From an uncultured Dehalococcoidia bacterium (GTDB taxonomy: Bacteria; Chloroflexota; Dehalococcoidia; Lucifugimonadales; Australimonadaceae), in the NCBI GenBank assembly GCA_958295525.1, contig OY282355.1:905504-969503 (forward strand): 64,000 nucleotides of DNA, given 5' to 3'. The stretch's first letter is position 1. Every line of letters begins with the position of its first letter. Shown here in pieces: positions 1 to 64,000 of this stretch. The notes below the pieces were generated by a model that did not search any database, was not told the DNA's origin, and was given only the letters and a program-made list of their open reading frames with translations. The translations under genes and the position numbers were made by a program.

Positions 1-379
1 CGTGGCCGTCCTCCACCTCGCGCAGGTTGGGGATCGTGTCCAGCATCGCGGTCGTCCAGCGGGGGGTGGCCCAGTCGTTGGGGTGCGGATTACGGGCGTA
101 TTTGCGCTCCCACTCGTGGATGAGGACTTCTGCGTTGGGGAAGACGTCGTAGTTTTGGGCGTGGTCCCAATGGGCGTGGGTCATCACGGCGACGTGGACG
201 TCGGAGGGGCCTAGGCCGCGCTCGTAGAGGGCGGCGAGGAGGGCGCGGCGTCTGCCGACGTGGCCGGTGTCCACGACGATGTTGCGCTCGCCGCGCACGA
301 GCAGCGTGCTGCAGAAGCCGACGGATCCGTAGTTGGTGGCGACGGACTCTCCGTGCAGCAGGGCCTCGACGCTAGGCAT
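1..379 (-). CDS. Metallo-beta-lactamase-fold hydrolase (3' end beyond window)
   Basis: Reading the minus strand from an ATG at 379 gives a protein beginning MPSVEALLHGESVATN that continues past base 1. It contains NIVVDTGH near residue 34 and THAHWDHAQNYD near residue 63, the HxHxDH zinc-binding signature of metallo-beta-lactamase-fold hydrolases. This is the N-terminal half of such an enzyme; the remaining metal ligands lie outside the window. The substrate cannot be told, since this fold covers lactonases, glyoxalase II-like thioesterases and others. It diverges from the amidohydrolase at 602, with a gap of about 220 bases that contains no other gene. The plus-strand frames across this stretch are low-complexity and look non-coding. 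Confidence 0.85.
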   Translation of the reverse strand, partial: MPSVEALLHGESVATNYGSVGFCSTLLVRGERNIVVDTGHVGRRRALLAALYERGLGPSDVHVAVMTHAHWDHAQNYDVFPNAEVLIHEWERKYARNPHPNDWATPRWTTAMLDTIPNLREVEDGH

Positions 380-601
380 AGGCGCATTCTCCTCGCAGAC
401 CTCGCGGACTGTTCGACGTCTCCCATTGTACTTTGCGTAACTTCCATGCCCCAGCAGGTTCCCGCCTACGCGGTCAGGACGGGGCGGCGAATCGCGGCGC
501 ATTGGGCGTGGGTATTGCGGAATCGCGCGTTGGGGCGTACATTCGCCCAGACGTTCCGCAAGGCGCGGGCATTCCGGCAAGGCGCAAGGGAGAAGCAAGG
601 C

Positions 602-1633
602 ATGGCAGTCATAGACGCTGACGCGCACGTGGTGGAGTCGGAGCGCACGTGGGACTTCATTCCGGAGGAGTCGCAGCATCTGCGGCCCATCGTGCTGCTC
701 CCGAAAGAAGGGTACAAGTCGCCCGCGCCGGAGTTTTGGTACATAGATTCCCGCGCCTTCACGAAAGGCGTGAACGTGGGGCTGGATACGGACGAGGCGA
801 CGCGGGAGGCGAGCGACATCGCCAAGCGGCTGGCGCATATGGACGAGTTGGGCGTGAGCACGCACGTGCTGTATCCCAGCATTTTCCTGCGCCCGCTCGC
901 CACGCACCCGGAGGTTGACCTCGCGCTGGCGCAGGGCTACAACCGCTGGCTGGCGGATATTCACCGGCAGGGCGGCGGACGGCTGCGGTGGGCGGTCGTG
1001 CTGCCCACGATGTCGCTCGACAAGTGCCTCGAGGAGTTGCAGTTCGGCAAGGACAACGGCGCGTGCGCGGTGTTTATGCGCGGAATCGAAGGGCCGCACC
1101 GGCTGAGCGACCCGTATCTGGCGCCGGTGTGGGAGGAGGCGCAGCGGCTCGATCTGCCGGTGTGCATCCACGCGGCGACGGGGAATTTCGCGTTCTACGA
1201 TTACTTCGGGCGCGACGCGGGATTCTCGACGTTCAAGTTGTCGGGCGTCGGCGCGTTTCACGACATTGTGATGAAGGATATGCACGTGCGGTTTCCCGAC
1301 TTGCGGTGGGGGTTCGTCGAGTTGAGCGCGTCGTGGCTGCCCTACGCGATGAACGACTTGTCTCTGCGGTTCGAGAAGCGCGGGAAGGCGTGGCCGGGGC
1401 GCGAGTTGCTGGAGGAGCGCAATATCTGGGTGGCGGCGCAGACCGCCGACGATTTGGACTACATCATTGAATGCGCGGGGGAAGACCACATCGTGCTGGG
1501 CACGGACTACGGCCACAACGACACGTCGACCGAGTTGCACGCGCTCCGCAACCTCAGGGAGAACGGGGGGCTGGACGACGCGGTCGCGGACAAGATTTTG
1601 GAGCGCAACCCGACGCGGCTCTACGCGCTTTAG
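602..1633 (+). CDS. Amidohydrolase-2 family metal-dependent hydrolase
   Basis: This 343-residue protein starts DADAHVVE (residues 5-12), the DxH metal motif that opens amidohydrolase-2 TIM barrels such as ACMSD/ligW-type decarboxylases and hydrolases. Further candidate metal or catalytic positions are CIHAATGNF near residue 187 and GTDYGHND near residue 299. The frame is open much further upstream, but the ATG at 602 is chosen because a purine-rich AAGGGAGAAGCAAGG precedes it and the domain starts at once. It is followed after 41 bases by tctC, so the hydrolase and the TctCAB transporter are probably one operon and may handle the same organic acid. A second member of the family is at 25667. 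Exact reaction unknown. Confidence 0.88.
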   Translation: MAVIDADAHVVESERTWDFIPEESQHLRPIVLLPKEGYKSPAPEFWYIDSRAFTKGVNVGLDTDEATREASDIAKRLAHMDELGVSTHVLYPSIFLRPLATHPEVDLALAQGYNRWLADIHRQGGGRLRWAVVLPTMSLDKCLEELQFGKDNGACAVFMRGIEGPHRLSDPYLAPVWEEAQRLDLPVCIHAATGNFAFYDYFGRDAGFSTFKLSGVGAFHDIVMKDMHVRFPDLRWGFVELSASWLPYAMNDLSLRFEKRGKAWPGRELLEERNIWVAAQTADDLDYIIECAGEDHIVLGTDYGHNDTSTELHALRNLRENGGLDDAVADKILERNPTRLYAL

Positions 1634-1674
1634 CGGGCGAGCCGGCAACGGAAGAACAGAGGGAGGACGTTCGT

Positions 1675-2676
1675 ATGAAAAGCATCGCCACGGTCAACCG
1701 CAGGCTCGGTTTCGTCCTGCTCGCCGCGTCCGCGTTGCTGCTCGCCGTGTTCGGCGCGGCGGCGTGCAGGGACAGCGGGCCGGAGTTCCCGGAGCGCGAC
1801 ATTAAGTGGTTCGTGGGATTCAACGCCGGCGGCGGATTCGACGTCGCAAGCCGGGCCATCGCGGAGGCGATGAGCGACGAGTTGGGCGTGAACGTGGTGG
1901 TGGAGAACATTCCCGGCGGCGGCGGGCGCAGGGCGGCGCAGGACATTTACCGGGGCGAGCCGGACGGCTACGCGGTCTCCATTATGAATATGCCGAACCA
2001 GATCACGGCTGAGCGGCTGGACCCGCAGGGCGTGTCGTTCGACGAGTTGAAGTGGGTCGGACGCGCCGTGATTCAGACCTACGGTATGTACACCACGGCC
2101 GACAGCGAATGGCGGACGCCGCAGGACGTCGCGGCGGCGGGCGACGATGTGCGCTTCTGCCTAACGGGGCTCTCCGGACACTCGTTCCTCGTGGCCTCGG
2201 TGAGCACGCAAGTGATGGGGATCGCTTGGAATCCGGTGACGGGCTATCAGGGCGCGGAGGTGCAGGCGGGGCTGCTGCGCGGCGACTGCGAACTCGCGGT
2301 GGGGCCGTTCGCGGGCAGCACGCTGGACGCCGTTCAGAGCGACGACTTCAAAGGTCTGTGGATGTACGCCGCCGAGCGGTTTTCGCTGACGCCGGACGTT
2401 CCGACGGTCGGCGAGTTGGGCTTTGGCGACCTGGCGGGCTTCGCCAACAACGGGATGGTCGCGGCGGCGCCGGACACGCCGGACGACATCGTGGCGATTA
2501 TTGCGACGGCGTTTGACAACGCGCTGGGGAACGCGGACGTGGCGCGGACGATCGCCGACCGGGGCATGGCGGTGGCGCGGCTGACTCCGGAAGAGACGCG
2601 CGAGGCGGTCGCGGGGATGGACGGCGTGGTGTCGGCCAACATAGAGACGGTCCGCCAGCGCTCGCAGTCGCAGTAG
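1675..2676 (+). CDS. tctC: Tripartite tricarboxylate transporter substrate-binding lipoprotein (TctC/Bug family)
   Basis: The 333-residue product has a basic start (MKSIATVNRRLGF), a hydrophobic stretch and a lipobox-like GAAAC at residue 31, so it is probably a lipid-anchored extracytoplasmic binding protein. The mature part begins FPERDIKWFVGFNAGGGFD, the beta-1 region typical of Bug/TctC receptors (usually about 320 residues), and VVENIPGGGGRRAAQ is the matching ligand-loop region. It captures a carboxylate outside the membrane and delivers it to TctAB encoded next (25-base gap to tctA). The ATG at 1675 follows GAGGGAGGACGTTCGT. In-frame sequence upstream of 1675 belongs to the shadow of the amidohydrolase. 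Substrate unknown. Confidence 0.92.
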   Translation: MKSIATVNRRLGFVLLAASALLLAVFGAAACRDSGPEFPERDIKWFVGFNAGGGFDVASRAIAEAMSDELGVNVVVENIPGGGGRRAAQDIYRGEPDGYAVSIMNMPNQITAERLDPQGVSFDELKWVGRAVIQTYGMYTTADSEWRTPQDVAAAGDDVRFCLTGLSGHSFLVASVSTQVMGIAWNPVTGYQGAEVQAGLLRGDCELAVGPFAGSTLDAVQSDDFKGLWMYAAERFSLTPDVPTVGELGFGDLAGFANNGMVAAAPDTPDDIVAIIATAFDNALGNADVARTIADRGMAVARLTPEETREAVAGMDGVVSANIETVRQRSQSQ

Positions 2677-2701
2677 CGGCGGCGCGCCGGCGAGGGCTGG
2701 G

Positions 2702-4207
2702 ATGTTTCAGGACATAGCGGCGGCGCTCGGCCAAATGGCCGAGCCCGCCGTCATCGGGGCGATTGCGTTGGGGACGGCGCTGGGCGTTACGTTCGGCGTG
2801 ATCCCGGGCTTGGGGAGCGTCATTGCGATGACGCTGATCTTGCCGTTCACGTTCGGGTGGGACCCGATCGTGGCGATGTACGTGTTCGCCGGTATTATGG
2901 GGACGGCGAGCACGGGCGGCGGGGTGCCCGCGATTCTGCTCAACACGCCGGGCACGATAGCGAACGTCTGCACGACGTTCGACGGCTTTCCGATGACGCA
3001 GCGCGGCGAGGGCGGGCGCGCGATTGGCCTGGCGGCGACGGCCTCGGGCCTGGGCACGCTGTTCAGCATCATCGTGCTGATGCTGCTGCTTCCGGCGGCG
3101 GAGTTTATGCTGCGGGCGTTCGGCCCGCCGGACTTCTTCTGGCTGGTGATTCTGGGGCTTATCGCAGTGACGTTCGCGTCGCGTCAGAATATGGTGAAAG
3201 GGCTTGCGGCGGGCGGAACGGGGATTCTGATCGCGCTGATCGGGTTCAGCGACAGTTTGGGCGTGCGGCGGTTCACGCTGGGCAGCGAGTATCTCTGGGA
3301 CGGCATTGAGATCGTGCCGCTGGTGGTGGGCTTCTTCGCGTTGAGCGAGTTGATCGTCTACACGTCGCGGGGGGGAACCATCGCGCGCGGGGCGGACGTG
3401 CAACTCGGCGGAATGCGGCAGATTCTGCGGGGCGCAGCCGAGGTGTTCCGCTACAAAGCGATTCTGGTGCGCGGCTCCATTATCGGGACGGTGACCGGGG
3501 CGATTCCCGGAGCCGGGGGCGCAGTGGCGAACTTCCTCTCCTACACTTCCGCGAAGCAGGCGTCGAAAACCCCGGAACTGTTCGGAACCGGGTACGCGGG
3601 AGGCGTCGTCGCCTCGGAGTCGGCGAACGACGCGAAAGACGGCGGGATTCTGCTGCCCACGCTCACTTTCGGCATTCCCGGCAACGGCGAGATGGTGATT
3701 CTGATGGGGGCGTTCGTGCTGCACGGCATTCAGCCGGGACGCGACCTGCTGGTGAACCGGACAGACGTGCTCTGGGCGATCATTCTGGGAGTGGTCGCGG
3801 CGCAGATACTGACGACGATTATCGTTTTGGGAGGCGGGGCGTGGTTGGCCCGCATTAGCCTCGTGCCGGTGAAGTACATCGCGCCGTTCGTCGCGGCGTT
3901 GTCGTTCATTGGGATCTACGCGGTGCGGAGCAACGTTTGGGACGTGGCGCTGGCGGTGTTCGCGGCCATCGTCGGCTTTCTGCTGCGGCGGGCGGGCTTT
4001 CCGCTCATCACGCTGGTGATCGGGTTCGTGCTGGGGTCGCTCGCGGAGAAAACGTTCGTGCAGTCGCTGCAGATCTCGCAAGGGGGCTACGGCATTTTCT
4101 TCTCGCGGCCCGTCTCGATCATCATCATTCTGACGATCGCTGCGGCGATGGCCTGGTCGCTTCGCCAGGCATGGAGGCCGGCGGAGCGGCAGGAGCGGCG
4201 AGGATGA
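2702..4207 (+). CDS. tctA: Tripartite tricarboxylate transporter large membrane subunit TctA
   Basis: The protein has 501 residues, the normal TctA length, and is almost wholly hydrophobic with roughly ten to twelve membrane spans. Family landmarks are GVIPGLGSVIAMTL near residue 35, GGGVPAILLNTPGT near residue 72 and the second pore repeat GAIPGAGGAVANFLSY near residue 265, followed by LTFGIPGNGEMVIL near residue 320. TctA forms the transport channel, driven by an ion gradient, and works with TctB and the TctC receptor. The start at 2702 is preceded by GCGAGGGCTGG. Its stop overlaps the start of tctB in an ATGA junction at 4204-4207, indicating translational coupling. Confidence 0.95.
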   Translation: MFQDIAAALGQMAEPAVIGAIALGTALGVTFGVIPGLGSVIAMTLILPFTFGWDPIVAMYVFAGIMGTASTGGGVPAILLNTPGTIANVCTTFDGFPMTQRGEGGRAIGLAATASGLGTLFSIIVLMLLLPAAEFMLRAFGPPDFFWLVILGLIAVTFASRQNMVKGLAAGGTGILIALIGFSDSLGVRRFTLGSEYLWDGIEIVPLVVGFFALSELIVYTSRGGTIARGADVQLGGMRQILRGAAEVFRYKAILVRGSIIGTVTGAIPGAGGAVANFLSYTSAKQASKTPELFGTGYAGGVVASESANDAKDGGILLPTLTFGIPGNGEMVILMGAFVLHGIQPGRDLLVNRTDVLWAIILGVVAAQILTTIIVLGGGAWLARISLVPVKYIAPFVAALSFIGIYAVRSNVWDVALAVFAAIVGFLLRRAGFPLITLVIGFVLGSLAEKTFVQSLQISQGGYGIFFSRPVSIIIILTIAAAMAWSLRQAWRPAERQERRG

Positions 4208-4752
4208 GCGACACGGGGAAACTGACGCTCTTCGTCGAGGCGTTCCTCCTGACGATTGCGCTGAGCATCACGCTGGGGTCTCTGCAGTACGCGGGGAATC
4301 AGCGGATCGTCGCCCTTGTCATCGGCGCGCCGACAATCGGCTTGCTGGCGCTGCTGATGATCGCGGAGGCGACGCCCCGGCTCGCGCGGGCGACGCGGGC
4401 GTTCGGGACGGACGCGGACGCCTCGCCGGACGAGCAAGGCGGCGCGCCGGCGGCAGGGGGGATGAACGCGGGCACGTGGCGGAGAGTGGGAACGGTCTAC
4501 GCCTGGCTGCTCTTCTACTTCGCCGCGATGTTCGTCGCGGGCTACTACGTCGCCACGCCGCTGTTTATGCTGCTGTTCTTCATCCGCGAGAGCGGGCTGA
4601 GCGCGTCCCGGGCGGCGGGCGTGACGGCGCTGACTTCCGTTGTGTTCTATCTGCTGTTCGAGACGCTGCTGAACATTCCGCTATGGACGGGCGCCCTGCC
4701 TCTGATCGCGCCCGACCTGCTCGGCGGAGGGCGCGTCCCCCCGCTCAACTGA
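4204..4752 (+). CDS. tctB: Tripartite tricarboxylate transporter small membrane subunit TctB
   Basis: This 182-residue protein has four hydrophobic segments: residues about 8-27, 36-53, 97-115 and 130-160. Between the second and third lies a charged linker rich in Asp, Ala and Gly. That four-helix plan is typical of TctB, which is poorly conserved in sequence. The ATG at 4204 overlaps the tctA stop by four bases; the frame is open upstream but the overlap and gene order C-A-B fix the start. The 3' end overlaps the convergent isochorismatase-like gene by eight bases. It is the last gene of the transporter operon. Confidence 0.9.
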   Translation: MSDTGKLTLFVEAFLLTIALSITLGSLQYAGNQRIVALVIGAPTIGLLALLMIAEATPRLARATRAFGTDADASPDEQGGAPAAGGMNAGTWRRVGTVYAWLLFYFAAMFVAGYYVATPLFMLLFFIRESGLSASRAAGVTALTSVVFYLLFETLLNIPLWTGALPLIAPDLLGGGRVPPLN

Positions 4753-5293
4753 GGAAGCGGGCGATAGCCTCGTCGAGCGGCAAGACGTCGCTGTGGAGAA
4801 CGTTCCGCACAATGCGGAGCGCGTACTCCTTGACTTCCGGCGGCTCGTCCTCGCGGTGCACCATCGTGCAGTCCTCCACGACGGCGACCTTGTAGCGCAG
4901 TTGGAAGGCGTCCGCCGCAGTCCAGAGGACGGTGTTGTCGGTGGACGCGCCGGCGATGACGACGGCGTCGCGCTTCATCGTGCGGAGGACGTAGTCGAGG
5001 TCGTTGTGGGAGAAGCCGCTGAGGTAGCGCTTGTAGACGAGAGTGTCGCGGTCGACGGGCTGGAGTTCGGGGATGACGTCGAGGGCGTCCGTGCCCTCCT
5101 TCATCATCACGCGCGACCACTCGCCGACCTGGTCGGTTTCGCGGCGCATCGAGTTGACGTGGATGACGGGGGCGCCGGCGTTATAGGCGGCGTCTTTGAG
5201 CCGCCGGACGTTGGCGACCATCTCGTAGCCGTAGGATCCGGGCTTCCATCCGTAGCCTTTGGCCATATCCAGGATGATGACTGCAGGGTTCAT
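4745..5293 (-). CDS. Isochorismatase-like (cysteine hydrolase superfamily) protein lacking the catalytic cysteine
   Basis: The 182-residue product begins MNPAVIILDM, with Asp9 at the family's catalytic aspartate position, and keeps the lysine in VYKRYLSGF (Lys88). In the third conserved block, AGASTDNTVLWTAADAF, the position normally filled by the nucleophilic cysteine (TDxCV) is Thr121. Amide-hydrolysing members (nicotinamidase, N-carbamoylsarcosine amidase) need that Cys, whereas true isochorismatases such as EntB lack it, so this protein is either a water-attacking hydrolase or a Thr variant. The longer open frame upstream of 5293 overlaps the neighbouring luciferase-like gene and is not used; an AGGAGACGTCGA ribosome site sits before 5293. 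It is probably cotranscribed with the oxidoreductase at 5341. Confidence 0.85.
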   Translation of the reverse strand: MNPAVIILDMAKGYGWKPGSYGYEMVANVRRLKDAAYNAGAPVIHVNSMRRETDQVGEWSRVMMKEGTDALDVIPELQPVDRDTLVYKRYLSGFSHNDLDYVLRTMKRDAVVIAGASTDNTVLWTAADAFQLRYKVAVVEDCTMVHREDEPPEVKEYALRIVRNVLHSDVLPLDEAIARFLS

Positions 5294-5340
5294 TCGACGT
5301 CTCCTTTTGCAGAGGTTGGCTTGACTGGGCAGGCGCCGCC

Positions 5341-6207
5341 CTACCCGACCTCTTCCTTGAAGCGGCGGAGGGCGGCGATGTGGTCGGCGGGGGAGGCGAG
5401 GCCGGCGCGCATCGTTCCGAACGAGACGTGGGTCGCGCCGAGCCCGCGCCACGCTTCCAGGTCGCGGAGCGCGCCGTCGAATCCGCCGCGCTGCAAGGCG
5501 ACGCGCGCCTCGACGCCCACGATTTCCGGCCGGCGCCCGCCTTCCACGATGAGTTCGCGGAAGCGGTCGAGCCGCGCCTTGCCCTCGTCGTCGGGCTGAT
5601 GCTGAGGGAACCAGCCGTCGCCCATGCGGGCGATGCGGCGCAGCACGGCGTCGGAGCGTCCGCCGCCGAACCAAATCGGGATGGGGCCATGCGGGGGCAA
5701 GGGCTTGATGCCCGCGCCCGGGATGGCGTGCCACCGGCCGCGGAATTCAATGGATTTGTTCGTCCAGAAGGCGCGCAAGAGGTCCACTTGCTCTTCGCAG
5801 CGTTTGCCGCGGTCGTGGAAGTTTTCGCCGAGCGCCTCGTACTCGACGGGATTCCAGCCGACGCCGACGCCGAGCCGGATGCGTCCGCCGCTGAGGACGT
5901 CGGCCTGCGCGGCCTGTTTGGCGACGAGCGCGGTCTGCCGCTGGGGAAGGATGATGACGCCGGTGACGAGTTCGATGCGGCTCGTGAGGGCGGCGAGATA
6001 GCCGAACGTCACGAGCGGCTCGTGGAACGTGTCCTCGTGGGAGTAGGGGCCTTGCCAGTCCGGCCGGATTCGCGTGTCGGCGCCGAGCACGTGATCGTAG
6101 AAGAGGAGGTGGGCGTAGCCGAGTTCCTCGGCGGCCTGCGCGAATTCGCGCACCGCGCCGGGGTCCGCGCCGATTTCGGTTTGCGGGAATACTGCGCCGA
6201 TTTTCAT
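5341..6207 (-). CDS. LLM-class (luciferase-like) F420- or FMN-dependent oxidoreductase
   Basis: The 288-residue product starts MKIGAVFPQTEIGADPGAV and has the TIM-barrel blocks of bacterial luciferase-like oxidoreductases: AEELGYAHLLFYDHVLG near residue 28, LVTGVIILPQRQTALVAKQA near residue 80 and RIRLGVGVGWNPVEYEALG near residue 110, then PIPIWFGGGRSDAVLRRIAR. The GVGWNxxEY block is common in F420-dependent members of actinobacteria and Chloroflexota. It would reduce or oxidise a small organic substrate with a deazaflavin or flavin. Six minus-strand genes run in the order carbonic anhydrase, oxidoreductase, hydrolase only loosely: 11 bases separate it from the carbonic anhydrase upstream and 47 from the hydrolase downstream. 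Confidence 0.9.
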   Translation of the reverse strand: MKIGAVFPQTEIGADPGAVREFAQAAEELGYAHLLFYDHVLGADTRIRPDWQGPYSHEDTFHEPLVTFGYLAALTSRIELVTGVIILPQRQTALVAKQAAQADVLSGGRIRLGVGVGWNPVEYEALGENFHDRGKRCEEQVDLLRAFWTNKSIEFRGRWHAIPGAGIKPLPPHGPIPIWFGGGRSDAVLRRIARMGDGWFPQHQPDDEGKARLDRFRELIVEGGRRPEIVGVEARVALQRGGFDGALRDLEAWRGLGATHVSFGTMRAGLASPADHIAALRRFKEEVG

Positions 6208-6218
6208 AAGGCGGCTCC

Positions 6219-6968
6219 TTAGGGGGCGACGAGCGTAATCTCGCGCTCGCCGCGCGGCTGGATTTCGCGGTTGTTGGGCTCGCCGCCGTTGACCGCCATA
6301 AGCGCTTCCACTTGCTCAGGGGAGACGGTTCCCTGCTCCCACAGCACGATCCACTCCACGGGGCCGTCGAACGGAGGCGTGGTTCTGGAGCCGCGGTAGC
6401 GGTAGTACGCGGACGCGCAGCACGAACAGCGCGAGTTCGGCGCTCCGCCGCTTCCGGTAGAGCCGCTTCCGGTAGAAGAGTCAGGCGCGGACACGCGGGG
6501 GTTGAGCAGGCCGGAGTCGAGCGCGGCGACGGATCCGCCCGCGCCTGCGTCGAGCAATCCCTGAATGATCGGGTCCGGCTCGCCGAGGTCGTAGAGGACG
6601 CCCACGACGAGCAAGCCGCCGTCCTTGTCCTGATGCACCATATGGAGTTCGGCGGCGAAGAGTTCGCCGTCTATCCGGTGCTCGGAAGCGGCGTGCGCGT
6701 GCACTTCCCGGAGCATATATTCGCGCCCGCCGAGCGTTAGGGCGTTGCCGGGCTCGTAGCGCGCGGCGATGAATCCGTTGGCGACCTCGACGGAGGGCTC
6801 GTTGCCGCCGTAGGCGCACTCGAGCGCGGGGCCGCCGACCGTCGCGTAGCCGGTGAGGTCTATGGGGGACTGCAGTTCGTATTCCGCGCTCGTAGATACG
6901 CCGTTCGCGCAGGCCGGGAAGGCGAGCAGCGCGAAGAGGGCTATTCCGGTTGCAAGACGAGGGGGCAT
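6219..6968 (-). CDS. Exported alpha-class carbonic anhydrase
   Basis: The 249-residue product has a signal peptide (about residues 1-22, MPPRLATGIALFALLAFPAC) and the hallmarks of alpha carbonic anhydrase: QSPIDL near residue 33, zinc ligands His90 and His92 in REVHAHAASEHRIDG, His109 in AAELHMVHQD, and the active-site threonine block GSRTTPPF near residue 205. It should interconvert CO2 and bicarbonate outside the cytoplasm. The ATG at 6968 is chosen over an in-frame ATG 15 bases upstream because AAAGGAG lies five bases before it. A low-complexity Ser/Gly/Thr insert with a cluster of cysteines (around residues 175-195) precedes the TTPP block and is unusual. Eleven bases separate it from the luciferase-like gene. 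Confidence 0.93.
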   Translation of the reverse strand: MPPRLATGIALFALLAFPACANGVSTSAEYELQSPIDLTGYATVGGPALECAYGGNEPSVEVANGFIAARYEPGNALTLGGREYMLREVHAHAASEHRIDGELFAAELHMVHQDKDGGLLVVGVLYDLGEPDPIIQGLLDAGAGGSVAALDSGLLNPRVSAPDSSTGSGSTGSGGAPNSRCSCCASAYYRYRGSRTTPPFDGPVEWIVLWEQGTVSPEQVEALMAVNGGEPNNREIQPRGEREITLVAP

Positions 6969-7003
6969 ACGCTCCTTTCGCATTTTTCGGTCTGGGGGGC
7001 GAG

Positions 7004-7023
7004 ATTCCCGCCTACGCGGGAAT
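7004..7023. repeat. Single copy of the ATTCCC-N8-GGGAAT palindrome
   Basis: A 20-base perfect inverted repeat, ATTCCCGCCTACGCGGGAAT, lies just upstream of the carbonic anhydrase gene. It is one copy of the element found in most intergenic gaps of the window. Confidence 0.9.
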
Positions 7024-7082
7024 GACGAGACCCCAGTAGTCGGCGAACGCCGACAGGTCGGGCGGGCGGCGGCGGCGGTGGC

Positions 7083-7155
7083 GCCCCCAGCGGGATTCGA
7101 ACCCGCGATCTCCACCTTGAAAGGGTGGCGTCCTGGGCCGCTAGACTATAGGGGC
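7083..7155 (-). tRNA. tRNA-Glu (anticodon UUC)
   Basis: The minus strand folds as a 73-base tRNA: acceptor GCCCCTA pairs with TGGGGGC, the anticodon arm is CCACC-CTTTCAA-GGTGG with anticodon TTC, and the T arm is GCGGG-TTCGAAT-CCCGC. No CCA is encoded. It lies 15 bases downstream of argC on the same strand and is probably in the same transcript. Confidence 0.95.
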
Positions 7156-7170
7156 GCGCTCGCTTGCCGG

Positions 7171-8205
7171 TTACGGGTAGACGGCCAGTTGCTCCAGCCC
7201 CGTCGTCTCAGGCAGGCCGAACATCAGGTTCATATTCTGCACGGCCTGCCCCGCCGCGCCCTTGACGAGATTGTCCAGCGCGGAGAAGACGACGAGTTTG
7301 CCCGTCCGCTCGTCCACTGTAGGATACACCAAGCAATCGTTGTTCCCCCAAGTCTGCTTGGTCTGCGGGGGTTTGTCCACGACTTTCACGAACGGCTCGC
7401 CGCGGTAGGCGTCGCGGTAGAGTTCCGCGACGGCCTGGCCCGCCGCCTGCGGGGAGCCGAACGCGCCGGGGGCGAAGTCGGCGTAGACGGTGTCGAGAAT
7501 GCCGCGCGTCATCGGAATGAGGTGCGGCTGAAAGAGGACGCTCGGCTCGTAGCCCCCGCGCATCCGGCGCAGTTCCTGCGTGATCTCCGGCAAGTGGCGA
7601 TGCCCGCCGACGCCGTAGGCGAAGACGTTTTCGTTGACTTCCGAGAAGTGCGTCGTGAGGCTGAGGCCGCGCCCCGCGCCGGAGACGCCGGACTTGCAGT
7701 CTACGATGACACGCTCCTCGATGAGGCCGGCGCGGACGGCGGGGGCGAGCGCGAGGAGCGCGGCGGTGGGGTAGCAGCCCGGGTTGGCGACGAGCCGCGC
7801 GGCGGCGACGCCCTGCCGGTCGAGTTCCGTGAGGCCGTAGACGGACGTTTCGAGGAGGTCGGGCGCGGGATGCTCCGCGCCGTACCAAGCGGCGTACTCG
7901 GCGGGGTCGCGCAGGCGGAAGTCGGCGGAGATGTCCACGACTTTGACGCCCTCGCGCGCGAACCGGACGCAGGCGGCGGCGGACGCGACTTGCGGGAGCG
8001 CGGAGAAGACGACGTCGACGCTGCCCGCGAGGTCGGGCTCGATGGCGAGCCCGAGCCGGTCGAGGTGCGGGAGCGCGTCGCCGAGCCGTTCTCCGGCCTG
8101 GCTGCGTCCGGTCACTCCGGCGATTTCGACTTCCGGGTGGCGGTGGAGGATGCGGGCGAGTTCGATGCCCGCGTAGCCGGTTACGTTGATGATGCCTGCC
8201 TTCAT
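7171..8205 (-). CDS. argC: N-acetyl-gamma-glutamyl-phosphate reductase
   Basis: The 344-residue product has the full length of ArgC, the NADPH-dependent third step of arginine biosynthesis in the cytoplasm. It starts MKAGIINVTGYAGIELARIL, the family's Rossmann GxxGxxG-like loop (here NVTGYAGIEL), and carries the catalytic cysteine in VANPGCYPTAALLAL near residue 144. Other ArgC blocks are DCKSGVSGAGR near residue 175 and VGGHRHLPEI near residue 202, with His as the expected catalytic partner. No other arg gene is adjacent, so the pathway is scattered. A 12-base palindrome, CCGCTATAGCGG (8272-8283), lies about 70 bases upstream in the gap shared with the divergent oxidoreductase and could be an operator. 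Confidence 0.97.
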   Translation of the reverse strand: MKAGIINVTGYAGIELARILHRHPEVEIAGVTGRSQAGERLGDALPHLDRLGLAIEPDLAGSVDVVFSALPQVASAAACVRFAREGVKVVDISADFRLRDPAEYAAWYGAEHPAPDLLETSVYGLTELDRQGVAAARLVANPGCYPTAALLALAPAVRAGLIEERVIVDCKSGVSGAGRGLSLTTHFSEVNENVFAYGVGGHRHLPEITQELRRMRGGYEPSVLFQPHLIPMTRGILDTVYADFAPGAFGSPQAAGQAVAELYRDAYRGEPFVKVVDKPPQTKQTWGNNDCLVYPTVDERTGKLVVFSALDNLVKGAAGQAVQNMNLMFGLPETTGLEQLAVYP

Positions 8206-8401
8206 ATCGTCAGCCTAGTCCTCTAAATGTTGCGGGCGAGGGCGGCAATCGGTCGCGCGTTTGCGAGTTGGCCGCTATAGCGGATTTAACTCTACCAGAC
8301 CCGGAACGGTTGCGGGGCCGCGCGGGGCGCGCCGCCGCCTAGCCCGCCCTGTTACGATGGACCCGGCAAGGACGCTCAGGGGATTCGCGCTTGAGCGGGG
8401 C

Positions 8402-8431
8402 TTAACACGCCGCCCGCCGCCCCGATATGAT
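8402..8431 (+). promoter_or_regulatory. Probable sigma-70 type promoter of the oxidoreductase at 8456
   Basis: TTAACA (8402-8407) and TATGAT (8426-8431) are separated by 18 bases. The predicted transcript start near 8438 leaves a leader of under 20 bases that still contains AAGGAG (8440-8445) before the ATG at 8456. Confidence 0.5.
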
Positions 8432-8455
8432 GAAGATGCAAGGAGCGCGCGCGAT

Positions 8456-9439
8456 ATGAAAGCAGCCTGGTACGACCGCTACGGCCCGGCGCGCGACGTC
8501 CTGAACGTCGGCGAACTTCCCGACCCTCAGCCGGGGCCCGGCGAAATCCTCGCGCGCGTGCGCGCCTCCGGCGTCAATCCGTCCGACTGGAAGGCGCGGA
8601 CGGGCTCGCGCGGGCCGGAAATGCCCTTCCCCCGCATCATTCCCCACAGCGACGGCGCGGGCGAAATCGCCGCCGTCGGCGCCGGCGTCCCGCAGTCCCG
8701 CGTCGGCGAGCGCGTCTGGCTCTACGAAGGGCAGTGGCAGCGTCCGTTCGGCACGGCGGCGGAACTGATCGCCCTCCCGTCGGAGCGCGCCGTCACGCTC
8801 GCCGATTCCGTTTCATTCGAGGAAGGCGCGTGCATCGGCATTCCCGCGATGACCGCCCACCGCTGCCTCTTCGCAAGCGGCCCCGTCGCCGGAATGACCG
8901 TGCTGGTCACCGGCGGCGCCGGCGCGGTCGGCCACTACGCCATTCAGTTCGCCAAGTGGGGCGGCGCGCGCGTCATCGCAACCGTCAGTTCCGACGAGAA
9001 GGCCGAGCATGCGATGCGCTCCGGCGCGGACCATACGATCAACTACCGGACGGAAGACGTCGCCGACCGCGCGCTCGCCCTCACGGACGGCGAAGGCGTC
9101 GAGCGCATCGTCGAGGTGGATTTCGGCGGCAACCTCGCCGCGAGCAAGCGCGCCCTCCGGCTGAACGGCGCAATCGGCTGCTACGCATCCACCGGCGACC
9201 GCGAGCCTGCAGTGGAGTATCAGGCGCTCTCGCGCAAGAACGCATCCGTGCACTTCGTGCTCGTCTACTCCGAGCCGGAGGCCGCCAAGCGGCAAGCCTG
9301 CGCCGACATAACCCAAGCAATCGCCGACGGCGCGCTCACGCGCCCCGTCGCCGCCGTGATGCCGCTGGACGAAATCGCCGCCGCCCACGAACTCCAGGAA
9401 AGCGGCGCCGCCATCGGCAACATCATTCTCACCATCTGA
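8456..9439 (+). CDS. Zinc-independent alcohol dehydrogenase / NADPH:quinone reductase family (MDR)
   Basis: The 327-residue product opens MKAAWYDRYGPARDVLNVGELP and has the GroES-like N-domain with ARVRASGVNPSDWKARTG near residue 37, followed by the nucleotide-binding VLVTGGAGAVGHYAIQFAKWGGARVIAT near residue 149. That is the quinone-oxidoreductase branch of the medium-chain dehydrogenases. The cysteine and histidine ligands for catalytic zinc are not evident, so it should be a zinc-free NADPH-dependent reductase of enones or quinones. The ATG at 8456 is preferred over upstream in-frame codons because it is followed by the domain start and preceded by AAGGAG. It stands alone with its own promoter, divergent from argC. 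Confidence 0.9.
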   Translation: MKAAWYDRYGPARDVLNVGELPDPQPGPGEILARVRASGVNPSDWKARTGSRGPEMPFPRIIPHSDGAGEIAAVGAGVPQSRVGERVWLYEGQWQRPFGTAAELIALPSERAVTLADSVSFEEGACIGIPAMTAHRCLFASGPVAGMTVLVTGGAGAVGHYAIQFAKWGGARVIATVSSDEKAEHAMRSGADHTINYRTEDVADRALALTDGEGVERIVEVDFGGNLAASKRALRLNGAIGCYASTGDREPAVEYQALSRKNASVHFVLVYSEPEAAKRQACADITQAIADGALTRPVAAVMPLDEIAAAHELQESGAAIGNIILTI

Positions 9440-9549
9440 CCCGCCCGCATCGCTCCGAACGGATAAAACTCGCTGGGAACGCCTACCCTTCCGCCGACAG
9501 GTTGTGATTTAATTAACGCGCCCAGAACAGGAACTTGGGAGGGATTGCG

Positions 9550-10047
9550 TTGGAGACTGCCTTAGCCCAAAGCGAGTTGCTGAAAAGCCTCGCCCCCGAT
9601 CAGGCGGAGCGTCTCGCGAAACTGGCGACCAGCACGACGGCGAAGGCCGGAAGCGAACTCTTCAAGTCTGGCGACTACGCTCAGCATCTCTACGTCGTGC
9701 TCGACGGGGAGGTGGAATTGCATATGCAGGTCCCCGAGTGGTGGGGGATAGACACGCCGCACCGCAAGGTCTCCACGGCGAGGGCGGGCCAAGTCATCGG
9801 CTGGTCGGCGCTCGTGGAGCCCTACGTCTACCAACTCACCGCCGTCTGCGTGACGAACTCGACGCTCGCTCGTTTCGAGGGATCAGAGGTGTCCGAGTTC
9901 GCCATTCATGACCCGCTGGCGGGGCATCGCTTGCTCTCGCAGGTGCTCAAGGTCGTTTCCGGCAGATTTCACACGCTCGCGGAGGCGGTGATGGCGCAGC
10001 GGGCCGTGCAGGTGTCGCAAGCCGCCAGCCGCGGCGCCCACCGCTAG
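9550..10047 (+). CDS. Cyclic nucleotide-binding domain protein without a DNA-binding domain
   Basis: The 165-residue product, read from TTG at 9550, is a single cNMP-binding beta-roll: LLKSLAPDQAERLAKLA (residues 9-25), a KAGSELFKSGDYAQHLYVVLDGEVELHM block and a GQVIGWSALVEPYVYQLTAVCVTNSTLARF block. The phosphate-binding cassette is degenerate, so it may not bind cAMP. There is no helix-turn-helix after the roll; the C-terminal 40 residues are helical and Ala-rich. It may therefore be a sensor or adaptor and not a CRP-type regulator. TTG at 9550 is chosen over TTG at 9535 because GGGAGGG lies seven bases ahead of it. Confidence 0.8.
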   Translation: METALAQSELLKSLAPDQAERLAKLATSTTAKAGSELFKSGDYAQHLYVVLDGEVELHMQVPEWWGIDTPHRKVSTARAGQVIGWSALVEPYVYQLTAVCVTNSTLARFEGSEVSEFAIHDPLAGHRLLSQVLKVVSGRFHTLAEAVMAQRAVQVSQAASRGAHR

Positions 10048-10132
10048 GGATGCGCCGCGCCCCCTCTTCCGTCGTCCCGCATAGGCGGACAGGGAGACGC
10101 GGCGAGCGGCGCCGCCGAGGGATGACGAGCCG

Positions 10133-11479
10133 ATGACCGAACTTTACGAATTGACGCTGGCGCAGGCCGCCGCCGAGGTCGCGGCGCGGCGCCTCTCCGC
10201 CGCCGAACTGACGGAGTCGCTGCTCGCCCGCGCCGCGGATTTGGAGCCGCGCCTGCTCGCGTGGGCGACGCTTCTGCCGGAGCAGGCGCTCGCCGCCGCC
10301 CGCGCCTTCGACGCCGCCGGTCCCGCCGGACGCGGCCCCATCGCAGGCGTTCCCTACGGCGCGAAAGACATCTTCGATACGGCGGGCGTTCGCACGGCGG
10401 CGGGCTCGCGGATATGGGCCGACCGCGTCCCCGACGCCGACGCCGCGCCCATCGCCGCCGCCCGCGACGCCGGCGCCATCTTGCTCGGCAAACTCCACAC
10501 AACCGAATTCGCCGACGGCGACCCGGCGCCCACCTACAATCCGTGGAACGCGGAGCACACCCCCGGCGGCTCCAGCGCGGGCTCCGGCGCCGCAGTCGCC
10601 GCCCGCATAGTTCCCTGGGCGTTCGGCTCCCAAACTGTCGGCTCCGTTCTGCGCCCCGCCGCCTACAACGGCGTCGTCGGCCTCAAGCCCACGTTCGGGC
10701 GCGTCTCCCGGCGCGGCGTCATTCCGATGGCCTCGTCGTTCGACCACGTCGGCTTTCTCGCGCGCAACGCGGAGGACGCCGCGCTTCTGCTCGGGGTGTT
10801 CGCCGGGCGCGACCCGGACGACCCGGACTCCGCGGACGTTCCGCCCGACGACTACGCCGCCGCCGTTCGGGACGCGGACGCTCCGCCACGGATCGGCGTT
10901 TTGCGCGGCTGGTTCTTCGAGGAGGCCGGCGCCGAAACCCGCGAGGCGACGGAGGAAACCATGCGGCGGCTCGCCAACGCCGGAGCGCGAATCGACGAAG
11001 CGGACGCGGGAGTGGACTTCGCCCGCGCCTACGCCGCCCACCGCCTGATGCAAGAGTCGGAAATGGCCAACTGGCACGCGCCCCTCTACCTCGGGAACGA
11101 AGACCTCTACGGCCCGAAGATTCGCGTCTACTTGGACAACGGATTCGGCCACGCCGCCCGCGACTACGCCGCCGCCGCCGACTACCGCCGCGAGGTTCAG
11201 CGGCTCGCGCTCCGCGCCCTCGACCGCGTGGACGCTTTGCTCACGCCCACCGCATCCGGCCCCGCTCCCCGCGACCGCTCCCAAACCGGCGACACGCGCT
11301 TCCAGAGCATTTGGAGTTTCACCGGCTTCCCCAGCGTCTCCCTGCCTATCGGCTTATCCGCCGACGGACTTCCGCTCGGCGCGCAACTCGCCTCCGCGCC
11401 GTTCCAAGAGGCGCGCCTACTCCGCGCCGCCGCTTGGGTCGAGCGGACGCTGGGCGTCAGCCTCGCGCCTCCGCTGTAG
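10133..11479 (+). CDS. Amidase signature family hydrolase
   Basis: The 448-residue product belongs to the amidase signature family, which uses a Ser-cisSer-Lys triad. The lysine is in GVPYGAKDIFDTAG near residue 80, the Gly/Ser-rich signature HTPGGSSAGSGAAVAA is near residue 145, and the nucleophile serine is in SQTVGSVLRPAAYNGVVGLKPT near residue 168. The usual TDTGGSIRxPA is altered to SQTVGSVLRPA, but both serines remain. Substrates in the family range from Glu-tRNA(Gln) to small amides, and nothing here selects one. GatC or GatB is not adjacent, so a catabolic amidase is more likely than GatA. Start ATG at 10133 follows the cyclic-nucleotide protein by 85 bases containing a degenerate palindromic repeat. 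Confidence 0.88.
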   Translation: MTELYELTLAQAAAEVAARRLSAAELTESLLARAADLEPRLLAWATLLPEQALAAARAFDAAGPAGRGPIAGVPYGAKDIFDTAGVRTAAGSRIWADRVPDADAAPIAAARDAGAILLGKLHTTEFADGDPAPTYNPWNAEHTPGGSSAGSGAAVAARIVPWAFGSQTVGSVLRPAAYNGVVGLKPTFGRVSRRGVIPMASSFDHVGFLARNAEDAALLLGVFAGRDPDDPDSADVPPDDYAAAVRDADAPPRIGVLRGWFFEEAGAETREATEETMRRLANAGARIDEADAGVDFARAYAAHRLMQESEMANWHAPLYLGNEDLYGPKIRVYLDNGFGHAARDYAAAADYRREVQRLALRALDRVDALLTPTASGPAPRDRSQTGDTRFQSIWSFTGFPSVSLPIGLSADGLPLGAQLASAPFQEARLLRAAAWVERTLGVSLAPPL

Positions 11480-11509
11480 AGCCGCCGGCGCTCCCCCGGT
11501 TGGTCCCGC

Positions 11510-11750
11510 AAGGCAGGCAAGCGGACAGGATGCGAGGTTCCCGCCTACGCGGGCAGGGCGATAGGGCGCCCGCCCCGTATGAGGGCAAGGTTCCCGCAAA
11601 GGCGGGCAGGCGGACAGGATGCGAGGTTCCCGCATGGCGGGCAGGGCGATAGGGCGCCCGCCTCGTCTGGGGGCGAGGTTCCCGCCTACGCGGGAACGAC
11701 GGGACATAGGGTACGGGCAGGGCGATAGGACGCAGGGGGCAAGGCAGGGC
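11510..11750. repeat. Tandem, degenerate copies of the palindromic element (about 90-base period)
   Basis: The block GCGGACAGGATGCGAGG recurs at 11521 and about 11610, and GGGCGATAGGGCGCCCGCC recurs at 11568-ish and 11643-ish. Between them sit four variants of the TTCCCGC...GCGGG hairpin with altered loops. The region fills the whole gap between the amidase and the SDR gene and contains no coding sequence I can support. Confidence 0.8.
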
Positions 11751-11753
11751 CGC

Positions 11754-12494
11754 CTACTCCGCCCCCGGCCCCCACGTTTGGCCGAACTCGATCTTCCGGA
11801 GGATGCGCCCCGTCAACGCCATCGGCGGCTGCGCGAGCATCCAGAGGAACGACGGCTCCACCGTGGCCACGCTCTCCGTCGCGCGGGGGCCGCTCATATC
11901 AGTCCGCACGTAGCCGGGCGTCCAGACGTTGACCTCGATGTTTTGGCCGCGGACCTCCTCCGCGAGCGCGAGGGAGAAGACGTCGAGCGCGGCCTTCGTC
12001 GCGCTGTAGGCGACGCGGCCCGGCCTGCGCCGGAGCGCCATCTCGCTGGACACATTGACGATGCGGCCTCCGCCTTGCCGCTCCATCATGGGCAAAGCCG
12101 CTCGCGTGAGGTGGAACGGAGCGTTCAGGTTCACGTCCATCGTCGCCTGCCACTCCTCGACGGACATTTCGGCGATTCGCGCGTCGGGGTAGACGCCCGC
12201 GTTGTTCACGAGGATGTCCAGGCGTCCGGCGCGCGCGGCGGCCTCCTCGACGAGCGACGCGGCCTGGGCGGGCTCCGTGATCGCGGCGGGGATGGCGATG
12301 GCCTCGCCGCCCGCCGCCTCGACGGCTTCCGCCGTTCCGCGCAGCGTTCCGCCCTCGCCGGGGGATGCGTCGAGGGAGCGCGCCGTAACCGCGACCGTCG
12401 CGCCGCATCTCGCCATTGCGACGGCGAGGTGGCGTCCGATGCCCCGGCTCGCGCCGGTTATCAGGACCGCCTTGCCGTTGAGGTCGGGAATCAT
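11754..12494 (-). CDS. Short-chain dehydrogenase/reductase (SDR) family protein
   Basis: The 246-residue product is a classical SDR: NAD(P)-binding GKAVLITGASRGIGR near residue 7, LDILVNNAGVY near residue 97, catalytic Ser in RIVNVSSEMALRRRPGRV near residue 146 and the YSATK motif near residue 162 giving the Tyr-Lys pair. The C-terminus is slightly unusual (WTPGYVRTDMSGPRAT then a Trp/Leu-rich tail), so substrate specificity is not predictable. ATG at 12494 is the only sensible start. It is flanked on both sides by clusters of palindromic repeats and seems to be a single-gene unit. Confidence 0.9.
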   Translation of the reverse strand: MIPDLNGKAVLITGASRGIGRHLAVAMARCGATVAVTARSLDASPGEGGTLRGTAEAVEAAGGEAIAIPAAITEPAQAASLVEEAAARAGRLDILVNNAGVYPDARIAEMSVEEWQATMDVNLNAPFHLTRAALPMMERQGGGRIVNVSSEMALRRRPGRVAYSATKAALDVFSLALAEEVRGQNIEVNVWTPGYVRTDMSGPRATESVATVEPSFLWMLAQPPMALTGRILRKIEFGQTWGPGAE

Positions 12495-12539
12495 GGCTCT
12501 AGGATACCTTAGCCCGCCGGCGCGGGCGTGGGGGCAGGG

Positions 12540-12810
12540 GCGAGATTCCCGCCTACGCGGGAATGACGGGCGGGGAGGGGCGCGGGAAGGCGGACAGGGG
12601 GCCGATATCAGGAGACGAGGCGCGTTGCGCCCCGTGCGGCGCTTGCGCGCCTCTGGATTCCCGCCTGCGCGGGAATGACGGGGGCGAGGGGCGCGGGAAG
12701 GCGGACAGGGGGCCGTTATTCCCGCCTACGCGGGAATAACGGGGGCGAGGGGCGCGGGAAGGCGGACAAGTGGGCGAGATTCCCGCCTGCGCGGGAATGA
12801 CGATGCTTCA
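12540..12810. repeat. Cluster of four ATTCCC-N8-GGGAAT palindromes with conserved linkers
   Basis: Palindromes begin at 12545, 12657, 12718 and 12779. The last three are about 61 bases apart, separated by a conserved GC-rich linker containing GAGGGGCGCGGGAAGGCGGACA. The 12600-12660 stretch also carries the longer companion hairpins (GGCGCTTGCGCGCC and a GGAGACGAGGCGC block) seen elsewhere with the palindrome. Confidence 0.9.
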
Positions 12811-12819
12811 GAGAACTGG

Positions 12820-12893
12820 TCGGGGAGCCGGGATTTGAACCCGGGGCCTCTACGTCCCGAACGTAGCGCGCTGCCGGACTGCGCCACTCCCCG
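12820..12893 (-). tRNA. tRNA-Pro (anticodon CGG)
   Basis: The minus strand gives a 74-base cloverleaf: acceptor CGGGGAG pairs with CTCCCCG followed by A73, the anticodon arm is CTACG-TTCGGGA-CGTAG with anticodon CGG, and the T arm is CCCGG-GTTCAAA-TCCCGG. No CCA is encoded. Nearby minus-strand genes are more than 100 bases away. Confidence 0.94.
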
Positions 12894-13014
12894 ATTTCCG
12901 GCGGCCTCCCAATGAAGGGGAGGCTGTCGCTCCAAGTATAGCACAGGACGCTCTCCCGCGGCGCGCTGCTTCTTGCCCCGGGGCTAATCGCTCCCCGCAA
13001 CCGGCTGCTTCTTG

Positions 13015-13716
13015 CTACTCGGCTAGGCGCTCCTCTGCGGCGCGCAAGTCTTTCTGCGATTCGATGGATTGCCAGTAGGCGCCGCTCTCGAACGCAGCGA
13101 GCCGCCCCTCCGACGCTAGTTGCGGGAACGCCGCCGTCTCGTGGTCGCCGACGTCTGGGAAGCGCGAGACGGCCTCCTCCGTGAGGACGTAGACGCCCGC
13201 GTTCACCCAATAGGGCAGCGGCGGCTTCTCGCGGAACCCCGTCACCAGCCCGTCTTTCGCCTCGACGACGCCGAACGGGCTGATCATCGGCGTGAGCATC
13301 ACGGCGGCGAGCGCGCCCGCCTGCGTCCACGCCTCGATCAGCGGCGCGAGGGGCTGGTCGGTCAGGACGTCGCCGTTCGTGGCGACGACGGCCTCGCCCG
13401 CAAGCGCAGCCTCGCGGTAGCCGTTTTTGTACGCGCCGCCGCGCCCCAGCGGGGAAGCCTCCGCGATGCAGCGCGTCTCGAGCCCTGCGACGCGCGGCTC
13501 CGAGAAATGCCGCTCCACGACCTCGCTCAGGTGGCCGGTGAGCAGGAAGGCGCGCTCGATGCCGTTCGCCCGCAGCCACTCCAGATGGCGCTCCAGTATC
13601 GGCCTGCCGCCGACTTCCACCATCGGCTTCGGCCTGTCTTGCGTGAGCGGCCAGAGGCGCTCGCCTCTGCCTCCGGCGAGCACGAGGGCCGTCGTGATTT
13701 TCGCCGCGCCGCTCAT
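13015..13716 (-). CDS. Sugar-1-phosphate nucleotidyltransferase family protein
   Basis: The 233-residue product starts MSGAAKITTALVLAGGRGERLWPLTQDRPKPM; the GGxGxRL...PKPM signature binds the nucleotide in sugar nucleotidyltransferases such as mannose-1-phosphate guanylyltransferase and glucose-1-phosphate thymidylyltransferase. VATNGDVLTDQPLAPLI near residue 105 holds the metal-binding Asp, and GFREKPPLPYWVNAGVYVL near residue 150 is the second conserved block. It is shorter than GMPs with a C-terminal hexapeptide domain, so it is the catalytic domain alone. The start at 13716 is chosen since the domain begins immediately; upstream in-frame sequence is Arg-rich. Sugar and nucleotide identity are not resolved. 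Confidence 0.9.
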   Translation of the reverse strand: MSGAAKITTALVLAGGRGERLWPLTQDRPKPMVEVGGRPILERHLEWLRANGIERAFLLTGHLSEVVERHFSEPRVAGLETRCIAEASPLGRGGAYKNGYREAALAGEAVVATNGDVLTDQPLAPLIEAWTQAGALAAVMLTPMISPFGVVEAKDGLVTGFREKPPLPYWVNAGVYVLTEEAVSRFPDVGDHETAAFPQLASEGRLAAFESGAYWQSIESQKDLRAAEERLAE

Positions 13717-13845
13717 AGCGCGCAGTCTACCCGCAAGGCGCGGGCGGCGCAGCCCCTTGCTCCCTCTCGATTCGTCCATCGCCGCCCGGGTAGAGGCGCC
13801 CAAATATCGCGCGGCGTCCACGCTGAAGCCGGCGTCCCCCCTGCC

Positions 13846-15537
13846 CTACCCCGCCCGCAGCGCCGCCTCCGCCTCTTCGTCGCTCATGCCGTAGACGGCG
13901 CAGGCCGTCTCGCGGGAGACGTAGCCGTTGCGGAGGTCTGAGGCGACCCGCCCCCGGTCGCGGTTGCGCGGGTCGCCGACGCCGCCCGCCGACGCCGTCT
14001 CCATCCGCACGACGTCGCCGGGGGCGAGCGGAACGTTGGAGACGAGGCCGGTGTAGGTTTGCTCGCGCTCCGTGCCCGGATTCATCACGATGCGCCCCGG
14101 CCTGCCGCTCCCGCCGCCGTCCACTCCGTGCGCGGGGACGAGCGCGCGCGGCGTGCCCCCCGCGTACTGCGCCTGCGTCCGCACGCGGTACTCCCGCCGC
14201 AGCGCGAGGCCGCCCCGGTGCTCCCCCGCTCCTCCGGTGTCCGGCACGAGATTGAACTGCTGCATATCCACGTCGAACTCGGACTCGATGATCTCGACGC
14301 CCGTGTATTTCGCGCCGCCCGACCACGAGTGGCCGGTGCCCGTCCATCCGTCGCCGCCCGCGTAAGCGCCGTTGCCGGAGATGACGATTTCGTATTGCAC
14401 GTAGCGTTTCGCCGCCGCGCCGGTCGAGCCGAGCACCAGGAGGCCGGAGACGCTGTTGTGCGCCACCGCCGGACGCTCGGAGATCTTGCTCAGCGCCTCG
14501 AACACGACGTCTTCGACGACGGGCATCGTCATTGAGTAGAAGCCGACGGGCGCGGGGAACGTCGGGCAGATGACGCTCCCCTCGCGGAAGCGGCACTCGA
14601 TGGCGCGCGCCAGCCCGTGATCGTTCGAGACGTCGCCCATCATTGCAATCGCCGCGTAGTTCACCATGCCGCGCACGAACGGCGGGCGGACGTTCACCGG
14701 CCCGGCGGACTGATCGCCGGAGCCGCTGAAGTCCACGATCAGGCGGTCGCCCCGCTTCTCGACCGCGACGTGGATGCGGATGGTTTGGCCCGGGTTGGCG
14801 GAGTCGTCAATGAACGCCTCGGCCTCGGCGGAGCCGTCGGGCCAGCCCGCGATGATCCGCCGCGCCCGCGCCTCCGTGCGGTCGCCCATCCCCTCGAACG
14901 AGTCCAAGACCGCCTGCTTGCCGTAGGTCTCGACCGTATGGCCGAGCCGTCGGACGCCGATGCTCCAGAGCGCGCCCGCCTGCGCCTCCAAGTCGCCCAT
15001 CACGAGTTCGGGCGCGCGCGTGTTGCCCCGCAGGAATTGGACGACCTCGCGGTGGAGGACGCGCTGCCGCATAAACTGCACGGGGAGCACGCACAGCCCC
15101 TCGCCGAAGAGGTCGCGCGCGATGGCGTTCCGCGAGCCCGGCGACTGCCCGCCGATGTCCACTTTGTGCCCCATCGAGGCGCAGAAGGCGATGACCTCGC
15201 CGTCGGCGAACGCCGGCATTACGACGACCATATCGTTGGGATGGGGGCAGCCGGAGTAGTACGGGTGGTTGGTCAGGAAGCAGTCGCCCTCGCGCATATC
15301 CGCGATGTCGTAGAACTCCAGCACGCCGCGCACGCAGTCGGGGTAGGCGCCGAGGTGCGTGGGCAGCGGCGAGCGCTGGCCGACGACGTTCCCCTCGCGG
15401 TCGGTGATGCCCGCCGAGAAGTCGTGGGACTCGCGGATGATGGTGGAGTAGCCGGTGCGAAGGACGGCGGCCTGCATCTCGCGCACGATGCCGTCCAGCC
15501 TCGCTCTGATGACTTCTTGAGTGATGACGTCGGTCAT
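13846..15537 (-). CDS. hyuB: Hydantoinase B / oxoprolinase beta-type subunit
   Basis: The 563-residue product begins MTDVITQEVIRARLDGIVREMQAAV and continues TGYSTIIRESHDFSAGITD, the opening of the hydantoinase B/oxoprolinase family (usually 550-600 residues). NHPYYSGCPHPNDMVVVMPAF near residue 90 and FCASMGHKVDIGGQSPGSRN near residue 118 are typical metal- and substrate-binding blocks. With the ATPase-like subunit HyuA it performs ATP-dependent opening of hydantoin, oxoproline or similar rings, or carboxylation-type reactions. The presumed partner is at 17309 on the other strand, 1.8 kb away, so the two are not in one operon. The start ATG at 15537 begins the canonical N-terminus. Confidence 0.93.
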   Translation of the reverse strand: MTDVITQEVIRARLDGIVREMQAAVLRTGYSTIIRESHDFSAGITDREGNVVGQRSPLPTHLGAYPDCVRGVLEFYDIADMREGDCFLTNHPYYSGCPHPNDMVVVMPAFADGEVIAFCASMGHKVDIGGQSPGSRNAIARDLFGEGLCVLPVQFMRQRVLHREVVQFLRGNTRAPELVMGDLEAQAGALWSIGVRRLGHTVETYGKQAVLDSFEGMGDRTEARARRIIAGWPDGSAEAEAFIDDSANPGQTIRIHVAVEKRGDRLIVDFSGSGDQSAGPVNVRPPFVRGMVNYAAIAMMGDVSNDHGLARAIECRFREGSVICPTFPAPVGFYSMTMPVVEDVVFEALSKISERPAVAHNSVSGLLVLGSTGAAAKRYVQYEIVISGNGAYAGGDGWTGTGHSWSGGAKYTGVEIIESEFDVDMQQFNLVPDTGGAGEHRGGLALRREYRVRTQAQYAGGTPRALVPAHGVDGGGSGRPGRIVMNPGTEREQTYTGLVSNVPLAPGDVVRMETASAGGVGDPRNRDRGRVASDLRNGYVSRETACAVYGMSDEEAEAALRAG

Positions 15538-15636
15538 CGCGCCTCCCCTCGGCCTCGGCTCGGCGGCCCGGCCGCGCCCGATAACCTATGCGCCGCGCGG
15601 CGGGCTGTCAACATTGCGGAGGCGTTGGGCGAGGGG

Positions 15637-15873
15637 ATGAGGGGCGTGTGGGACAGCCGACCGGACAATGTCCACTTTGACGTCGTGGTGGAGATGTCCC
15701 GCCCGAGCGTGGTTCGCGCGCTCGCGGAGATACGGGCCTTCGCGAGCGTCATACACGGCGTTCCCCTGCCTCCGCGCGTCCAGCAGCGGCTGCACGCGCT
15801 CCCCTGCGGGCGCCGAGGGCGGGCGGCGCCGCCGTCAATCCCACCGGACATTGAAAGGATTGGCGACCGCTAG
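15637..15873 (+). pseudogene. Short ORF resembling the N-terminus of a Fic-family protein (likely relic)
   Basis: The frame from ATG 15637 reads MRGVWDSRPDNVHFDVVVEM, then SRPSVVRALAEIRAFASVIH and PLPPRVQQRLHAL, after which the sequence becomes Arg/Pro-rich and ends at 15873. The first 60 residues look like real protein and resemble, from memory, the segment before the Fic core in some Fic-family proteins. The catalytic HPFxDGNGR region is absent. Its 3' end overlaps the convergent membrane-protein gene. It lies in an otherwise empty 300-base gap. It is either a 5' relic of a Fic gene or a chance open frame. Confidence 0.35.
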
Positions 15874-16476
15874 GAATATGGACAAGCCTGCCAGCGCGAA
15901 GAGGAGGAACAGCGCGGCGAAAAGGCGCGCGTTTCCGCCGGTTGCAAGCCGGTTCACTCCTACGCCAAACTGCGCTATCCAAAGAACATACAGGAGGAAG
16001 AATGCGTAGTATTCCAGCGTCGCCCATAGCAGCGCCGCGACGATAACGCCTGTCGAGGCCAACCCTGCGGCGAGCGAACGCGGCGAACGAAGCGGCGCGA
16101 CTCTTCCAATGTGAATGAGCAAATTGACGGCGAGCGCAATTGATCCGGCCGCGAACACGGCGGACGCGGTGTCGCGCAAGGCCTGGTCGCCCCACGTATC
16201 GCTCATCAAGAATCCGATGACGATGTAAACTTGAAACGCCAGCGTCCCTAAAATCGCTTGCGCGAACACAAAACGTCTCAACGGCTTCTCCGCATGGGCG
16301 GACTTCACGGCGTTCCGCAACGCGAGAATCAATCCGAGAATCGAGAGGCCGAAGAAAGCGATAAAAGCGTCGATGGGGATGGAGAACGCTCCGCAGAGCA
16401 GAACGGGAACCGTTGCGAACAGCAAGCAGTTCAGGACGAACCTCTTTTCAACGCCCACTGGGTCCTGTCCTTTCAC
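15835..16476 (-). CDS. Hypothetical membrane protein
   Basis: The 213-residue product has a charged start (MKGQDPVGVEKRF) followed by about six hydrophobic segments, for example FVLNCLLFATVPVLLCGAF, FIAFFGLSILGLILAL, VFAQAILGTLAFQVYIVIGF and ALFLLFALAGLSIFLAV. No catalytic or transport motif is evident and I cannot assign a family. It stands between the hyuB gene and a second small membrane-protein gene, both on the same strand, with repeat-filled gaps. Start ATG at 16476; there is no strong ribosome-binding site, so the start could be internal. Confidence 0.7.
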   Translation of the reverse strand: MKGQDPVGVEKRFVLNCLLFATVPVLLCGAFSIPIDAFIAFFGLSILGLILALRNAVKSAHAEKPLRRFVFAQAILGTLAFQVYIVIGFLMSDTWGDQALRDTASAVFAAGSIALAVNLLIHIGRVAPLRSPRSLAAGLASTGVIVAALLWATLEYYAFFLLYVLWIAQFGVGVNRLATGGNARLFAALFLLFALAGLSIFLAVANPFNVRWD

Positions 16477-16532
16477 CGCGCCAGCGGAGGCCGCCTGCCT
16501 GCCTGATGCTCGCCCCTGCGTCGCCTGACTGG

Positions 16533-16690
16533 ATTCCCGCCTACGCGGGAATGACGGTACGTAAGGAGGGCGACCGCTCCCTCCTCGCTAGCCTTGCGCC
16601 AGAGGCTCGCCTCCGCTCCACGCTTGCTGTTGCGACTCCGCCGTCCCTGCGCCGCCCCGACGGGATTCCCGCCTACGCGGGAATGACGGC
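16533..16690. repeat. Two palindromic elements with a shared flank
   Basis: ATTCCCGCCTACGCGGGAAT occurs at 16533-16552 and again at 16665-16684. After each palindrome the sequence ATGACGG is followed by a GGAGGGCG(C/A) block, so the unit extends beyond the hairpin. The region fills the gap between two membrane-protein genes. Confidence 0.88.
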
Positions 16691-16739
16691 AAGTTGGAGG
16701 GCGCAGGAGCGCCCTCGCTCTAGCCTTTTTGCGCCAGCG

Positions 16740-17168
16740 CTAGCCTTTGCGCCAGAGGCGCAGGCCGATTGCGATGGCGACCGGGGCGTAGACGGGATGG
16801 AAGGCGGCCCATACCTGAACGTGCGCCTCCTGCGCCCACTCCCCTTCGCTGCCCGGGTTGAACCCCCAGAGCCAGTTCCAGAAGAAGGAGATCGCAAGCC
16901 CAACCACTGCGTAGAAGAGAACGTTCGCCTCCAGATAGCGCCGCGTGACCGGGCCGTCCTCGCTGCTGAAGTCGCGCTGCATCGCCATTTTGTCGTTCAG
17001 CGTCGCGAGGATCATCGGAACGAAGGAGGCGGCCATGAACCAGTCCCACAGTTTCCAGAGGGGGTAGTTCGGCGAGCCGTCGTGGTAGATGCCGGTGGCG
17101 ATGAAGTGGAGGCCGGTCAGCGCTCCGATGGCGACGACGCAGACGGCGATGAGACGGATGAGGCTCAT
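16740..17168 (-). CDS. Small hypothetical membrane protein
   Basis: The 142-residue product starts MSLIRLIAVCVVAIGALTGLH and has about four hydrophobic segments: residues 5-25, 44-60, 83-101 and 118-137. A charged loop DKMAMQRDFSSEDGPVTRRYLEAN lies between the second and third. It is not recognised. The ATG at 17168 is preferred over upstream in-frame starts because GGAGGAGCGAA precedes it directly. It diverges from hyuA, whose promoter lies in the 140-base gap. Confidence 0.75.
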   Translation of the reverse strand: MSLIRLIAVCVVAIGALTGLHFIATGIYHDGSPNYPLWKLWDWFMAASFVPMILATLNDKMAMQRDFSSEDGPVTRRYLEANVLFYAVVGLAISFFWNWLWGFNPGSEGEWAQEAHVQVWAAFHPVYAPVAIAIGLRLWRKG

Positions 17169-17240
17169 TTCGCTCCTCCTGGGCAGGGGCGGTCTCTGGG
17201 CTGTCGGGACGGCGGGAAGCATACGCCGGGCTTCCCCGCT

Positions 17241-17269
17241 TTGCAAGAACGGGGCGCCCCGCTTATAGT
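17241..17269 (+). promoter_or_regulatory. Probable promoter of hyuA
   Basis: TTGCAA (17241-17246) and TATAGT (17264-17269) are spaced by exactly 17 bases. The expected start near 17276 gives a leader of about 33 bases to the hyuA ATG at 17309. Confidence 0.6.
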
Positions 17270-17308
17270 TAGCGCCTGCGCCATATCCGCGAGAGGCCAA
17301 GCGTCCTT

Positions 17309-19354
17309 ATGAAAACCGTCGCAGTCGACACCGGAGGCACCTTCACCGATATGGTCGTGCTCGACCACGAGTCCGGGGAGATCGAGGCGCTCAAGACGCC
17401 GTCCACGCCCCATGACCCGGGGCAGGCGATCCTGGACGGCATACGGGAACTGCTCGCCGGGGGGCTCGGCGTCGGCGAGGTCGCATCGTTCGCGCACGGC
17501 ACCACCGTGGGCACGAACATCCTCGTGCAGGGCAAGGGCGCGCGCGTCGGGCTGCTCATCACCGACGGCTTCAGCGGCGTCAACGACGTCTGGCACATCC
17601 CGCGTTTCGGAAGCGACCTCTCCGACATCTACGTCGAGAAGAACCCGCCCGTCGAGCCGTGGCTCCGCGAGGAAGTCGTCGAGCGCGTGGACTTCAAGGG
17701 CAACGTGAAGAAGCCGCTGGACGCGGAGCAGGCGCGGGAGGCGGTGAAGCGGCTGAGGAAGAAGGGCGCGGAGTCCGTCGCGGTGATGCTGCTCTTCTCG
17801 TTCCTCAACCCGGCGCACGAACAAGCGCTCGCCGAAATGATTCGCGAGGAGTTCCCGGGCGTTTCGGTCTCTCTTTCGTCCGAGATTCTCCCGCAGATCC
17901 GCGAGTTCCCCCGCCTCAGCACGACCGTGGCCAACGCCCGCCTCGCCCCCGCGATGACGGATTACCTCGGCAAACTCGCCCAGGGTCTGAAGGACCTCGG
18001 CGTCGCCACCGAGCAGTTGTACATTATGCAGAGCAACGGGGGCGTGGCCAAAATAACGAGCGTCATTCCCATCACGACGCTTCTCTCCGGCCCGTGCGCC
18101 GGGTCGGAGGCGGGGATGCAGATCGCCGACTCCGCCGGATTCCCCAATATGGTGTCGTTCGATATGGGCGGCACCAGCAGCGACATCGCGCTCGGCGAGG
18201 GCGGCAGCGTGCTGGAGCAGACGTCCGTCCTCATCGGCGACTGGGAGATCGCAGCGCCGATGCTGATGATCAACACCATCGGCGCGGGCGGCGGCACCAT
18301 CGCATGGATAGACGGCGGCGGCGCGCTGCAGGTCGGCCCGCACAGCGCGGGCGCCGACCCCGGGCCCGTCGCCTACGACAAGGGCGGAACGCAGCCCACG
18401 GTGACCGACGCCAACTTGCTGCTGGGCTTCCTGCATCCCGAGCACTTGCTTGGCGGGAAGGTCAAGACGAACAAGCAAAAAGCCTATGAGGCCGTCGCCG
18501 ATATGGGCGCGCAACTGGGCATCGAGCCGATGGCCGCCGCCGAGGGCATCATCCGCATCATCAACGCCAAGATGGAGGAGGGCATCCGCGAAGTCTCGAC
18601 CGAGCGCGGCTACGACCTCCGCAACTTCGCGCTCGTCGCGTTCGGAGGCGCGGGGCCGGTGCACGCCGGACGCCTCGCCGCCGATCTGGGAATGAGCAAG
18701 GTCGTCGTTCCGCCGATGCCCGGAGTCAGTTCCGCGCTCGGGCTCATTATGGCCGACCCGCGCCGCGACTTCGTGCGCTCGCGCCTCCAAGACCTGCAGG
18801 AAATCGGCGCCGACGAACTGAGCCGGCTCTTCGCGTCGCTGCGCGATCAGGCGCTCGCCGAATTCCAAGCCGACGGCTTCGCGGAGGACTCCATCGCGTT
18901 CGCTTTCTCCATAGACCTCCGCTATCAGGGGCAGGGCTACGAACTCAACGTTCCCGCCGGAACCTCGCCGGACGTCGGAGCGGACGCCGTCGCGGACATC
19001 CGCGAGCGGTTCGACCAGGCGCACGAGCAACTCTTCGGACACAGCGCGAAGACGGAGCCCGCCGAGGCGGTCAACTACCGCGTCCGCGCCACCGTCCGCG
19101 CGCCGAAGTTCACGATGAAGCGCGCCGCCCGCGCGGCCGGCCCCGCCTCGGACGCGCGCATCGGCGAGCGCGAAGTCTACTTCGACCGCGCGTCCGGAAT
19201 GAGGACGACGCCCGTCTACGACCGCGCCCTCCTCGCCCCCGGCCACGAAATCGCCGGCCCTGCGGTCGTGGAGCAGTTGGACAGCACGACGGTCGTCTAC
19301 CCCGGGCAGAGCGCCGCAGTGGACGACTACCGCAACCTGGTCATCACCGTGTAA
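17309..19354 (+). CDS. hyuA: Hydantoinase A / oxoprolinase alpha-type subunit
   Basis: The 681-residue product has the standard length and motifs of hydantoinase A: the N-terminal MKTVAVDTGGTFTDMVVLDH phosphate-binding loop, FAHGTTVGTNILVQGKGARV near residue 66, the second ATPase loop VSFDMGGTSSDIALGEGG near residue 283 and NTIGAGGGTIAWID near residue 324. It is an actin-like ATPase that activates the ring substrate and works with HyuB, encoded at 13846 on the opposite strand. The downstream fusion gene follows after 21 bases, suggesting cotranscription. Family members include ATP-dependent hydantoinases, acetone carboxylase and 5-oxoprolinase; the substrate is unknown. Confidence 0.95.
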   Translation: MKTVAVDTGGTFTDMVVLDHESGEIEALKTPSTPHDPGQAILDGIRELLAGGLGVGEVASFAHGTTVGTNILVQGKGARVGLLITDGFSGVNDVWHIPRFGSDLSDIYVEKNPPVEPWLREEVVERVDFKGNVKKPLDAEQAREAVKRLRKKGAESVAVMLLFSFLNPAHEQALAEMIREEFPGVSVSLSSEILPQIREFPRLSTTVANARLAPAMTDYLGKLAQGLKDLGVATEQLYIMQSNGGVAKITSVIPITTLLSGPCAGSEAGMQIADSAGFPNMVSFDMGGTSSDIALGEGGSVLEQTSVLIGDWEIAAPMLMINTIGAGGGTIAWIDGGGALQVGPHSAGADPGPVAYDKGGTQPTVTDANLLLGFLHPEHLLGGKVKTNKQKAYEAVADMGAQLGIEPMAAAEGIIRIINAKMEEGIREVSTERGYDLRNFALVAFGGAGPVHAGRLAADLGMSKVVVPPMPGVSSALGLIMADPRRDFVRSRLQDLQEIGADELSRLFASLRDQALAEFQADGFAEDSIAFAFSIDLRYQGQGYELNVPAGTSPDVGADAVADIRERFDQAHEQLFGHSAKTEPAEAVNYRVRATVRAPKFTMKRAARAAGPASDARIGEREVYFDRASGMRTTPVYDRALLAPGHEIAGPAVVEQLDSTTVVYPGQSAAVDDYRNLVITV

Positions 19355-19375
19355 GCGGAGGAGACTTGACGCTCC

Positions 19376-21106
19376 GTGGACTCCGCGCCGATGGATAGTT
19401 CCCCGCGCATTACCCTGACGATGGCGACCGCGGAGGACATGGACGCTATCTTTAGGATGCGCCATCGGGTCTACGCGAGCGAGTTGGGGCAGCACGAGGA
19501 GAACGCGGAAGGCAGGCTGCAGGATTCGCTCGACGCCTTCAACGCCTACGTCGTCGCGAAAATTGACGGCGGTTTGGCGGGATTCATCAGCATCACGCCG
19601 CCCGGCGGGGCCTCTTACTCGGTGGACAAGTACTTCTCGCGGGACGAGGCGCCCGTTCCGTTCGACGACGGCCTGTACGAATTCCGAATTCTGACGGTCG
19701 GCGAAGCGCATCGCGGCGGGCCGGTCGCGCCCGCGCTTATGTACGCGGCGCTCCGTTGGATCGAAGAGCGCGGCGGGCGGAACATTATCGCCGTCGGCAG
19801 GGCCGACTTGCTGGACCTGTACGCCAAGGCGGGCATGCGCTCGACGGGCAAGCGCGCGCAGTCGGGGGCGCTCGTATTCGAGTTGTTGTCCTGCACGGTG
19901 GACGAGGCGCATAGCCGCCTGCTGGAGTACGCGGACGTCAGAAGTTGGATAGACCGCCGGCTGGATTGGCGGTTGGACGCGCCGATGGGAGACCGCCGCT
20001 CGGCGTATCACGGCGGCGCCTTCTTCGACGCCATTGGCCGTGAGTTCGACGACCTCGCGCGGATTGACGGCGTCATCAACGCCGACGTTCTCGACGCGTG
20101 GTTTCCGCCCGCCCCCGGCGCGCTCGACGCGCTCCAAAGCCGGCTCGATTGGGCCGTCCGCACGTCTCCCCCAACGGGAAGCGAGGGTTTGATCGCCCGC
20201 CTAGCCGCCGCGCGCGGCGTTCCGCCGGAGCGCCTGCTGCCCGGCGCAGGGTCGTCCGCCCTGATCTTTCTTGCGCTGCGCGAGTGGCTCAGTCCGTCTT
20301 CGCGGGCGCTTATCCTCGACCCCGCCTACGGCGAATACGCGCACGTTCTCGATAAAGTCGTCGGCTGCGGCGCGCGCCGGTTTCCGCTCAGCAGGGAGGA
20401 CGGCTACCTCGTGGAGACGGAGCGGCTGGAGGCGGAACTCCGCAAAGGGTTCGACCTCGCCGTGATCGTGAACCCAAACAACCCCAGCGGACGCCACGTT
20501 CCCCGCGAGGCGCTGGAGGAGACGCTCCGCCGGATTCCGCAAGAGACGATTGTCTGGATTGACGAGACCTACGTGGATTACGTCGGCCCCGGGGAATCGC
20601 TGGAGCAATTCGCGGCGGCGAGCCGCAACGTCGTCGTTTGCAAGTCTATGTCCAAGGTCTACACCCTCAGCGGACTCCGCGTCGGGTATCTCTGCGGCCC
20701 TCCACGCCTCATCGAGCCTTTGCGCGCCGCGACGCCGCCCTGGGCGGTGAGCCTCCCCGCGCAGATCGCCGCCGTCAAGGCGCTGGAAGATCCCGCTTAC
20801 TACGCCGCCCGCTACGCCGAAACGCACGCGCTCCGCGCCCGGCTGGCGGACGGCCTCGAGGCGCTGGGCGGAATCGAAGCCGTCCCCGGCGTTGCGAACT
20901 TCTTGCTCTGCCATCTTTCGCCCGCCCGTCCGACCGCCGAAACGCTCGTCGCGGCCTGCAGGGAGCGCGGGTTGTTTCTGCGGAACGCCGCCTTGACCGC
21001 GCCGCCGCTCGGCGACCGCGCCGTTCGCGTCGCCGTGAAAGACGCCGCGACCAACCGCCGGATGACGGCCATCATTGAGGAAGCGTTCTCGAGAGAGTCC
21101 GGGTAA
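19376..21106 (+). CDS. Fusion of a GNAT/N-acyltransferase-like domain and a PLP-dependent aminotransferase (histidinol-phosphate aminotransferase type)
   Basis: The 576-residue product has two enzyme parts. Residues about 10-190 resemble an N-acyltransferase fold (MATAEDMDAIFRMRHRVYASELGQ, then YEFRILTVGEAHRGGPVAPALMYAALRWIEERGG), close to the N-acyl amino-acid synthase style of GNAT. Residues about 215-575 are a class I/II PLP enzyme: NPNNPSG at 366-372, the PLP-binding Asp396 in WIDETYVDYV, the Schiff-base Lys427 in SMSK and an Arg in RVAVKDAATNRRM. It could transaminate and acylate the same amino acid. GTG 19376 follows GCGGAGGAG by about a dozen bases; ATG 19391 is the alternative. It lies 21 bases after hyuA. 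Confidence 0.85.
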   Translation: MDSAPMDSSPRITLTMATAEDMDAIFRMRHRVYASELGQHEENAEGRLQDSLDAFNAYVVAKIDGGLAGFISITPPGGASYSVDKYFSRDEAPVPFDDGLYEFRILTVGEAHRGGPVAPALMYAALRWIEERGGRNIIAVGRADLLDLYAKAGMRSTGKRAQSGALVFELLSCTVDEAHSRLLEYADVRSWIDRRLDWRLDAPMGDRRSAYHGGAFFDAIGREFDDLARIDGVINADVLDAWFPPAPGALDALQSRLDWAVRTSPPTGSEGLIARLAAARGVPPERLLPGAGSSALIFLALREWLSPSSRALILDPAYGEYAHVLDKVVGCGARRFPLSREDGYLVETERLEAELRKGFDLAVIVNPNNPSGRHVPREALEETLRRIPQETIVWIDETYVDYVGPGESLEQFAAASRNVVVCKSMSKVYTLSGLRVGYLCGPPRLIEPLRAATPPWAVSLPAQIAAVKALEDPAYYAARYAETHALRARLADGLEALGGIEAVPGVANFLLCHLSPARPTAETLVAACRERGLFLRNAALTAPPLGDRAVRVAVKDAATNRRMTAIIEEAFSRESG

Positions 21107-21130
21107 GCGGGGCTCCCGCCTCCAATCGTC

Positions 21131-21150
21131 ATTCCCGCGTAGGCGGGAAC
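21131..21150. repeat. Palindromic repeat copy (GGGAAC variant)
   Basis: ATTCCCGCGTAGGCGGGAAC, with one end changed from T to C, lies just after the fusion gene. Confidence 0.85.
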
Positions 21151-21251
21151 CCAGAGGCGCGCCCCCTTGCCCCGTCGTTCCCGCGCCCCACTCCGTCGTT
21201 CCCGGGGATGCAGGAGCCTCGCCCTCTCGGCAAACAGCAGGGCGCAGGGTG

Positions 21252-21257
21252 TATAAT
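21252..21257 (+). promoter_or_regulatory. TATAAT -10 element upstream of the repeat-module membrane protein
   Basis: A consensus TATAAT sits 31 bases before the TTG start chosen at 21288. The -35 region is poor (TCGGCA at 21227-21232, 19-base spacer), so strength is uncertain. Confidence 0.4.
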
Positions 21258-21287
21258 CCCGCCGAGTTGGAACAGGATGCGCGAACC

Positions 21288-24200
21288 TTGAGACACTCAT
21301 TCTTCCGATCCCTAGCGTCTCTTACGAGAGGGCTTGCGCCTCACTTAGGAGCGCTCTTGGCGCTCGCGCTCTTCCTGATCGCAGGGCTCACCGCCTTGGA
21401 CGACTACGGCGTTTGGGTGGATGGGAGCTATCAGCGCTGGCTCGGCGGGGCGAATCTCGCGCACGTCGCAGGAGAGGCCAACGCTCTTCCCACCAACCAC
21501 ATCAAGTTCTACGGGGCAGCGTTCGAGGGAACTCTTCGACTCGGGGAAAGCGCCTTCGGGCTGGATGACGACCGCAGCATCTGGCTTTCCAGACATCTGC
21601 TCACGCACTTGTTCTATCTGGCCGGGGGACTCTTCGCTTACCTCCTCGCCCGCCGGTTGTTCGGCAACGGGATCATCGCGCTCTTCGCAATGCTGCTTTT
21701 CCTGCTGCATCCGCGCCTGTACGCGCATTCGTTCTTCAACAGCAAAGACATTCCATTTTTCACGATGTTCATCATCGCGCTTTACTTGGCGCACCGGGCG
21801 TTCACGCGGGACAAGATTTCCGCGTTCGCGATGCTGGGAGTCGTGGTCGGCGTCCTTCTTAACCTCCGCATAATGGGGGTTATTTTGCTTACGGCGATTC
21901 CGGCGCTGCGCGCGCTGGACCTAGCTCTGGCGCAAGGATGGGAGGAGCGTAAGCGCGTTCTCATCACAATTGGAACATTCGCGCTGGCAAGCGGGCTTAC
22001 GATCTACGCGCTGCTGCCTTACCTTTGGGCCGATCCGCTTAGCCGCTCCGTTGAGTGGTGGGCGACGTTCTCTTCTCATCCTTCTGTTTTCATGGAACGG
22101 TTTAGGGGAACCGACTACTTAACCACGAATTTCCCTTGGGATTACGTTCCGGTCCGGTTCTCTATTTCGAGTCCGCCGTTCGCGCTGCTCCTGGGTGCAA
22201 TCGGGGCGGCGTTCATTCTGGCGAGGGGAACGAAGGCGCCTCGATTCGCGCTCCGAAACACGAGGTTGCGCTTCGGTTTGCTGCTCATCGCTTGCCTGGC
22301 CCTGCCCAACCTCGCTGTAATTGTGGTCGACGTCAATATCTACGGAGGATGGCGGCTCTTCTACTTCCTGTGGGCGCCGTTCTCGCTCCTAGCGGCATTC
22401 GGGCTGCAAGAGACGCTCTCGGCGTTTGGAGGGAGGGAGGGGTTGCGGAAGGCCGCGCTGGCCTGCGCGGGAGCGGGGCTAGCCGCCACCGCCATCTCAA
22501 TGGCTCTAATCCACCCGAACGAGCAAGCCTTCTTCAATTTTTTCGTAGACAGGGTCACGCCTGAACGTTTGCGGGGGCAGTACGCCATAGGCTACTCGGT
22601 GCATACAGTGCGGCAAGGGCTCGAATGGTTTTCGGAAATGGCTGATGCTCTCGGAGACGGCGAACCACGCATAACCGGGATAGCGGAAGGCTTCGTGCGG
22701 GAAAACGCAATGATTTTGCCGAGCGCCGCAAGAGCGCGCATATCCACAAACCTGGGGGCGGAAGGTTTCACGCTTGGAACAAGGTTCAGCGAACAATGGG
22801 GCATCCCGACGCATCGCGTGAAAGTCTATGACAACACCATACTAACCATGCAGATGAAGCCGGATTTGGGAGAGGTCTACGAGAGAGTCGCGGCAAAGGA
22901 GCTTGGGGCTCGCTCCTTCTTCGACGTCTACTTCGAAGACGACGCCGTAATATACGTGAAGGAGCCGTGCGTTGAGACGGAAGCGATGCTGGATGGCCAT
23001 TTCATTATAGATTTCATTCCTCACAGGAACAGTGACTTGCGAGCCGATGAACGGGATGCAGGGTTCGAACGGGTCGGTTTCAGGTTTCCGGACCACGGCG
23101 CCGCGTTCGACGGAAAGTGCGTCGCGGCGGTCCCCGCGCCGCATTACTCCGTTGCGGCGATCAGGACGAGCCAGCACGCCCGTAAGAGCAGGGCGCTCAT
23201 TTGGGAAGAGGAATTCCGAACGGATTCCATATACCAAGATCTCTATGAACAGGTTCGGGAAGAGGCGCCGATCGCGCGATCAGTTTTCGATATCTACACA
23301 GCCAGTGGCGCGCTCGTATACGTCAAGGAGCCGTGCACGGCGTCCGACATAGACCACGCTTTCTTTTTGCACGTCATTCCGGAGCGCTTGAGCGATTTGC
23401 CCGAAGATCGACAGCGTTACGGCTTCGATAATCTGAGATTTGGAATGCTGCTCCGGCAAGGCTCGATTTTCGATGGGAAGTGCATCGCTTCGGTTCCACT
23501 GCCGGAATACGCGATCGCCGGCGTCAGCACAGGGCAGCGGACGAGCGCCGATGATGCAATATGGGACGCGGCTTTCGTATTCAACCCGGATGAATATCAT
23601 ACGGCGTATGAGTCCGCCGTCTCCCGAGAGCCCCAGGCGCGCGCAACGTTCGACGTCTACTTGGCGGACGGAGCGATCGTGTACGTCAAAGAGCCGTGCG
23701 GTCAGAGCGACACGGAAGCAGGCTTCTTTCTGGACATCGTCCCTGAGCGGGCGAGCGATCTGCCGGATGAACGCAGGGAATTCGGCTACGAGGAAACGTC
23801 TTTCGATTTCCGGCTGAACGGGATTGCGTTCGATGGAAAGTGCGTCGCGCGGGCTAGGCTGCCGGATTATCCGGTTGCGAGCGCGCGGACGGGGCAGCGG
23901 ACGCGGGACGGAACCGTCTTGTGGATGACGGCGTTTTCGGTGAACCCGGAACCTTACGAGGCGGCGTATCTAGCGGCGACGCGAGGCCGGCCTTCCGCGC
24001 GGTCCGTGTTCGACATCCACATGGCGGACGACGCGCTCGTGTACGTCAAAGAGTCGTGCGATCAGAGCGACACGGAAGCGCGCTTCTTTCTGCATATCGT
24101 CCCTGAACGGGTGAGCGATTTGCCGGGTGCGCGCCGGGAGGCAGGGTTCGATAATTTAGATTTCGATTTCTTCCTGCGCGGAGGTTATTTCGACAGGAAG

Positions 24201-24311
24201 TGCGCGGCGAAAGTTCCGTTGCCGCCCTACCCTATCGCCAGCGTTCGGACAGGGCAGTTCGTCAGCGGCGAGGGCGAGGTTTGGAGCGCGGGGTTCGCAA
24301 TTGGAAGGTAG
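21288..24311 (+). CDS. Polytopic GT39-like membrane protein with four C-terminal cysteine-module repeats
   Basis: The product (about 1007 residues from TTG 21288) has two halves. Residues about 15-480 form a polytopic membrane domain: GLTALDDYGVWVDGSYQRWL, then a DSIW-type loop, a helix-rich core and an HPRLYAHSFFNSKDIPFFTMF block. This resembles PMT/GT39-type lipid-linked sugar transferases. Residues about 525-1005 contain four modules of about 120 residues with YVKE.C and FDGKC cysteines (module Cys codons near 22968, 23333, 23698 and 24058). The same module occurs three times in the lipoprotein gene at 59338. TTG is proposed because a TATAAT lies upstream and rules out earlier in-frame codons; GTG near 21249 is the alternative. 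Membrane-anchored, modules probably outside. Confidence 0.75.
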   Translation: MRHSFFRSLASLTRGLAPHLGALLALALFLIAGLTALDDYGVWVDGSYQRWLGGANLAHVAGEANALPTNHIKFYGAAFEGTLRLGESAFGLDDDRSIWLSRHLLTHLFYLAGGLFAYLLARRLFGNGIIALFAMLLFLLHPRLYAHSFFNSKDIPFFTMFIIALYLAHRAFTRDKISAFAMLGVVVGVLLNLRIMGVILLTAIPALRALDLALAQGWEERKRVLITIGTFALASGLTIYALLPYLWADPLSRSVEWWATFSSHPSVFMERFRGTDYLTTNFPWDYVPVRFSISSPPFALLLGAIGAAFILARGTKAPRFALRNTRLRFGLLLIACLALPNLAVIVVDVNIYGGWRLFYFLWAPFSLLAAFGLQETLSAFGGREGLRKAALACAGAGLAATAISMALIHPNEQAFFNFFVDRVTPERLRGQYAIGYSVHTVRQGLEWFSEMADALGDGEPRITGIAEGFVRENAMILPSAARARISTNLGAEGFTLGTRFSEQWGIPTHRVKVYDNTILTMQMKPDLGEVYERVAAKELGARSFFDVYFEDDAVIYVKEPCVETEAMLDGHFIIDFIPHRNSDLRADERDAGFERVGFRFPDHGAAFDGKCVAAVPAPHYSVAAIRTSQHARKSRALIWEEEFRTDSIYQDLYEQVREEAPIARSVFDIYTASGALVYVKEPCTASDIDHAFFLHVIPERLSDLPEDRQRYGFDNLRFGMLLRQGSIFDGKCIASVPLPEYAIAGVSTGQRTSADDAIWDAAFVFNPDEYHTAYESAVSREPQARATFDVYLADGAIVYVKEPCGQSDTEAGFFLDIVPERASDLPDERREFGYEETSFDFRLNGIAFDGKCVARARLPDYPVASARTGQRTRDGTVLWMTAFSVNPEPYEAAYLAATRGRPSARSVFDIHMADDALVYVKESCDQSDTEARFFLHIVPERVSDLPGARREAGFDNLDFDFFLRGGYFDRKCAAKVPLPPYPIASVRTGQFVSGEGEVWSAGFAIGR

Positions 24312-24347
24312 GCTGCGCAGCGCGGGGCGGAGCGAACGGCTGGAGCG

Positions 24348-25487
24348 TCAGTCCGTTCCGAGGATGACGGTCGCGGTCGCGGAGAGGGCGCCGCCGGTTC
24401 CGTTGACGAGCGCGAGCGAGGCGTCGGGAACTTGCCCGTCGGAGCGTTCGCCGCGCAGTTGGCGGACGGCCTCGACGACGGGGAAGATGCCGTACATTCC
24501 CGGGTGCGTGTAGGAGAGGCCGCCGCCGTTGGTGTTGAGAGGGAATCCGCCGCCGGGGGCGGTTCGCTGACCGGCGACGAAGTCGGGGGCTTCGCCGGGA
24601 CCGCAGTAGCCGAGCGACTCCAGCGTAGCGAGGACGGTGTAGGTGAAGGAGTCGTAGATCATCGCGAGGCTCAGGTCGGCGAGGGAGACGCCGGCCATTG
24701 CGAGGGCGGCGGGGCCGGTGACGCGGGCGGGGGTGACAGTCAGGTCGGGCATCGTGGTTATGCCCGCGTGGTCGTGATGCTCGGCGTGGCCAAGCACGAG
24801 AACGGGCCGCTTGGGGAGGCTGCGGGCGCGCTCGACGGACGTCAGGACGATTGCGGCGCCGGCGTCGGTTACGAGGCAGCAGTCGAGGAGGTGAAACGGC
24901 CAGGCGATCCATCGGGAGTCGTGGTAGTCGTCGAACGACATCGGGTCGCGCATCAGGGCTTTGGGGTTGCGCTGCGCCCACTTGCGCGTGGCGACGGCGA
25001 TTTCGGCCATTCCTTGCCGGACGCGGTCTTCGCCGTAGCGGTGCATATAGCGGGAGGCGGCCATCGCGTAGTTGACCGGCATTCCGATCATTCCGTAGGG
25101 CATTTCGTACATTGCGGCGGGGAGGTTGGGGTCGCGGGGGACGGGGGCGCGGCTGCTGCGTCCGGCTTGCCCGTGAGTAATGAGCGCGACTTCGCAGAGG
25201 CCGCTTGCGATTGCGTTGGCGGCGTGGCCGACGTGGGCGACGAACGACGCTCCGCCGATGGTGGTCGTGTCGGCGTAGCGCGGGGCTACGCCGAGGTAGT
25301 CGGCGAGGTCGTAGTTGGCGTATCCGGCGGTGAGGAGGCCGTCGACGTCGGCGCGGGAGAGGCCGGCGTCGTCGAGGGCGTTGCGGGCGGCCTCCGCGTG
25401 ATGGGCGAAGGCGGATTTCTGAGGGACGAGGCCGATCTCGTCGGACTCGGCGACGCCCGCGATGGCGGCTATCGGTTGGCTTGGCAT
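24348..25487 (-). CDS. Thiolase-superfamily lipid-transfer (SCPx/Ltp2-like) protein
   Basis: The 379-residue product begins MPSQPIAAIAGVAESDEIG and has the two-domain thiolase fold: LSRADVDGLLTAGYANYDLADYLGV near residue 43, SCPx-type C-terminal NTNGGGLSYTHPGMYGIFPVVEAV near residue 320. The position of the nucleophilic cysteine is occupied by IGGASFVAHVGHAANA, with no Cys, so condensation chemistry of the usual kind is unlikely. Members of this branch (Ltp2-type) cleave acyl-CoA side chains by retro-aldol reaction together with a DUF35 zinc-ribbon partner; one such partner is encoded at 31214, not adjacent. Start ATG 25487; ATG 25508 is an in-frame alternative. Confidence 0.85.
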   Translation of the reverse strand: MPSQPIAAIAGVAESDEIGLVPQKSAFAHHAEAARNALDDAGLSRADVDGLLTAGYANYDLADYLGVAPRYADTTTIGGASFVAHVGHAANAIASGLCEVALITHGQAGRSSRAPVPRDPNLPAAMYEMPYGMIGMPVNYAMAASRYMHRYGEDRVRQGMAEIAVATRKWAQRNPKALMRDPMSFDDYHDSRWIAWPFHLLDCCLVTDAGAAIVLTSVERARSLPKRPVLVLGHAEHHDHAGITTMPDLTVTPARVTGPAALAMAGVSLADLSLAMIYDSFTYTVLATLESLGYCGPGEAPDFVAGQRTAPGGGFPLNTNGGGLSYTHPGMYGIFPVVEAVRQLRGERSDGQVPDASLALVNGTGGALSATATVILGTD

Positions 25488-25666
25488 AGGCGGGAGTATA
25501 GCGGACATTATTCCGTTGGCGCGCAGGGTTGACGCGCAGGATGGACGGAGCAAGGGTTGCGCCGCGCGGCAACGGCCAACGATTAACGGCGCCCTCCCCT
25601 GCTGGGAGTGGTAGCATTGCGGCATTGCGGGCGGCGGGCGGGGTTCCGCCGGAAGGAGAAGGCGCG

Positions 25667-26836
25667 ATGGCGATGGACATTCTGGCGGTGGACGGAGACG
25701 GGCACGTTGAGGAGTGGGAGGCCACGTGGTCGGACGACTACCTGGAGCCGGCGTTCCGCGACCGGCGCCCGAAGGTCGTCGAGACGGGCGAGTTCGAGCA
25801 CGACTACATCTGGGAGATCGACGGCGAGCGCATCCGCGTCGGCGGGTCGCCGTCGAGCAAGGGCGGCGTCGTCTCGACCGAGTACGAGAAGATGGCCAAG
25901 TGGCGCGGGCCGCACGAGAGCGGGGAGTTCCACTCGGCGGAGGCGCGCCTCGCGGTGATGGACGCGGAGAACACGCTCCTCTCCGTGAACTACCCGACGC
26001 TGCTGCTGCACTGGCCCATCGCGGGCGACCCGGCGCTGAACGCGGCGCTGACGCGCTCCTACAACAACTGGGTGGCGGACGTCTCCGGCCAGTCGCCGGA
26101 GCGCCTGAAGTGGGTGACGGTCATAGACCCGCGCGATCCCGCCGAGGCCGTTCGGGAGATGGAGCGCACGAAGCGGATGGGCTCGGTGGGGATAATGGTG
26201 TTCGGCGACTACGGCAGCAAAGCGCTGGACGACCCCTCGTTCGAGCCGGTTTGGGCGGCGGCGCAAGACTTGGAGATGCCGGTGAACGTGCATCCGGGGG
26301 TGGGCGCGAAGGAGGCGATGAAGACGCACCGCAACATCGCGGGCGATCAGTTCCTGATGTCGGTGGTGCGCGGCTTCAAGACGGTCTGCGGCTCCGGCGT
26401 CCTCGACCGCTACCCGCGCGTCAAGGTGTCGTTCCTCGAGACGGGGTGCGCGTGGGTGGACTTCGCGGTGGCGGTGATGGACTTCACGCTGGACAACGTG
26501 AAAGACCGGCTGGAGTTAGGGACGATCCGCTCGGAGCACAAGCCTATCGTGGAGCGCGGCCTGCCGGAGGCGACTCCGATGGAGTACATCAAGGACGGGC
26601 GCATCTTCATCGGGTTCGAGGTGGACGACGACCTGCTGCCGTATATGGTGAACAAGTACGGGACGGACTGCTGGGTGTACGCGAGCGACATTCCGCACGC
26701 GCACCGGGTGCCGGACTCGCCGCGCTACATCTCCAACCGAAGCGATCTGACGGCCGAGCAGAAGTCGCGCATCGTGTGGAAGGGCGCCTGCGGCCTCTAC
26801 GGGCTTACGGCGCCCGAGGGCGCGGGCATCGCGTAA
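25667..26836 (+). CDS. Amidohydrolase-2 family metal-dependent hydrolase
   Basis: The 389-residue product begins MAMDILAVDGDGHVEEWEATW, with the DGDGH metal motif, and has PVNVHPGVGAKEAMK near residue 205 (conserved His) and YASDIPHAHRVPDSP near residue 345 (conserved Asp). It is a paralogue of the enzyme at 602 and belongs to the same TIM-barrel family of decarboxylases and hydrolases. The ATG at 25667 is preceded by GGAAGGAGAAG; the long in-frame upstream stretch overlaps the divergent thiolase leader. The thiolase and this gene diverge from a 180-base gap. The next plus-strand gene is the small membrane protein at 26912. Confidence 0.9.
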   Translation: MAMDILAVDGDGHVEEWEATWSDDYLEPAFRDRRPKVVETGEFEHDYIWEIDGERIRVGGSPSSKGGVVSTEYEKMAKWRGPHESGEFHSAEARLAVMDAENTLLSVNYPTLLLHWPIAGDPALNAALTRSYNNWVADVSGQSPERLKWVTVIDPRDPAEAVREMERTKRMGSVGIMVFGDYGSKALDDPSFEPVWAAAQDLEMPVNVHPGVGAKEAMKTHRNIAGDQFLMSVVRGFKTVCGSGVLDRYPRVKVSFLETGCAWVDFAVAVMDFTLDNVKDRLELGTIRSEHKPIVERGLPEATPMEYIKDGRIFIGFEVDDDLLPYMVNKYGTDCWVYASDIPHAHRVPDSPRYISNRSDLTAEQKSRIVWKGACGLYGLTAPEGAGIA

Positions 26837-26911
26837 GGCGTTCGCCGTCGGCGAGTCCCGGTCGGCGTCTGCGTCAGCGGCGCCTCGGGAAAGACACGGG
26901 AAGGGGGAGGG

Positions 26912-27031
26912 ATGATCGAGCGCTTGGGCAACTGGCTGGATACGCCGGAGGGCCTGCTCCTCTGGCTCGTGCTGGACGTTGCGCTGTGGGGGTCGGTGCT
27001 GGCCGCCGTCATCCTCACGCGGCGAAAGTAG
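26912..27031 (+). CDS. 39-residue single-span membrane protein
   Basis: ATG 26912 opens a 39-codon frame beginning MIERLGNWLDTPEGLLLWLV, continuing with a hydrophobic helix and ending LTRRK. GGGGGAGGG lies just before the ATG, a strong ribosome site. Its layout (amphipathic start, one helix of about 20 residues, basic tail) is typical of small membrane proteins. It follows the amidohydrolase by 75 bases and ends ten bases before the duplicated methyltransferase piece at 27041. Function unknown. Confidence 0.6.
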   Translation: MIERLGNWLDTPEGLLLWLVLDVALWGSVLAAVILTRRK

Positions 27032-27040
27032 GCGCCGCCC

Positions 27041-27100
27041 TTGGAGCGCAACGCGGCATACGCCGGGCTGACGGCGCGGCTCGCGGCAGGCGAGCGGGCG
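27041..27100 (+). pseudogene. Truncated duplicate of the 5' end of the homocysteine methyltransferase-like gene at 29200
   Basis: Bases 27042-27100 match 29201-29259 with three mismatches in 59, starting just inside the start codon (TTG here, ATG there). The matching frame would read ERNAAYAGLTARLAAGERA and then diverge. The break comes two bases before the stop codon of the HExxH gene on the other strand, so the duplicated piece abuts that gene precisely. Confidence 0.85.
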
Positions 27101-27102
27101 GA

Positions 27103-29013
27103 TCAGGTCAGACAACGCGAGAACTGCACGTCGCTTGTGTAGTCCTCGTAGACGTCCACCATCTTGCCGAAGGCAATGCGCTGCGTCGCCGACAAGCCCG
27201 TCTCACCGGTGACGTCGGTTCGCAATTGGGCGACCGTCCTTGATCCGCAGTAGAGGGATTCGAGTTTCTTCATGACGCTCTTGACGGCGGCCCATTCGGA
27301 CGATGAGAGCGTGATGCCCGTTGTCAGGGAGAGTTCGTCGAGGTATATCTGGCTGCTGTAGATATAATTCTTGGCGTAGTCGCGCCAGAACCCATCGCTG
27401 GCTTTGAAGCTGTACCCTGTAGTTCCTTCCCAGTCAACCTCGTCCAGCGTGTTTATCCAATCCGTGAGACGTTGGCGGTCGGCGTTCCGCAGCGTCGTCC
27501 GCAGGGTCGAAGGGATGCTTGTCGCCGGGGATGAGCCGGGCGCGCGATGCTCCGGCGCGGCGCCGTCAACGTCCCTTGTCGCAAATGCTATGTTCCAAAG
27601 GCGGCGGGCAGAAGGAGAGCCCCGTCCATCGGCGTCGCCGAGCCGCGAATACCACGCGATCTCCTGCGCCCAAGTTCTGGACTCGCCCTCGGTCATAAAG
27701 CCGCGGAAGTACTTCTGAAGCGGAGGAGGCACGAGCGACAGGCGGCGCGCGGCCATAGCCGGGTAGATCGTCTCGTAGCGGTGATAGAAACCGCCAACCT
27801 TGTAGAACTCGCGGTTGGCGAGTATCTCCTGAGCGACGTCCCAAGCGTCGCCCGACGGCAAATCGCCTCTCGCCTGCTTATTTTGCACCTCGCCAATCAA
27901 CCAACCGACGGTGTCCGTGTAGAGGGGCCGCCAAGCGTTCCACGGGTTTCGCGCTTCTCCCAGCGTCCGGTCGTACTCGCGGAAGTCGAGGATGAACTGG
28001 GCTTGGTCGCGCTTGAACGTGTAGAAGTTCATCTGGTCGCAGGCGCCGGAGAAGCCGTTCCAAGACTCCCATAAGGCGTGCATAGACTCGTGGATAAAAG
28101 CATCCGGCGCAAACTGCCCAATGCCCACGTAGGCCCCGGCGATAAAGCCGGCGAAACCCGGCTCCAAATATGTTTGGCCATCCCGGGACGCCCGCTTTCG
28201 CTCGATGCGGAGGCCATTGTTCAGCCAGTTGACGGCGGCGGGGGTGAGCCCGTAGATCGCTTGGAGGTCGTTCACGCGAGCCGTCACCCATGCATCGTTG
28301 TTCATTTCCGCCGTTCGCGTAGTCACGGTCTCGGGATTCCTAGCGCCTTCTCCTGCGCGCCGGTCCGCCGCCGCCGTCACCACTCCGTCGCGGTTCCGCG
28401 CGACAATCGAATAGTAGTACGCCCCCGACCCACGAGGCAGGCTGTCGAACACCCTGCACTTGCTTCCGCTCCAAGGGGACACCACCGGCGCGCCGCCCCC
28501 TATGGGGGTTAAGGCCACTTGGTATTCGACGCCCGCGCCTGCGGGGTTGCGTTCGTCAACGATGTAGAACTCGAAGCCTCTCCAGCCGACGTTCCGCGAG
28601 CCTCCGCCTTGCGGAGGAAACGCGCGAGACGCGGGCCGATCTTCGGGGTCTTGGGGAGGAGCGTACAGCCGCTGCCGCCGCAAGGCGTCGCTCTCGCGCT
28701 GTCCGTAAGCAATCGACACGCCCCGCGAGCCGCCTCCTGACGCGAGGCAGAGGCTCGTGTCGGCGGCGTACCGCTCCGCCGAGTTGGAGGCGTAGTACAG
28801 CGCAGCCTCGCAGGACTCGCCTTGCGAGGACGTTTGCCATGGGAATTCCTCAATGTCGCTCCGGCCAAGTTGCGCGTAGGCTTGCGCCCAAGCCTCGCGC
28901 GCAGTAGGGTTCTCCCAGGGCGTGGGCGCGGACGGGGCGCCCCAAGCGGCGAATATCGCCGACAACCCTCCCATAGCGATAAGAAGGCCCACAGCCTTAG
29001 CGCGTCTTATCAT
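27103..29013 (-). CDS. Secreted putative zinc-dependent peptidase-like protein (HExxH)
   Basis: The 636-residue product has an N-terminal signal or anchor (MIRRAKAVGLLIAMGGLSAI). Near residue 320 it has FAPDAFIHESMHALWESWNG, with the HExxH zinc motif (HESMH), inside a region of aromatic-rich secreted-protein character. Before that lies a beta-rich section around residues 140-220 (YQVALTPIGGGAPVV, YYYSIVARNRDGVV), probably a fibronectin-like domain. Four cysteines are spread along the chain. Third zinc ligand and family are not identified, so peptidase activity is inferred from the motif alone. The gene is bracketed by a duplicated methyltransferase fragment on its 3' side and the intact copy 190 bases beyond its start. 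ATG 29013; TTG 29019 is possible. Confidence 0.75.
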   Translation of the reverse strand: MIRRAKAVGLLIAMGGLSAIFAAWGAPSAPTPWENPTAREAWAQAYAQLGRSDIEEFPWQTSSQGESCEAALYYASNSAERYAADTSLCLASGGGSRGVSIAYGQRESDALRRQRLYAPPQDPEDRPASRAFPPQGGGSRNVGWRGFEFYIVDERNPAGAGVEYQVALTPIGGGAPVVSPWSGSKCRVFDSLPRGSGAYYYSIVARNRDGVVTAAADRRAGEGARNPETVTTRTAEMNNDAWVTARVNDLQAIYGLTPAAVNWLNNGLRIERKRASRDGQTYLEPGFAGFIAGAYVGIGQFAPDAFIHESMHALWESWNGFSGACDQMNFYTFKRDQAQFILDFREYDRTLGEARNPWNAWRPLYTDTVGWLIGEVQNKQARGDLPSGDAWDVAQEILANREFYKVGGFYHRYETIYPAMAARRLSLVPPPLQKYFRGFMTEGESRTWAQEIAWYSRLGDADGRGSPSARRLWNIAFATRDVDGAAPEHRAPGSSPATSIPSTLRTTLRNADRQRLTDWINTLDEVDWEGTTGYSFKASDGFWRDYAKNYIYSSQIYLDELSLTTGITLSSSEWAAVKSVMKKLESLYCGSRTVAQLRTDVTGETGLSATQRIAFGKMVDVYEDYTSDVQFSRCLT

Positions 29014-29199
29014 TCTCAAATCGTCCTAACTGTCGCCGCTAGGCGGCGAGTGTTGTCTTCCGCAGGCAATCAACGGGGTCTGCACGGTCTCCCATCGGCC
29101 TCCCCTACGGAGCGGAGCGCATCGCGCCTAGCGAACCCGATGGCGAACCCGCTATGGGACATACCGAACTGTCGCGGCGAATGATAACCTCTTGGCGTT

Positions 29200-30114
29200 A
29201 TGGAGCGCAACGCGGCATACACCAGGCTGACGGCGCGGCTCGCGGCGGGCGAGCGGGCGCTGCTGGACGGCGGCGTTGGAACGGAGATTCAGCGGCGAGG
29301 CGGCTCGCTTCGGGCATGGGCGGCGCTGGCGAACACGGAGCGTCCTGAGTTGGTCCGCGCCGTCCACGAGGACTTTCTGGCGGCGGGCGCGGACGTCATC
29401 AGCGCCAACACGTTCGGTTGCTCGGGGCCCCGGCTGGCGGCGTTCGGCCTCGCGGAGCGCGAGGAGGAGTTGAACCGCGCGGCAGTCGCGTTGGCGTTGG
29501 ATGCGCGCGACGAGGCCGGAAGCGGCGCGCTCGTGGCGGGCTGCCTGACGACGGTGAGTTTTCGCGGGCCGGACGGATCGGGGATGAGTTCGCCGGAGGA
29601 CGAGCGCGCGCTGGAGTCGCAGGCGCGGATTTTGGCGGACGCGGGCGTCGATCTGCTGCTCGTGGAAATGCTGGCGAGCGCGGCGCACGCGGACGTGGAG
29701 ATGGCGGCGGCGGCGTCCGCAGGCTTGCCGGTTTGGGCGGGGTTTTCGTTCACGCTCGGCGACGGCGGACAACTGCGGCTGCTGAGCGAGCCGGAAGAAC
29801 CGGCCGCGGCATCGCTGGGACGGATCGATCTGTCAGGCGTAGACGCCGCGCTCGTCATGCATACGGAGGTCGACGCGGTTGGGCCGTCGTTGGCGGCGTT
29901 GCGCGAGGCGTGGAGCGGGCCGCTGGGGGCGTATCCGCACGGCGGGCGTTACGCTCGGCCCGACTGGGAGTTCGACGCGTCGTTCACGCCAGATGCGCTG
30001 GCGTCGGGCGCGGCGCGGTGGCTCGCGGAAGGCTGCCAGGTCGTGGGCGGGTGCTGCGGGTCGGGCCCGGCGCACATCGCCGCGCTGCGGAAGGTTTTGG
30101 ACGCAGGGCGCTAG
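29200..30114 (+). CDS. Homocysteine S-methyltransferase family protein with altered zinc site
   Basis: The 304-residue product begins MERNAAYTRLTARLAAGERA, then LLDGGVGTEIQRRGG, and has DVISANTFGCSGPRLAAFGL near residue 65 and VVGGCCGSGPAHIAAL near residue 285. These are blocks of homocysteine S-methyltransferases (BHMT/MHT type), which bind zinc through one upstream Cys and the GGCC pair. The pair is present, but the upstream position reads DAALVMHTEVD where GxNC is expected, with His in place of Cys. It may use a Cys2-His site or another thiol substrate. Start ATG 29200 is confirmed by the duplicated copy at 27041, which begins at the same codon. No strong ribosome site precedes it. Confidence 0.85.
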   Translation: MERNAAYTRLTARLAAGERALLDGGVGTEIQRRGGSLRAWAALANTERPELVRAVHEDFLAAGADVISANTFGCSGPRLAAFGLAEREEELNRAAVALALDARDEAGSGALVAGCLTTVSFRGPDGSGMSSPEDERALESQARILADAGVDLLLVEMLASAAHADVEMAAAASAGLPVWAGFSFTLGDGGQLRLLSEPEEPAAASLGRIDLSGVDAALVMHTEVDAVGPSLAALREAWSGPLGAYPHGGRYARPDWEFDASFTPDALASGAARWLAEGCQVVGGCCGSGPAHIAALRKVLDAGR

Positions 30115-30120
30115 CGCTAG

Positions 30121-30256
30121 GTTCCCGCCTACCTTACCGTCATTCCCGCTTTCGCAGTTAGGACGCGGCGCCTGAGGTGATTTGGAGACGATGCGCTACG
30201 CGCACCGTCCGGCGCTTGCGCGCCTCTGGATTCCCGCCTACGCGGGAACGACGGGA
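30121..30256. repeat. Composite palindromic repeat in inverted orientation
   Basis: The region 30165-30256 is the full-length composite element read backwards: GGAGACGATGCGC, then GCGCACCGTCCGGCGCTTGCGCGCC, then TGGATTCCCGCC and the palindrome end GCGGGAACGACGGG. A half copy with CATTCCCGCTTTCGC lies at 30140. Confidence 0.85.
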
Positions 30257-30345
30257 CGAGGGGGCGGGAACGACGATGCACAGAGGGAACGGCCATGTTC
30301 CCCAGCAGGTAGACTATGCGCGATGTCCGGAATAGGAGGGACGCG

Positions 30346-31101
30346 ATGCGGCTGCAGGGCAAGGCGATCATCGTAACGGGGGCGGCGGGCGGTTTGGGGC
30401 GGCAGTACGCGATCCGATTCGCGCAAGAGGGCGCGCGGCTCACGGTGGCGGACGTGCAGGACGTCGGCAAGACGGCGGAGTTGTGCCGCGCCGAAGGAGC
30501 GGAGGTTCTGCCGCTGCGCGTCGACGTGTCGTCGGAGGAGGAGACGCTGGAGATGGCGCGGCGGACGCACGCGGCATACGGACGGATAGACGGGCTGCTG
30601 AACAACGCGGGGATGATGCGCGGGCTGGAGGTGAAGTCCATTCTGGACGTGGATATGGAAACGTGGGATCGGGTGTTCGCGGTGAACGCCCGCGGGACGT
30701 TTCTGGGCGCGAGGGCGGTGTTTCCGTATATGCGGGAGCAGAGGTCAGGGACGATCGTGAACGTGAGTTCGGGGAGCACGCTGCGGATCGCCCGGGGGCC
30801 GAACGCGATGAATCCCCACTACGTGGCGTCGAAGTCGGCGATCACGGGGATCACGCGGGCGGTGGCGCGGGAGTTGGGGCAATACAACATCAACGTCGTG
30901 ACGGTGGCGCCGGGCTCGACGACGTCGGACACGGAGGAGCCGCTGAGCGCGGACGAGGCGATTGCGGAGCCGGAGGCGTCGTTGATCCGGCGAGGCGTGC
31001 CGGAGGACTTGACGGGCGTGATGGCGTTCCTCTTCAGCGACGACGCGCGGTTCATCACGGGGCAAATGATCGTCGTGAACGGCGGGCGGGAAGTGCATTA
31101 G
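30346..31101 (+). CDS. Short-chain dehydrogenase/reductase (SDR) family protein
   Basis: The 251-residue product has GKAIIVTGAAGGLGRQYAI (residues 5-23), DGLLNNAGMM near residue 85, catalytic Ser in VNVSSGSTLRI near residue 140 and YVASKSAITGITRAV near residue 158 (Tyr and Lys), and ends with RFITGQMIVVNGG. It is a classical SDR with 3-oxoacyl reductase-like C-terminus. ATG 30346 is preceded by AGGAGGGACGCG; an upstream ATG at 30316 in frame is less likely. It resembles the SDR at 11754 in motifs only. Substrate unknown. Confidence 0.9.
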   Translation: MRLQGKAIIVTGAAGGLGRQYAIRFAQEGARLTVADVQDVGKTAELCRAEGAEVLPLRVDVSSEEETLEMARRTHAAYGRIDGLLNNAGMMRGLEVKSILDVDMETWDRVFAVNARGTFLGARAVFPYMREQRSGTIVNVSSGSTLRIARGPNAMNPHYVASKSAITGITRAVARELGQYNINVVTVAPGSTTSDTEEPLSADEAIAEPEASLIRRGVPEDLTGVMAFLFSDDARFITGQMIVVNGGREVH

Positions 31102-31213
31102 GGGAAGGCGCGTAGAGCGCAAGCATCGGCGGGATGATGCCGCGATTCTTCGCGGATTGGCTTGCCCGCGCGCTTGCGCCGGCGTCGCGGGGATTGAGGA
31201 GGCGGCGGCAGCC

Positions 31214-31630
31214 TTACGCTAGCCGGAAGACGGGCAGCGTCACCTCGGGCGTGAGGTCTTGGAAGTCGACTTCGACGGGCATGCCGACGGCGATGAGCGC
31301 AGGGTCGGGGTCGACGCCGACGAGGTTGGCGGGAAGGCGGGCACCCTCTTCGAGATCGATCATCGCCACGACAAAGGGGACGCGGTCGCGGAAGGCGGGC
31401 GTTGGGGCGCGGTGGACGATGGCGAAGGCGTGCAGCGTTCCCTTGCCGCTCGAGCGAATCCACTCGACGTTGCGTCCGCCGCAGGTTGGGCAGAAGTCGC
31501 GGGGGTAGAAGTAGGCGCGGTCGCAGTCGTTGCAGCGGCGCAACCAGAGTTCGCGCGACTGGGTTTTCTCCCAGTAGAAGTCGGACTCCGGCTGTTTGAC
31601 GGGCAGCGGGCCTGCGTAGACGTTCGTCAT
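31214..31630 (-). CDS. DUF35 zinc-ribbon/OB-fold protein, acyl-CoA handling partner
   Basis: The 138-residue product has an N-terminal rubredoxin-like zinc ribbon, LRRCNDCDRAYFYPRDFCPTCG (two CxxC pairs, residues about 29-50), followed by an OB-fold (GKGTLHAFAIVHRAPTPAF, then PFVVAMIDLEEGARLPANLV). This is the DUF35 family, whose members bind acyl-CoA and partner with thiolase-like or aldolase-like lipid-transfer proteins (as ChsH2/Ltp2 do). A potential partner is encoded at 24348. ATG 31630 is preceded by GGAGCGAGAT; the in-frame upstream start at 31696 lacks a ribosome site. Confidence 0.9.
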   Translation of the reverse strand: MTNVYAGPLPVKQPESDFYWEKTQSRELWLRRCNDCDRAYFYPRDFCPTCGGRNVEWIRSSGKGTLHAFAIVHRAPTPAFRDRVPFVVAMIDLEEGARLPANLVGVDPDPALIAVGMPVEVDFQDLTPEVTLPVFRLA

Positions 31631-31807
31631 ATCTCGCTCCTGCCGAAATACTACCATTGACTCGCGAGTCGCGGCGTAGAGGAAAACTTGAATCACGCCT
31701 GCGAGGGAGTCTCGGGAAGGCGCAGGCAGACGGACGCTGCAGAGAAGGCGGCCAGCGCGGGCGCAACTCCCGCGCGCCTACTCGCCCCATGACCTGCGCC
31801 GTTGCGC

Positions 31808-31813
31808 TACAAT
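31808..31813 (+). promoter_or_regulatory. Possible -10 element (GCTACAAT) before the UbiD gene
   Basis: GCTACAAT occurs 30 bases before the ATG at 31845. The same GCTACAAT string precedes other genes at 36939, 49475 and 59223. No clear -35 is visible, so the assignment rests on recurrence. Confidence 0.35.
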
Positions 31814-31844
31814 CTCCGCCAACCGGCGGCAGGAGGCGCGCCCT

Positions 31845-33320
31845 ATGCCCGTGCAAGACTTGCGAGAGTGGATCGCCCGCATCGACGCGATGGGCGAACT
31901 GACCCGCGTCGAGGGCGCCGACCCCAATATGGAAATCGGCGGCCTCGCCGACCTCTACCAGTGGGATATGGAGAACCCCGCTCTCCTCTTCGAGAAGATC
32001 AAGGGGCATCCGGAGAACCACCGGCTTATGGCCAACGTCCTCACCTCGCTTCCGCGCGTCTGCCTCAGCCTCGACCTTCCCGTCGAACTCACGCGCAAGG
32101 AGTTCGTGCGGACGTGGCGCGACCGCCTCAAGGAGTTCGCGCCCATCCCGCCGCGGCAGGTCGAGGACGGCCCCGTGCTGGAGAACCGGCAAACCGGCGC
32201 CGAGGTGGACGTCTCTCAGTTCCCCGCTCCCTTCTGGCATTCCGAGGACGGCGGCAAATTCCTCGGCACGGGCAACATCGTCGTGATGCGCGATCCGGAC
32301 ACCGGCTGGGTCAACGCCGGAACCTACCGCGTTCAACTGCACGACCGCGACACGCTGGGGATTATGATTTCGCCCGGCAAGCACGGGCGCCTCATCCGCG
32401 AGAAGTATTGGGCGAAGGGGCAGGCTTGCCCCGTCGCCGTCTCCTTCGGCCACGATCCGCTGCTGCTGCTGCTCGGCGGGCTGGAGATCGACTACGGCGA
32501 GGACGAGTTCGCGGTCGCGGGCGGCGTGCGCGGGGAGCCGCTCGACGTCGTCGCCGCGCCCCTCACCGGCCTTCCCGTGCCGGCGAGCGCCGAAATCGTC
32601 ATAGAGGGCGAGATTCCGCCCGACGAGTTCCATCAGGAGGGGCCGTTCGGCGAGTGGACGGGGTACTACGCGAGCGGCGAGCGCGATATGCCCATCATCA
32701 AGGTTCGCTCCGCAATGTGGCGGAACGACCCCATCGTGCTGGGCTGCCTTCCCGGGAAGCCTCCGAACGACAACACCTACTTCCGCAGTCCGCTGCGCGC
32801 CGCGATGCTTTGGAACGAGTTGGAGCGCGCGGGCGTGCCGGGCATTGTCGGCGCGTGGTCGCACGAGGCCGGCGGCGGGCGCTTTCTGAACGTCATCGCT
32901 ATTCAGCAGATGTACCCGGGCCACGCGAAGCAGGTCGGCCACGCGACGACCTCCGTTCACGCGGGCGCCTACGCCAACAGGTTCGTCATCGTCGTGGACG
33001 ACGACATAGACCCGACCGACACCAACGAAGTCCTTTGGGCGCTTTGCACGCGCACCGAGGTGACCGACGACATAGACATTGTGAAGCGGATGTGGAGCAC
33101 CTCGCTCGATCCGATGGCCTACGCGGGAGAGGGCCCGCGCTACTACAACAACCGGATGATCATAGACGCTTGCCGCCCCTACGACCGCCTGGCGACTTTC
33201 CCGCCCGTCGCCCGCAAGACGCAGGCGGAGGCCGCCGAGATTCGGGCTCAGTGGCCGCAACTCTTCGCGCCGGACGGCAAGGTCCGCAAGGACGCGCGGC
33301 GGGCGTCGCGGGGGGGCTAG
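31845..33320 (+). CDS. UbiD-family prenyl-FMN-dependent decarboxylase
   Basis: The 491-residue product has the length and blocks of UbiD decarboxylases: MPVQDLREWIARIDAMGELTRVEGADPNMEIGGLADL at the N-terminus, VIEGEIPPDEFHQEGPFGEWTGYY near residue 250 (the catalytic Glu region) and GKPPNDNTYFRSPLRAAMLW near residue 303. UbiD enzymes (de)carboxylate aromatic or unsaturated acids and need the prenylated flavin made by UbiX, not encoded here. The ATG at 31845 is preceded by AGGAGG. A piece of this gene (residues 194-235) is duplicated at 34108, and an HNH gene begins 22 bases after the stop. Confidence 0.93.
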   Translation: MPVQDLREWIARIDAMGELTRVEGADPNMEIGGLADLYQWDMENPALLFEKIKGHPENHRLMANVLTSLPRVCLSLDLPVELTRKEFVRTWRDRLKEFAPIPPRQVEDGPVLENRQTGAEVDVSQFPAPFWHSEDGGKFLGTGNIVVMRDPDTGWVNAGTYRVQLHDRDTLGIMISPGKHGRLIREKYWAKGQACPVAVSFGHDPLLLLLGGLEIDYGEDEFAVAGGVRGEPLDVVAAPLTGLPVPASAEIVIEGEIPPDEFHQEGPFGEWTGYYASGERDMPIIKVRSAMWRNDPIVLGCLPGKPPNDNTYFRSPLRAAMLWNELERAGVPGIVGAWSHEAGGGRFLNVIAIQQMYPGHAKQVGHATTSVHAGAYANRFVIVVDDDIDPTDTNEVLWALCTRTEVTDDIDIVKRMWSTSLDPMAYAGEGPRYYNNRMIIDACRPYDRLATFPPVARKTQAEAAEIRAQWPQLFAPDGKVRKDARRASRGG

Positions 33321-33342
33321 GGGGGGGGCGGGAAATTAGGCG

Positions 33343-34107
33343 ATGGCGACGGTCGCTTGGACACGATACCAATTGCTGGTGGCGTTTGGTTTGTACATTC
33401 GGCTGCCGCAGCGCAGATTCCGCGAGACTGACCCTGAAATAATCCTCTTCGCGGAAACGATAGGGCGGTCGCCTGCGTCCTTGAAGATGAAACTCTGGAA
33501 CATCGCCAGCCTTGATCCTGCGGTCAAATCCACTGGCCGCAGGAGTCTCAACAATGCATCCCTCAGCGACCGCGCAATGTGGAGCGAGATGCAAAGCGAC
33601 TGGGAGCGATTCGCCGTTCAGTGCGAACAGGCGCTTGCGGGATTCCCTGCGGCAACGGGACCTCTGTTCGACCTGCCGGAGAGCAGTCTCCCTGAGCGGC
33701 TGGGGAGGGAACGTCCAGTCGAAACAACCGCCCGGGTAGGGCAAGGGTTCTTCCGCGCAGCCGTAATGAGCGCTTACGCGGGAGAATGCTGCATCACAGG
33801 TCTGTCCGTGCCCGCCTTGCTCGTGGCAAGCCACATCGTGCCGTGGAGCGTTGACGAGCGCAATAGGGTGAACCCTAGAAACGGCTTGTTATTGTCCGCG
33901 CTGCACGACAAGGCTTTCGATACGGGACTGCTGACAATTGACGACGAGTTACTAGTAAGAGTTTCGTCGGAAAACGAGGTTTCCGATGACAAATTCTTTG
34001 CGGAATCTATTGGAATTTACGACGGGAAACCAATCAGACCTCCAGAGAAATTTGAACCAGAGAAGGAGTTTTTACGCTGGCATAGAGAGCATGTATTTAA
34101 AGGATGA
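33343..34107 (+). CDS. HNH endonuclease domain protein
   Basis: The 254-residue product has an N-terminal region like the winged or helical domain that precedes HNH nucleases in restriction-type genes (LLVAFGLYIRLPQRRFRETDPEI), then, near residues 163-200, SHIVPWSVDERNRVNPRNGLLLSALHDKAFDTG, the HNH_2-type core with His-Asn-His-type metal ligands. It is likely a DNA-cleaving enzyme in the cytoplasm. GC content falls here relative to flanking genes, and the start (ATG 33343) comes only 22 bases after UbiD. Its stop overlaps, in an ATGA junction, a 50-codon frame made from a UbiD fragment. It is the first gene of an island that also holds the HNH-DGQHR fusion. Confidence 0.82.
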   Translation: MATVAWTRYQLLVAFGLYIRLPQRRFRETDPEIILFAETIGRSPASLKMKLWNIASLDPAVKSTGRRSLNNASLSDRAMWSEMQSDWERFAVQCEQALAGFPAATGPLFDLPESSLPERLGRERPVETTARVGQGFFRAAVMSAYAGECCITGLSVPALLVASHIVPWSVDERNRVNPRNGLLLSALHDKAFDTGLLTIDDELLVRVSSENEVSDDKFFAESIGIYDGKPIRPPEKFEPEKEFLRWHREHVFKG

Positions 34108-34256
34108 CTTGCCCTGTCGCCGTTTCCTTCGGCCACGATCCGATGCTGCTGCTCGGCGGGCTGGAGATCGACTACGGCGAGGATGAGTTCGCGGTCGCGG
34201 GCGGCGTGCGCGGGGAGCCGCTCGACGTACCCACCGGATTCCGTGCCGCACGGTAG
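34104..34256 (+). pseudogene. Duplicated internal UbiD fragment forming a 50-residue open frame
   Basis: Bases 34108-34228 match 32425-32548 of the UbiD gene with four mismatches and a 3-base deletion. Read from ATG 34104, which overlaps the HNH stop by four bases (ATGA), the frame is MTCPVAVSFGHDPMLLLGGL onward and ends at 34256. The open frame is therefore UbiD-derived in its own frame, ending RAAR. Past 34228 weak similarity to UbiD may continue after a deletion. Confidence 0.85.
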
Positions 34257-34314
34257 GAATTATGCAAATCCACTACTAGGAGAATTGGAGCGTGAAATAC
34301 GCATCAGACATGTA

Positions 34315-35937
34315 CTACACTCCGTCTTTGGGTTTGATCATTTCCATTAGGTTAAGCCCGGACGACATCACTCTTTGCCCAGAAGGAGTTGAGCCATCTT
34401 CAAATATAGATTGCCAATAGCCATACGCCTGTTTTCCGCCGAAAACAGAACTTGCCAATCCTTTGTTCACCCACAAGGTCAACCTCATTAAAGAGTCAAT
34501 GAAATTCTCAATGTTATCCCAGCATTGGTCAGGAATAATGTACTGGAACAACTTGTTTTCGTCAATAGGCCTGCCAGTCGTAATGAAAAATTGCGACACA
34601 ATTTGACGAACATAGCGGAGCCAATTGTAAAGACTTTCCTCTTTTGCCATTCTAAAGGCGCGCAAATGAGGCTCAGGAACGTCTACCTTATTCTGGATAT
34701 CATGTTCTATACGGCGTGTGCCGCGCGAATGGTCAAATTTGTCAATATAAATCTTATGGGCGATGATGTTCATTAACCGCACTATTTGCTCAACCTCTAG
34801 TTGGCGTGGGTTCGCCCCTTCTTCAACTTTGTGACTAAATGGAGTATCGAGTAAGCCGCCATGTATGAAGAATGAATAAAAAGTCTTTTCGATCGTGCTG
34901 TAGCTAAATGGCATTTCAGTGCCGCGACCTCCGTATTCAATGTAAGAACGAAGGTTATTGTCCTGGTGGAATGTAATTTGATGGCGGACAGCATCGATGA
35001 CATTCTTTTTCATCGCACTCTTTTCTGCTTTAAAGTGCGACACGAGGTCAACTTCCGAGAAACTCTCGTCATCTGGTTCTAGGTCAAGGTCCGCTCTGTA
35101 TCTGTTAATTCTTTCCAGTAGGAGAGTGCTACCCAAACTCCGCTGAGCCGACTTGTCAAAGGCAACTTGACGCAGAAAAGTCCCTGCATTTGTGTTCGCA
35201 GTAAGCAGCACATCAGTGTTAGGATCAATGAAAATTCTGACAGGCAAACGCTTGGCCCCCAACAGAATCTGGGCTGCCGCTTTGTGCTGGCCGTCAAAAA
35301 TTTTGACCGTCACTTTGTCTCCTGATGACGTGTCTATCCATCCCAAGGCTATGTGCAACTGAGGAAAACGCTTATGGAATTCCTCTATGAGTTTGCGTAA
35401 ATTCTTTCCGATTGCCCGTGGGTTAATGCGGTCATCGTGCTTGAGGTACTCGATAGGCATATTCAGAAACACATAGCGGAAACCGGATAGCCCATCCGCA
35501 TGGATAGGCGTTTCCAAGATGTCTACTTCTCCTATTTCGCTAAACGATGTCTTCAATATCGATCCTGCTATCGATATTGTCAAGTCATGTTTCGCTCCTC
35601 CGTACTTTCCTAGTATATCGGCAAGGTTCGGGGAGCGATTGTCGGATTTCACTTCATCGGCTATCGTGTCAAAAGATGCCAATAGCCTAGCTACCCGCAG
35701 GTCGCTGGCCTGCTTCGAGCGATTGCAGGCGGCGTGCGTCAAGGCGAAGTTTTCGGGGGCATCCTTGCCCCCGACGCTGATCGGTTCAACGTGATCAATG
35801 TCAACTTCACTGCTGTGCAGGAGCAAGTCAACCGGCTTTGCGCAGATGAAGCAGCTGCCTCCTTGGGAGGCGTGGAGGTCGGATATGAGGGCCAGCCGTT
35901 GTTCACTCGACTGCCTGCTGAGGTAAAGGGAACTCAC
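34315..35937 (-). CDS. HNH nuclease fused to a DGQHR/ParB-like domain
   Basis: The 540-residue product has an N-terminal HNH module: Cys29 and Cys32, then DIDHVEPISVGGKDAPENF (residues 46-64), His68 and Cys71 in ALTHAACNRSK. This is the HNH fold with a zinc finger. The middle has VKIFDGQHKAAAQILLGAK (residues 211-229), the DGQHR motif of DndB-like and ParB/Srx-like proteins involved in DNA modification or regulation. The remaining 300 residues are helical and unassigned. GTG 35937 follows GGGGAGGATAAG by about nine bases, and a strong promoter lies upstream. AT-rich codon use sets it apart from neighbours, suggesting transfer. A role in defence is inferred from the domain pair. Confidence 0.8.
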   Translation of the reverse strand: MSSLYLSRQSSEQRLALISDLHASQGGSCFICAKPVDLLLHSSEVDIDHVEPISVGGKDAPENFALTHAACNRSKQASDLRVARLLASFDTIADEVKSDNRSPNLADILGKYGGAKHDLTISIAGSILKTSFSEIGEVDILETPIHADGLSGFRYVFLNMPIEYLKHDDRINPRAIGKNLRKLIEEFHKRFPQLHIALGWIDTSSGDKVTVKIFDGQHKAAAQILLGAKRLPVRIFIDPNTDVLLTANTNAGTFLRQVAFDKSAQRSLGSTLLLERINRYRADLDLEPDDESFSEVDLVSHFKAEKSAMKKNVIDAVRHQITFHQDNNLRSYIEYGGRGTEMPFSYSTIEKTFYSFFIHGGLLDTPFSHKVEEGANPRQLEVEQIVRLMNIIAHKIYIDKFDHSRGTRRIEHDIQNKVDVPEPHLRAFRMAKEESLYNWLRYVRQIVSQFFITTGRPIDENKLFQYIIPDQCWDNIENFIDSLMRLTLWVNKGLASSVFGGKQAYGYWQSIFEDGSTPSGQRVMSSGLNLMEMIKPKDGV

Positions 35938-35973
35938 AGGAACTTATCCTCCCCAGAGGAATTTTGAGTCTCC

Positions 35974-36002
35974 CTTGTACCACAAGACCACGGGGCTGTC
36001 AA
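35974..36002 (-). promoter_or_regulatory. Strong promoter of the HNH-DGQHR gene
   Basis: On the minus strand TTGACA (36002-35997) and TACAAG (35979-35974) are spaced by 17 bases, giving a transcript start near 35967 and a leader of about 30 bases. Inverted heptamers GAGTCTC and GAGACTC flank the promoter (about 36010-36016 and 35965-35972), a layout that suits a repressor site. Confidence 0.7.
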
Positions 36003-36175
36003 CCCTCTGAGACTCCCCTTGCCAGTATAGGCAGGAAGCACCTTCCTTTGCCCCGCCCGCGACAGGCGCAGCCTCACCCCATCCCGGCCTTGCGAGGCGC
36101 GCGGGCGACGGGTCGGGAGTGGTAGAGTATGGGCGGCGGGGCGCCTACGCCCGCAATACGGCAAGGAGGAAACTC

Positions 36176-36700
36176 ATGACCACGACTATCGAAAGGCCGA
36201 CCGAGGCCGCCAGCGAGAAGCCGACCGAGGCCGCCATCGAGAGGCCGGAGGAGGCCGCGCCGCGGACGTCGACGTTCAACATTCGCGGGCCCTACCTGTC
36301 GGCGGGGCGCCTCAACATAGATCTCGCGCGCACCGACCTCCTGTGGCTGAGCCTCAAGGTCAACGCGGAGGGGGGCGAGAACGCCGTCCACGCGCACACC
36401 GACGAGGATCACGCGTTCATCGTGCTCGAGGGAGAGGTCACGTTCTTCGACGAGGACGGCAAGGGGACCGTCATCGGGCAGCACGAGGGGATAATGATTC
36501 CGAAGGGCGCGTACTACCGCTACCTCAACACCGGGGAGCGCAACCTCTTCCTTCTCCGGGTGGGGGCGCAGCGCGACGCGAGCGACGGGATTCAGACGCG
36601 CGTCAAGCCCGACGGCAGCGAGATCCCCGGCCACTCCACGGAGAATTTCCACGTCGACCCTGTGCCCGTGGAGGGCAAGTTCTTCGGCTTCGGCGCCTGA
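36176..36700 (+). CDS. Cupin domain protein
   Basis: The 174-residue product has an N-terminal repeat (ERPTEAASEKPTEAAIERPEE) and then a single cupin beta-barrel with metal-binding candidates in NAVHAHTDEDHAFIVLEGEV (residues about 70-89) and KGAYYRYLNTGERNLFLLRV. Typical cupin ligands (two His, one Glu, later His) are present in the first half; the second His is less clear. It may be an enzyme, sensor or storage protein. The ATG at 36176 is preceded by AAGGAGGAAACTC. A hairpin terminator follows the stop. Confidence 0.85.
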   Translation: MTTTIERPTEAASEKPTEAAIERPEEAAPRTSTFNIRGPYLSAGRLNIDLARTDLLWLSLKVNAEGGENAVHAHTDEDHAFIVLEGEVTFFDEDGKGTVIGQHEGIMIPKGAYYRYLNTGERNLFLLRVGAQRDASDGIQTRVKPDGSEIPGHSTENFHVDPVPVEGKFFGFGA

Positions 36701-36727
36701 GGCGCTCGCCTGATCCGACCTAATCAA

Positions 36728-36752
36728 GGGAGCCGCCCGTAGGGCGGCTCCC
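36728..36752 (+). terminator. Intrinsic terminator-like hairpin after the cupin gene
   Basis: An 11-bp perfect stem, GGGAGCCGCCC with GGGCGGCTCCC, encloses a GTA loop. No U-run follows, so it may be a hairpin attenuator or Rho-assisted terminator. Confidence 0.6.
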
Positions 36753-36938
36753 GTCCGCATCCGAATCATGGGGACCCCGCATGACTCCCTCGCCGCCAGG
36801 TTGGCGCAAGCGCCGCCGCCGCGCGCTCCTCGCTCCGCGCCGTCTCCCTCGTTCCGCAAGCGCCGCGCTCCGCCCCGACGAACGGAATTCGCCTCGCCCC
36901 AAGCCCGCCGCAAGAGGGCGGCGCTTGCCCGCCTGCGC

Positions 36939-36944
36939 TACAAT
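36939..36944 (+). promoter_or_regulatory. Possible -10 element (GCTACAAT) before nrdA
   Basis: TACAAT, within GCTACAAT, lies 160 bases before the nrdA ATG at 37105. The 404-base gap between the cupin gene and nrdA otherwise holds GC-rich sequence with the terminator above. No NrdR-box pair could be recognised by eye. Confidence 0.35.
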
Positions 36945-37104
36945 ATCTAGTGACGATCCGCGGGATTGGCGCTAAATCTAGGCAATTCCCCGATTGACGG
37001 GGGCAGCCATGAGGGGCATACTGCCCCCCTGTCCCCAATGATGCGGACAATGATGCGGACCCGCAGCCCTCCCTTGCGGCGGAGCGGCGGGTCGGGAGGC
37101 CGGA

Positions 37105-39507
37105 ATGACCTATGCCGTCAGCAGCGACGCGCGGGGCGCGGAAGCCCCCGCCCTGGGCGCGCCCCGAGAGAACGCCACCGCGACCACGATGCGCGTCCGC
37201 AAGCGCAACGGGGGGCTCGAAACCGCCGACGTGATGAAGATCGTCCGCGCCGTCGAGCGCTCCGCCGACGGGCTCGGCGAAGTCGATCCCTTGCGCGTCG
37301 CCACCCGCACCATCTCCGGGCTGTACGACGGCGCGACCACCCGCGAACTCGACGAACTCTCCATCCGCACCGCCGCCTCCCTCATCGCCGAGGAGCCGGA
37401 GTATTCCAAACTCGCCGCCCGCCTCCTCGACGTCTACATTGACAAGGAAGTGGGGAACCAGGAAGTCCACGCCTTCTCCCAGTCCGTCAAGACCGGCCAC
37501 GCGCTGGGCCTGATAGACGACGAGGTCGCCGAGTTCGTCGCCGCGAACGCGCGCAAACTCAACGACGCCATCGAGCCCGCCCGCAGCGCCTTCTTCGAGT
37601 ACTTCGGCATCCGCACGCTCTACGACCGCTACCTCCTCAAGCACCCGGAGACGCGGCGCTCCATTGAGACGCCCCAGCACTTCTTCCTCCGCATCGCCTG
37701 CGGCCTCGCGCAGAGCCCCGCCGACGCGATCGACCTCTACGGGCTGATGTCCAACTTGGACTATATGCCCAGTTCCCCCACCCTCTTCAACTCCGGCACG
37801 CGCCACTCCCAAATGTCCTCCTGCTACCTCCTCGACTCCCCGCAGGACGACCTCGAGGCGATCTACAACCGCTACACCGACGTCGCCAAACTCTCCAAGT
37901 TCGCGGGCGGCATCGGCGTCTCCTTCTCGCGCGTCCGCTCGAAGGGCTCGCTGATCCGGGGGACGAACGGCAAGTCCAACGGCATCATCCCCTGGCTCAA
38001 GACGCTCGACTCCTCCGTCGCCGCCGTCAATCAGGGGGGCAAGCGCAAGGGCGCCGCCTGCGTCTACGTCGAGACGTGGCACGCCGACATCGAGGATTTC
38101 CTCGACTTGCGCGACAACACCGGCGACGAGTCGCGCCGCGCCCACAACCTCAACCTCGCCAACTGGGTGCCCGACCTCTTTATGCGCCGCGTCGAGGAAG
38201 ACGGCCTATGGTCGCTCTTCGACCCCAAGCGCATCCCCGAACTGGTGGACTCCTACGGCGACGAGTTCGAGCGCCTCTACGCGAACGCCGAGGCCGCAGG
38301 CCTGTACGAGCGGCAAGTCTCCGCCCGCGAACTCTACGGACGGATGATGCGGACGCTCGCCCAAACCGGCAACGGCTGGATGACGTTCAAGGACACGTCC
38401 AACCGCAAGTCCAACCAGACGCTTCGTCCGGAGAACGTCATTCACCTCTCCAACCTCTGCACCGAAATCCTCGAGGTGACGAACAACGAGGAGACCGCCG
38501 TCTGCAACCTCGGCTCCCTTAACCTCGGCCACTTCGTGACGGAGGACGGCGCGTTCGACTTCGACCGGCTCGGGGGCGTCGTCCAGACCGCCGTCCGCTA
38601 CCTCGACCGCGTCGTGGACATCAATTTCTACCCCACCGACGCGGCGAAGCTCTCCAACACCAAGTGGCGCCCCGTCGGGCTCGGCGTGATGGGCCTGCAG
38701 GACGTCTTTTTCAAGATGCGGCTGCCCTTCGACAGCCCCGAGGCCGCCGGCCTCGCCGAGCGCATCCAGGAAGAGGTCTACTTCGGCGCGCTCACGACCT
38801 CCAACGCGCTCGCCGAAGCCTACGGCCCCCACGCCGCGTTCGCCGACACCCGCGCCGCCAACGGCGACCTCCAATTCGACTTCTGGGGCGTAACGCCCAC
38901 GAAATCCGAGTGGCCCGACCTCAAGCGGCGCATCAAGGAATACGGCCTCCGCAACTCGCTGCTCGTCGCCATCGCGCCCACCGCGACCATCGCCTCCATC
39001 TGCGGCGCCTACGAATGCATCGAGCCGCAGGTCTCCAACCTCTTCAAGCGCGAGACGCTCTCCGGCGAGTTCCTGCAGATCAACCACTACCTCGTCCGCG
39101 ACCTCAAGGCGCGCGGCCTCTGGACGGATGAGATCCGCAACAAGATCAAGATCGAGGAGGGCTCCGTTCAGAGCGTCCCGCAGATTCCGCAGGACGTCAA
39201 GGCGCTCTACCGCACGGCGTGGGAACTCCCGCAGAAGGCGCTGATAGATATGGCCGCCGCGCGCGGCCCCTACATAGATCAGAGCCAGTCGCTCAACCTC
39301 TTTATGGCCGACCCCACCATCGGCAAACTCTCCTCGATGTACCTCTACGCTTGGAAGACCGGCCTGAAGACGACCTACTACCTCCGCTCCCGCCCGGCGA
39401 CGCGCATCCGCCAGACGACGACCGCCGCCGCCGAAGAGGAATACGCCGACGAGGAGGCCATCGCCTGCTCGCTGGAGAACCCGGAAACCTGCGAAGCCTG
39501 CGAGTAA
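37105..39507 (+). CDS. nrdA: Ribonucleoside-diphosphate reductase class I large subunit
   Basis: The 800-residue product is full-length NrdA. An ATP-cone starts at MRVRKRNGGLETADVMKIV (residues about 31-100). The first active-site region is FNSGTRHSQMSSCYLLDSP near residue 230, the radical-transfer and specificity blocks are HLSNLCTEILEVTNNEE near residue 448 and PTATIASICGAYECIEPQVSN near residue 629, and the C-terminal thiol pair is CEACE. It reduces ribonucleotides to deoxyribonucleotides with the radical from NrdB, encoded 1965 bases downstream behind a phage-like cassette. The ATG at 37105 is preceded by GGGAGGCCGGA. Confidence 0.97.
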   Translation: MTYAVSSDARGAEAPALGAPRENATATTMRVRKRNGGLETADVMKIVRAVERSADGLGEVDPLRVATRTISGLYDGATTRELDELSIRTAASLIAEEPEYSKLAARLLDVYIDKEVGNQEVHAFSQSVKTGHALGLIDDEVAEFVAANARKLNDAIEPARSAFFEYFGIRTLYDRYLLKHPETRRSIETPQHFFLRIACGLAQSPADAIDLYGLMSNLDYMPSSPTLFNSGTRHSQMSSCYLLDSPQDDLEAIYNRYTDVAKLSKFAGGIGVSFSRVRSKGSLIRGTNGKSNGIIPWLKTLDSSVAAVNQGGKRKGAACVYVETWHADIEDFLDLRDNTGDESRRAHNLNLANWVPDLFMRRVEEDGLWSLFDPKRIPELVDSYGDEFERLYANAEAAGLYERQVSARELYGRMMRTLAQTGNGWMTFKDTSNRKSNQTLRPENVIHLSNLCTEILEVTNNEETAVCNLGSLNLGHFVTEDGAFDFDRLGGVVQTAVRYLDRVVDINFYPTDAAKLSNTKWRPVGLGVMGLQDVFFKMRLPFDSPEAAGLAERIQEEVYFGALTTSNALAEAYGPHAAFADTRAANGDLQFDFWGVTPTKSEWPDLKRRIKEYGLRNSLLVAIAPTATIASICGAYECIEPQVSNLFKRETLSGEFLQINHYLVRDLKARGLWTDEIRNKIKIEEGSVQSVPQIPQDVKALYRTAWELPQKALIDMAAARGPYIDQSQSLNLFMADPTIGKLSSMYLYAWKTGLKTTYYLRSRPATRIRQTTTAAAEEEYADEEAIACSLENPETCEACE

Positions 39508-39539
39508 GCGCGGGCATAGGAACAAGGAAGGATATAGAA

Positions 39540-39953
39540 ATGGCAACCTTAGCCGACATAGAACAGACAATGGCTACGCTGGCGCCAGGTAGGAAATGCC
39601 TGGAAGTGGAGGTGCGGGATCTCCCAGCGATACAGGCACTGGTGGGACTCCAGGTGGAACTCCAGAAGGGAATCGCAGCTCTGTGCGAAGTCCCTGCAGT
39701 GAGAGAACTCCACCAGGGGTTGAAACGGCTCCACAACCTGCTCAACACGCCCATGTCGCCAGAGTGGAGCGAGATGCTACGGCGAGTTGCGGAGCCTTTG
39801 CCAGTCGGACCTTCGTACAGCCCACGCTCAAGGCCGTATGACTTGCCGTCAAGCCCTGCCATACAGCCGCAAGCCCCAACGTCAAGTCCCGCGCAACAGA
39901 GGCGGATAGGGATACAGCACGCCCATGCGCGCAAGGTTGGGCGCGGTCAGTAG
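39540..39953 (+). CDS. Hypothetical protein of the phage-like cassette
   Basis: The 137-residue product begins MATLADIEQTMATLAPGRKC, has a coiled-coil-like middle (QLVGLQVELQKGIAALC, VRELHQGLKRLHNLLNT) and a Pro/Ser/Gln-rich C-terminal half. It is not recognised. The ATG at 39540 is preceded by AAGGAAGGATATAGAA. Its codon usage is less GC-rich than nrdA just upstream, and it overlaps the following HNH gene, in keeping with a compact phage-like group. It probably cotranscribes with nrdA. Confidence 0.55.
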   Translation: MATLADIEQTMATLAPGRKCLEVEVRDLPAIQALVGLQVELQKGIAALCEVPAVRELHQGLKRLHNLLNTPMSPEWSEMLRRVAEPLPVGPSYSPRSRPYDLPSSPAIQPQAPTSSPAQQRRIGIQHAHARKVGRGQ

Positions 39954-40551
39954 CCCTGCGGGCGCAGACCGCCCGCGTAGCCTGTCCCCTGCTGCGTTCG
40001 CGCAGGCAACGGAGGAACGCTTGGAAGACGTCTACGGGGAGGGCTACCGGCTGGCGCGGGCGGCTGCGCTCCAACGGAATCCGACCTGCCAGTTCTGCGG
40101 GCGCTACCCCGCGACGCACACTCACCACTGGGCGTTCCATAAGTATCCGTCCGACGCGGAGGTCGGCCCCGATGACCTGACGGCTTTGTGCAACCATTGC
40201 CACGACGTGGCGACCACCATCCGCCGCCACTACCGCGACAGGGGCGGCAAGCCGTATCAGATACCCAAAGCGTTGGAGGAGGCGCTGCTGCAATGCGATA
40301 CCAAGTCACCCTCAGGGGCCTTAGCCCCCTCATCTCGCACAACGGAGCGGCCGGACTCGACACGCGCTCCCCTGCCAACGTCGAGAAGGCGGAAATCGCC
40401 CGCAAGAAAGGCTCCAACCGAACCGCCAGCGACGACGAGCGGCTCAAAGAACTCGAGTGCCAAACCTCGCTTTGGCTCAACGCGGGCGGAACGCCTACAG
40501 TCCCGGAGGGCGCGATCCGAGCCTGCATCGAAACCGGAGCGCGAAAGTTGA
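39925..40551 (+). CDS. HNH-type zinc-finger nuclease-like protein; C-terminal tail doubtful
   Basis: From ATG 39925 the first 125 residues are credible protein: LEDVYGEGYRLARAAALQRN, then CQFCGRYPATHTHHWAFHKYPSDAEV and LTALCNHCHDVATTIRRHYR. The CxxC...HTHH...CNHCH pattern is the zinc-binding HNH fold of phage nucleases. After about residue 125 the frame turns into an Arg/Ser/Pro-rich tail that overlaps the next gene by 259 bases and is its shadow, so the real protein probably ends near 40293 and a frameshift or missing stop may lie there. It overlaps the preceding gene by 29 bases. Confidence 0.6.
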   Translation: MRARLGAVSSPAGADRPRSLSPAAFAQATEERLEDVYGEGYRLARAAALQRNPTCQFCGRYPATHTHHWAFHKYPSDAEVGPDDLTALCNHCHDVATTIRRHYRDRGGKPYQIPKALEEALLQCDTKSPSGALAPSSRTTERPDSTRAPLPTSRRRKSPARKAPTEPPATTSGSKNSSAKPRFGSTRAERLQSRRARSEPASKPERES

Positions 40552-40889
40552 AGCAGGGACCCCAAGTCCGCGAGGGCTTGGTGGTCGAGGGCGTCCAGTC
40601 GTTCGACTACGACCGCGAGGCGCTCGGATCGACCGTTGAGGAGTTGGGCAAGCGCGCCCAGTTCACCGTGGGCGTCGTCGTCCAGCGCAGCCGCGTGCTG
40701 CGGACGCGCGCCAAGTTCGATGAGTGGTCTTGCGCGTTCACGCTGGATTGCGACGACGAACTCGTGGACAAGGAGCAACTCGAGGCGTGGCTGGACATCG
40801 CCGGGCGCAGGATCGGCCTCGGCGACTGGAGGCCGGAGAAATCCGGCGTCTACGGAAGGTTCGAAGCCGAAGTAGAGCATCTCGGTTAG
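40293..40889 (+). CDS. Phage-like protein of RAMP/Cas7-like appearance
   Basis: The 198-residue product begins MRYQVTLRGLSPLISHNG and has PTVPEGAIRACIETGARKLKQ near residue 68, then VQFTVGV-like and LERTRAKF-type strands, and ends SGVYGRFEAEVEHLG. This matches, from memory, small proteins carried by phages of actinobacteria that start with KVTLxGxSPLLMH and have a PGDNIxRxLxEGAKK block. Those are not CRISPR proteins although the fold looks similar. Function is unknown. It is preceded by GGAGGAGG about 11 bases before the ATG at 40293. It is the last gene of the cassette, followed directly by the five-base-periodic array. Confidence 0.6.
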   Translation: MRYQVTLRGLSPLISHNGAAGLDTRSPANVEKAEIARKKGSNRTASDDERLKELECQTSLWLNAGGTPTVPEGAIRACIETGARKLKQGPQVREGLVVEGVQSFDYDREALGSTVEELGKRAQFTVGVVVQRSRVLRTRAKFDEWSCAFTLDCDDELVDKEQLEAWLDIAGRRIGLGDWRPEKSGVYGRFEAEVEHLG

Positions 40890-41330
40890 GTTCAGGGCGC
40901 GGCAGGGCATGGCGGGGTAGGGCAATGCATGGCAGAGCGCGGTACGGCAGGGCAGAGCACGGTATGGCAAGGCGAGGCAGGGTTTCGGTTCCGGGGCTCG
41001 GCTAGGCACGGCGGGGTAGGGTCAGGCCAGGCACGGCTCGGTAAGGCTGGGCATGGCGGGGCTAGGCAAGGTGAGGCAGGGAACTTTTCGGCAAAGAGGC
41101 GCGACGTGACCCAGTTAATGGACAACGATATGGACGAGGCGGGGCATGGCATGGCTGGGCCTGGCGTGGTTTGGCATGGCTTAGCGGGGTGCGGCAAGGT
41201 TTGGCAGGGCAAGGCAAGGTTGACTCGAGGCGCGGCACGGTAGGGCTTGGCATGGCCCGGTATGGCACGGTATTGGCATGGTATGGCACGGCGCGGCAAG
41301 GCAAGGCGAGGGCCGCCCGAACGGGCAGCC
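40890..41330. repeat. Degenerate five-base periodic array (GGCAN-type)
   Basis: From about 40890 to 41080 and again from about 41136 to 41330 the sequence falls into five-base units such as GGCAG, GGCAT, GGCGG, GGTAG and GGCAA. A spacer of about 55 bases (41080-41135) between the two blocks is not periodic. Occasional indels shift the phase. It encodes no supported protein, although it is open in several frames because of the period. It ends shortly before the nrdB leader. Confidence 0.9.
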
Positions 41331-41472
41331 CCTCCTCATCCCGTCGCTCGCCGCTGCCCGCGAAGCGTCCGCCATCCGCCCCTTGCGCGTTCGCGGGCGC
41401 CCGCGTAGCCTACGCCCGCCCGCTGAGAGGCGGCGGCGGACGCTCGATGGAACAGGAGGGAGACGCGCGCGA

Positions 41473-42471
41473 ATGATCCTCGAACCCGGACTGAACCTCA
41501 CGCTGCGCCCGATGCGCTACCCGGACTTCTACGAGATGTACAAGAACGGGATACGCAACACGTGGACGGTCGACGAGGTGGATTTCTCCGACGACATCAA
41601 AGACCTCAACGCCCAGTTGAGCGAGCCGGAGCGCCATCTCATCAGCAGGCTGGTCGCGTTCTTCGCCACCGGCGACTCCATCGTGGCCAACAACCTCGTG
41701 CTGAACCTCTATAAGCACGTCAACGCCCCGGAGGCGCGCCTCTACCTCTCCCGCCAACTCTTCGAGGAGGCCGTCCACGTCCAGTTCTACCTGACGCTCC
41801 TCGACACGTACGTCCCCGACCTGGACGAGCGGCATGAGATGTTCCGCGCCATCGAGACCGTGCCCTCCATCAAGAAGAAGGCGGATTTCAGTTTCAAGTG
41901 GATCGACTCCATCCACAACCTCGACGCGCTGGACACGGAGGAGAAGAAGCGCGCCTTCCTGCTGAACCTGATCTGCTTCGCCGCCTGCATCGAGGGGCTG
42001 TTCTTCTACGCGGCGTTCGCCTACGTCTACTTTATGCGCTCCAAGGGCCTGCTGAACGGCCTCGCCACCGGCACCAACTGGGTCTTCCGCGACGAGTCCG
42101 CGCATATGACGTTCGCCCTGGAGGTCGTCCGGCAGGCGCGCGAGGAATACCCGAGCCTCTTCGACGCCCAATTGGAGGCCGACGTTCTGCGGATGGTTCA
42201 GGAGGCGGTGGACTGCGAAACGCAGTTCGCCGAGGACTTGCTGCAGGGGGGCGTCGCCGGGCTCACGGTCGACGAGGTGCGGCAGTACCTCGAGTACGTC
42301 GCCGACCAGCGCCTCGCCAACCTGGGGATGCCCACCTTCTACGGCTCCCGCAACCCGCTGACCTTTATGGAACTGCAGGACGTGCAAGAACTCTCCAACT
42401 TCTTCGAGCGGCGCGTCTCCTCCTACCAGGTCGCGGTCGGCGGCTCCGTCGCCTTCGACGAGGAGTTCTAG
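41473..42471 (+). CDS. nrdB: Ribonucleoside-diphosphate reductase class I small subunit
   Basis: The 332-residue product carries the di-metal radical site: Asp in FFATGDSIVANN near residue 74, Glu and His in RQLFEEAVHVQFY near residue 105, then Glu in CIEGLFFYAAF near residue 180 and Glu/His in RDESAHMTFA near residue 212. The tyrosine that forms the radical in class Ia enzymes has a counterpart in EAVHVQFY (E-x-x-H-x-x-x-Y). It supplies the radical to NrdA at 37105. The ATG at 41473 is preceded by AGGAGGGAGACGCG; the frame is open upstream only because of the periodic array. It may have its own promoter, as nrdA is 2 kb away. Confidence 0.96.
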   Translation: MILEPGLNLTLRPMRYPDFYEMYKNGIRNTWTVDEVDFSDDIKDLNAQLSEPERHLISRLVAFFATGDSIVANNLVLNLYKHVNAPEARLYLSRQLFEEAVHVQFYLTLLDTYVPDLDERHEMFRAIETVPSIKKKADFSFKWIDSIHNLDALDTEEKKRAFLLNLICFAACIEGLFFYAAFAYVYFMRSKGLLNGLATGTNWVFRDESAHMTFALEVVRQAREEYPSLFDAQLEADVLRMVQEAVDCETQFAEDLLQGGVAGLTVDEVRQYLEYVADQRLANLGMPTFYGSRNPLTFMELQDVQELSNFFERRVSSYQVAVGGSVAFDEEF

Positions 42472-42634
42472 GCCGCCCGCCTGCGCGGGAATGACGGGAC
42501 AGGGGGGAGGGCGCCGCGTAGGCGGCGTCACCCCACGAGCAGCGCGGCCTCGCCGCCTACGGGGTTTCTGGGGACGCTGTTGGCGGCCGCCGCCCGTGCA
42601 ACGGGCAGGAAGCGGACGCGAGAGGCGTAACCTG

Positions 42635-42662
42635 TTGACAACGCTGATCGTGTAGGTAATAA
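42635..42662 (+). promoter_or_regulatory. Strong promoter facing three hairpin repeats and no ORF
   Basis: TTGACA (42635-42640) and TAATAA (42657-42662) are spaced by 16 bases, or by 17 if AATAAT is taken as the -10. Transcription would run into the repeats at 42674-42770 and then antisense across the DUF3800 relic. No plus-strand gene follows until 45409. Confidence 0.6.
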
Positions 42663-42673
42663 TGAGCGTGGTT

Positions 42674-42770
42674 GGTCACTGCGTAGCGGGGGCTGACCGC
42701 GATGGGTCGGTCACTGCGTAGCGGGGGTCGGCTGCGAATGGGCTGGTCACTGCGTAGCGGGGGCCAGCCC
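42674..42770 (+). repeat. Three direct repeats of GGTCACTGCGTAGCGGGGG with changing stems
   Basis: Copies start at 42674, 42709 and 42745, about 35 bases apart. The first is bracketed by GGTCA/TGACC and the third by GGCTGG/CCAGCC, so both can form a stem with the same 14-base loop although the stem bases differ. The second lacks a clear stem. They begin about five bases after the expected transcription start of the promoter at 42635. Confidence 0.75.
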
Positions 42771-42778
42771 GCGTTGTT

Positions 42779-43072
42779 CTAGGGCAGCACGGCGAGGCCG
42801 TACCCTTCCGCCTCTCCGTCGCGTCCGCGAAGAATCTTCGGCTCGATGCTGCGCCAGTCGTCTCTGTCAGGCTTGCCGATAACATGTCGACCGATAGGCG
42901 ACACGACCAGATCCGCAAGTTCCAGCCCCGCGATATTCTCTTTCTTGCTCTTGATCTGAAAGTCAACGATGTTCTCCCTGATCGTCTCCGCTTTGCAGTA
43001 GTTCGTCCCCTCTAGGCGCAGACTCTCCCATACCAGTTCCAGTTCCCGGTCCAGCGCGCGGCCGCGCGGTAG
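42779..43072 (-). pseudogene. C-terminal relic of a DUF3800-family protein
   Basis: Bases 43072-42779 on the minus strand read as about 95 residues of credible protein, including LELVWESLRLEGTNYCKAET, then DFQIKSKKENIAGLELADLV and PIGRHVIGK, ending GYGLAVLP before a stop. KENIAGLELADL is the signature of the DUF3800 C-terminus. Upstream, the frame runs into the palindromic repeat and the first two thirds of the gene are missing. It is a broken gene downstream of purM on the same strand. Confidence 0.75.
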
Positions 43073-43126
43073 GAGTAGACGACGCGGGAATGACGATGAG
43101 GGGAATTGGCGCTTGCGCTCCGCCCC

Positions 43127-44251
43127 CTAGCGGGCGAACGCGCCGTTCTCTCCGACCAGCCCCTCCGCCGTGAGCAGCACGCGCCGCTTGCCTTCCTCCA
43201 CCGCCCCGATGACTTGCGCCTCGCCGCCCGCCGACGCGATCGCGTCGAGCGCGGCGCCCGCCGACGCTTTCGGCGTGACGACGCAGAATCCGACGCCCAT
43301 ATTGAACACGCGATGCATCTCCGGCAAGGAGACGTTCCCCTCGCGCCGGATGATCTCGAACACCGGCGGAGGCGAGGGCAGCGCGTCCAGCCGGTACGCC
43401 GCATCCGCGTCCAGCCGCAGCAGATTCAGCAGGCCGTCGCCGGAGATATGCGCCAGCCCGTGAATCGGAACGCCCGCCTCCAGCATCGCCAGAACCTCGG
43501 GGACGTAGATATGCGAGCGGCGCAGCAACTCCTCGCCGACGGAGCGTCCGCATTCCGGCAGGAAGCGCGCCGCCGCTTCCGCAGGGCCGCCGCCGCCGAG
43601 CAGCGCCCGCCGCGCGAGCGTGAGGCCGTTGGCGTGAATCCCGTCGCTGGCGACGCCGATCACCGCGTCGCCCGGGCGGATCGCCGCGCCGGTGATGGGC
43701 GCCGCGCCGCCTTCCAGCAGGCCGATGCAGGTCGCCGCGATGTCGAATGCGTAGCCCTCGCGCGGGCCCGTGAGCGTGTCCGGATGCTGCGAAAGTTCGC
43801 CGCCGACGATGGCGGCGCGGGCGCGCTCGCAGGCGTCGCGCATCCCCTTCCCCAGCGCGGCGAGCATATCCTCGCGGGGATATTGCAGCGCGACGTAGTC
43901 CACGAGCGCGATAGGGCGCGCTCCCGCGCAGACGACGTCGTTCACGTTCACCGCAACCGCGTCCCAGCCGATGGATTCGTAGTCTCCTGTGATCTGCGCG
44001 AGAACGCTCTTGGAGCCGACGCCGTCGGTCGAGATGGCGACGGAGAGGCCGCCGGGGAGCGGGAGGACGGCGGTGAAGAATCCGTTCGGCGCAACGGAAC
44101 GCCCTGCGGCGTCGGCGAAATCGGCGGTCTCGCCGACCCAGCGCAGCAGCCCCGCGAGCCCGCGAGCGGCGGCGTCCGTGTCCACGCCGGAGTCCGCGTA
44201 TGTCCGGCCGGCGTCCGCGCCGGTTTGGGGAGCCGCGCCCGCCTCAGCCAT
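43127..44251 (-). CDS. purM: Phosphoribosylformylglycinamidine cyclo-ligase
   Basis: The 374-residue product has the PurM/AIR synthetase blocks: TYADSGVDTDAAARGLAGLLR near residue 18, SVAISTDGVGSKSVLAQITGDYESIGWDAVAVNVNDVVCAGARP near residue 67, IVGGELSQHPDTL near residue 146 and GDAVIGVASDGIHANGLTLARR near residue 187. It closes the imidazole ring in purine synthesis (step five). The ATG at 44251 overlaps the preceding dehydrogenase gene by eight bases, so both are probably one transcript. Usual PurM length is about 340-350; the C-terminal extension is short. Confidence 0.97.
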   Translation of the reverse strand: MAEAGAAPQTGADAGRTYADSGVDTDAAARGLAGLLRWVGETADFADAAGRSVAPNGFFTAVLPLPGGLSVAISTDGVGSKSVLAQITGDYESIGWDAVAVNVNDVVCAGARPIALVDYVALQYPREDMLAALGKGMRDACERARAAIVGGELSQHPDTLTGPREGYAFDIAATCIGLLEGGAAPITGAAIRPGDAVIGVASDGIHANGLTLARRALLGGGGPAEAAARFLPECGRSVGEELLRRSHIYVPEVLAMLEAGVPIHGLAHISGDGLLNLLRLDADAAYRLDALPSPPPVFEIIRREGNVSLPEMHRVFNMGVGFCVVTPKASAGAALDAIASAGGEAQVIGAVEEGKRRVLLTAEGLVGENGAFAR

Positions 44252-45341
44252 GCGGCGGCCTCGCGGCCTGGGCGACCGCCTCGCCCGCCGCGCGCGTTCC
44301 GCCGGACGGCTGCCCGCGCTCGCCGATGACGAGCGCGCCGCTCAGCAGGGCTTCCTCCACGGCGCGCCGGGTCCGCTCCGCCGCCGCCTGCTCGCCGAGG
44401 TGGTCCAGCATCATCGCCAGCGTGAGGATTTGGGAGACGGGATTCGCTTTGTCTTGCCCTGCGATGTCGGGCGCGGAGCCGTGAATCGGCTCGAAATAGG
44501 CGTGCGCGTCGCCAATGTTGCCGGACGGGCAGAAGCCGACGCCGCCCACCGTTCCGCCTCCGAGGTCGCTCAGCACGTCGCCGATGAAGTTCTCCATCAC
44601 CAGGACGTCGAATTGCTGAGGGCGCGCGACGAGCGCCTGCGCCGCCGCGTCCGCGTACAGATGCTCGGCGCGGACGTCGGGGTATTCCTCGGCCACTTCG
44701 TCGAACACGCGGCGGAAGAAGGCCAGCGAGGGCAGCACGTTCGCCTTGTCTACGCACGTCACTCTGCGGACGCCGTCCGCCGGAGCGCCGTTGCGCGCTC
44801 GCGCCGCCTCGAACGCCCGCCGCGCGGCGCGCTCCGTGCCCTTCCGCGTGATCATCATCGTGTCCGCCGCCGCCGTTTCCGTCCGAACGCCCTTGCCCCG
44901 CGACAGATACAGCCCTTCCGTGTTCTCCCGAATGATCACGTAGTCCACTTCGCCCGGCTCCGCCCGAATCGGCGCGGGAACGCAAGGGAGCAGGCGGATG
45001 GGGCGCACGTTCGCGTAGGCGTCCAGCCCCGAGCGGAGGACGCCGCCGAGCACGCCCGCCTCCGTGCCGTCCGGCAGCCGCGCCTCCGGCAGGCCGACCG
45101 GCCCTTTCATCGCCGCGTCCGCCGCCTTGATCGCCGCGAAAGACTCGGCGGAGAGATTCTCGCCCGTCTCTTGGTGAAGCGCCGCGCCGCCGCGCCGGAA
45201 ATCCAAGTTCAGATGAAAGCCGCCGTCCGCCTGCTCCACCGCTTCCAGAACCGTCATCGCGGCGGCGGTGAGTTCCGGCCCAATGCCGTCGCCCTCGATG
45301 ACGACGACGTTATGGACGCGCTTGGCGGCGGGGGCTGTCAT
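44244..45341 (-). CDS. Isopropylmalate/isocitrate dehydrogenase family protein
   Basis: The 365-residue product has the beta-decarboxylating dehydrogenase motifs: VVVIEGDGIGPELTAAAM near residue 11, then RLPDGTEAGVLGGVLRSGLDAYANVRPIRLLP near residue 100, VIIRENTEGLYLSRGKGV near residue 130 and GNIGDAHAYFEPIHGSAPDIAGQDKANP near residue 275 (metal Asp and NAD site). LeuB, isocitrate and homoisocitrate dehydrogenases share these. No leu genes are adjacent and the context (purM) does not discriminate. The ATG at 45341 is preceded by CTCGCGCTA, no clear ribosome site; upstream in-frame codons are in an Arg-rich stretch. Confidence 0.9.
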   Translation of the reverse strand: MTAPAAKRVHNVVVIEGDGIGPELTAAAMTVLEAVEQADGGFHLNLDFRRGGAALHQETGENLSAESFAAIKAADAAMKGPVGLPEARLPDGTEAGVLGGVLRSGLDAYANVRPIRLLPCVPAPIRAEPGEVDYVIIRENTEGLYLSRGKGVRTETAAADTMMITRKGTERAARRAFEAARARNGAPADGVRRVTCVDKANVLPSLAFFRRVFDEVAEEYPDVRAEHLYADAAAQALVARPQQFDVLVMENFIGDVLSDLGGGTVGGVGFCPSGNIGDAHAYFEPIHGSAPDIAGQDKANPVSQILTLAMMLDHLGEQAAAERTRRAVEEALLSGALVIGERGQPSGGTRAAGEAVAQAARPPHG

Positions 45342-45408
45342 AGCGCGAGTATAGCAAGGCGCAGCGCGGGAAATCCGCAAAAGCGTCTCCTCGCGCTACC
45401 ATATTCCT

Positions 45409-46476
45409 ATGGACGGCGGACGCCGCATCGCGCTCGTGGACTTGGACGCCTTCTACGCTTCCGTCGAGGCGCTGGAGCAGCCGTCCCTCGCCGGCAAGCC
45501 GCTCCTCATCGGCGGCAGCCCGCAGTCCCGCGGGGTTGTCGCCGCCGCTTCCTACGAGGCGCGCAAGTTCGGCTGCCGCTCGGCGATGCCGATGTCCCGC
45601 GCCGTTCGCCTCTGCCCTCAGGCCGTCGTGCTCCGCCCGCGCTTTCACCTCTACCGCGACTACTCCGGCCGCGTGATGGACGTTCTTCGCGGCGAGTCGG
45701 GCGCGGTTCAGCAGATGTCCATAGACGAAGCCTACGTTGACCTCACCCCCGTCTCGAGCGGGATGAGCGAAGCCGAGGCGCTCGCCAGGCGGATGCAGGC
45801 GCGCGTCCGCCTCGACCTCGGCCTCCCCTGCTCCGTCGGGCTGGCGAGCAACAAGATGGTGGCGAAAGTCGCCTGCGAAACCGGCAAGCCAGGCGGATTC
45901 GTCGCCGTGGAGCCCGGAGGCGAGGCCGCCTTCCTCGCCGACCTGGACGTTCAATCGCTCCCGGGCGTTGGGCCGCGCTCCGCCGAACGGCTGCGGGCGA
46001 GCGGCTTCCGCGCGCTTGGACAGGTCGCCGCCGCGCCCGTCGAGGCGCTCGTCGCCGCGCTGGGGCCGTGGGGCGCCGCCCTCCAACGCCGCGCTCAGGG
46101 CGAGGATTCTTCCCCGGTGCGCGAGGAGCGCGACCCCAAGTCCGTCAGCGCGGAGGAGACGTTTCCCGAAGACGTGAGCGACCGGCAGCCGCTCGCGGAC
46201 GAACTCGCCCGTATGGCGGAGAGCGTCGCCAAGTCGCTGGAGCGGCGCGGCCTCGTCGGGCGCACCGTGACGCTCAAACTCCGCCGCGCCGATTTCACGA
46301 CGCTCACCCGGTCGGTCAGCCGGAGCAACGCAACCGCCCACTGCGACGCGGTGCTGGCCGACGCGCTCCGCCTTCTCGACGCCAACTGGCGCGAGGGCGA
46401 GAGCATCCGGCTCATCGGGGTCGGCGTGAGCAATATCCGGCCCGTGCAGGCGCAGGGGCAACTGCCCTTGGACTAA
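45409..46476 (+). CDS. dinB: DNA polymerase IV (Y-family)
   Basis: The 355-residue product has the Y-family active site: RIALVDLDAFYASVEALEQP (residues 6-25), with the metal Asp pair, and QQMSIDEAYVDLTPV near residue 104. Thumb residues follow with helix-hairpin-helix SLPGVGPRSAERLRASGF near residue 184, and the C-terminal QGQLPLD resembles a beta-clamp-binding peptide. It is a translesion polymerase. The ATG at 45409 begins the domain and the divergent dehydrogenase lies 67 bases upstream. No lexA-type box could be recognised. Confidence 0.96.
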   Translation: MDGGRRIALVDLDAFYASVEALEQPSLAGKPLLIGGSPQSRGVVAAASYEARKFGCRSAMPMSRAVRLCPQAVVLRPRFHLYRDYSGRVMDVLRGESGAVQQMSIDEAYVDLTPVSSGMSEAEALARRMQARVRLDLGLPCSVGLASNKMVAKVACETGKPGGFVAVEPGGEAAFLADLDVQSLPGVGPRSAERLRASGFRALGQVAAAPVEALVAALGPWGAALQRRAQGEDSSPVREERDPKSVSAEETFPEDVSDRQPLADELARMAESVAKSLERRGLVGRTVTLKLRRADFTTLTRSVSRSNATAHCDAVLADALRLLDANWREGESIRLIGVGVSNIRPVQAQGQLPLD

Positions 46477-46486
46477 GGCGATGGCC

Positions 46487-46516
46487 GTGGCAACGCTCCG
46501 GCGACGGGGGCGCGTC
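46487..46516 (+). repeat. 30-base direct repeat copy shared with 47860-47889
   Basis: GTGGCAACGCTCCGGCGACG followed by the same ten bases occurs exactly twice, at 46487-46516 and 47860-47889. Similarity extends a few bases on both sides. The first copy is upstream of hicB in its reading frame, the second lies inside the gene at 46919 and encodes WQRSGDGGASW there. Confidence 0.9.
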
Positions 46517-46541
46517 ATGGTATCATCGCTCTGTGCGACCC

Positions 46542-46874
46542 ATGATGGAGTACAAGGGCTACAAGGCGATAGTGTCTTTCGATCACTCGGCGGGCGTCTT
46601 CCACGGCGAAGTGACGGACACGCGCGACGTCATTACTTTCGAGGGATGCTCCGTGGAGCAACTGCGAACGGAGTTCGCGTTCTCCATTGACGACTACCTC
46701 GCCGCGTGCGCGGAACGCGGACGGGAGCCGGACAAGCCTTTTTCGGGGAAGATACCGCTGAAGGTTCCGCCCCGAGTGCATCGGGCGGCGGCCGCGGCCG
46801 CCAAGTCCGAAGGCAAGACGCTCAGCGCATGGCTCGCTGAGCGGGTGGAGCAGGCAGTCGCGCAAGCGCCGTGA
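46542..46874 (+). CDS. hicB: HicB-like antitoxin-family protein
   Basis: The 110-residue product begins MMEYKGYKAIVSFDHSAGVF, then HGEVTDTRDVITFEGCSVEQL, the degraded RNase H-like fold of HicB (partner of HicA), followed by a C-terminal ribbon-helix-helix part with PPRVHRAAAAAAKSEGKTLSAWLAE. No HicA gene is adjacent on either side, so it is an orphan or the toxin is elsewhere. TATCAT (46520-46525) sits about 17 bases ahead of the ATG, so the transcript would be almost leaderless. Confidence 0.8.
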   Translation: MMEYKGYKAIVSFDHSAGVFHGEVTDTRDVITFEGCSVEQLRTEFAFSIDDYLAACAERGREPDKPFSGKIPLKVPPRVHRAAAAAAKSEGKTLSAWLAERVEQAVAQAP

Positions 46875-46918
46875 GACGCGCCCCGCCATCCTTGCGGAGC
46901 GTCAAGAGGCCGTAGGCG

Positions 46919-48127
46919 GTGGTTCGGCGCGCGCATAACGCTCTGCGGGACAGGTCCGCTGCGCTTCGGCGGGCGTGGAATCCGCCGAGCGAGTCTGCAG
47001 GGGCGACGCAATGGGCCAACGACGCAGACGGCCCATACTCCGGCGCTTGCGGATGCTGCGGCGCGGGGCCTTACCTGCTGGCGGTGGCCGCGCAGACGGC
47101 GATTCTCCTACAGTTCGATGTGGATCCGTCGGTTGGCGGCCTTTCCGGGGCAGTGAGTTCCGCCCTTCGTATCGCGCCTTTGTGGGCATGGCAGTCCGCG
47201 CACGCCGCGCTGGCGCTGCTGGGAATCGGGCTTTATGCGTTGCAGGCTTCCAAACGGATGCTCATCGCTTGGTTCGCCGTCATCGCCATTGTTGTTCTGG
47301 GCGCCTTGACAGAGTCGTTTGATTTGGAAGATTTGATCTCGCCTACGCCTGAACTCGACTTAATGGACGGCCTTCGAATAGCCGCGTTCCTCGCCGCGCC
47401 CGCAACCGCCGTTATGCTCTTCAGCCGGATTAGAGGCCGGGCGCGGACAGCCGCCGCCGTCTCCGTGGGAGCCGCGTTGGCGGCCATTGTCGCCGGATGG
47501 CTCATAGCAAACGACGGCGTCAATGCTTTCACCGAGGAAGAGCGCCTATACGCTATGCGGCTTGGGAACGCTCCGGGTCAATATCCTTGCGACTTTGGCG
47601 TCAGGCCGCAAGGAGGGCGTCTCTCCGATTTTGTGGCGGGAGTCACCGACATTGAGATCCTAGAGGACGGCGGGTATAGCACGCAAATGAGAGTGAATAA
47701 GAGATGGGGAATTCCCGCTTACGCCGTGTCTCTTCGCGTCTCGCAAGAGACGGTCATGGCGGCGCGGCCCGACTACCTCAGTGCTTGTTTGGCCGGAGGT
47801 ACAAGTCAGCGCGACTTGAAGCGCGGCGGAAACGGCGAGGCGTACTTCGCCCCGTGGCGGTGGCAACGCTCCGGCGACGGGGGCGCGTCGTGGGTGGACG
47901 TTCCGCCTAGCCCGCACAGGCAATCGGCGGAGACGGAAAGTTACACCTACCGCTACGTTCCAACGAAGGCCGACCTCGCGGACGCGGACACGCTGCTGCG
48001 GGCGTGTGTGGACGTTCGCGGCGGAGGAGAGGTTTGCGCGCTGGGCGTGAAGCCGAGGCCGTACGGCGCGCCATTCCGACAAACAAGGGTGGGCGGCGTT
48101 CCGACAACGAAGGGGCGGGCGCATTGA
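46919..48127 (+). CDS. Membrane protein with a beta-rich extracytoplasmic domain
   Basis: The 402-residue product (GTG 46919, weak start choice) has four hydrophobic segments between residues about 55 and 195 (LLAVAAQTAILLQF, AALALLGIGLYAL, LIAWFAVIAIVVLGAL, AAAVSVGAALAAIVAGWLI), then a domain with four cysteines and an Ig-like block (APWRWQRSGDGGASWVDV, then TYRYVPTKADLADADTLLRACVDV). Such blocks occur in surface proteins. Function is unknown. The gene holds the second copy of the 30-base repeat. It follows hicB by 44 bases. Confidence 0.6.
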   Translation: MVRRAHNALRDRSAALRRAWNPPSESAGATQWANDADGPYSGACGCCGAGPYLLAVAAQTAILLQFDVDPSVGGLSGAVSSALRIAPLWAWQSAHAALALLGIGLYALQASKRMLIAWFAVIAIVVLGALTESFDLEDLISPTPELDLMDGLRIAAFLAAPATAVMLFSRIRGRARTAAAVSVGAALAAIVAGWLIANDGVNAFTEEERLYAMRLGNAPGQYPCDFGVRPQGGRLSDFVAGVTDIEILEDGGYSTQMRVNKRWGIPAYAVSLRVSQETVMAARPDYLSACLAGGTSQRDLKRGGNGEAYFAPWRWQRSGDGGASWVDVPPSPHRQSAETESYTYRYVPTKADLADADTLLRACVDVRGGGEVCALGVKPRPYGAPFRQTRVGGVPTTKGRAH

Positions 48128-48171
48128 GCGCCCGCCCCGTTCGCGGACATTGGGTCAGGCGGCCGGCGCGC

Positions 48172-49326
48172 CTAGGTCTGGCGCGCGTCGGTTACGCCCG
48201 CGACGCCGGTGCAGTAGGAAATGAAGGCTTTCATATTGCACTGGGCGCCGCTCTTGGCGAGTTCGGCCTCGAAGATCTCGTGGATTTCGCGGTCTTCGTC
48301 CTCGTACTCGACCTGGATGCCGCCATCCTTGAGGCTGACGTCGGCGGTGGCCCTCTGGTTGGGGGCGATGAAGCCGCCGTTGCCGCCGCGCAAGGCCATA
48401 TAGCGGGCGCGCGTCGTGCCGGAGTTGAAGTGCTGGTGGTAGACGCCGTCGCCCGGGATGATCACGATGGAGCCGACCTGCCAATCGCACTTGACCATAT
48501 CGGAGCGGTCGGGCTTGGTCCAGAGGAGGGAGAAGCCCGCGTCGCCGCTGAGGAGGACGAGGTGGGCGCCTGGGCCGTGCCGGTGGGCCTTCTTGTAGGT
48601 GCCGATGGGGAACTCGGAGATGTGGTTGCCCATGTCGTTCTGGCCCATTTGGAGCATCGCGTTGATGCCGCCGGCGCCGCGCTCTTTCCAGCCGTAGAGG
48701 GCCATATCGGGCGCGTTGGGGATGAAGTTCGTCTCCCAGATGCGCTTGTTGTAGAGCGTGCCGTTGCCGCTGAAGTACGACTCGTCGTCCGTGTAGCGGG
48801 ACTTGAACTGGAAGTCGTTGTTGAAGATGAAGCCCTCGTCGCGGAAGAGGCGCATCATCGGGGGGGCGTTGGTGGTGGCGATGTAGCGCGCCTTCTCCTC
48901 GCCGGAGCCGTTGAAGTGCTGGTACCAGGCGTTGAGGGGGATGGTGAAGAGGCTGCCGCCCTTCCACTCGAAGGTTTGCTTGCTGCCCTCGTCCTGCCAG
49001 ACGGTCGTCGCGCCCCTGCCGGAGACGACGTAGAAGTTGATCTCGTACATGTGCCGCTCGGGCTCGGAGCGTCCGCCGGGGGCGATGTCCACGACGTGGA
49101 GGTCGTTGGGCATGTGGGCGTTGTCAATGTGCACGACCGCGCCCTGGCCGCCCTTGCGCTCCCAGGGGCCGACCTCGATGTCGTGCATATTCGGGACGTA
49201 GTAGGACTTGTGGACGAGGACCTTCTCCTTCTCCAGCCAGTCCTCGTAGGCGTCGGGGATGCGGAAGTCCTCCAACCCTCCCGTGGGCGCCTCCGCGACC
49301 TTCATATCGGTGCCTTGCATAACCAT
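48172..49326 (-). CDS. Bicupin protein
   Basis: The 384-residue product contains two cupin barrels. The first has VHIDNAHMPNDLHVVDIAPGGRSEPERHMYEINFYVVSGRG near residue 68; the second has HISEFPIGTYKKAHRHGPGAHLVLLSGDAG near residue 235, with the metal-binding histidines in the HRHGxxAH arrangement. Sequences in SAR202-like genomes place such bicupins near dioxygenase-like genes, but here none is adjacent. The ATG at 49326 is chosen because GAGGTGAACCCT precedes it; GTG 49335 is the alternative. Confidence 0.82.
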   Translation of the reverse strand: MVMQGTDMKVAEAPTGGLEDFRIPDAYEDWLEKEKVLVHKSYYVPNMHDIEVGPWERKGGQGAVVHIDNAHMPNDLHVVDIAPGGRSEPERHMYEINFYVVSGRGATTVWQDEGSKQTFEWKGGSLFTIPLNAWYQHFNGSGEEKARYIATTNAPPMMRLFRDEGFIFNNDFQFKSRYTDDESYFSGNGTLYNKRIWETNFIPNAPDMALYGWKERGAGGINAMLQMGQNDMGNHISEFPIGTYKKAHRHGPGAHLVLLSGDAGFSLLWTKPDRSDMVKCDWQVGSIVIIPGDGVYHQHFNSGTTRARYMALRGGNGGFIAPNQRATADVSLKDGGIQVEYEDEDREIHEIFEAELAKSGAQCNMKAFISYCTGVAGVTDARQT

Positions 49327-49474
49327 AGGGTTCACCTCGCGCGACAGGATGGGCGCAAATTACACCAACGGCGCGCCGATTACAACGGGGGGCGCTCTTG
49401 GGGGAGCGGGGCGCCGCGCCAGGGGACGCGCGGCTCGCAATCGTCGTAAACGCGCAGCGCCGCAGGCCGCCTGC

Positions 49475-49493
49475 TACAATGCTCGTAAGGAGG
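49475..49493 (+). promoter_or_regulatory. GCTACAAT -10 element and ribosome site of the DUF433 gene
   Basis: TGCTACAAT (49472-49480) is an extended -10 form, and AAGGAGG follows at 49487-49493, nine bases before the ATG at 49502. The transcript would start about at the ribosome site itself. Confidence 0.45.
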
Positions 49494-49501
49494 AACGCCC
49501 G

Positions 49502-49866
49502 ATGACAACCGCCGATCTCGTCAAGCGCGCGCCCCGCTCCAAACCCCCATCGCGTGGGACGAGCGCGGCGTGCCCCGCGTCGCCCCTACCCGCGTTCACC
49601 TCCACTACGTCCTGCGATGCTATAAGCAAGGCGAACGTCCCGAAGAGATCGTCCGGCATTTCCCCACCATCGAACTCGCCGACGCCTACGCCGTCATCGC
49701 CTACTACCTCCGCAACCGCGAGGAGATGGACGAGTTCTGCCGCCAGGCCGAGGAAGAAGAAGAGCGCGCGGTCGCCGAGATGCAAGCGAACAACCCTGAT
49801 CCCGGCTTTCTTGACCGCGTCTTCGCTCGCGCCGAGCCCCAACGGAAGAGGAAGCAGGCGCGCTAG
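49502..49866 (+). pseudogene. Frameshifted DUF433 family (antitoxin-like) gene
   Basis: From ATG 49502 the frame reads MTTADLVKRAPRSKPPS, while the frame that ends at 49866 reads, from about 49539, LQTPIAWDERGVPRVAPTRV and on to EEIVRHFPTIELADAYAVIAYY. Joined at a CCCC run near 49532-49536 (a net 2-base excess or 1-base loss) they make a normal DUF433 protein of about 120 residues. DUF433 proteins are usually antitoxins paired with a DUF5615 PIN-like toxin; no such gene follows. Confidence 0.75.
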
Positions 49867-50077
49867 ACGGGCGGCCTCATAGACGCGCTGGGACTCTTGT
49901 TCGGCGCGAGTTTGGAGGATGAGTGGAACAACCGCGTGGAATACCTTGAAAGTCCCCGCCGACGCTAGCGGGACTCCTCTTCGCCTTCCCGCAGCGCCCT
50001 AACGCGGCCGCGCCGCTCCGCTCCGCTTTGCGGGAGAGAGCGCAGCGCCGCCGCCCGCAGGAACGAGCGAGAGCCTT

Positions 50078-51088
50078 ATGCAACTGACGTCGAAACTCCG
50101 CATCGAGAGTCAGACGCTCGCCCGAGCGGCGTGGGCGGCGCAGGTTGCGCTCGCGCTCGCGTTCCTCGCGTTCGCCGCCGCCAACGTCAACCTCTCCATC
50201 AACGGCCTCTTCCACGGCAGCGTCCTCGCGCTCGGCGCCATCGGCATCACGCTCATCTACGGGCTGCTCCGCTTCGCCAACATCGCTCAGGGCGATATGA
50301 TGACGCTCGGCGCCTACGCAGCCTTCTTTCTCCTCACGAGCGTTCTGCCCGAAAGCGCCGGGCTCGGGCCCTTCACCTTCGGCTTCCCGCTGCTCATCGC
50401 CATTCCCGTCAGCATGGCCGCCGCCGCCGTTCTCGCCGTCGGGATGGAACTGCTCGTGTTCCGCAGGCTCCGCCGCCGCCGCGCCAGCATCGTGACGATG
50501 GCGATAGCCTCGCTCGGCGTCGCCATCGCCATTCGCGGCTTCGTTCAGATGGTCTGGGACACGCAGGTGCGCTACTTCCCCAACGAGTCCCGCGCGCACT
50601 ACTCCTTCCCCGGCGACGTCCACATCGCCCCGAATCACCTGTTCGTCGGCGGCGCGGCTCTCCTGCTCGCCGTCGCCCTGCACCTCCTCCTCACGCGAAC
50701 CAAGCACGGCAAGGCGATGCGCGCCACTTCCGACAACCCCGACCTCGCCCGCGCGAGCGGCATAGACACCAACCGCGTGCTGATTTGGACGTGGGGAATC
50801 GCCGGAGCGCTCGCGGGCGCGGCGGGAACGCTCCTCGTCGTGTTCAACGCCACCTCCCAGATCAAGCCTTCGCTCGGCTTTCAGATGCTCGTTCCGCTCT
50901 TCGCCGCCGTCATCGTCGGGGGCATCGGCAACCCTTACGGCGCGTTCGCCGGCGCGCTCCTCATCGGCGTCTCGATGGAAGCCTCCACCGCGTTCGTCCC
51001 GCCCACGTACAAGCCCGCCGTCGCCTTCGGCGTGATGGTCGTCGTGCTGCTCTTCAGGCCGCGCGGCCTCTTCGGAAGCAGGGACTGA
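50078..51088 (+). CDS. livH: Branched-chain amino-acid-type ABC transporter permease LivH
   Basis: The 336-residue product is polytopic, with about eight membrane segments, and has the LivH signature: INGLFHGSVLALGAIGITLIYGLLRFANIAQGDMMTLGAYAAFFL near residue 35, and AVIVGGIGNPYGAFAGALLIGVSMEAS near residue 288. It forms half of the transmembrane channel with LivM. A substrate-binding candidate is encoded at 53148, but the ATPase genes livG and livF are not in the window. ATG 50078 starts the domain; the next gene begins one base after its stop. Confidence 0.93.
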   Translation: MQLTSKLRIESQTLARAAWAAQVALALAFLAFAAANVNLSINGLFHGSVLALGAIGITLIYGLLRFANIAQGDMMTLGAYAAFFLLTSVLPESAGLGPFTFGFPLLIAIPVSMAAAAVLAVGMELLVFRRLRRRRASIVTMAIASLGVAIAIRGFVQMVWDTQVRYFPNESRAHYSFPGDVHIAPNHLFVGGAALLLAVALHLLLTRTKHGKAMRATSDNPDLARASGIDTNRVLIWTWGIAGALAGAAGTLLVVFNATSQIKPSLGFQMLVPLFAAVIVGGIGNPYGAFAGALLIGVSMEASTAFVPPTYKPAVAFGVMVVVLLFRPRGLFGSRD

Positions 51089-51089
51089 C

Positions 51090-52220
51090 ATGGCCGAGTT
51101 CCTCACGAGTTTCGCCGTTCTCGTCGGCGTCTACGCCGTGTTCGCCTTGGGCCTCAACGTCCAGTGGGGCTACACGGGGCTCTTCAACATCGGCGTCGCC
51201 GGGTTCTTCGCGCTGGGCGCCTACGCCGCCGCCCTCCTCACGATCCGCCCGCCCCTCTCCGCCCAGGGCGAGGACTACCTCTTCTCCGGCGACCTCGCCC
51301 GCAGAATGGAGTCCATTCCCGTCATCGGCGCGCTCGACCTGTGGTTCCTCATCGCGCTGGCCGCCGCCGCCGCCGCGGGAGGCGCCGTCGCGCTCGCCGT
51401 CGGCGCGATCACGATCCGCCTGCGCGACGACTACCTCGCCATCGCAACGCTGGGCATCGCGGAGAGCGTGCGCCTCGTCTTCCTCAACGAACGCTGGCTC
51501 ACCAACGGCAGCCGCGGCGTCTACACCATCCCCCCCGTCTTCGAGGGGCTCGTCGAGCCGCATAACTACGACCGCGTCTATCTGGGCATCGTCATCGTGA
51601 TCTTCGCAGCCTTGTTCTGCCTCGTTCGAGTCCTGCTGCGCTCTCCCTGGGGGCGCGCGCTGCAAGCCATCCGCGAGGACGAGGCGACCGCCGAGGCGAG
51701 CGGCAAGCACGTCTTCCGCTTCAAACTGCAAGCGTTCACGCTGGGGGCGGTCATTATGTCCATCGGCGGCGCGCTCTTCGCCTTCAACATCCGCGCCATC
51801 TCGCCGCAAACCTTCACGCCGCTCCTCGGCACCTTCATCATTTGGGCGATGCTCATCACGGGCGGCAGCGGACGGCTCTACGGCCCCATCGTCGGCGCGC
51901 TCGTCGTCTGGGGCATCTGGAGCGGCTCCCAATTCCTCCCCAACATCCTCGACGCTCTGCCCGCCTTCATCGGCGACCCCCTCGCCGGCGTCCTCGACGC
52001 GCTTGGGCTTCCGAACGTGCGCTTCTTCGCCATCGGCGTTCTGATGACGCTCGTCCTGCTCTACGCTCCCGACGGCGTAACCCCCTGGCTCTCCCGCCTC
52101 CGCGAACGCTGGGCGAGGCCCCCCCCCCCCCCGACCCCGACCCTCGCCCTAACCTCTCCCCCACCGGGAGCGCGTAGCGCATCGTCGTTCCCCTCCCATC
52201 CCATCGTCATTCCCGCGTAG
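51090..52220 (+). CDS. livM: Branched-chain amino-acid-type ABC transporter permease LivM with repeat-derived tail
   Basis: The 376-residue product has the LivM pattern: VQWGYTGLFNIGVAGFFALGAYAAALL near residue 25, LRDDYLAIATLGIAESVRLVF near residue 112, the cytoplasmic ATPase-contact loop SPWGRALQAIREDEATAEASG near residue 188, and GSGRLYGPIVGALVVWG near residue 255. After about residue 346 the frame enters a run of 14 C residues (52119-52132) and then the palindromic repeat, whose GCGTAG supplies the stop codon. So the last 30 residues are probably new. It pairs with LivH; ATG 51090 is one base after the livH stop. Confidence 0.92.
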   Translation: MAEFLTSFAVLVGVYAVFALGLNVQWGYTGLFNIGVAGFFALGAYAAALLTIRPPLSAQGEDYLFSGDLARRMESIPVIGALDLWFLIALAAAAAAGGAVALAVGAITIRLRDDYLAIATLGIAESVRLVFLNERWLTNGSRGVYTIPPVFEGLVEPHNYDRVYLGIVIVIFAALFCLVRVLLRSPWGRALQAIREDEATAEASGKHVFRFKLQAFTLGAVIMSIGGALFAFNIRAISPQTFTPLLGTFIIWAMLITGGSGRLYGPIVGALVVWGIWSGSQFLPNILDALPAFIGDPLAGVLDALGLPNVRFFAIGVLMTLVLLYAPDGVTPWLSRLRERWARPPPPPTPTLALTSPPPGARSASSFPSHPIVIPA

Positions 52221-52540
52221 GCGGGAATCCAGAGGCGCCCCAGCGCCGGACGAGGAGCGTAGCGCCTCGTCTCCAAAGCGCCCCACGCGCCACGCCCTGA
52301 TTGCGTAGGCGGGAACATCGAGGCTCGCCGCCTGTTTTGCGTAAAGCCAGCCTCTCTTCGCCCTTGCCCTACCCTGCCGCATCTCCGCGTTACTCCCCCA
52401 CCGTCATTCCCGCGCGAACCTTGCCCCCCTGCCCGTCATTCCCGCGCAGGCGGGAATCCAGTGGCGCGCAAGCGCCGGACGATACGCGCAGCGCCTCGTC
52501 TCCAAGCGCCCCACGCGCCACATCATTCCCACCGCATGCA
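52206..52540. repeat. Composite palindromic repeat cluster
   Basis: Copies of CATTCCCGCGTAGGCGGGAA or variants lie at about 52208, 52300 (half), 52405 (half) and 52437. After two of them comes the companion GGCGCnnnAGCGCCGGACGA, then a GCGTAGCGCCTCGTCTCC block and CGCCCCACGCGCCAC. This is the longest form of the element, about 100 bases. No gene is supported in 52221-52633. Confidence 0.88.
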
Positions 52541-52633
52541 GGAACCCGCCCCCGGACGGGGATGCACATCGGAGGCGGTTTAGTGGCGCCTCTCGGCGTT
52601 GCGTTTCGTTTGGGAATCTTCTAGGCTTTCCCT

Positions 52634-52873
52634 ATGACAACCGCACGCGCGCCCAAACTCGCTCCCGAAACTCCCGCCGACCAGTCGCCGCAACTGGACC
52701 GGATCGAGGAGAAAGTGAACGCCATTCACGACACCCTCCTCGCGTGGTCGCAGTCCTACTACTGGACGCCCGAATGGCAGGGAAGAGAACGCCGGGCGGA
52801 CGAGCAAGCGAAAAGCGGCGCGTCGAAAACCTTCGGGTCGGTGGAAGACTTGATCGAGGAATTGCAGGGCTAG
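52634..52873 (+). CDS. Small hypothetical protein
   Basis: The 79-residue product begins MTTARAPKLAPETPADQSPQ, then a helix LDRIEEKVNAIHDTLLAW, SQSYYWTPEWQGRERRADE and ends SVEDLIEELQG. The DLIEELxG ending resembles antitoxin tails that precede a small toxin gene, but no toxin follows. It is not recognised. It is isolated by repeats on both sides. ATG 52634 has no obvious ribosome site. Confidence 0.55.
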   Translation: MTTARAPKLAPETPADQSPQLDRIEEKVNAIHDTLLAWSQSYYWTPEWQGRERRADEQAKSGASKTFGSVEDLIEELQG

Positions 52874-52889
52874 GGGCAGGAACCTACTG

Positions 52890-53140
52890 CCTCCGTCATT
52901 CCCGCCCCCTTGCCCCGTCATTCCCGCGAAGGCGGGAATCCAGTGGCGCGCAAGCGCCGGACGGAGCGCGTAGCGCACCGGTCTCCCAGTCACCCCACCC
53001 GCCACGTCATTCCCGCGTAGGCGAGAACCCCGCCCCCTGTCCCGTCATTCCCGCGAAAGCGGGAACCTATTGGGGCATCGTCATTCCCGCGAAAGCGGGA
53101 ACCTACTGAGGGCGTCATTCCCGCGAAGGCGGGAATCGCC
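52890..53140. repeat. Composite palindromic repeat cluster
   Basis: Copies begin near 52918, 53010, 53045, 53081 and 53116, with loops GCGAAGGC, GCGTAGGC and GCGAAAGC. The first carries the full companion block (GGCGCGCAAGCGCCGGACG). It fills the gap up to the stop of the double binding protein. Confidence 0.88.
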
Positions 53141-53147
53141 GCCCCCC

Positions 53148-55568
53148 CTACTCCGACACCACGCGCTCCACGACAATCTCGCCGTTGACGATGCGCCATA
53201 TCTCCATCGCGCCCGCGACGTCGCCGTTCTCGTCGAAGTCCACCGGGCCCGAGGCGCCCTCGTAGTTGATCTCTTGCCCGTTGCGGAGGAGTTGCAGACC
53301 GCGCCGCAATTCGTCCACCCCGGGGCCGATCTCGACCCCCGGCGGGCCCGCCACGCGGCGCAGCGCGTCCCGAACCGCCTCGCGGTCGTCGGAGCCCGCA
53401 GCCTCTATCGCCAAGCCGAACAGCGCCGTCGCATCGTAGGACTCGCGCAGATAGACGGGCAGATGCTCTCCGAACGCCGCCGCGTATTCCGAGTCGAACC
53501 GCAGCGACGCCTCTCCCTCCACGGGGCCGGGCGCGGTGCCGTAGGTTCCTTCCAGCGCCGCCGCCCCCACGACTTCGATCATTTCCTCCGACTTCGTGCC
53601 GTCCACGAACAGGAACGTATCGGCCTGGCCGCTCTCGATCGCTTCCCGCACGTACACGGCCGCGCTCACGGGGTAACTCATCGCCACGAGCACGTCGGGC
53701 TCCGTGAACGTCGCGTCCGCGATTTCAGAAGCGTAGGAGGGCTGCCCGGATTCGTGGGCGACGGTCGTAACCTCCCCGCCAAGCTCGGCGAACGTCTCCG
53801 CGAACTGATCGGCGAGCCCTTGCCCGTAGGGGTTGTTGATGTACAGAACGCCCGCGTTGCGGTAGCCCACTTCCCATGCGAGGTTCGCCAGCACCTTGCC
53901 CTGGAAGGCGTCGGAAACCGTGGTGCGGAAGAGGAAATCGTCGTCCTCCAGCAGCGTCAGCGACGGCGACGTCGCCGACGGCGTGATCTCCGGAACGCCG
54001 TTCGGCACAGTCACCGCGTTCGCCACCGCAGGCGTCGCCCCGCTTCCCAGCGGGCCTACGACGCCGACCACCCTGTCGACGTTCACCAGTTTCCGCGCCG
54101 CGTCAACTGAGATGACCTCGCTCGTCCCGCCGTCGGCCTCGACAACCTCGATCTGACGCCCTCCAAGCACGCCGCCCGCCTCGTTCAAGTGCTGAGCCGC
54201 GAGCACGACCGCGTCGTGCATCGGCGTCCCGTACTCCGCGAGGTCTCCGGTGAAGTCCATCAGCGAGCCGATCTTCACCGGGTCTTGCGCGGGCACGTCG
54301 ATCTCGTCGGCGTTCAGAACCACTTGGTCGGTGACGGTTTCGCCGTCCAAGATGCGCCATACGCCCATCGCGCCGGACACGTCGCCGTTCGCGTCCAAGT
54401 CCACCGGGCCGGACGCGCCCTGGTAGTTGATCTCCCCGCCGCCGCGAAGCAGTTCGATGCCGCGCCGCAATTCCGACGCCCCGGGGCCGATCTCCGTCCC
54501 CGGAGGATTGGCGACGGCGCGCAGCGCGTCGCGGATCGCCCCCGGTCCGTCGGACCCGGCCGCCACGACCGCAAGCGCGAGAATCGCCCCCGCGTCGTAG
54601 GATTGCGCGTTGAACAGGCCCGGCGCGCGCCCGTAAGCCGCCGTGTACTCACGGGCGAACGTCGCGGACGCCGCGCTCTCGATCCCCTCCGGCGCAGTGC
54701 CCCACGTCCCTTCCAAATTCTCGGCGCCCACCGCGCTGATCAAATCGTCGGACTTGGTCGCGTCCACGAAAAGGAACGTGTCGGCGTAGCCGCCCTCAAT
54801 CGCCTCGCGGACGTACAGCGCGCCGTTCACCGGATAACTCACCGCGACCAGCGCGTCGGGGTTTCCGTCGGTCGCCTGCGCGAGTTCCGAAGCGTAGGTC
54901 GGCTGCCCGTCCTCGTGCGAAACCGTCGTCGCCGTCCCTCCCAGCGCCTCGAACGATTCGGCGAACTGGTCCGCCAGCCCCTGCCCGTAGGCGTTGTTGA
55001 TGTACAGCACGCCTGCGCTGCGGTAGCCCAGTTTGTACGCGAGCCCGGCCAGTATCACGCCCTGAAAAGCGTCCGACGGGTTGGTGCGGAAAACGAAGTC
55101 GTTGTCGTCCAGCAAGGTTATCGCCGGAGAAGAGGCGGTGGAGGAGACCTGCGGAATGCCGTTCGGCACGGTCACCGCGTTGGCGACCGCCAGCGTCGGC
55201 CCGCTCGCCAGCGGCCCAATGATCGCGGACACGCCGTCCACGTTGACCAATTTGCGGGCGGAGTCCACCGCGATGATTTCGCTCGTGCCGTCATCCGCCG
55301 AGATGATCTCGAGCCGCCGCCCGCCGAGAACTCCGCCCGCGTCGTTGACGTGCTGCATCGCCAGTTCCGCCGCGTCCCGATTCGGAGGGCCGAACTCCGC
55401 CAAGTCGCTCGTGAAATCCGCCAGCAAGCCGATCTTCACCGTGTCCGCCGAGGGCTCCGGCGGAGGAGGCGTCGCCGTCGCATCGTCGCCGCTCCCGCAT
55501 CCCGCCAGCGCCAGCAGCGCGAACGCCGCCATCGCCGCCGCGAATCCTGCGCGAATCATCCTTGCCAT
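53148..55568 (-). CDS. Double-domain ABC-type substrate-binding lipoprotein (two LivJ-like modules in tandem)
   Basis: The 806-residue product has a lipoprotein signal MARMIRAGFAAAMAAFALLALAGC (lipobox Cys at about 24). Two similar periplasmic binding modules follow: VKIGLLADFTSDLAEFGPPNRDAAELAMQHVNDAGGVLGGRRLE (residue about 45) and VKIGSLMDFTGDLAEYGTPMHDAVVLAAQHLNEAGGVLGGRQIE (about residue 430). Each continues through ARKLVNVDxVxxxxGPLxSG and NAYGQGLADQFAESFEALGG-type blocks. Usual members carry one module of about 380 residues. Only livH and livM are nearby, on the other strand, so it may serve them. ATG 55568 is preceded by GGGGAGAACGCGACG; ATG 55586 is in frame. Confidence 0.92.
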   Translation of the reverse strand: MARMIRAGFAAAMAAFALLALAGCGSGDDATATPPPPEPSADTVKIGLLADFTSDLAEFGPPNRDAAELAMQHVNDAGGVLGGRRLEIISADDGTSEIIAVDSARKLVNVDGVSAIIGPLASGPTLAVANAVTVPNGIPQVSSTASSPAITLLDDNDFVFRTNPSDAFQGVILAGLAYKLGYRSAGVLYINNAYGQGLADQFAESFEALGGTATTVSHEDGQPTYASELAQATDGNPDALVAVSYPVNGALYVREAIEGGYADTFLFVDATKSDDLISAVGAENLEGTWGTAPEGIESAASATFAREYTAAYGRAPGLFNAQSYDAGAILALAVVAAGSDGPGAIRDALRAVANPPGTEIGPGASELRRGIELLRGGGEINYQGASGPVDLDANGDVSGAMGVWRILDGETVTDQVVLNADEIDVPAQDPVKIGSLMDFTGDLAEYGTPMHDAVVLAAQHLNEAGGVLGGRQIEVVEADGGTSEVISVDAARKLVNVDRVVGVVGPLGSGATPAVANAVTVPNGVPEITPSATSPSLTLLEDDDFLFRTTVSDAFQGKVLANLAWEVGYRNAGVLYINNPYGQGLADQFAETFAELGGEVTTVAHESGQPSYASEIADATFTEPDVLVAMSYPVSAAVYVREAIESGQADTFLFVDGTKSEEMIEVVGAAALEGTYGTAPGPVEGEASLRFDSEYAAAFGEHLPVYLRESYDATALFGLAIEAAGSDDREAVRDALRRVAGPPGVEIGPGVDELRRGLQLLRNGQEINYEGASGPVDFDENGDVAGAMEIWRIVNGEIVVERVVSE

Positions 55569-55624
55569 CGTCGCGTTCTCCCCCATCGCCGGGGCTTGCC
55601 CCCGTTTTCCGTTCGGTTCGCTTC

Positions 55625-56752
55625 CTACCACTGCACGAACATCGGCATAACCACGTGCACGTACTCGTTGTTGTCATCCACCGGACGGATCACCCCCGGG
55701 CTCGACGAGGTCGTCATCTCCAGCGCGACCTTCTCCTTGCCCACGACGCCCAGCACGTCGTTGAGATAGCGGCTGCTGAACGCGATCTTGCCCTCGGATC
55801 CCTCGATCTCCGCCTCCATGTCGCCCGTGCTGTCCCCGACCTCCTCGGCGCGCGCCGAAATCGTCAGCCGCCCCGGAGGCGCGTCGGGCGTCATCTGCAG
55901 GCGAATGATGCCGGAGCCGTCCTTGGCGAAGATGGACGCCGTGCGCGTCGCCCGCTGCAGCGGGCCCAGAGGAATGATCGCCCGCGTCGTGTGCTCCTGC
56001 GGAATCAACTGCGCGTAGTTCGGGAACGTCCCCTGAACCAACTGCGAAACAACCTCGATGTTCCTGAACCGGAACATCGCCTGGCTCTTCGCGGGCGTCA
56101 CCACAATGTCCACCGGGTCGTCCCCGTCCAGCAAGCGCTCAATGTCCGACAGCGTGCGCGACGGAACGATCACCGACGTCTTCTCCGCCACCGGCTCGAG
56201 CAGTTCCGCGTGCCGCACGGCCAAACGGAAGCCGTCCGCCGCCGCGAGCGTGACCTTGTCCCCTTCCAACTCGACGTTCACGCCCGTCAGCACCGGACGC
56301 GAATCTTCGACCGCCGCCGCGAGCACGACCTGGTGAATCGCCTCGCGCAGCGCCTTGCCCGACATCCGCGTCGCGATCCCCTCGTCTATCTTGGGAATCG
56401 GCGGAAACTCGTCGGCGTCCGCGCCCTTGATGTTCGTCTCCGTCCGGTCGCCTTTGACCCTGATGCCGTGCCCCTGCTCCAGCGGCCAAACCTCGATCGT
56501 CTGCCGGTCGAGCGAGTTCACGAACTCGGTCAGAAGCCGCGCCGGAATGGTGACCGCGCCTTCGTCTATCACGTCGCCGCCGACCCACGTGCTGATGGCG
56601 ACCTCGAGGTTCGTCGCCGACAACTTCAGGCGGCCCTCGTCCGTCGACAGCAGAACGTGCTGCGTAATCGGAAGCGTCGTCCGCGTGGCCACCGCAGGCT
56701 GGACGATGCCGAGCCCTCGGCTGAGATTCTCTTGGAGGCAGCGCAAGTGCAT
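55625..56752 (-). CDS. dnaN: DNA polymerase III subunit beta (sliding clamp)
   Basis: The 375-residue product starts MHLRCLQENLSRGLGIVQPA and has three clamp-like repeats, including TLPITQHVLLSTDEGRLKLSATNLEVAI near residue 27, RPVLTGVNVELEGDKVTLAAADGFRLAV near residue 165 and the C-terminal ending PGVIRPVDDNNEYVHVVMPMFVQW (the usual VMPMR/L ending). It is full length. The ATG at 56752 begins the domain; upstream in-frame residues are from the leader. dnaA, recF and gyrB, its common neighbours, are not beside it. Confidence 0.96.
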   Translation of the reverse strand: MHLRCLQENLSRGLGIVQPAVATRTTLPITQHVLLSTDEGRLKLSATNLEVAISTWVGGDVIDEGAVTIPARLLTEFVNSLDRQTIEVWPLEQGHGIRVKGDRTETNIKGADADEFPPIPKIDEGIATRMSGKALREAIHQVVLAAAVEDSRPVLTGVNVELEGDKVTLAAADGFRLAVRHAELLEPVAEKTSVIVPSRTLSDIERLLDGDDPVDIVVTPAKSQAMFRFRNIEVVSQLVQGTFPNYAQLIPQEHTTRAIIPLGPLQRATRTASIFAKDGSGIIRLQMTPDAPPGRLTISARAEEVGDSTGDMEAEIEGSEGKIAFSSRYLNDVLGVVGKEKVALEMTTSSSPGVIRPVDDNNEYVHVVMPMFVQW

Positions 56753-56815
56753 ATTCAACCCCTGTTCGCGTAGGTGTATTGACTCCGAAGCGCGCCGCGC
56801 CGCAAAGCCGCCCCA

Positions 56816-56845
56816 AGTATAGGCGGCCAATTGCAACGAGGTCAA
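56816..56845 (-). promoter_or_regulatory. Probable promoter of dnaN
   Basis: On the minus strand TTGACC (56845-56840) and TATACT (56821-56816) are spaced by 18 bases, giving a leader of about 57 bases to the ATG at 56752. Confidence 0.6.
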
Positions 56846-56895
56846 CACGCGAATTTCAGCCCTCCCTCGCCCCCTCCCTTCCCCTCACCCCCATC

Positions 56896-57270
56896 GTCAT
56901 TCCCGCCCCCTATCGTCATTCCCGCGTAGGCGGGAATCCAGTCGGCGCGCAAGCGCCCCCCTGCCCCGTCGTCCCGCCCCTTGTGTCATTCCCGCGCATG
57001 CGGAATCCAGTCGGCGCGCAGCGCCCCTTGCGCCGTCATTCCCGCGTAGGCGGGAATCCAGTCGGCGTGCAAGCGCCACACAGAGCGCGTAGCGCCCCGT
57101 CGTTCCCGCGTAGGCGGGAACCTCGCCCCTTGCCCCGTCATCCCCGCCCCCTCATTCGTCATTCCCGTGTAGGCGGGAATCCAGTCGGCGCGCAAGCGCC
57201 CCCTGTCGCGTCATTCCCGCGTAGGCGGGAATCCAGAGGCGCGCAAGCGCCGGACGAGGAGGCTGCGCCT
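56896..57270. repeat. Large cluster of palindromic repeats
   Basis: At least seven copies of the palindrome or its halves occur here, with starts near 56919, 56986 (broken), 57037, 57098, 57157 and 57209. Companion GGCGCGCAAGCGCC hairpins alternate with them (for example after 56941, 57190 and 57238). The 520-base gap between dnaN and the cytochrome gene has no supported gene. Confidence 0.9.
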
Positions 57271-57273
57271 CCC

Positions 57274-57771
57274 CTACTGCGACGCCAAGAATTCGACGAT
57301 AGTGTCGATTTCCTCCGCCGTCATCTGATCGGCGAAATCCTGCGGCATCAGACCGTCGGGGTAGCCTTCCGTGAGGACGGCGGACGGGTCAACGATGGAC
57401 TGCCGGATGAAGTCCGCGCCCATCGAGCCGACGCCGGTGAGTTCCGGCCCGTCCTTGCCCTGCGCCTGCGGAACCGACTCCAGCGTGTGGCACGTCGCGC
57501 ATCCGTAGGTAATGATCAGCCCCCGACCGTCCGTCGCCCCGCCGCCGGTGGGAATCGGCGTGAACGTAGGCGTCGGCTCCACCTCCACCCCCTCCGGCGG
57601 CAGGCAATCCGCCCCGAACGCCCCGACGACTTGCCCCTCCTGCGCCAGATAGCACTCCGGCGTGGCGGGAGCGGCGGCGGCCCCTCCGCACGCGGATGCG
57701 AGGGAGAAGACGGCGATGATGCAGAGGGCTGCGAATGCGGTGGTCGGACTCATACGGCGAAGGACGCGCAC
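57274..57771 (-). CDS. Monohaem c-type cytochrome lipoprotein
   Basis: The 165-residue product has a lipoprotein signal with LASAC (Cys28), a linker rich in Pro and Thr, then CATCH (residues 91-95), the haem c attachment motif, and DGLMPQDFADQMTAEEIDTIVEFLASQ at the end, where Met supplies the sixth ligand. It is a small class I-type cytochrome c probably anchored outside the membrane, moving electrons. GTG 57771, preceded by TTGAGG, is used; ATG 57753 is possible. It has no cytochrome oxidase genes beside it. Confidence 0.88.
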   Translation of the reverse strand: MRVLRRMSPTTAFAALCIIAVFSLASACGGAAAAPATPECYLAQEGQVVGAFGADCLPPEGVEVEPTPTFTPIPTGGGATDGRGLIITYGCATCHTLESVPQAQGKDGPELTGVGSMGADFIRQSIVDPSAVLTEGYPDGLMPQDFADQMTAEEIDTIVEFLASQ

Positions 57772-57939
57772 GGAAACCTCAATAAGCGTTTCGCGGTTGT
57801 GATTTCCATCACTTTACACCAACTGCGCCCCTGCATGTCAAGACGTTTCGGAATCCGCCGAGTCCGCAGACGCCGATCCTGATCCGCCGTCCGCCGACTC
57901 GCATTCGCCGCCCCGCGCAAGCGTCGGCGGCCCTATGTC

Positions 57940-58140
57940 CCGTCATTCCCGCGTAGGCGGGAATCTCGCCCCCGTGACGGAGCGCGCAGCGCATCGTCTC
58001 CAGATCACCCCACGCGCCACGTCATTCCCGCGAAAGCGGGAACCTACCGGAAGCGCCGCCCGCGCATAAGCGGCTCCCCGCCGGGGCGCGACGGGGGCGA
58101 GATTCCCGCCTACCGGAAGCGCCGCCCGCGTAGGCGGGCG
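57940..58140. repeat. Palindromic repeat cluster before the dienelactone hydrolase gene
   Basis: Copies begin near 57944, 58023 and 58102, with a GGAGCGCGCAGCGCATCGTCTCC companion block at 57977. The 400-base gap 57772-58183 contains nothing else. Confidence 0.85.
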
Positions 58141-58183
58141 CATGCGGGTAGACTATGCGAAGTCGCCGGCGAGGAGAAACGCA

Positions 58184-58981
58184 ATGTTGGAAGAGCATCG
58201 GATGGCGAGCGGGATGAGCGTCTGGATCGCGCGGCCCGAGGCGGACGGCCCGCGCCCCGCCGTGATGTGGCTGCACGAGCGCTACGGCGTCGTCCAGCAT
58301 CCGAAGGATATGGCGGAGCGCCTCGCCGATGCGGGCTACGTCGGCGTCTGCCCCGACCTCTTCCATCGCTTTGACGGCGACCGCGAAGCCCTCGCCCGGG
58401 GCGAGGCGCGCGTGGAGATACGCGACGACGAGGCGGTCGCCGATTTCGACGAGGCCATCGCCTTCCTGCGCGGCCTCGACTGCGTTCGGGACGACGCCAT
58501 CGGCATCATCGGCGTCTGCCAGACGGGGCGGCAGCCGATGCTGTACGCGGCGCAACGCAACGACGCGGCGGCGGTCGTCGCGCTCTACGGCGGCGTGGAC
58601 GGCCCGAATTGGCGGCCAACGCCGGAGCAGCCCGCGCCCGCGAGCGAACTGATCGCCGCGCTCAACTGCCCCGTGCTCGGACTGTTCGGCGAGGCCGACC
58701 ACATCATCTCCGTCGAAAGCATCCGGGCGTTCCGCGACGCCTTCGAGCGAACGGGCAAGAGTTACCGCATCCGCGTCTACCCGGACGCGCCGCACGGCTG
58801 GTTCAACGATACGATGCCGGGCCGCTACCGCCCCGATTCGACCGCCGCCGCGTGGGGCGAGATCCTCGCCTTCTTCGAGGCCGTATTCGGCGGCGGCTGG
58901 CGCCGCGGCCGCGTCGTCTGGGACTTCGCAAGCGACGTCTCGCCCGACTACGACTACGCCAAGAACGTCCGCTTGGAGTGA
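58184..58981 (+). CDS. Dienelactone hydrolase family protein
   Basis: The 265-residue product has the alpha/beta-hydrolase fold of dienelactone hydrolases: VMWLHERYGVVQHPKDMAERLADAGYVGVCPDLFHR near residue 27, nucleophile Cys112 in IIGVCQTGRQPML, Asp in LGLFGEADHIISVESI near residue 180, and His in YPDAPHGWFNDTMP near residue 213. The usual GxCxGG is GVCQTGR here, so the nucleophile elbow is modified. It would hydrolyse lactones or esters. ATG 58184 is preceded by GAGGAGAAACGCA. It stands between two repeat clusters. Confidence 0.88.
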   Translation: MLEEHRMASGMSVWIARPEADGPRPAVMWLHERYGVVQHPKDMAERLADAGYVGVCPDLFHRFDGDREALARGEARVEIRDDEAVADFDEAIAFLRGLDCVRDDAIGIIGVCQTGRQPMLYAAQRNDAAAVVALYGGVDGPNWRPTPEQPAPASELIAALNCPVLGLFGEADHIISVESIRAFRDAFERTGKSYRIRVYPDAPHGWFNDTMPGRYRPDSTAAAWGEILAFFEAVFGGGWRRGRVVWDFASDVSPDYDYAKNVRLE

Positions 58982-58999
58982 GCGGCGCATCCCATTTGC

Positions 59000-59195
59000 C
59001 ACGTCATTCCCGCGTAGGCGGGAATCTCGCCCCCCTTGCCCGTCGTTCCCGCGTAGGCGGGAGCCTCGCCCCTTGCCCCGTCGTCGTTCCCGCGTAGGCG
59101 GGAGCCTCGCCCCTTGCCCCGTCGTCGTTCCCGCGCAGGCGGGAATCCCGCCCCCTGTCCCCGTCATTCCCGCGCAGGCGGGAATCTCGTACCCT
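59000..59195. repeat. Palindromic repeat cluster
   Basis: Copies begin near 59006, 59047, 59092, 59131 and 59166, spaced about 35-45 bases, with alternate GGGAGC/GGGAAT arms. They precede the promoter-like GCTACAAT at 59221. Confidence 0.87.
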
Positions 59196-59222
59196 GACTC
59201 CTCCCCGCGCTGAACGCCGTGC

Positions 59223-59228
59223 TACAAT
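59223..59228 (+). promoter_or_regulatory. TACAAT -10 element (GCTACAAT) before the arylsulfotransferase-like gene
   Basis: GTGCTACAAT lies about 110 bases before ATG 59338, and 70 before the alternative ATG 59293. It is the same string as at 31806, 36937 and 49473. Confidence 0.4.
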
Positions 59229-59337
59229 ATCCTGCGCCGCAGGCGGGCCGCAGCGCCTGCGAATTACGAAATGCGTCATAGGTCACCGTGAAATGACTGT
59301 ATGCTCCATTACCCCCCGTTGCGAATTTCGTATTCTG

Positions 59338-61803
59338 ATGCGTGTTTGGAGCGGAATCGCATCGGCGCTCCTGCTTGCGCTACTCGCCGCCTGCGCAGGC
59401 GGAGCTCCGTCGCCTGCGCCGACGCCCACTCCCACTGCTGCGCCAGAGCCAACCCCTCGGGCAACGGGGCTGCTTGTCAACGAACCGGGGGCGTTCGAGG
59501 GCTACACCCTCTTCACTCCAAACTTTTCAAGCTTTGTCTACTTGATCGACAACCGGGGGCGAGTCGTTCACACGTGGACATTGAGGCATGACCCTATTCT
59601 GGTGAAACTGCTCGATGACGGGAACTTGCTGACAAACGGCAACAGGATATTTGACGCTGACGGGAACGCCGTCTGGAATTATCGTTATCCCCAGCATCAC
59701 GACCTTCTCAAAATGCCGAATGGGAACATACTCAGCCTGTCCACCGTCATCATTCCACGCGAGGAGGCCATCGGGCTCGGCGCCAACCCCGACTCGTTTG
59801 CTTGCCCTTCCTTACGGGCGGCGCATATCGTCGAAATCCGTCCTACGGGACCCGTGGGCGGCGAGGTCGTCTGGGAATGGTCGGCGCTGGACCACCTCAT
59901 CCAGGACTTCGACCCGGAGAAACCCAACTACGGAGTGGTCGCCGACCATCCTGAACGCATAGACCTTAACTTCACGCTTGCCGAAGCGAGGTGCAAGAAT
60001 GATCTCCAACTCAACTCGCAGCATGCCAATGCATTGGACTACAACGAGGACTTGGATCAGATTATGATCACCTTCCGGCGCTTCAGCGAGATATGGATCA
60101 TTGATCACTCCACGAGCGTGGAAGAGGCCGCCGGGCATACCGGCGGGAACGGCGGCAAAGGCGGCGACCTGCTGTACCGCTGGGGCAATCCCCGCGCGCA
60201 CCAAAAGGGAACATTAGCCGACCAGCGCCTCTTCCAGCCGCACAACGCCCACTGGATCCCGGAAGGGTTGCCGGGCGCAGGCAACGTTCTCATTTTCAAC
60301 AACGGAAGCGAATACTCCGGATTGGAGCGCGGCTACTCGTCCGTGGACGAGATATCCTTGCCCGCCGACGGCTCCAACTACGATTTGGACGAAGGCTCCG
60401 CCTACGGCCCTAACGATCTCGTATGGACGTACTTCGCGGATCCGCCCGACTCCTTTTACTCCAATACACAAGCGGGCGCGCAGCGGTTGCCGAACGGCGA
60501 CACGCTGATCACAGACGCGGAGGCCGGCCGGATTTTCGAGGTCACGCGGGAAGGCAAGATGGTCTGGGAGTTCGTGAATCCCACGGGCTACGACCGGGTC
60601 TATCGCGCCTACCGTTACGCGCCTGACTATCCGGGGCTCCGAGGGTTGGACTTGACGCCGCAGAACGAGAGCGACCTGTGGCGCGTAAACTGGTGGTTGA
60701 AATCCGAATCCTATCGTGCGGCCTACCGCGCCGCGGCGGCGGGCGAGCCGGTTGCGCGCTCCGTATTCGATCTGTACGTGACAGACGGCCAGTTGGTGTA
60801 CGTCAAAGAACAGTGCGATCAGAAAGATGCGGGGAATCGCTTCTTTTTGCATATCGCCCCTGAGCGGACGGATGATTTGCTTCAGGAGCGGCGTAAGCAC
60901 GGCTACGACGACTTGGACTTTGGTTTCTTTCGCTATGGGGCGCTGTTCGACGGCAAGTGCGTCGCGCTCGTTCCTTTGCCGGACTACTCGGTCGCCGCCT
61001 TCCGAACGGGACAGCGGAACCCGCAGGTTGAGAGCGACCTGTGGAGCGCGATGTTTCGGCTGAACCCCGAACCCTACCGCGCGGCCTACCGCGCCGCCGC
61101 GTCGGGCGAGCCCGTCGCCCGCTCCGTATTCGATCTCTACGTGACGGACGGCCAGTTGGCGTACGTCAAAGAAGAGTGCGAACAAGAAGACGTGGGGAAG
61201 CGGTTCTCTCTGCATATCGTCCCTGAGCGAGTAGACGACTTGCCGCGGGAGCGGCGCGCGCACGGCTTCGATAACTTGGACTTTGATTTCTTTCTCAACG
61301 GCGCGTTGTTCGACGGCAAGTGCGTCGCGCTCGTTCCGCTGCCGGACTACTCGGTCGCCGCCTTCCGAACGGGACAGCGGAACCCGCAGGACGAGAGCCC
61401 CAAATGGAGCGTGAATATCCGGCTGAACCCCGAACCCTACCGCGCAGCCTACCGCGCCGCGGCGGGCGAGCCGGTTGCGCGCTCCGTATTCGACTTGCAC
61501 ATGACGGACGGCCAGTTGACGTACGTCAAAGAAGAGTGCGATCAGGAAGATACGGGGCATCGTTTCTTTCTGCATATCGTCCCGGAGCGGGCGGACGATT
61601 TGCCGCAGGAGCGGCGCGAGCACGGGTTCGACAACTTGGACTTTGATTTCTTTCTCAACGGCGCGCTGTTCGACGGGAAGTGCGTAGCCTCGGTTCCGCT
61701 GCCGGACTATCCCATCGCAAGCATCCGAACGGGGCAGTTCGACCCGCAAGGCGAGGTTTGGAGAGCGGATTTCGCGCTCGGCGGCGGCATGCCCCCGCCG
61801 TAA
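59338..61803 (+). CDS. Arylsulfotransferase-like lipoprotein with three cysteine-module repeats
   Basis: The 821-residue product from ATG 59338 has a lipoprotein signal (MRVWSGIASALLLALLAAC) and a Pro/Thr linker. Residues about 45-440 match arylsulfotransferase-type beta-propellers: GRVVHTWTLRHDPILVKLLDDGNLL, WNYRYPQHHDLLKMPNGNILSLSTV, QHANALDYNEDLDQIMITFR and AQRLPNGDTLITDAEAGRIFEV. Residues about 455-815 are three modules with YVKE.C and FDGKC cysteines (Cys codons near 60813, 61182 and 61542), nearly identical in their linkers (LNPEPYRAAYRAAA). The same module ends the protein at 21288. ATG 59293 is in frame with a less regular signal. It is likely exported. Confidence 0.8.
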   Translation: MRVWSGIASALLLALLAACAGGAPSPAPTPTPTAAPEPTPRATGLLVNEPGAFEGYTLFTPNFSSFVYLIDNRGRVVHTWTLRHDPILVKLLDDGNLLTNGNRIFDADGNAVWNYRYPQHHDLLKMPNGNILSLSTVIIPREEAIGLGANPDSFACPSLRAAHIVEIRPTGPVGGEVVWEWSALDHLIQDFDPEKPNYGVVADHPERIDLNFTLAEARCKNDLQLNSQHANALDYNEDLDQIMITFRRFSEIWIIDHSTSVEEAAGHTGGNGGKGGDLLYRWGNPRAHQKGTLADQRLFQPHNAHWIPEGLPGAGNVLIFNNGSEYSGLERGYSSVDEISLPADGSNYDLDEGSAYGPNDLVWTYFADPPDSFYSNTQAGAQRLPNGDTLITDAEAGRIFEVTREGKMVWEFVNPTGYDRVYRAYRYAPDYPGLRGLDLTPQNESDLWRVNWWLKSESYRAAYRAAAAGEPVARSVFDLYVTDGQLVYVKEQCDQKDAGNRFFLHIAPERTDDLLQERRKHGYDDLDFGFFRYGALFDGKCVALVPLPDYSVAAFRTGQRNPQVESDLWSAMFRLNPEPYRAAYRAAASGEPVARSVFDLYVTDGQLAYVKEECEQEDVGKRFSLHIVPERVDDLPRERRAHGFDNLDFDFFLNGALFDGKCVALVPLPDYSVAAFRTGQRNPQDESPKWSVNIRLNPEPYRAAYRAAAGEPVARSVFDLHMTDGQLTYVKEECDQEDTGHRFFLHIVPERADDLPQERREHGFDNLDFDFFLNGALFDGKCVASVPLPDYPIASIRTGQFDPQGEVWRADFALGGGMPPP

Positions 61804-61866
61804 CTTTCGAGGAACGCCTTGCCCCGGCGTTCCCTCCTTGCCGCCTTCCCGCCCCCTTGCCCCGTC

Positions 61867-61886
61867 GTTCCCGCGAAGGCGGGAAT
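61867..61886. repeat. Palindromic repeat copy (GTTCCC variant)
   Basis: GTTCCCGCGAAGGCGGGAAT lies between the arylsulfotransferase-like gene and the ATPase gene. Confidence 0.8.
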
Positions 61887-61931
61887 CTCGTATCCCAGAC
61901 GCGGACGGGGCCGCGCCCTGCTCCGCGCAGG

Positions 61932-64000
61932 CTAGGCCGGGATGTTGCCCCGGTCGAGTTCCTGGAGCCTGTGCGGCATGTCCGTCAGCCGCTGACGCGC
62001 CCAATCGCGCACGTCGTCCTCATGGGTGAAGAGAATTACTTGAGTTGACTCGCTGATTGCGAGCAGCGTTTCGAGCGCCGCGTGCTTGCGTTCGGCGTCG
62101 GACGCGCCCACTGCGTCGTCGAGGATGAGCGGGCAGGTCTCGCGGCTGCCGGTGAGATGGCGGGCGAGCGCAAGCCGCAGCAAGAGATACACCTGCTCCG
62201 CCGTTCCGTGCGAGAGAAGCGCGGCGTCTCTCCGCTGCCCGCCGTCACCGGCCACCTCCACCCGCAAGGTGGCGGGATCGACCCAGCAGTCCGTGTAGCG
62301 CCCGCCGGTGACTTGGGATAGCCGCTCCAGCACGGTCGATCTCAGCGCAGGCGCGATGTCGTTGTGAACTGTTTCTTGCGCCGCCTCGAGAAACTGGATA
62401 GTCGTTTTGAGCGTCTGGTCTAGTCGACTCAGTCGGTGGTATGCGCGCTTAGCCTCGGCAAGTTCATCTTCGGCGTCCGCCACGCTCGGAAGGCTCTTCT
62501 CAAGTTCTTCGAGTTGGCCGCGCTCTTCGCGCCAAGCATCCTCAACCTGCTTCGCCTCGCTTCGCAACGACTCCAGCAGGTCGTCGGACGGTTGCTCCGA
62601 CTCAGCCTGGGCAAGGACGTTTTCCCCAACGTCCGCCGCGCGTTTGTCCGCGTCCGCCCGCAGGCGCTCCGCGTCCGCCCGCAGGCGCTCCGCGTCCGCC
62701 GCAACCTCTTCCAACGATTTTTCGCCCAAGAGTTGCTGCAACTCATCCCATCGCCTGCTCCGCTCCTCGGACTCGACGACGCTTTGCTTGAGCCGCTCCT
62801 GCCATTCCCGCAAGGCTTCCGCCAAACCCTCCGAGTCATCCACTTCGACTTGCGCGGCATCCGCAGCGTTCGCGGCATCCGCAGCGTTACGGAGAGCGTT
62901 CGCCGCCGCCTCAATGCGCTTGCGGTCGGCAAGGCGCTGCTCATCCGCGCTCCGGCGCCCGGCGCGGTCGCGCACCCAGGCAATGCGGTTCTCCTGAGTT
63001 TCCAGATCCAATTCGGCAAGGCGTTCGCTCGTAAGGTTCCGCTTGCGCGCATCCGCCAGCATTTCCGCATCGGCGGAATCAACGAGGGCCGCCGCATCCG
63101 CCCGCAGGCGCTCCGCTTCCTCCTCAACCTCTTTGAGCGATTTTTCGCCCAAGCGTTGCTGCAGGTCATCCCACAGGTTGCCCAGTTTCTCGTTCTTTCG
63201 CAGGGTCTCACGGCGCGCTTCTTGCCAGCCGCGCAGGGCTTGCGCTTGCTCCGCCGGTTCCGCGGCGCCGACGCCGCAGGCGACGGCGGCATTCTCAAGC
63301 GCTTTCAGCGCGCCGGAACGCTGCTCGATTTCAGCCCGATAGCGTCTCGCCTCATTGCGTCGGTCTTCGAGTCTCTGAACGATGCCGTTTCTACTGGCGT
63401 CGAGAACGGCCTGTTCCCTCGCCGCCTGCGCCTGCTCACGCGAGCGGGCGGCCATAGGCAAAACGAGCGCGCCAATCGCAACGACGACTCCTACCGCTAG
63501 GACGAGCAAGCCGACCGTTCGGAGGTCGGGGAGGAAGGCCGCGATTCCGATTCCCGCCGCGCAAGCAGCCAGCGCGGAAGCCGCCGCTATGAGCGAGATT
63601 CTTGGAGAGGGCGGGCGGAGCGCCGCTTTCCTGTCGAAATCCGCGAGTTCCGATTCGATCTTTTCCACGCTCGCCCCTGCCGGTTCGCTGGGAAGATGGC
63701 GCGCTTGCCAGTATTCCCAGTCCTTGAGGGCGTCGTGGACTTGCACGTCAATTGCATGGTCGGCGGCGGAGGGACGCGGCGGCTGGCCGTCGGGGAAATG
63801 GACGGACAGTTCGCGGACGCGCTCCAAACGCCGCTCGGCGTCTTGCGCCTCGCGTTCAGCGACGGCGGCTCTCGCCGCGACCAGTTGATCGTTGCTCTCG
63901 GCGATCCGGCGATCATACTCCTCCACCGTCGGGCCGGCGGGCTCGGTCGGACTAGGCCGCGATGTCCAAGTGGTTAGCGCTGCGGTCACCTGCTCCGCAA
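61932..64000 (-). CDS. YhaN/SbcC-like ATPase, C-terminal part (start beyond window)
   Basis: The 689 residues in the window form the C-terminal part of an SMC-like ATPase; the frame is open through base 64000. Residues counted from 63989 include long coiled coils (RLRADAERLRADADKRAADV, LESLRSEAKQVEDAWREE), and a hydrophobic double helix LIAAASALAACAAGIGIAAFL and VGLLVLAVGVVVAIGALVL, which is typical of YhaN. The ATPase signature LLSHGTAEQVYLLLRLALAR and Walker B LILDDAVGASD come near residue 595. Such proteins pair with an SbcD-like nuclease in DNA repair; the partner would be beyond the window. The Walker A part is missing here. Confidence 0.88.
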   Translation of the reverse strand, partial: AEQVTAALTTWTSRPSPTEPAGPTVEEYDRRIAESNDQLVAARAAVAEREAQDAERRLERVRELSVHFPDGQPPRPSAADHAIDVQVHDALKDWEYWQARHLPSEPAGASVEKIESELADFDRKAALRPPSPRISLIAAASALAACAAGIGIAAFLPDLRTVGLLVLAVGVVVAIGALVLPMAARSREQAQAAREQAVLDASRNGIVQRLEDRRNEARRYRAEIEQRSGALKALENAAVACGVGAAEPAEQAQALRGWQEARRETLRKNEKLGNLWDDLQQRLGEKSLKEVEEEAERLRADAAALVDSADAEMLADARKRNLTSERLAELDLETQENRIAWVRDRAGRRSADEQRLADRKRIEAAANALRNAADAANAADAAQVEVDDSEGLAEALREWQERLKQSVVESEERSRRWDELQQLLGEKSLEEVAADAERLRADAERLRADADKRAADVGENVLAQAESEQPSDDLLESLRSEAKQVEDAWREERGQLEELEKSLPSVADAEDELAEAKRAYHRLSRLDQTLKTTIQFLEAAQETVHNDIAPALRSTVLERLSQVTGGRYTDCWVDPATLRVEVAGDGGQRRDAALLSHGTAEQVYLLLRLALARHLTGSRETCPLILDDAVGASDAERKHAALETLLAISESTQVILFTHEDDVRDWARQRLTDMPHRLQELDRGNIPA

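Follow-up and report, generated by a model that had tools for sequence, protein, structure and literature searches.

A conserved HNH–ParB/sulfiredoxin-like fusion protein as a candidate self-contained, NTP-switched anti-invader nuclease

The window, a 64-kb stretch of DNA, contains a gene (34315..35937, minus strand) for a 540-aa protein in which an N-terminal HNH nuclease domain is fused to a ParB/sulfiredoxin (Srx)-like domain bearing a DGQHK motif and to a helical C-terminal half. We infer, for function, target and nucleotide alike, that this protein is rather likely to be a self-contained, horizontally transferred, NTP-switched HNH nuclease that would act against invaders without a partner. 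The domain content, the conservation, the signs of transfer and the association with restriction-modification (RM) genes are established here. Since an HNH domain is combined with what appears to be a nucleotide-binding switch, often inside restriction operons, a stand-alone anti-phage nuclease is the probable reading.

In the proposed mechanism, the ParB/Srx-like domain would bind, and probably hydrolyse, an NTP at the DGQHK loop. The helical C-terminal half would detect some feature of the invading DNA, most probably the presence or absence of a base or backbone modification, and the NTP switch would then allow nicking or cleavage of the DNA by the N-terminal HNH domain. Such a protein would work in the manner of the type IV systems GmrSD, SspE, and TgvAB, in which an HNH domain is gated by an NTPase, with another domain order and without DUF262 and DUF1524. 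No dedicated partner would be required, and the gene, often carried in RM operons, would act as a backup against phages that evade RM. NTP binding and use, DNA cleavage, the target, and the defence role are suggested by analogy with SspE and TgvAB.

The source genome consists of one contig of 2.51 Mb. A preliminary description placed two genes on opposite strands at 33343-36002, and both open reading frames are intact there: 33343-34107 on the plus strand encodes 254 aa and 34315-35937 on the minus strand encodes 540 aa, the remaining ~65 bp up to 36002 being 5′ sequence beyond the larger gene. The start codon of the 540-aa gene is GTG at 35937, with GGAGGA ahead of it, and the encoded N-terminus, MSSLYLSRQS, agrees with the family consensus. 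As the two genes converge tail to tail, they do not form an operon. Their base composition departs from that of the surroundings, as the same description held, with a GC content of 55.4% in the 254-aa gene and 47.4% in the 540-aa gene against 67.1% in the upstream ubiD and 66.2% in the window, and a third-position GC of 62% and 53%, respectively, against 88–92% in the neighbouring genes.

Right behind the stop codon of the 254-aa gene, between the two genes, 121 nt (34108..34228, plus strand) duplicate an internal segment of ubiD. Aligned with the ubiD of this genome (32425-32548), the copy shows 94% identity in 124 columns; its identity to ubiD of the same genus is 81–86%, and it is therefore attributed to a local duplication and not to import. 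Within the genus, only ubiD is common at the site of the island and the cupin gene is located elsewhere, so that a clean empty site could not be drawn. An Rfam search found no RNA genes near the island, the two tRNAs of the window being far off, and a promoter scan gave sites no more numerous than expected by chance.

Searches of the 540-aa protein against Pfam, NCBIfam, PADLOC, and PHROGs matched essentially the N-terminal HNH alone, with 31.0 bits for the zinc-type HNH profile PF01844 (cut-off 21.4). An AlphaFold2 model built with an 80-member alignment has a mean pLDDT of 90.7. The HNH nuclease domain, recognised by profile, fold search, and conservation, covers residues 9-94 (35656..35913, minus strand), and the modelled domain matches the HNH domains of Cas9 (7mpz, Z 8.5). 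It contains a putative zinc site formed by C29, C32, H68, and C71, and a putative catalytic set of D48, H49, N63, and N72.

The second domain, residues 150-246 (35200..35490, minus strand), is assigned by fold search and by the invariance of its motif. The modelled region superimposes on sulfiredoxin (3cyi, Z 7.8, 94 residues, rmsd 3.0) and on PadC (6ryk_A, Z 7.0, rmsd 2.4), followed by Noc and ParB entries. These Z scores are moderate, and the predicted ParB/Srx fold is better supported by the fact that many ParB/Srx entries concur; the ParBc profile PF02195 matches none of the 80 aligned family members at E 0.01. The DGQHK codons (residues 215-219) fall at 35281..35295 on the minus strand, as computed from the start at 35937, and in the model the motif comes after a strand and begins a helix. 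The nucleotide loop of the Srx/ParB fold likewise follows a strand and opens a helix. The helices behind the domain align loosely with those of KorB and pNOB8 ParB.

The C-terminal half, residues 252-540 (34318..35184, minus strand), is delimited by conservation and by a separate model (pLDDT 92), which is helical. No PDB entry was matched by Foldseek (best E 4.5), so the roughly 300 residues that had been left unassigned have no recognised fold in the predicted structure either; the fold search returned just a weak sigma-factor-like helix match (Z 4) over residues of about 258-316. A viral fold library gave ParB-like and HNH matches only, none of them full-length.

Relatives were collected in one scan of 84,980 species genomes with two peptide patterns, which yielded 149 proteins, a lower bound on coverage, of which the best 80 were kept. 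Two pairs of loci, L030/L062 and L031/L080, are apparently the same contigs obtained through two collections (equal lengths and identities), and L062 and L080 were excluded from the alignment and from the counts. In the best 80 of 149, C29, H49, N63, P173, R174, Q193, and the run from F214 to K219 (F214, D215, G216, Q217, H218, K219) are identical in every member, as are N248, A251, Q257, F260, E295, P343, R378, E381, H424, and R429. The presence of the run in 80/80 aligned relatives indicates that DGQHK did not arise by chance. The PF01844 HNH is also found in 80/80, so that no aligned relative lacks the nuclease domain, and the joining of a zinc-finger HNH to a DGQHK motif, noted at first sight, holds throughout the alignment. 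D48 and N72 are each kept in 78 of the 80, and some family members that have lost zinc ligands retain the catalytic HNH residues. HNH catalysis is favoured because H49 and N63 are invariant and D48 and N72 nearly so, in the same D-H-N-N set that is carried by GmrD (PMC4619093). The ~300 residues beyond the HNH are conserved to the same degree as the nuclease. The family is thus large and highly conserved in bacteria and archaea, and the family libraries used detect its HNH alone.

The neighbourhoods of the relatives repeatedly contain RM genes. In four loci (L063, L071, L081, L105), the relative is the middle cistron of an hsdR-[gene]-hsdM arrangement with gaps of 0–27 bp, and in L097, it lies directly behind a large gene of a type I locus with hsdM. 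Type III Mod and Res are present in six loci (L034, L035, L037, L055, L056, L061), an IIG enzyme with a helicase in L092, an IIG enzyme in L083, a type II enzyme with a methylase in L033, and a methylase fragment in L040. RM genes occur in 18 of 86 loci, a descriptive count since the queries were picked from those loci. As an enrichment control, 50 genomes carrying the gene were used (282 N6_Mtase matches in 204.8 Mb). N6_Mtase was expected 1.4 times within 8 kb of the relatives and is present there in 7 loci (Poisson P 7e-4); within 300 bp, the expectation was 0.14 and the observed number 4 (Poisson P 2e-5). The expectation was derived from complete genomes; the 7 observed cases were taken from a reading of the loci and paired manually with the positions listed. 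The genes in the loci are longest-ORF calls, so that some listed neighbours are spurious. The likeness to DNA-modification-dependent defence that had been suggested is therefore borne out in part, in that the relatives are enriched beside modification and restriction genes, but no shared partner was found in the neighbourhoods. Of the two outcomes that the preliminary description would have counted against it, homologues without the HNH are absent from the alignment, while a shared partner is indeed lacking.

In the Verrucomicrobial loci L034, L035, and L037, type III Mod/Res genes surround the HNH-DGQHK gene, L035 and L037 also have a DrmD-like helicase, and the cargo is variable, with an AbiU-like protein in L035 and an LmuB-like ATPase in L037. 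The cluster may represent a composite defence locus.

An unlikely alternative is that the protein is a transcriptional regulator of RM or modification genes in the manner of DndB, the HNH serving as a DNA-binding or accessory part. DndB is an ATP-dependent repressor. The DGQH(K/R) motif, the ParB-like fold, the loose helix alignment with KorB and pNOB8 ParB, the weak DndB profile link, and the embedding in RM operons are compatible with such a role. However, each catalytic HNH residue is kept in at least 78 of the 80 members, most copies are solitary and have no evident gene to regulate, and the profile link to DndB spans 40 columns only.

The best 80 of 149 relatives come from Pseudomonadota, Bacteroidota, Bacillota, Spirochaetota, Verrucomicrobiota, Nitrospirota, Planctomycetota, Chloroflexota, archaea, and others, with an identity to the window protein that is mostly 42–66% across phyla. 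In the tree, the window protein clusters with L029 from the same phylum and with L033 from Nitrospira (66% identity), and then with Verrucomicrobia; the phylum labels require 25 changes against a minimum of 14. A full-length copy of the gene was found in 0/5 other genomes of the genus. The tree grouping, the lack of a full-length copy in these genomes, and the odd GC content together indicate, from sequence comparison, that the 540-aa gene was horizontally transferred. Two viral contigs carry a family member; plasmid records gave no match, and phage records gave one HNH-sized match only.

Two further observations concern individual lineages. In a side lineage (L084, L085, L113), a related gene of 181–188 aa lies 9–55 bp downstream in 3/3 loci; L113 is the viral contig IMGVR_UViG_3300048599_000897, in which the genes are very long, and since it is viral, phages may carry the nuclease too. 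L041 and L042 encode an identical protein with the same flanking genes; their MAGs, which come from related groundwater samples, are labelled Omnitrophota and Desantisbacteria, and one of them probably contains a binning artefact.

The patchy distribution, the signs of transfer between phyla, the many solitary copies in unrelated contexts, and the copies on viral contigs, together with the HNH domain itself, could also be read as those of a selfish, homing-type HNH gene that spreads itself and does not serve host defence. This is improbable, as no conserved target gene and no intron or intein context was seen in the loci, conservation of the ~300 additional residues equals that of the nuclease, hsdR and hsdM stay in their operon order around the inserted gene, and the gene is enriched near RM genes.

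Slightly less probable again is a suicide effector acting on nucleotides or RNA, in which NTPs would be broken down by the ParB/Srx domain, or toxicity would reside in the helical half, with the HNH as a secondary element. The invariant E295, R378, E381, H424, and R429 could form a second site, and nucleotide degradation in conflict systems has been put forward as a role of ParB-superfamily enzymes (PMC10853773). On the other hand, the C-terminal half has no recognised catalytic fold, and the neighbourhoods of the 540-aa relatives show no recurring antitoxin-like partner.

The 254-aa protein (33343..34107, plus strand) is a putative restriction endonuclease that matches PF13391 (HNH_2) with 52 bits and PADLOC PDLC04132 with 342 bits, and residues 128-253 match NF045808. 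By family profile, it comes closest among solved structures to the HNH domain of VcaM4I (6yex, E 1.8e-19), a modification-dependent enzyme (PMC7897488). Its family also conserves the N-terminal 115 residues, to which no solved structure or reader domain was matched by sequence. The protein looks like a separate nuclease, possibly a type IV-like one. About 15 of 400 genomes of the phylum, the window's own among them, encode a full-length relative (~40% identity), and in 14 neighbourhoods nearly all of these relatives are solitary, with one beside a DNA methylase. Type II-like RM pairs whose methylases match one another lie near the closest 540-aa relative (L033:9699-11500) and near a 254-aa relative (L227:5784-7345).

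The preliminary description regarded the 254-aa protein as a free HNH partner, which is not upheld, since none of the 85 other loci of the 540-aa gene contains a 254-aa relative and the 254-aa relatives are mostly solitary. The 254-aa gene is thus probably an independent neighbour of the larger one, and what surrounds the relatives of each gene largely rules out the pair as a system. That the 540-aa protein senses or gates and the 254-aa HNH cuts is very improbable: both genes are nuclease-like, adjacent, and in a common AT-richer island, and the closest relative (L033, 66%) also adjoins a tail-to-tail restriction enzyme gene, from another family, but the genes are convergent with a ubiD fragment between them, 254-aa relatives are absent from the other 540-aa loci and sit in unrelated places, and the 540-aa protein has its own HNH.

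Several observations also weigh against the preferred reading, an NTP-switched anti-invader nuclease. Within 8 kb of about three quarters of the examined relatives, no RM gene was recognised, and most of these copies are solitary between housekeeping genes. None of the known reader folds was recognised in the C-terminal half, and the 64-kb window has no modification gene adjoining the 540-aa gene. The profile links amount to just 0.2% probability (DUF262) and 40 columns (DndB), and in a screen of ParB-fold proteins 11/28 bound nucleotide and many bound none (PMC12704722).

In comparison with known systems, the DndB/DGQHR proteins (PF14072, TIGR03187) share with the 540-aa family the DGQH motif and a ParB-like fold. 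They differ in that the family has DGQHK and not DGQHR (R in 0/80) and carries an extra HNH. The DGQHR and DndB profile searches that had been called for gave no match to the 540-aa protein at E up to 1 and none in the 80 members; hhalign against DndB gave a weak match in the motif region (53.6%, 40 columns only), and dnd genes were absent from the 25 most frequent PADLOC matches listed for the immediate neighbours. Membership of the DndB family is therefore not supported, and of the motif's supposed DndB/ParB-like kind the ParB side stands, as a ParB/Srx-like fold, while the DndB side comes down to the motif and the weak 40-column match. A survey of ParB-CTPase (PF02195)-HNH (PF01844) fusions described them as novel in bacteria (Kaljevic et al. 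2025, PMC12704722); the 540-aa family was probably not counted there because PF02195 matches 0/80. Among the named defence proteins in PADLOC 2.0.0, matches to the 540-aa protein are confined to the HNH region (Cas9, PtuB, REase_II). The EVE-HNH enzyme VcaM4I and the SBD-SRA-HNH enzyme ScoMcrA have the HNH_2 domain in common with the 254-aa protein, whose N-terminal 115 residues, by contrast, match no structurally solved reader domain by sequence.

SspE, a phosphorothioate-sensing GTPase-HNH protein, offers the nearest model for the proposed switch. There, DGQQR in the related DUF262 domain is needed for the GTP hydrolysis that licenses the HNH (PMC13251355), and NTP hydrolysis at the DGQ motif may license the HNH of the 540-aa protein in a similar way. 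SspE differs in domain order and sequence, and no ssp genes were recognised beside the 540-aa gene.

GmrSD, BrxU, and TgvAB resemble the 540-aa protein in uniting a ParB/Srx-like domain with a DGQ-x-R/K loop and a D-H-N-N HNH in one protein, and in being stowaways in RM or defence operons; the GmrSD-like TgvAB is embedded in a type I system, and mutants in its DGQ motif abolish defence (PMC11411939). These systems consist of DUF262 with a C-terminal DUF1524, whereas the HNH of the 540-aa protein is N-terminal and of the Cas9/PF01844 type. Neither it nor the 80 members have a Pfam match to PF03235 (DUF262) or DUF1524, and hhalign of the family against DUF262 gives 0.2% probability, which rules out membership of the GmrSD family. 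The family may instead, though we hold this only tentatively, form a new class of NTP-gated restriction enzyme, with a Cas9-like HNH, a ParB/Srx switch, and a new helical sensor, that rides in RM operons, occurs in bacteria, archaea, and some viral contigs, and reads a DNA cue by means of the new C-terminal fold. If so, it would provide a single-gene test of how a ParB-fold switch controls nucleases, and possibly a new modification-dependent nuclease. It would also have arrived independently at what GmrSD, SspE, and TgvAB achieve, using a sensor half for which the searches found no similar solved structure.
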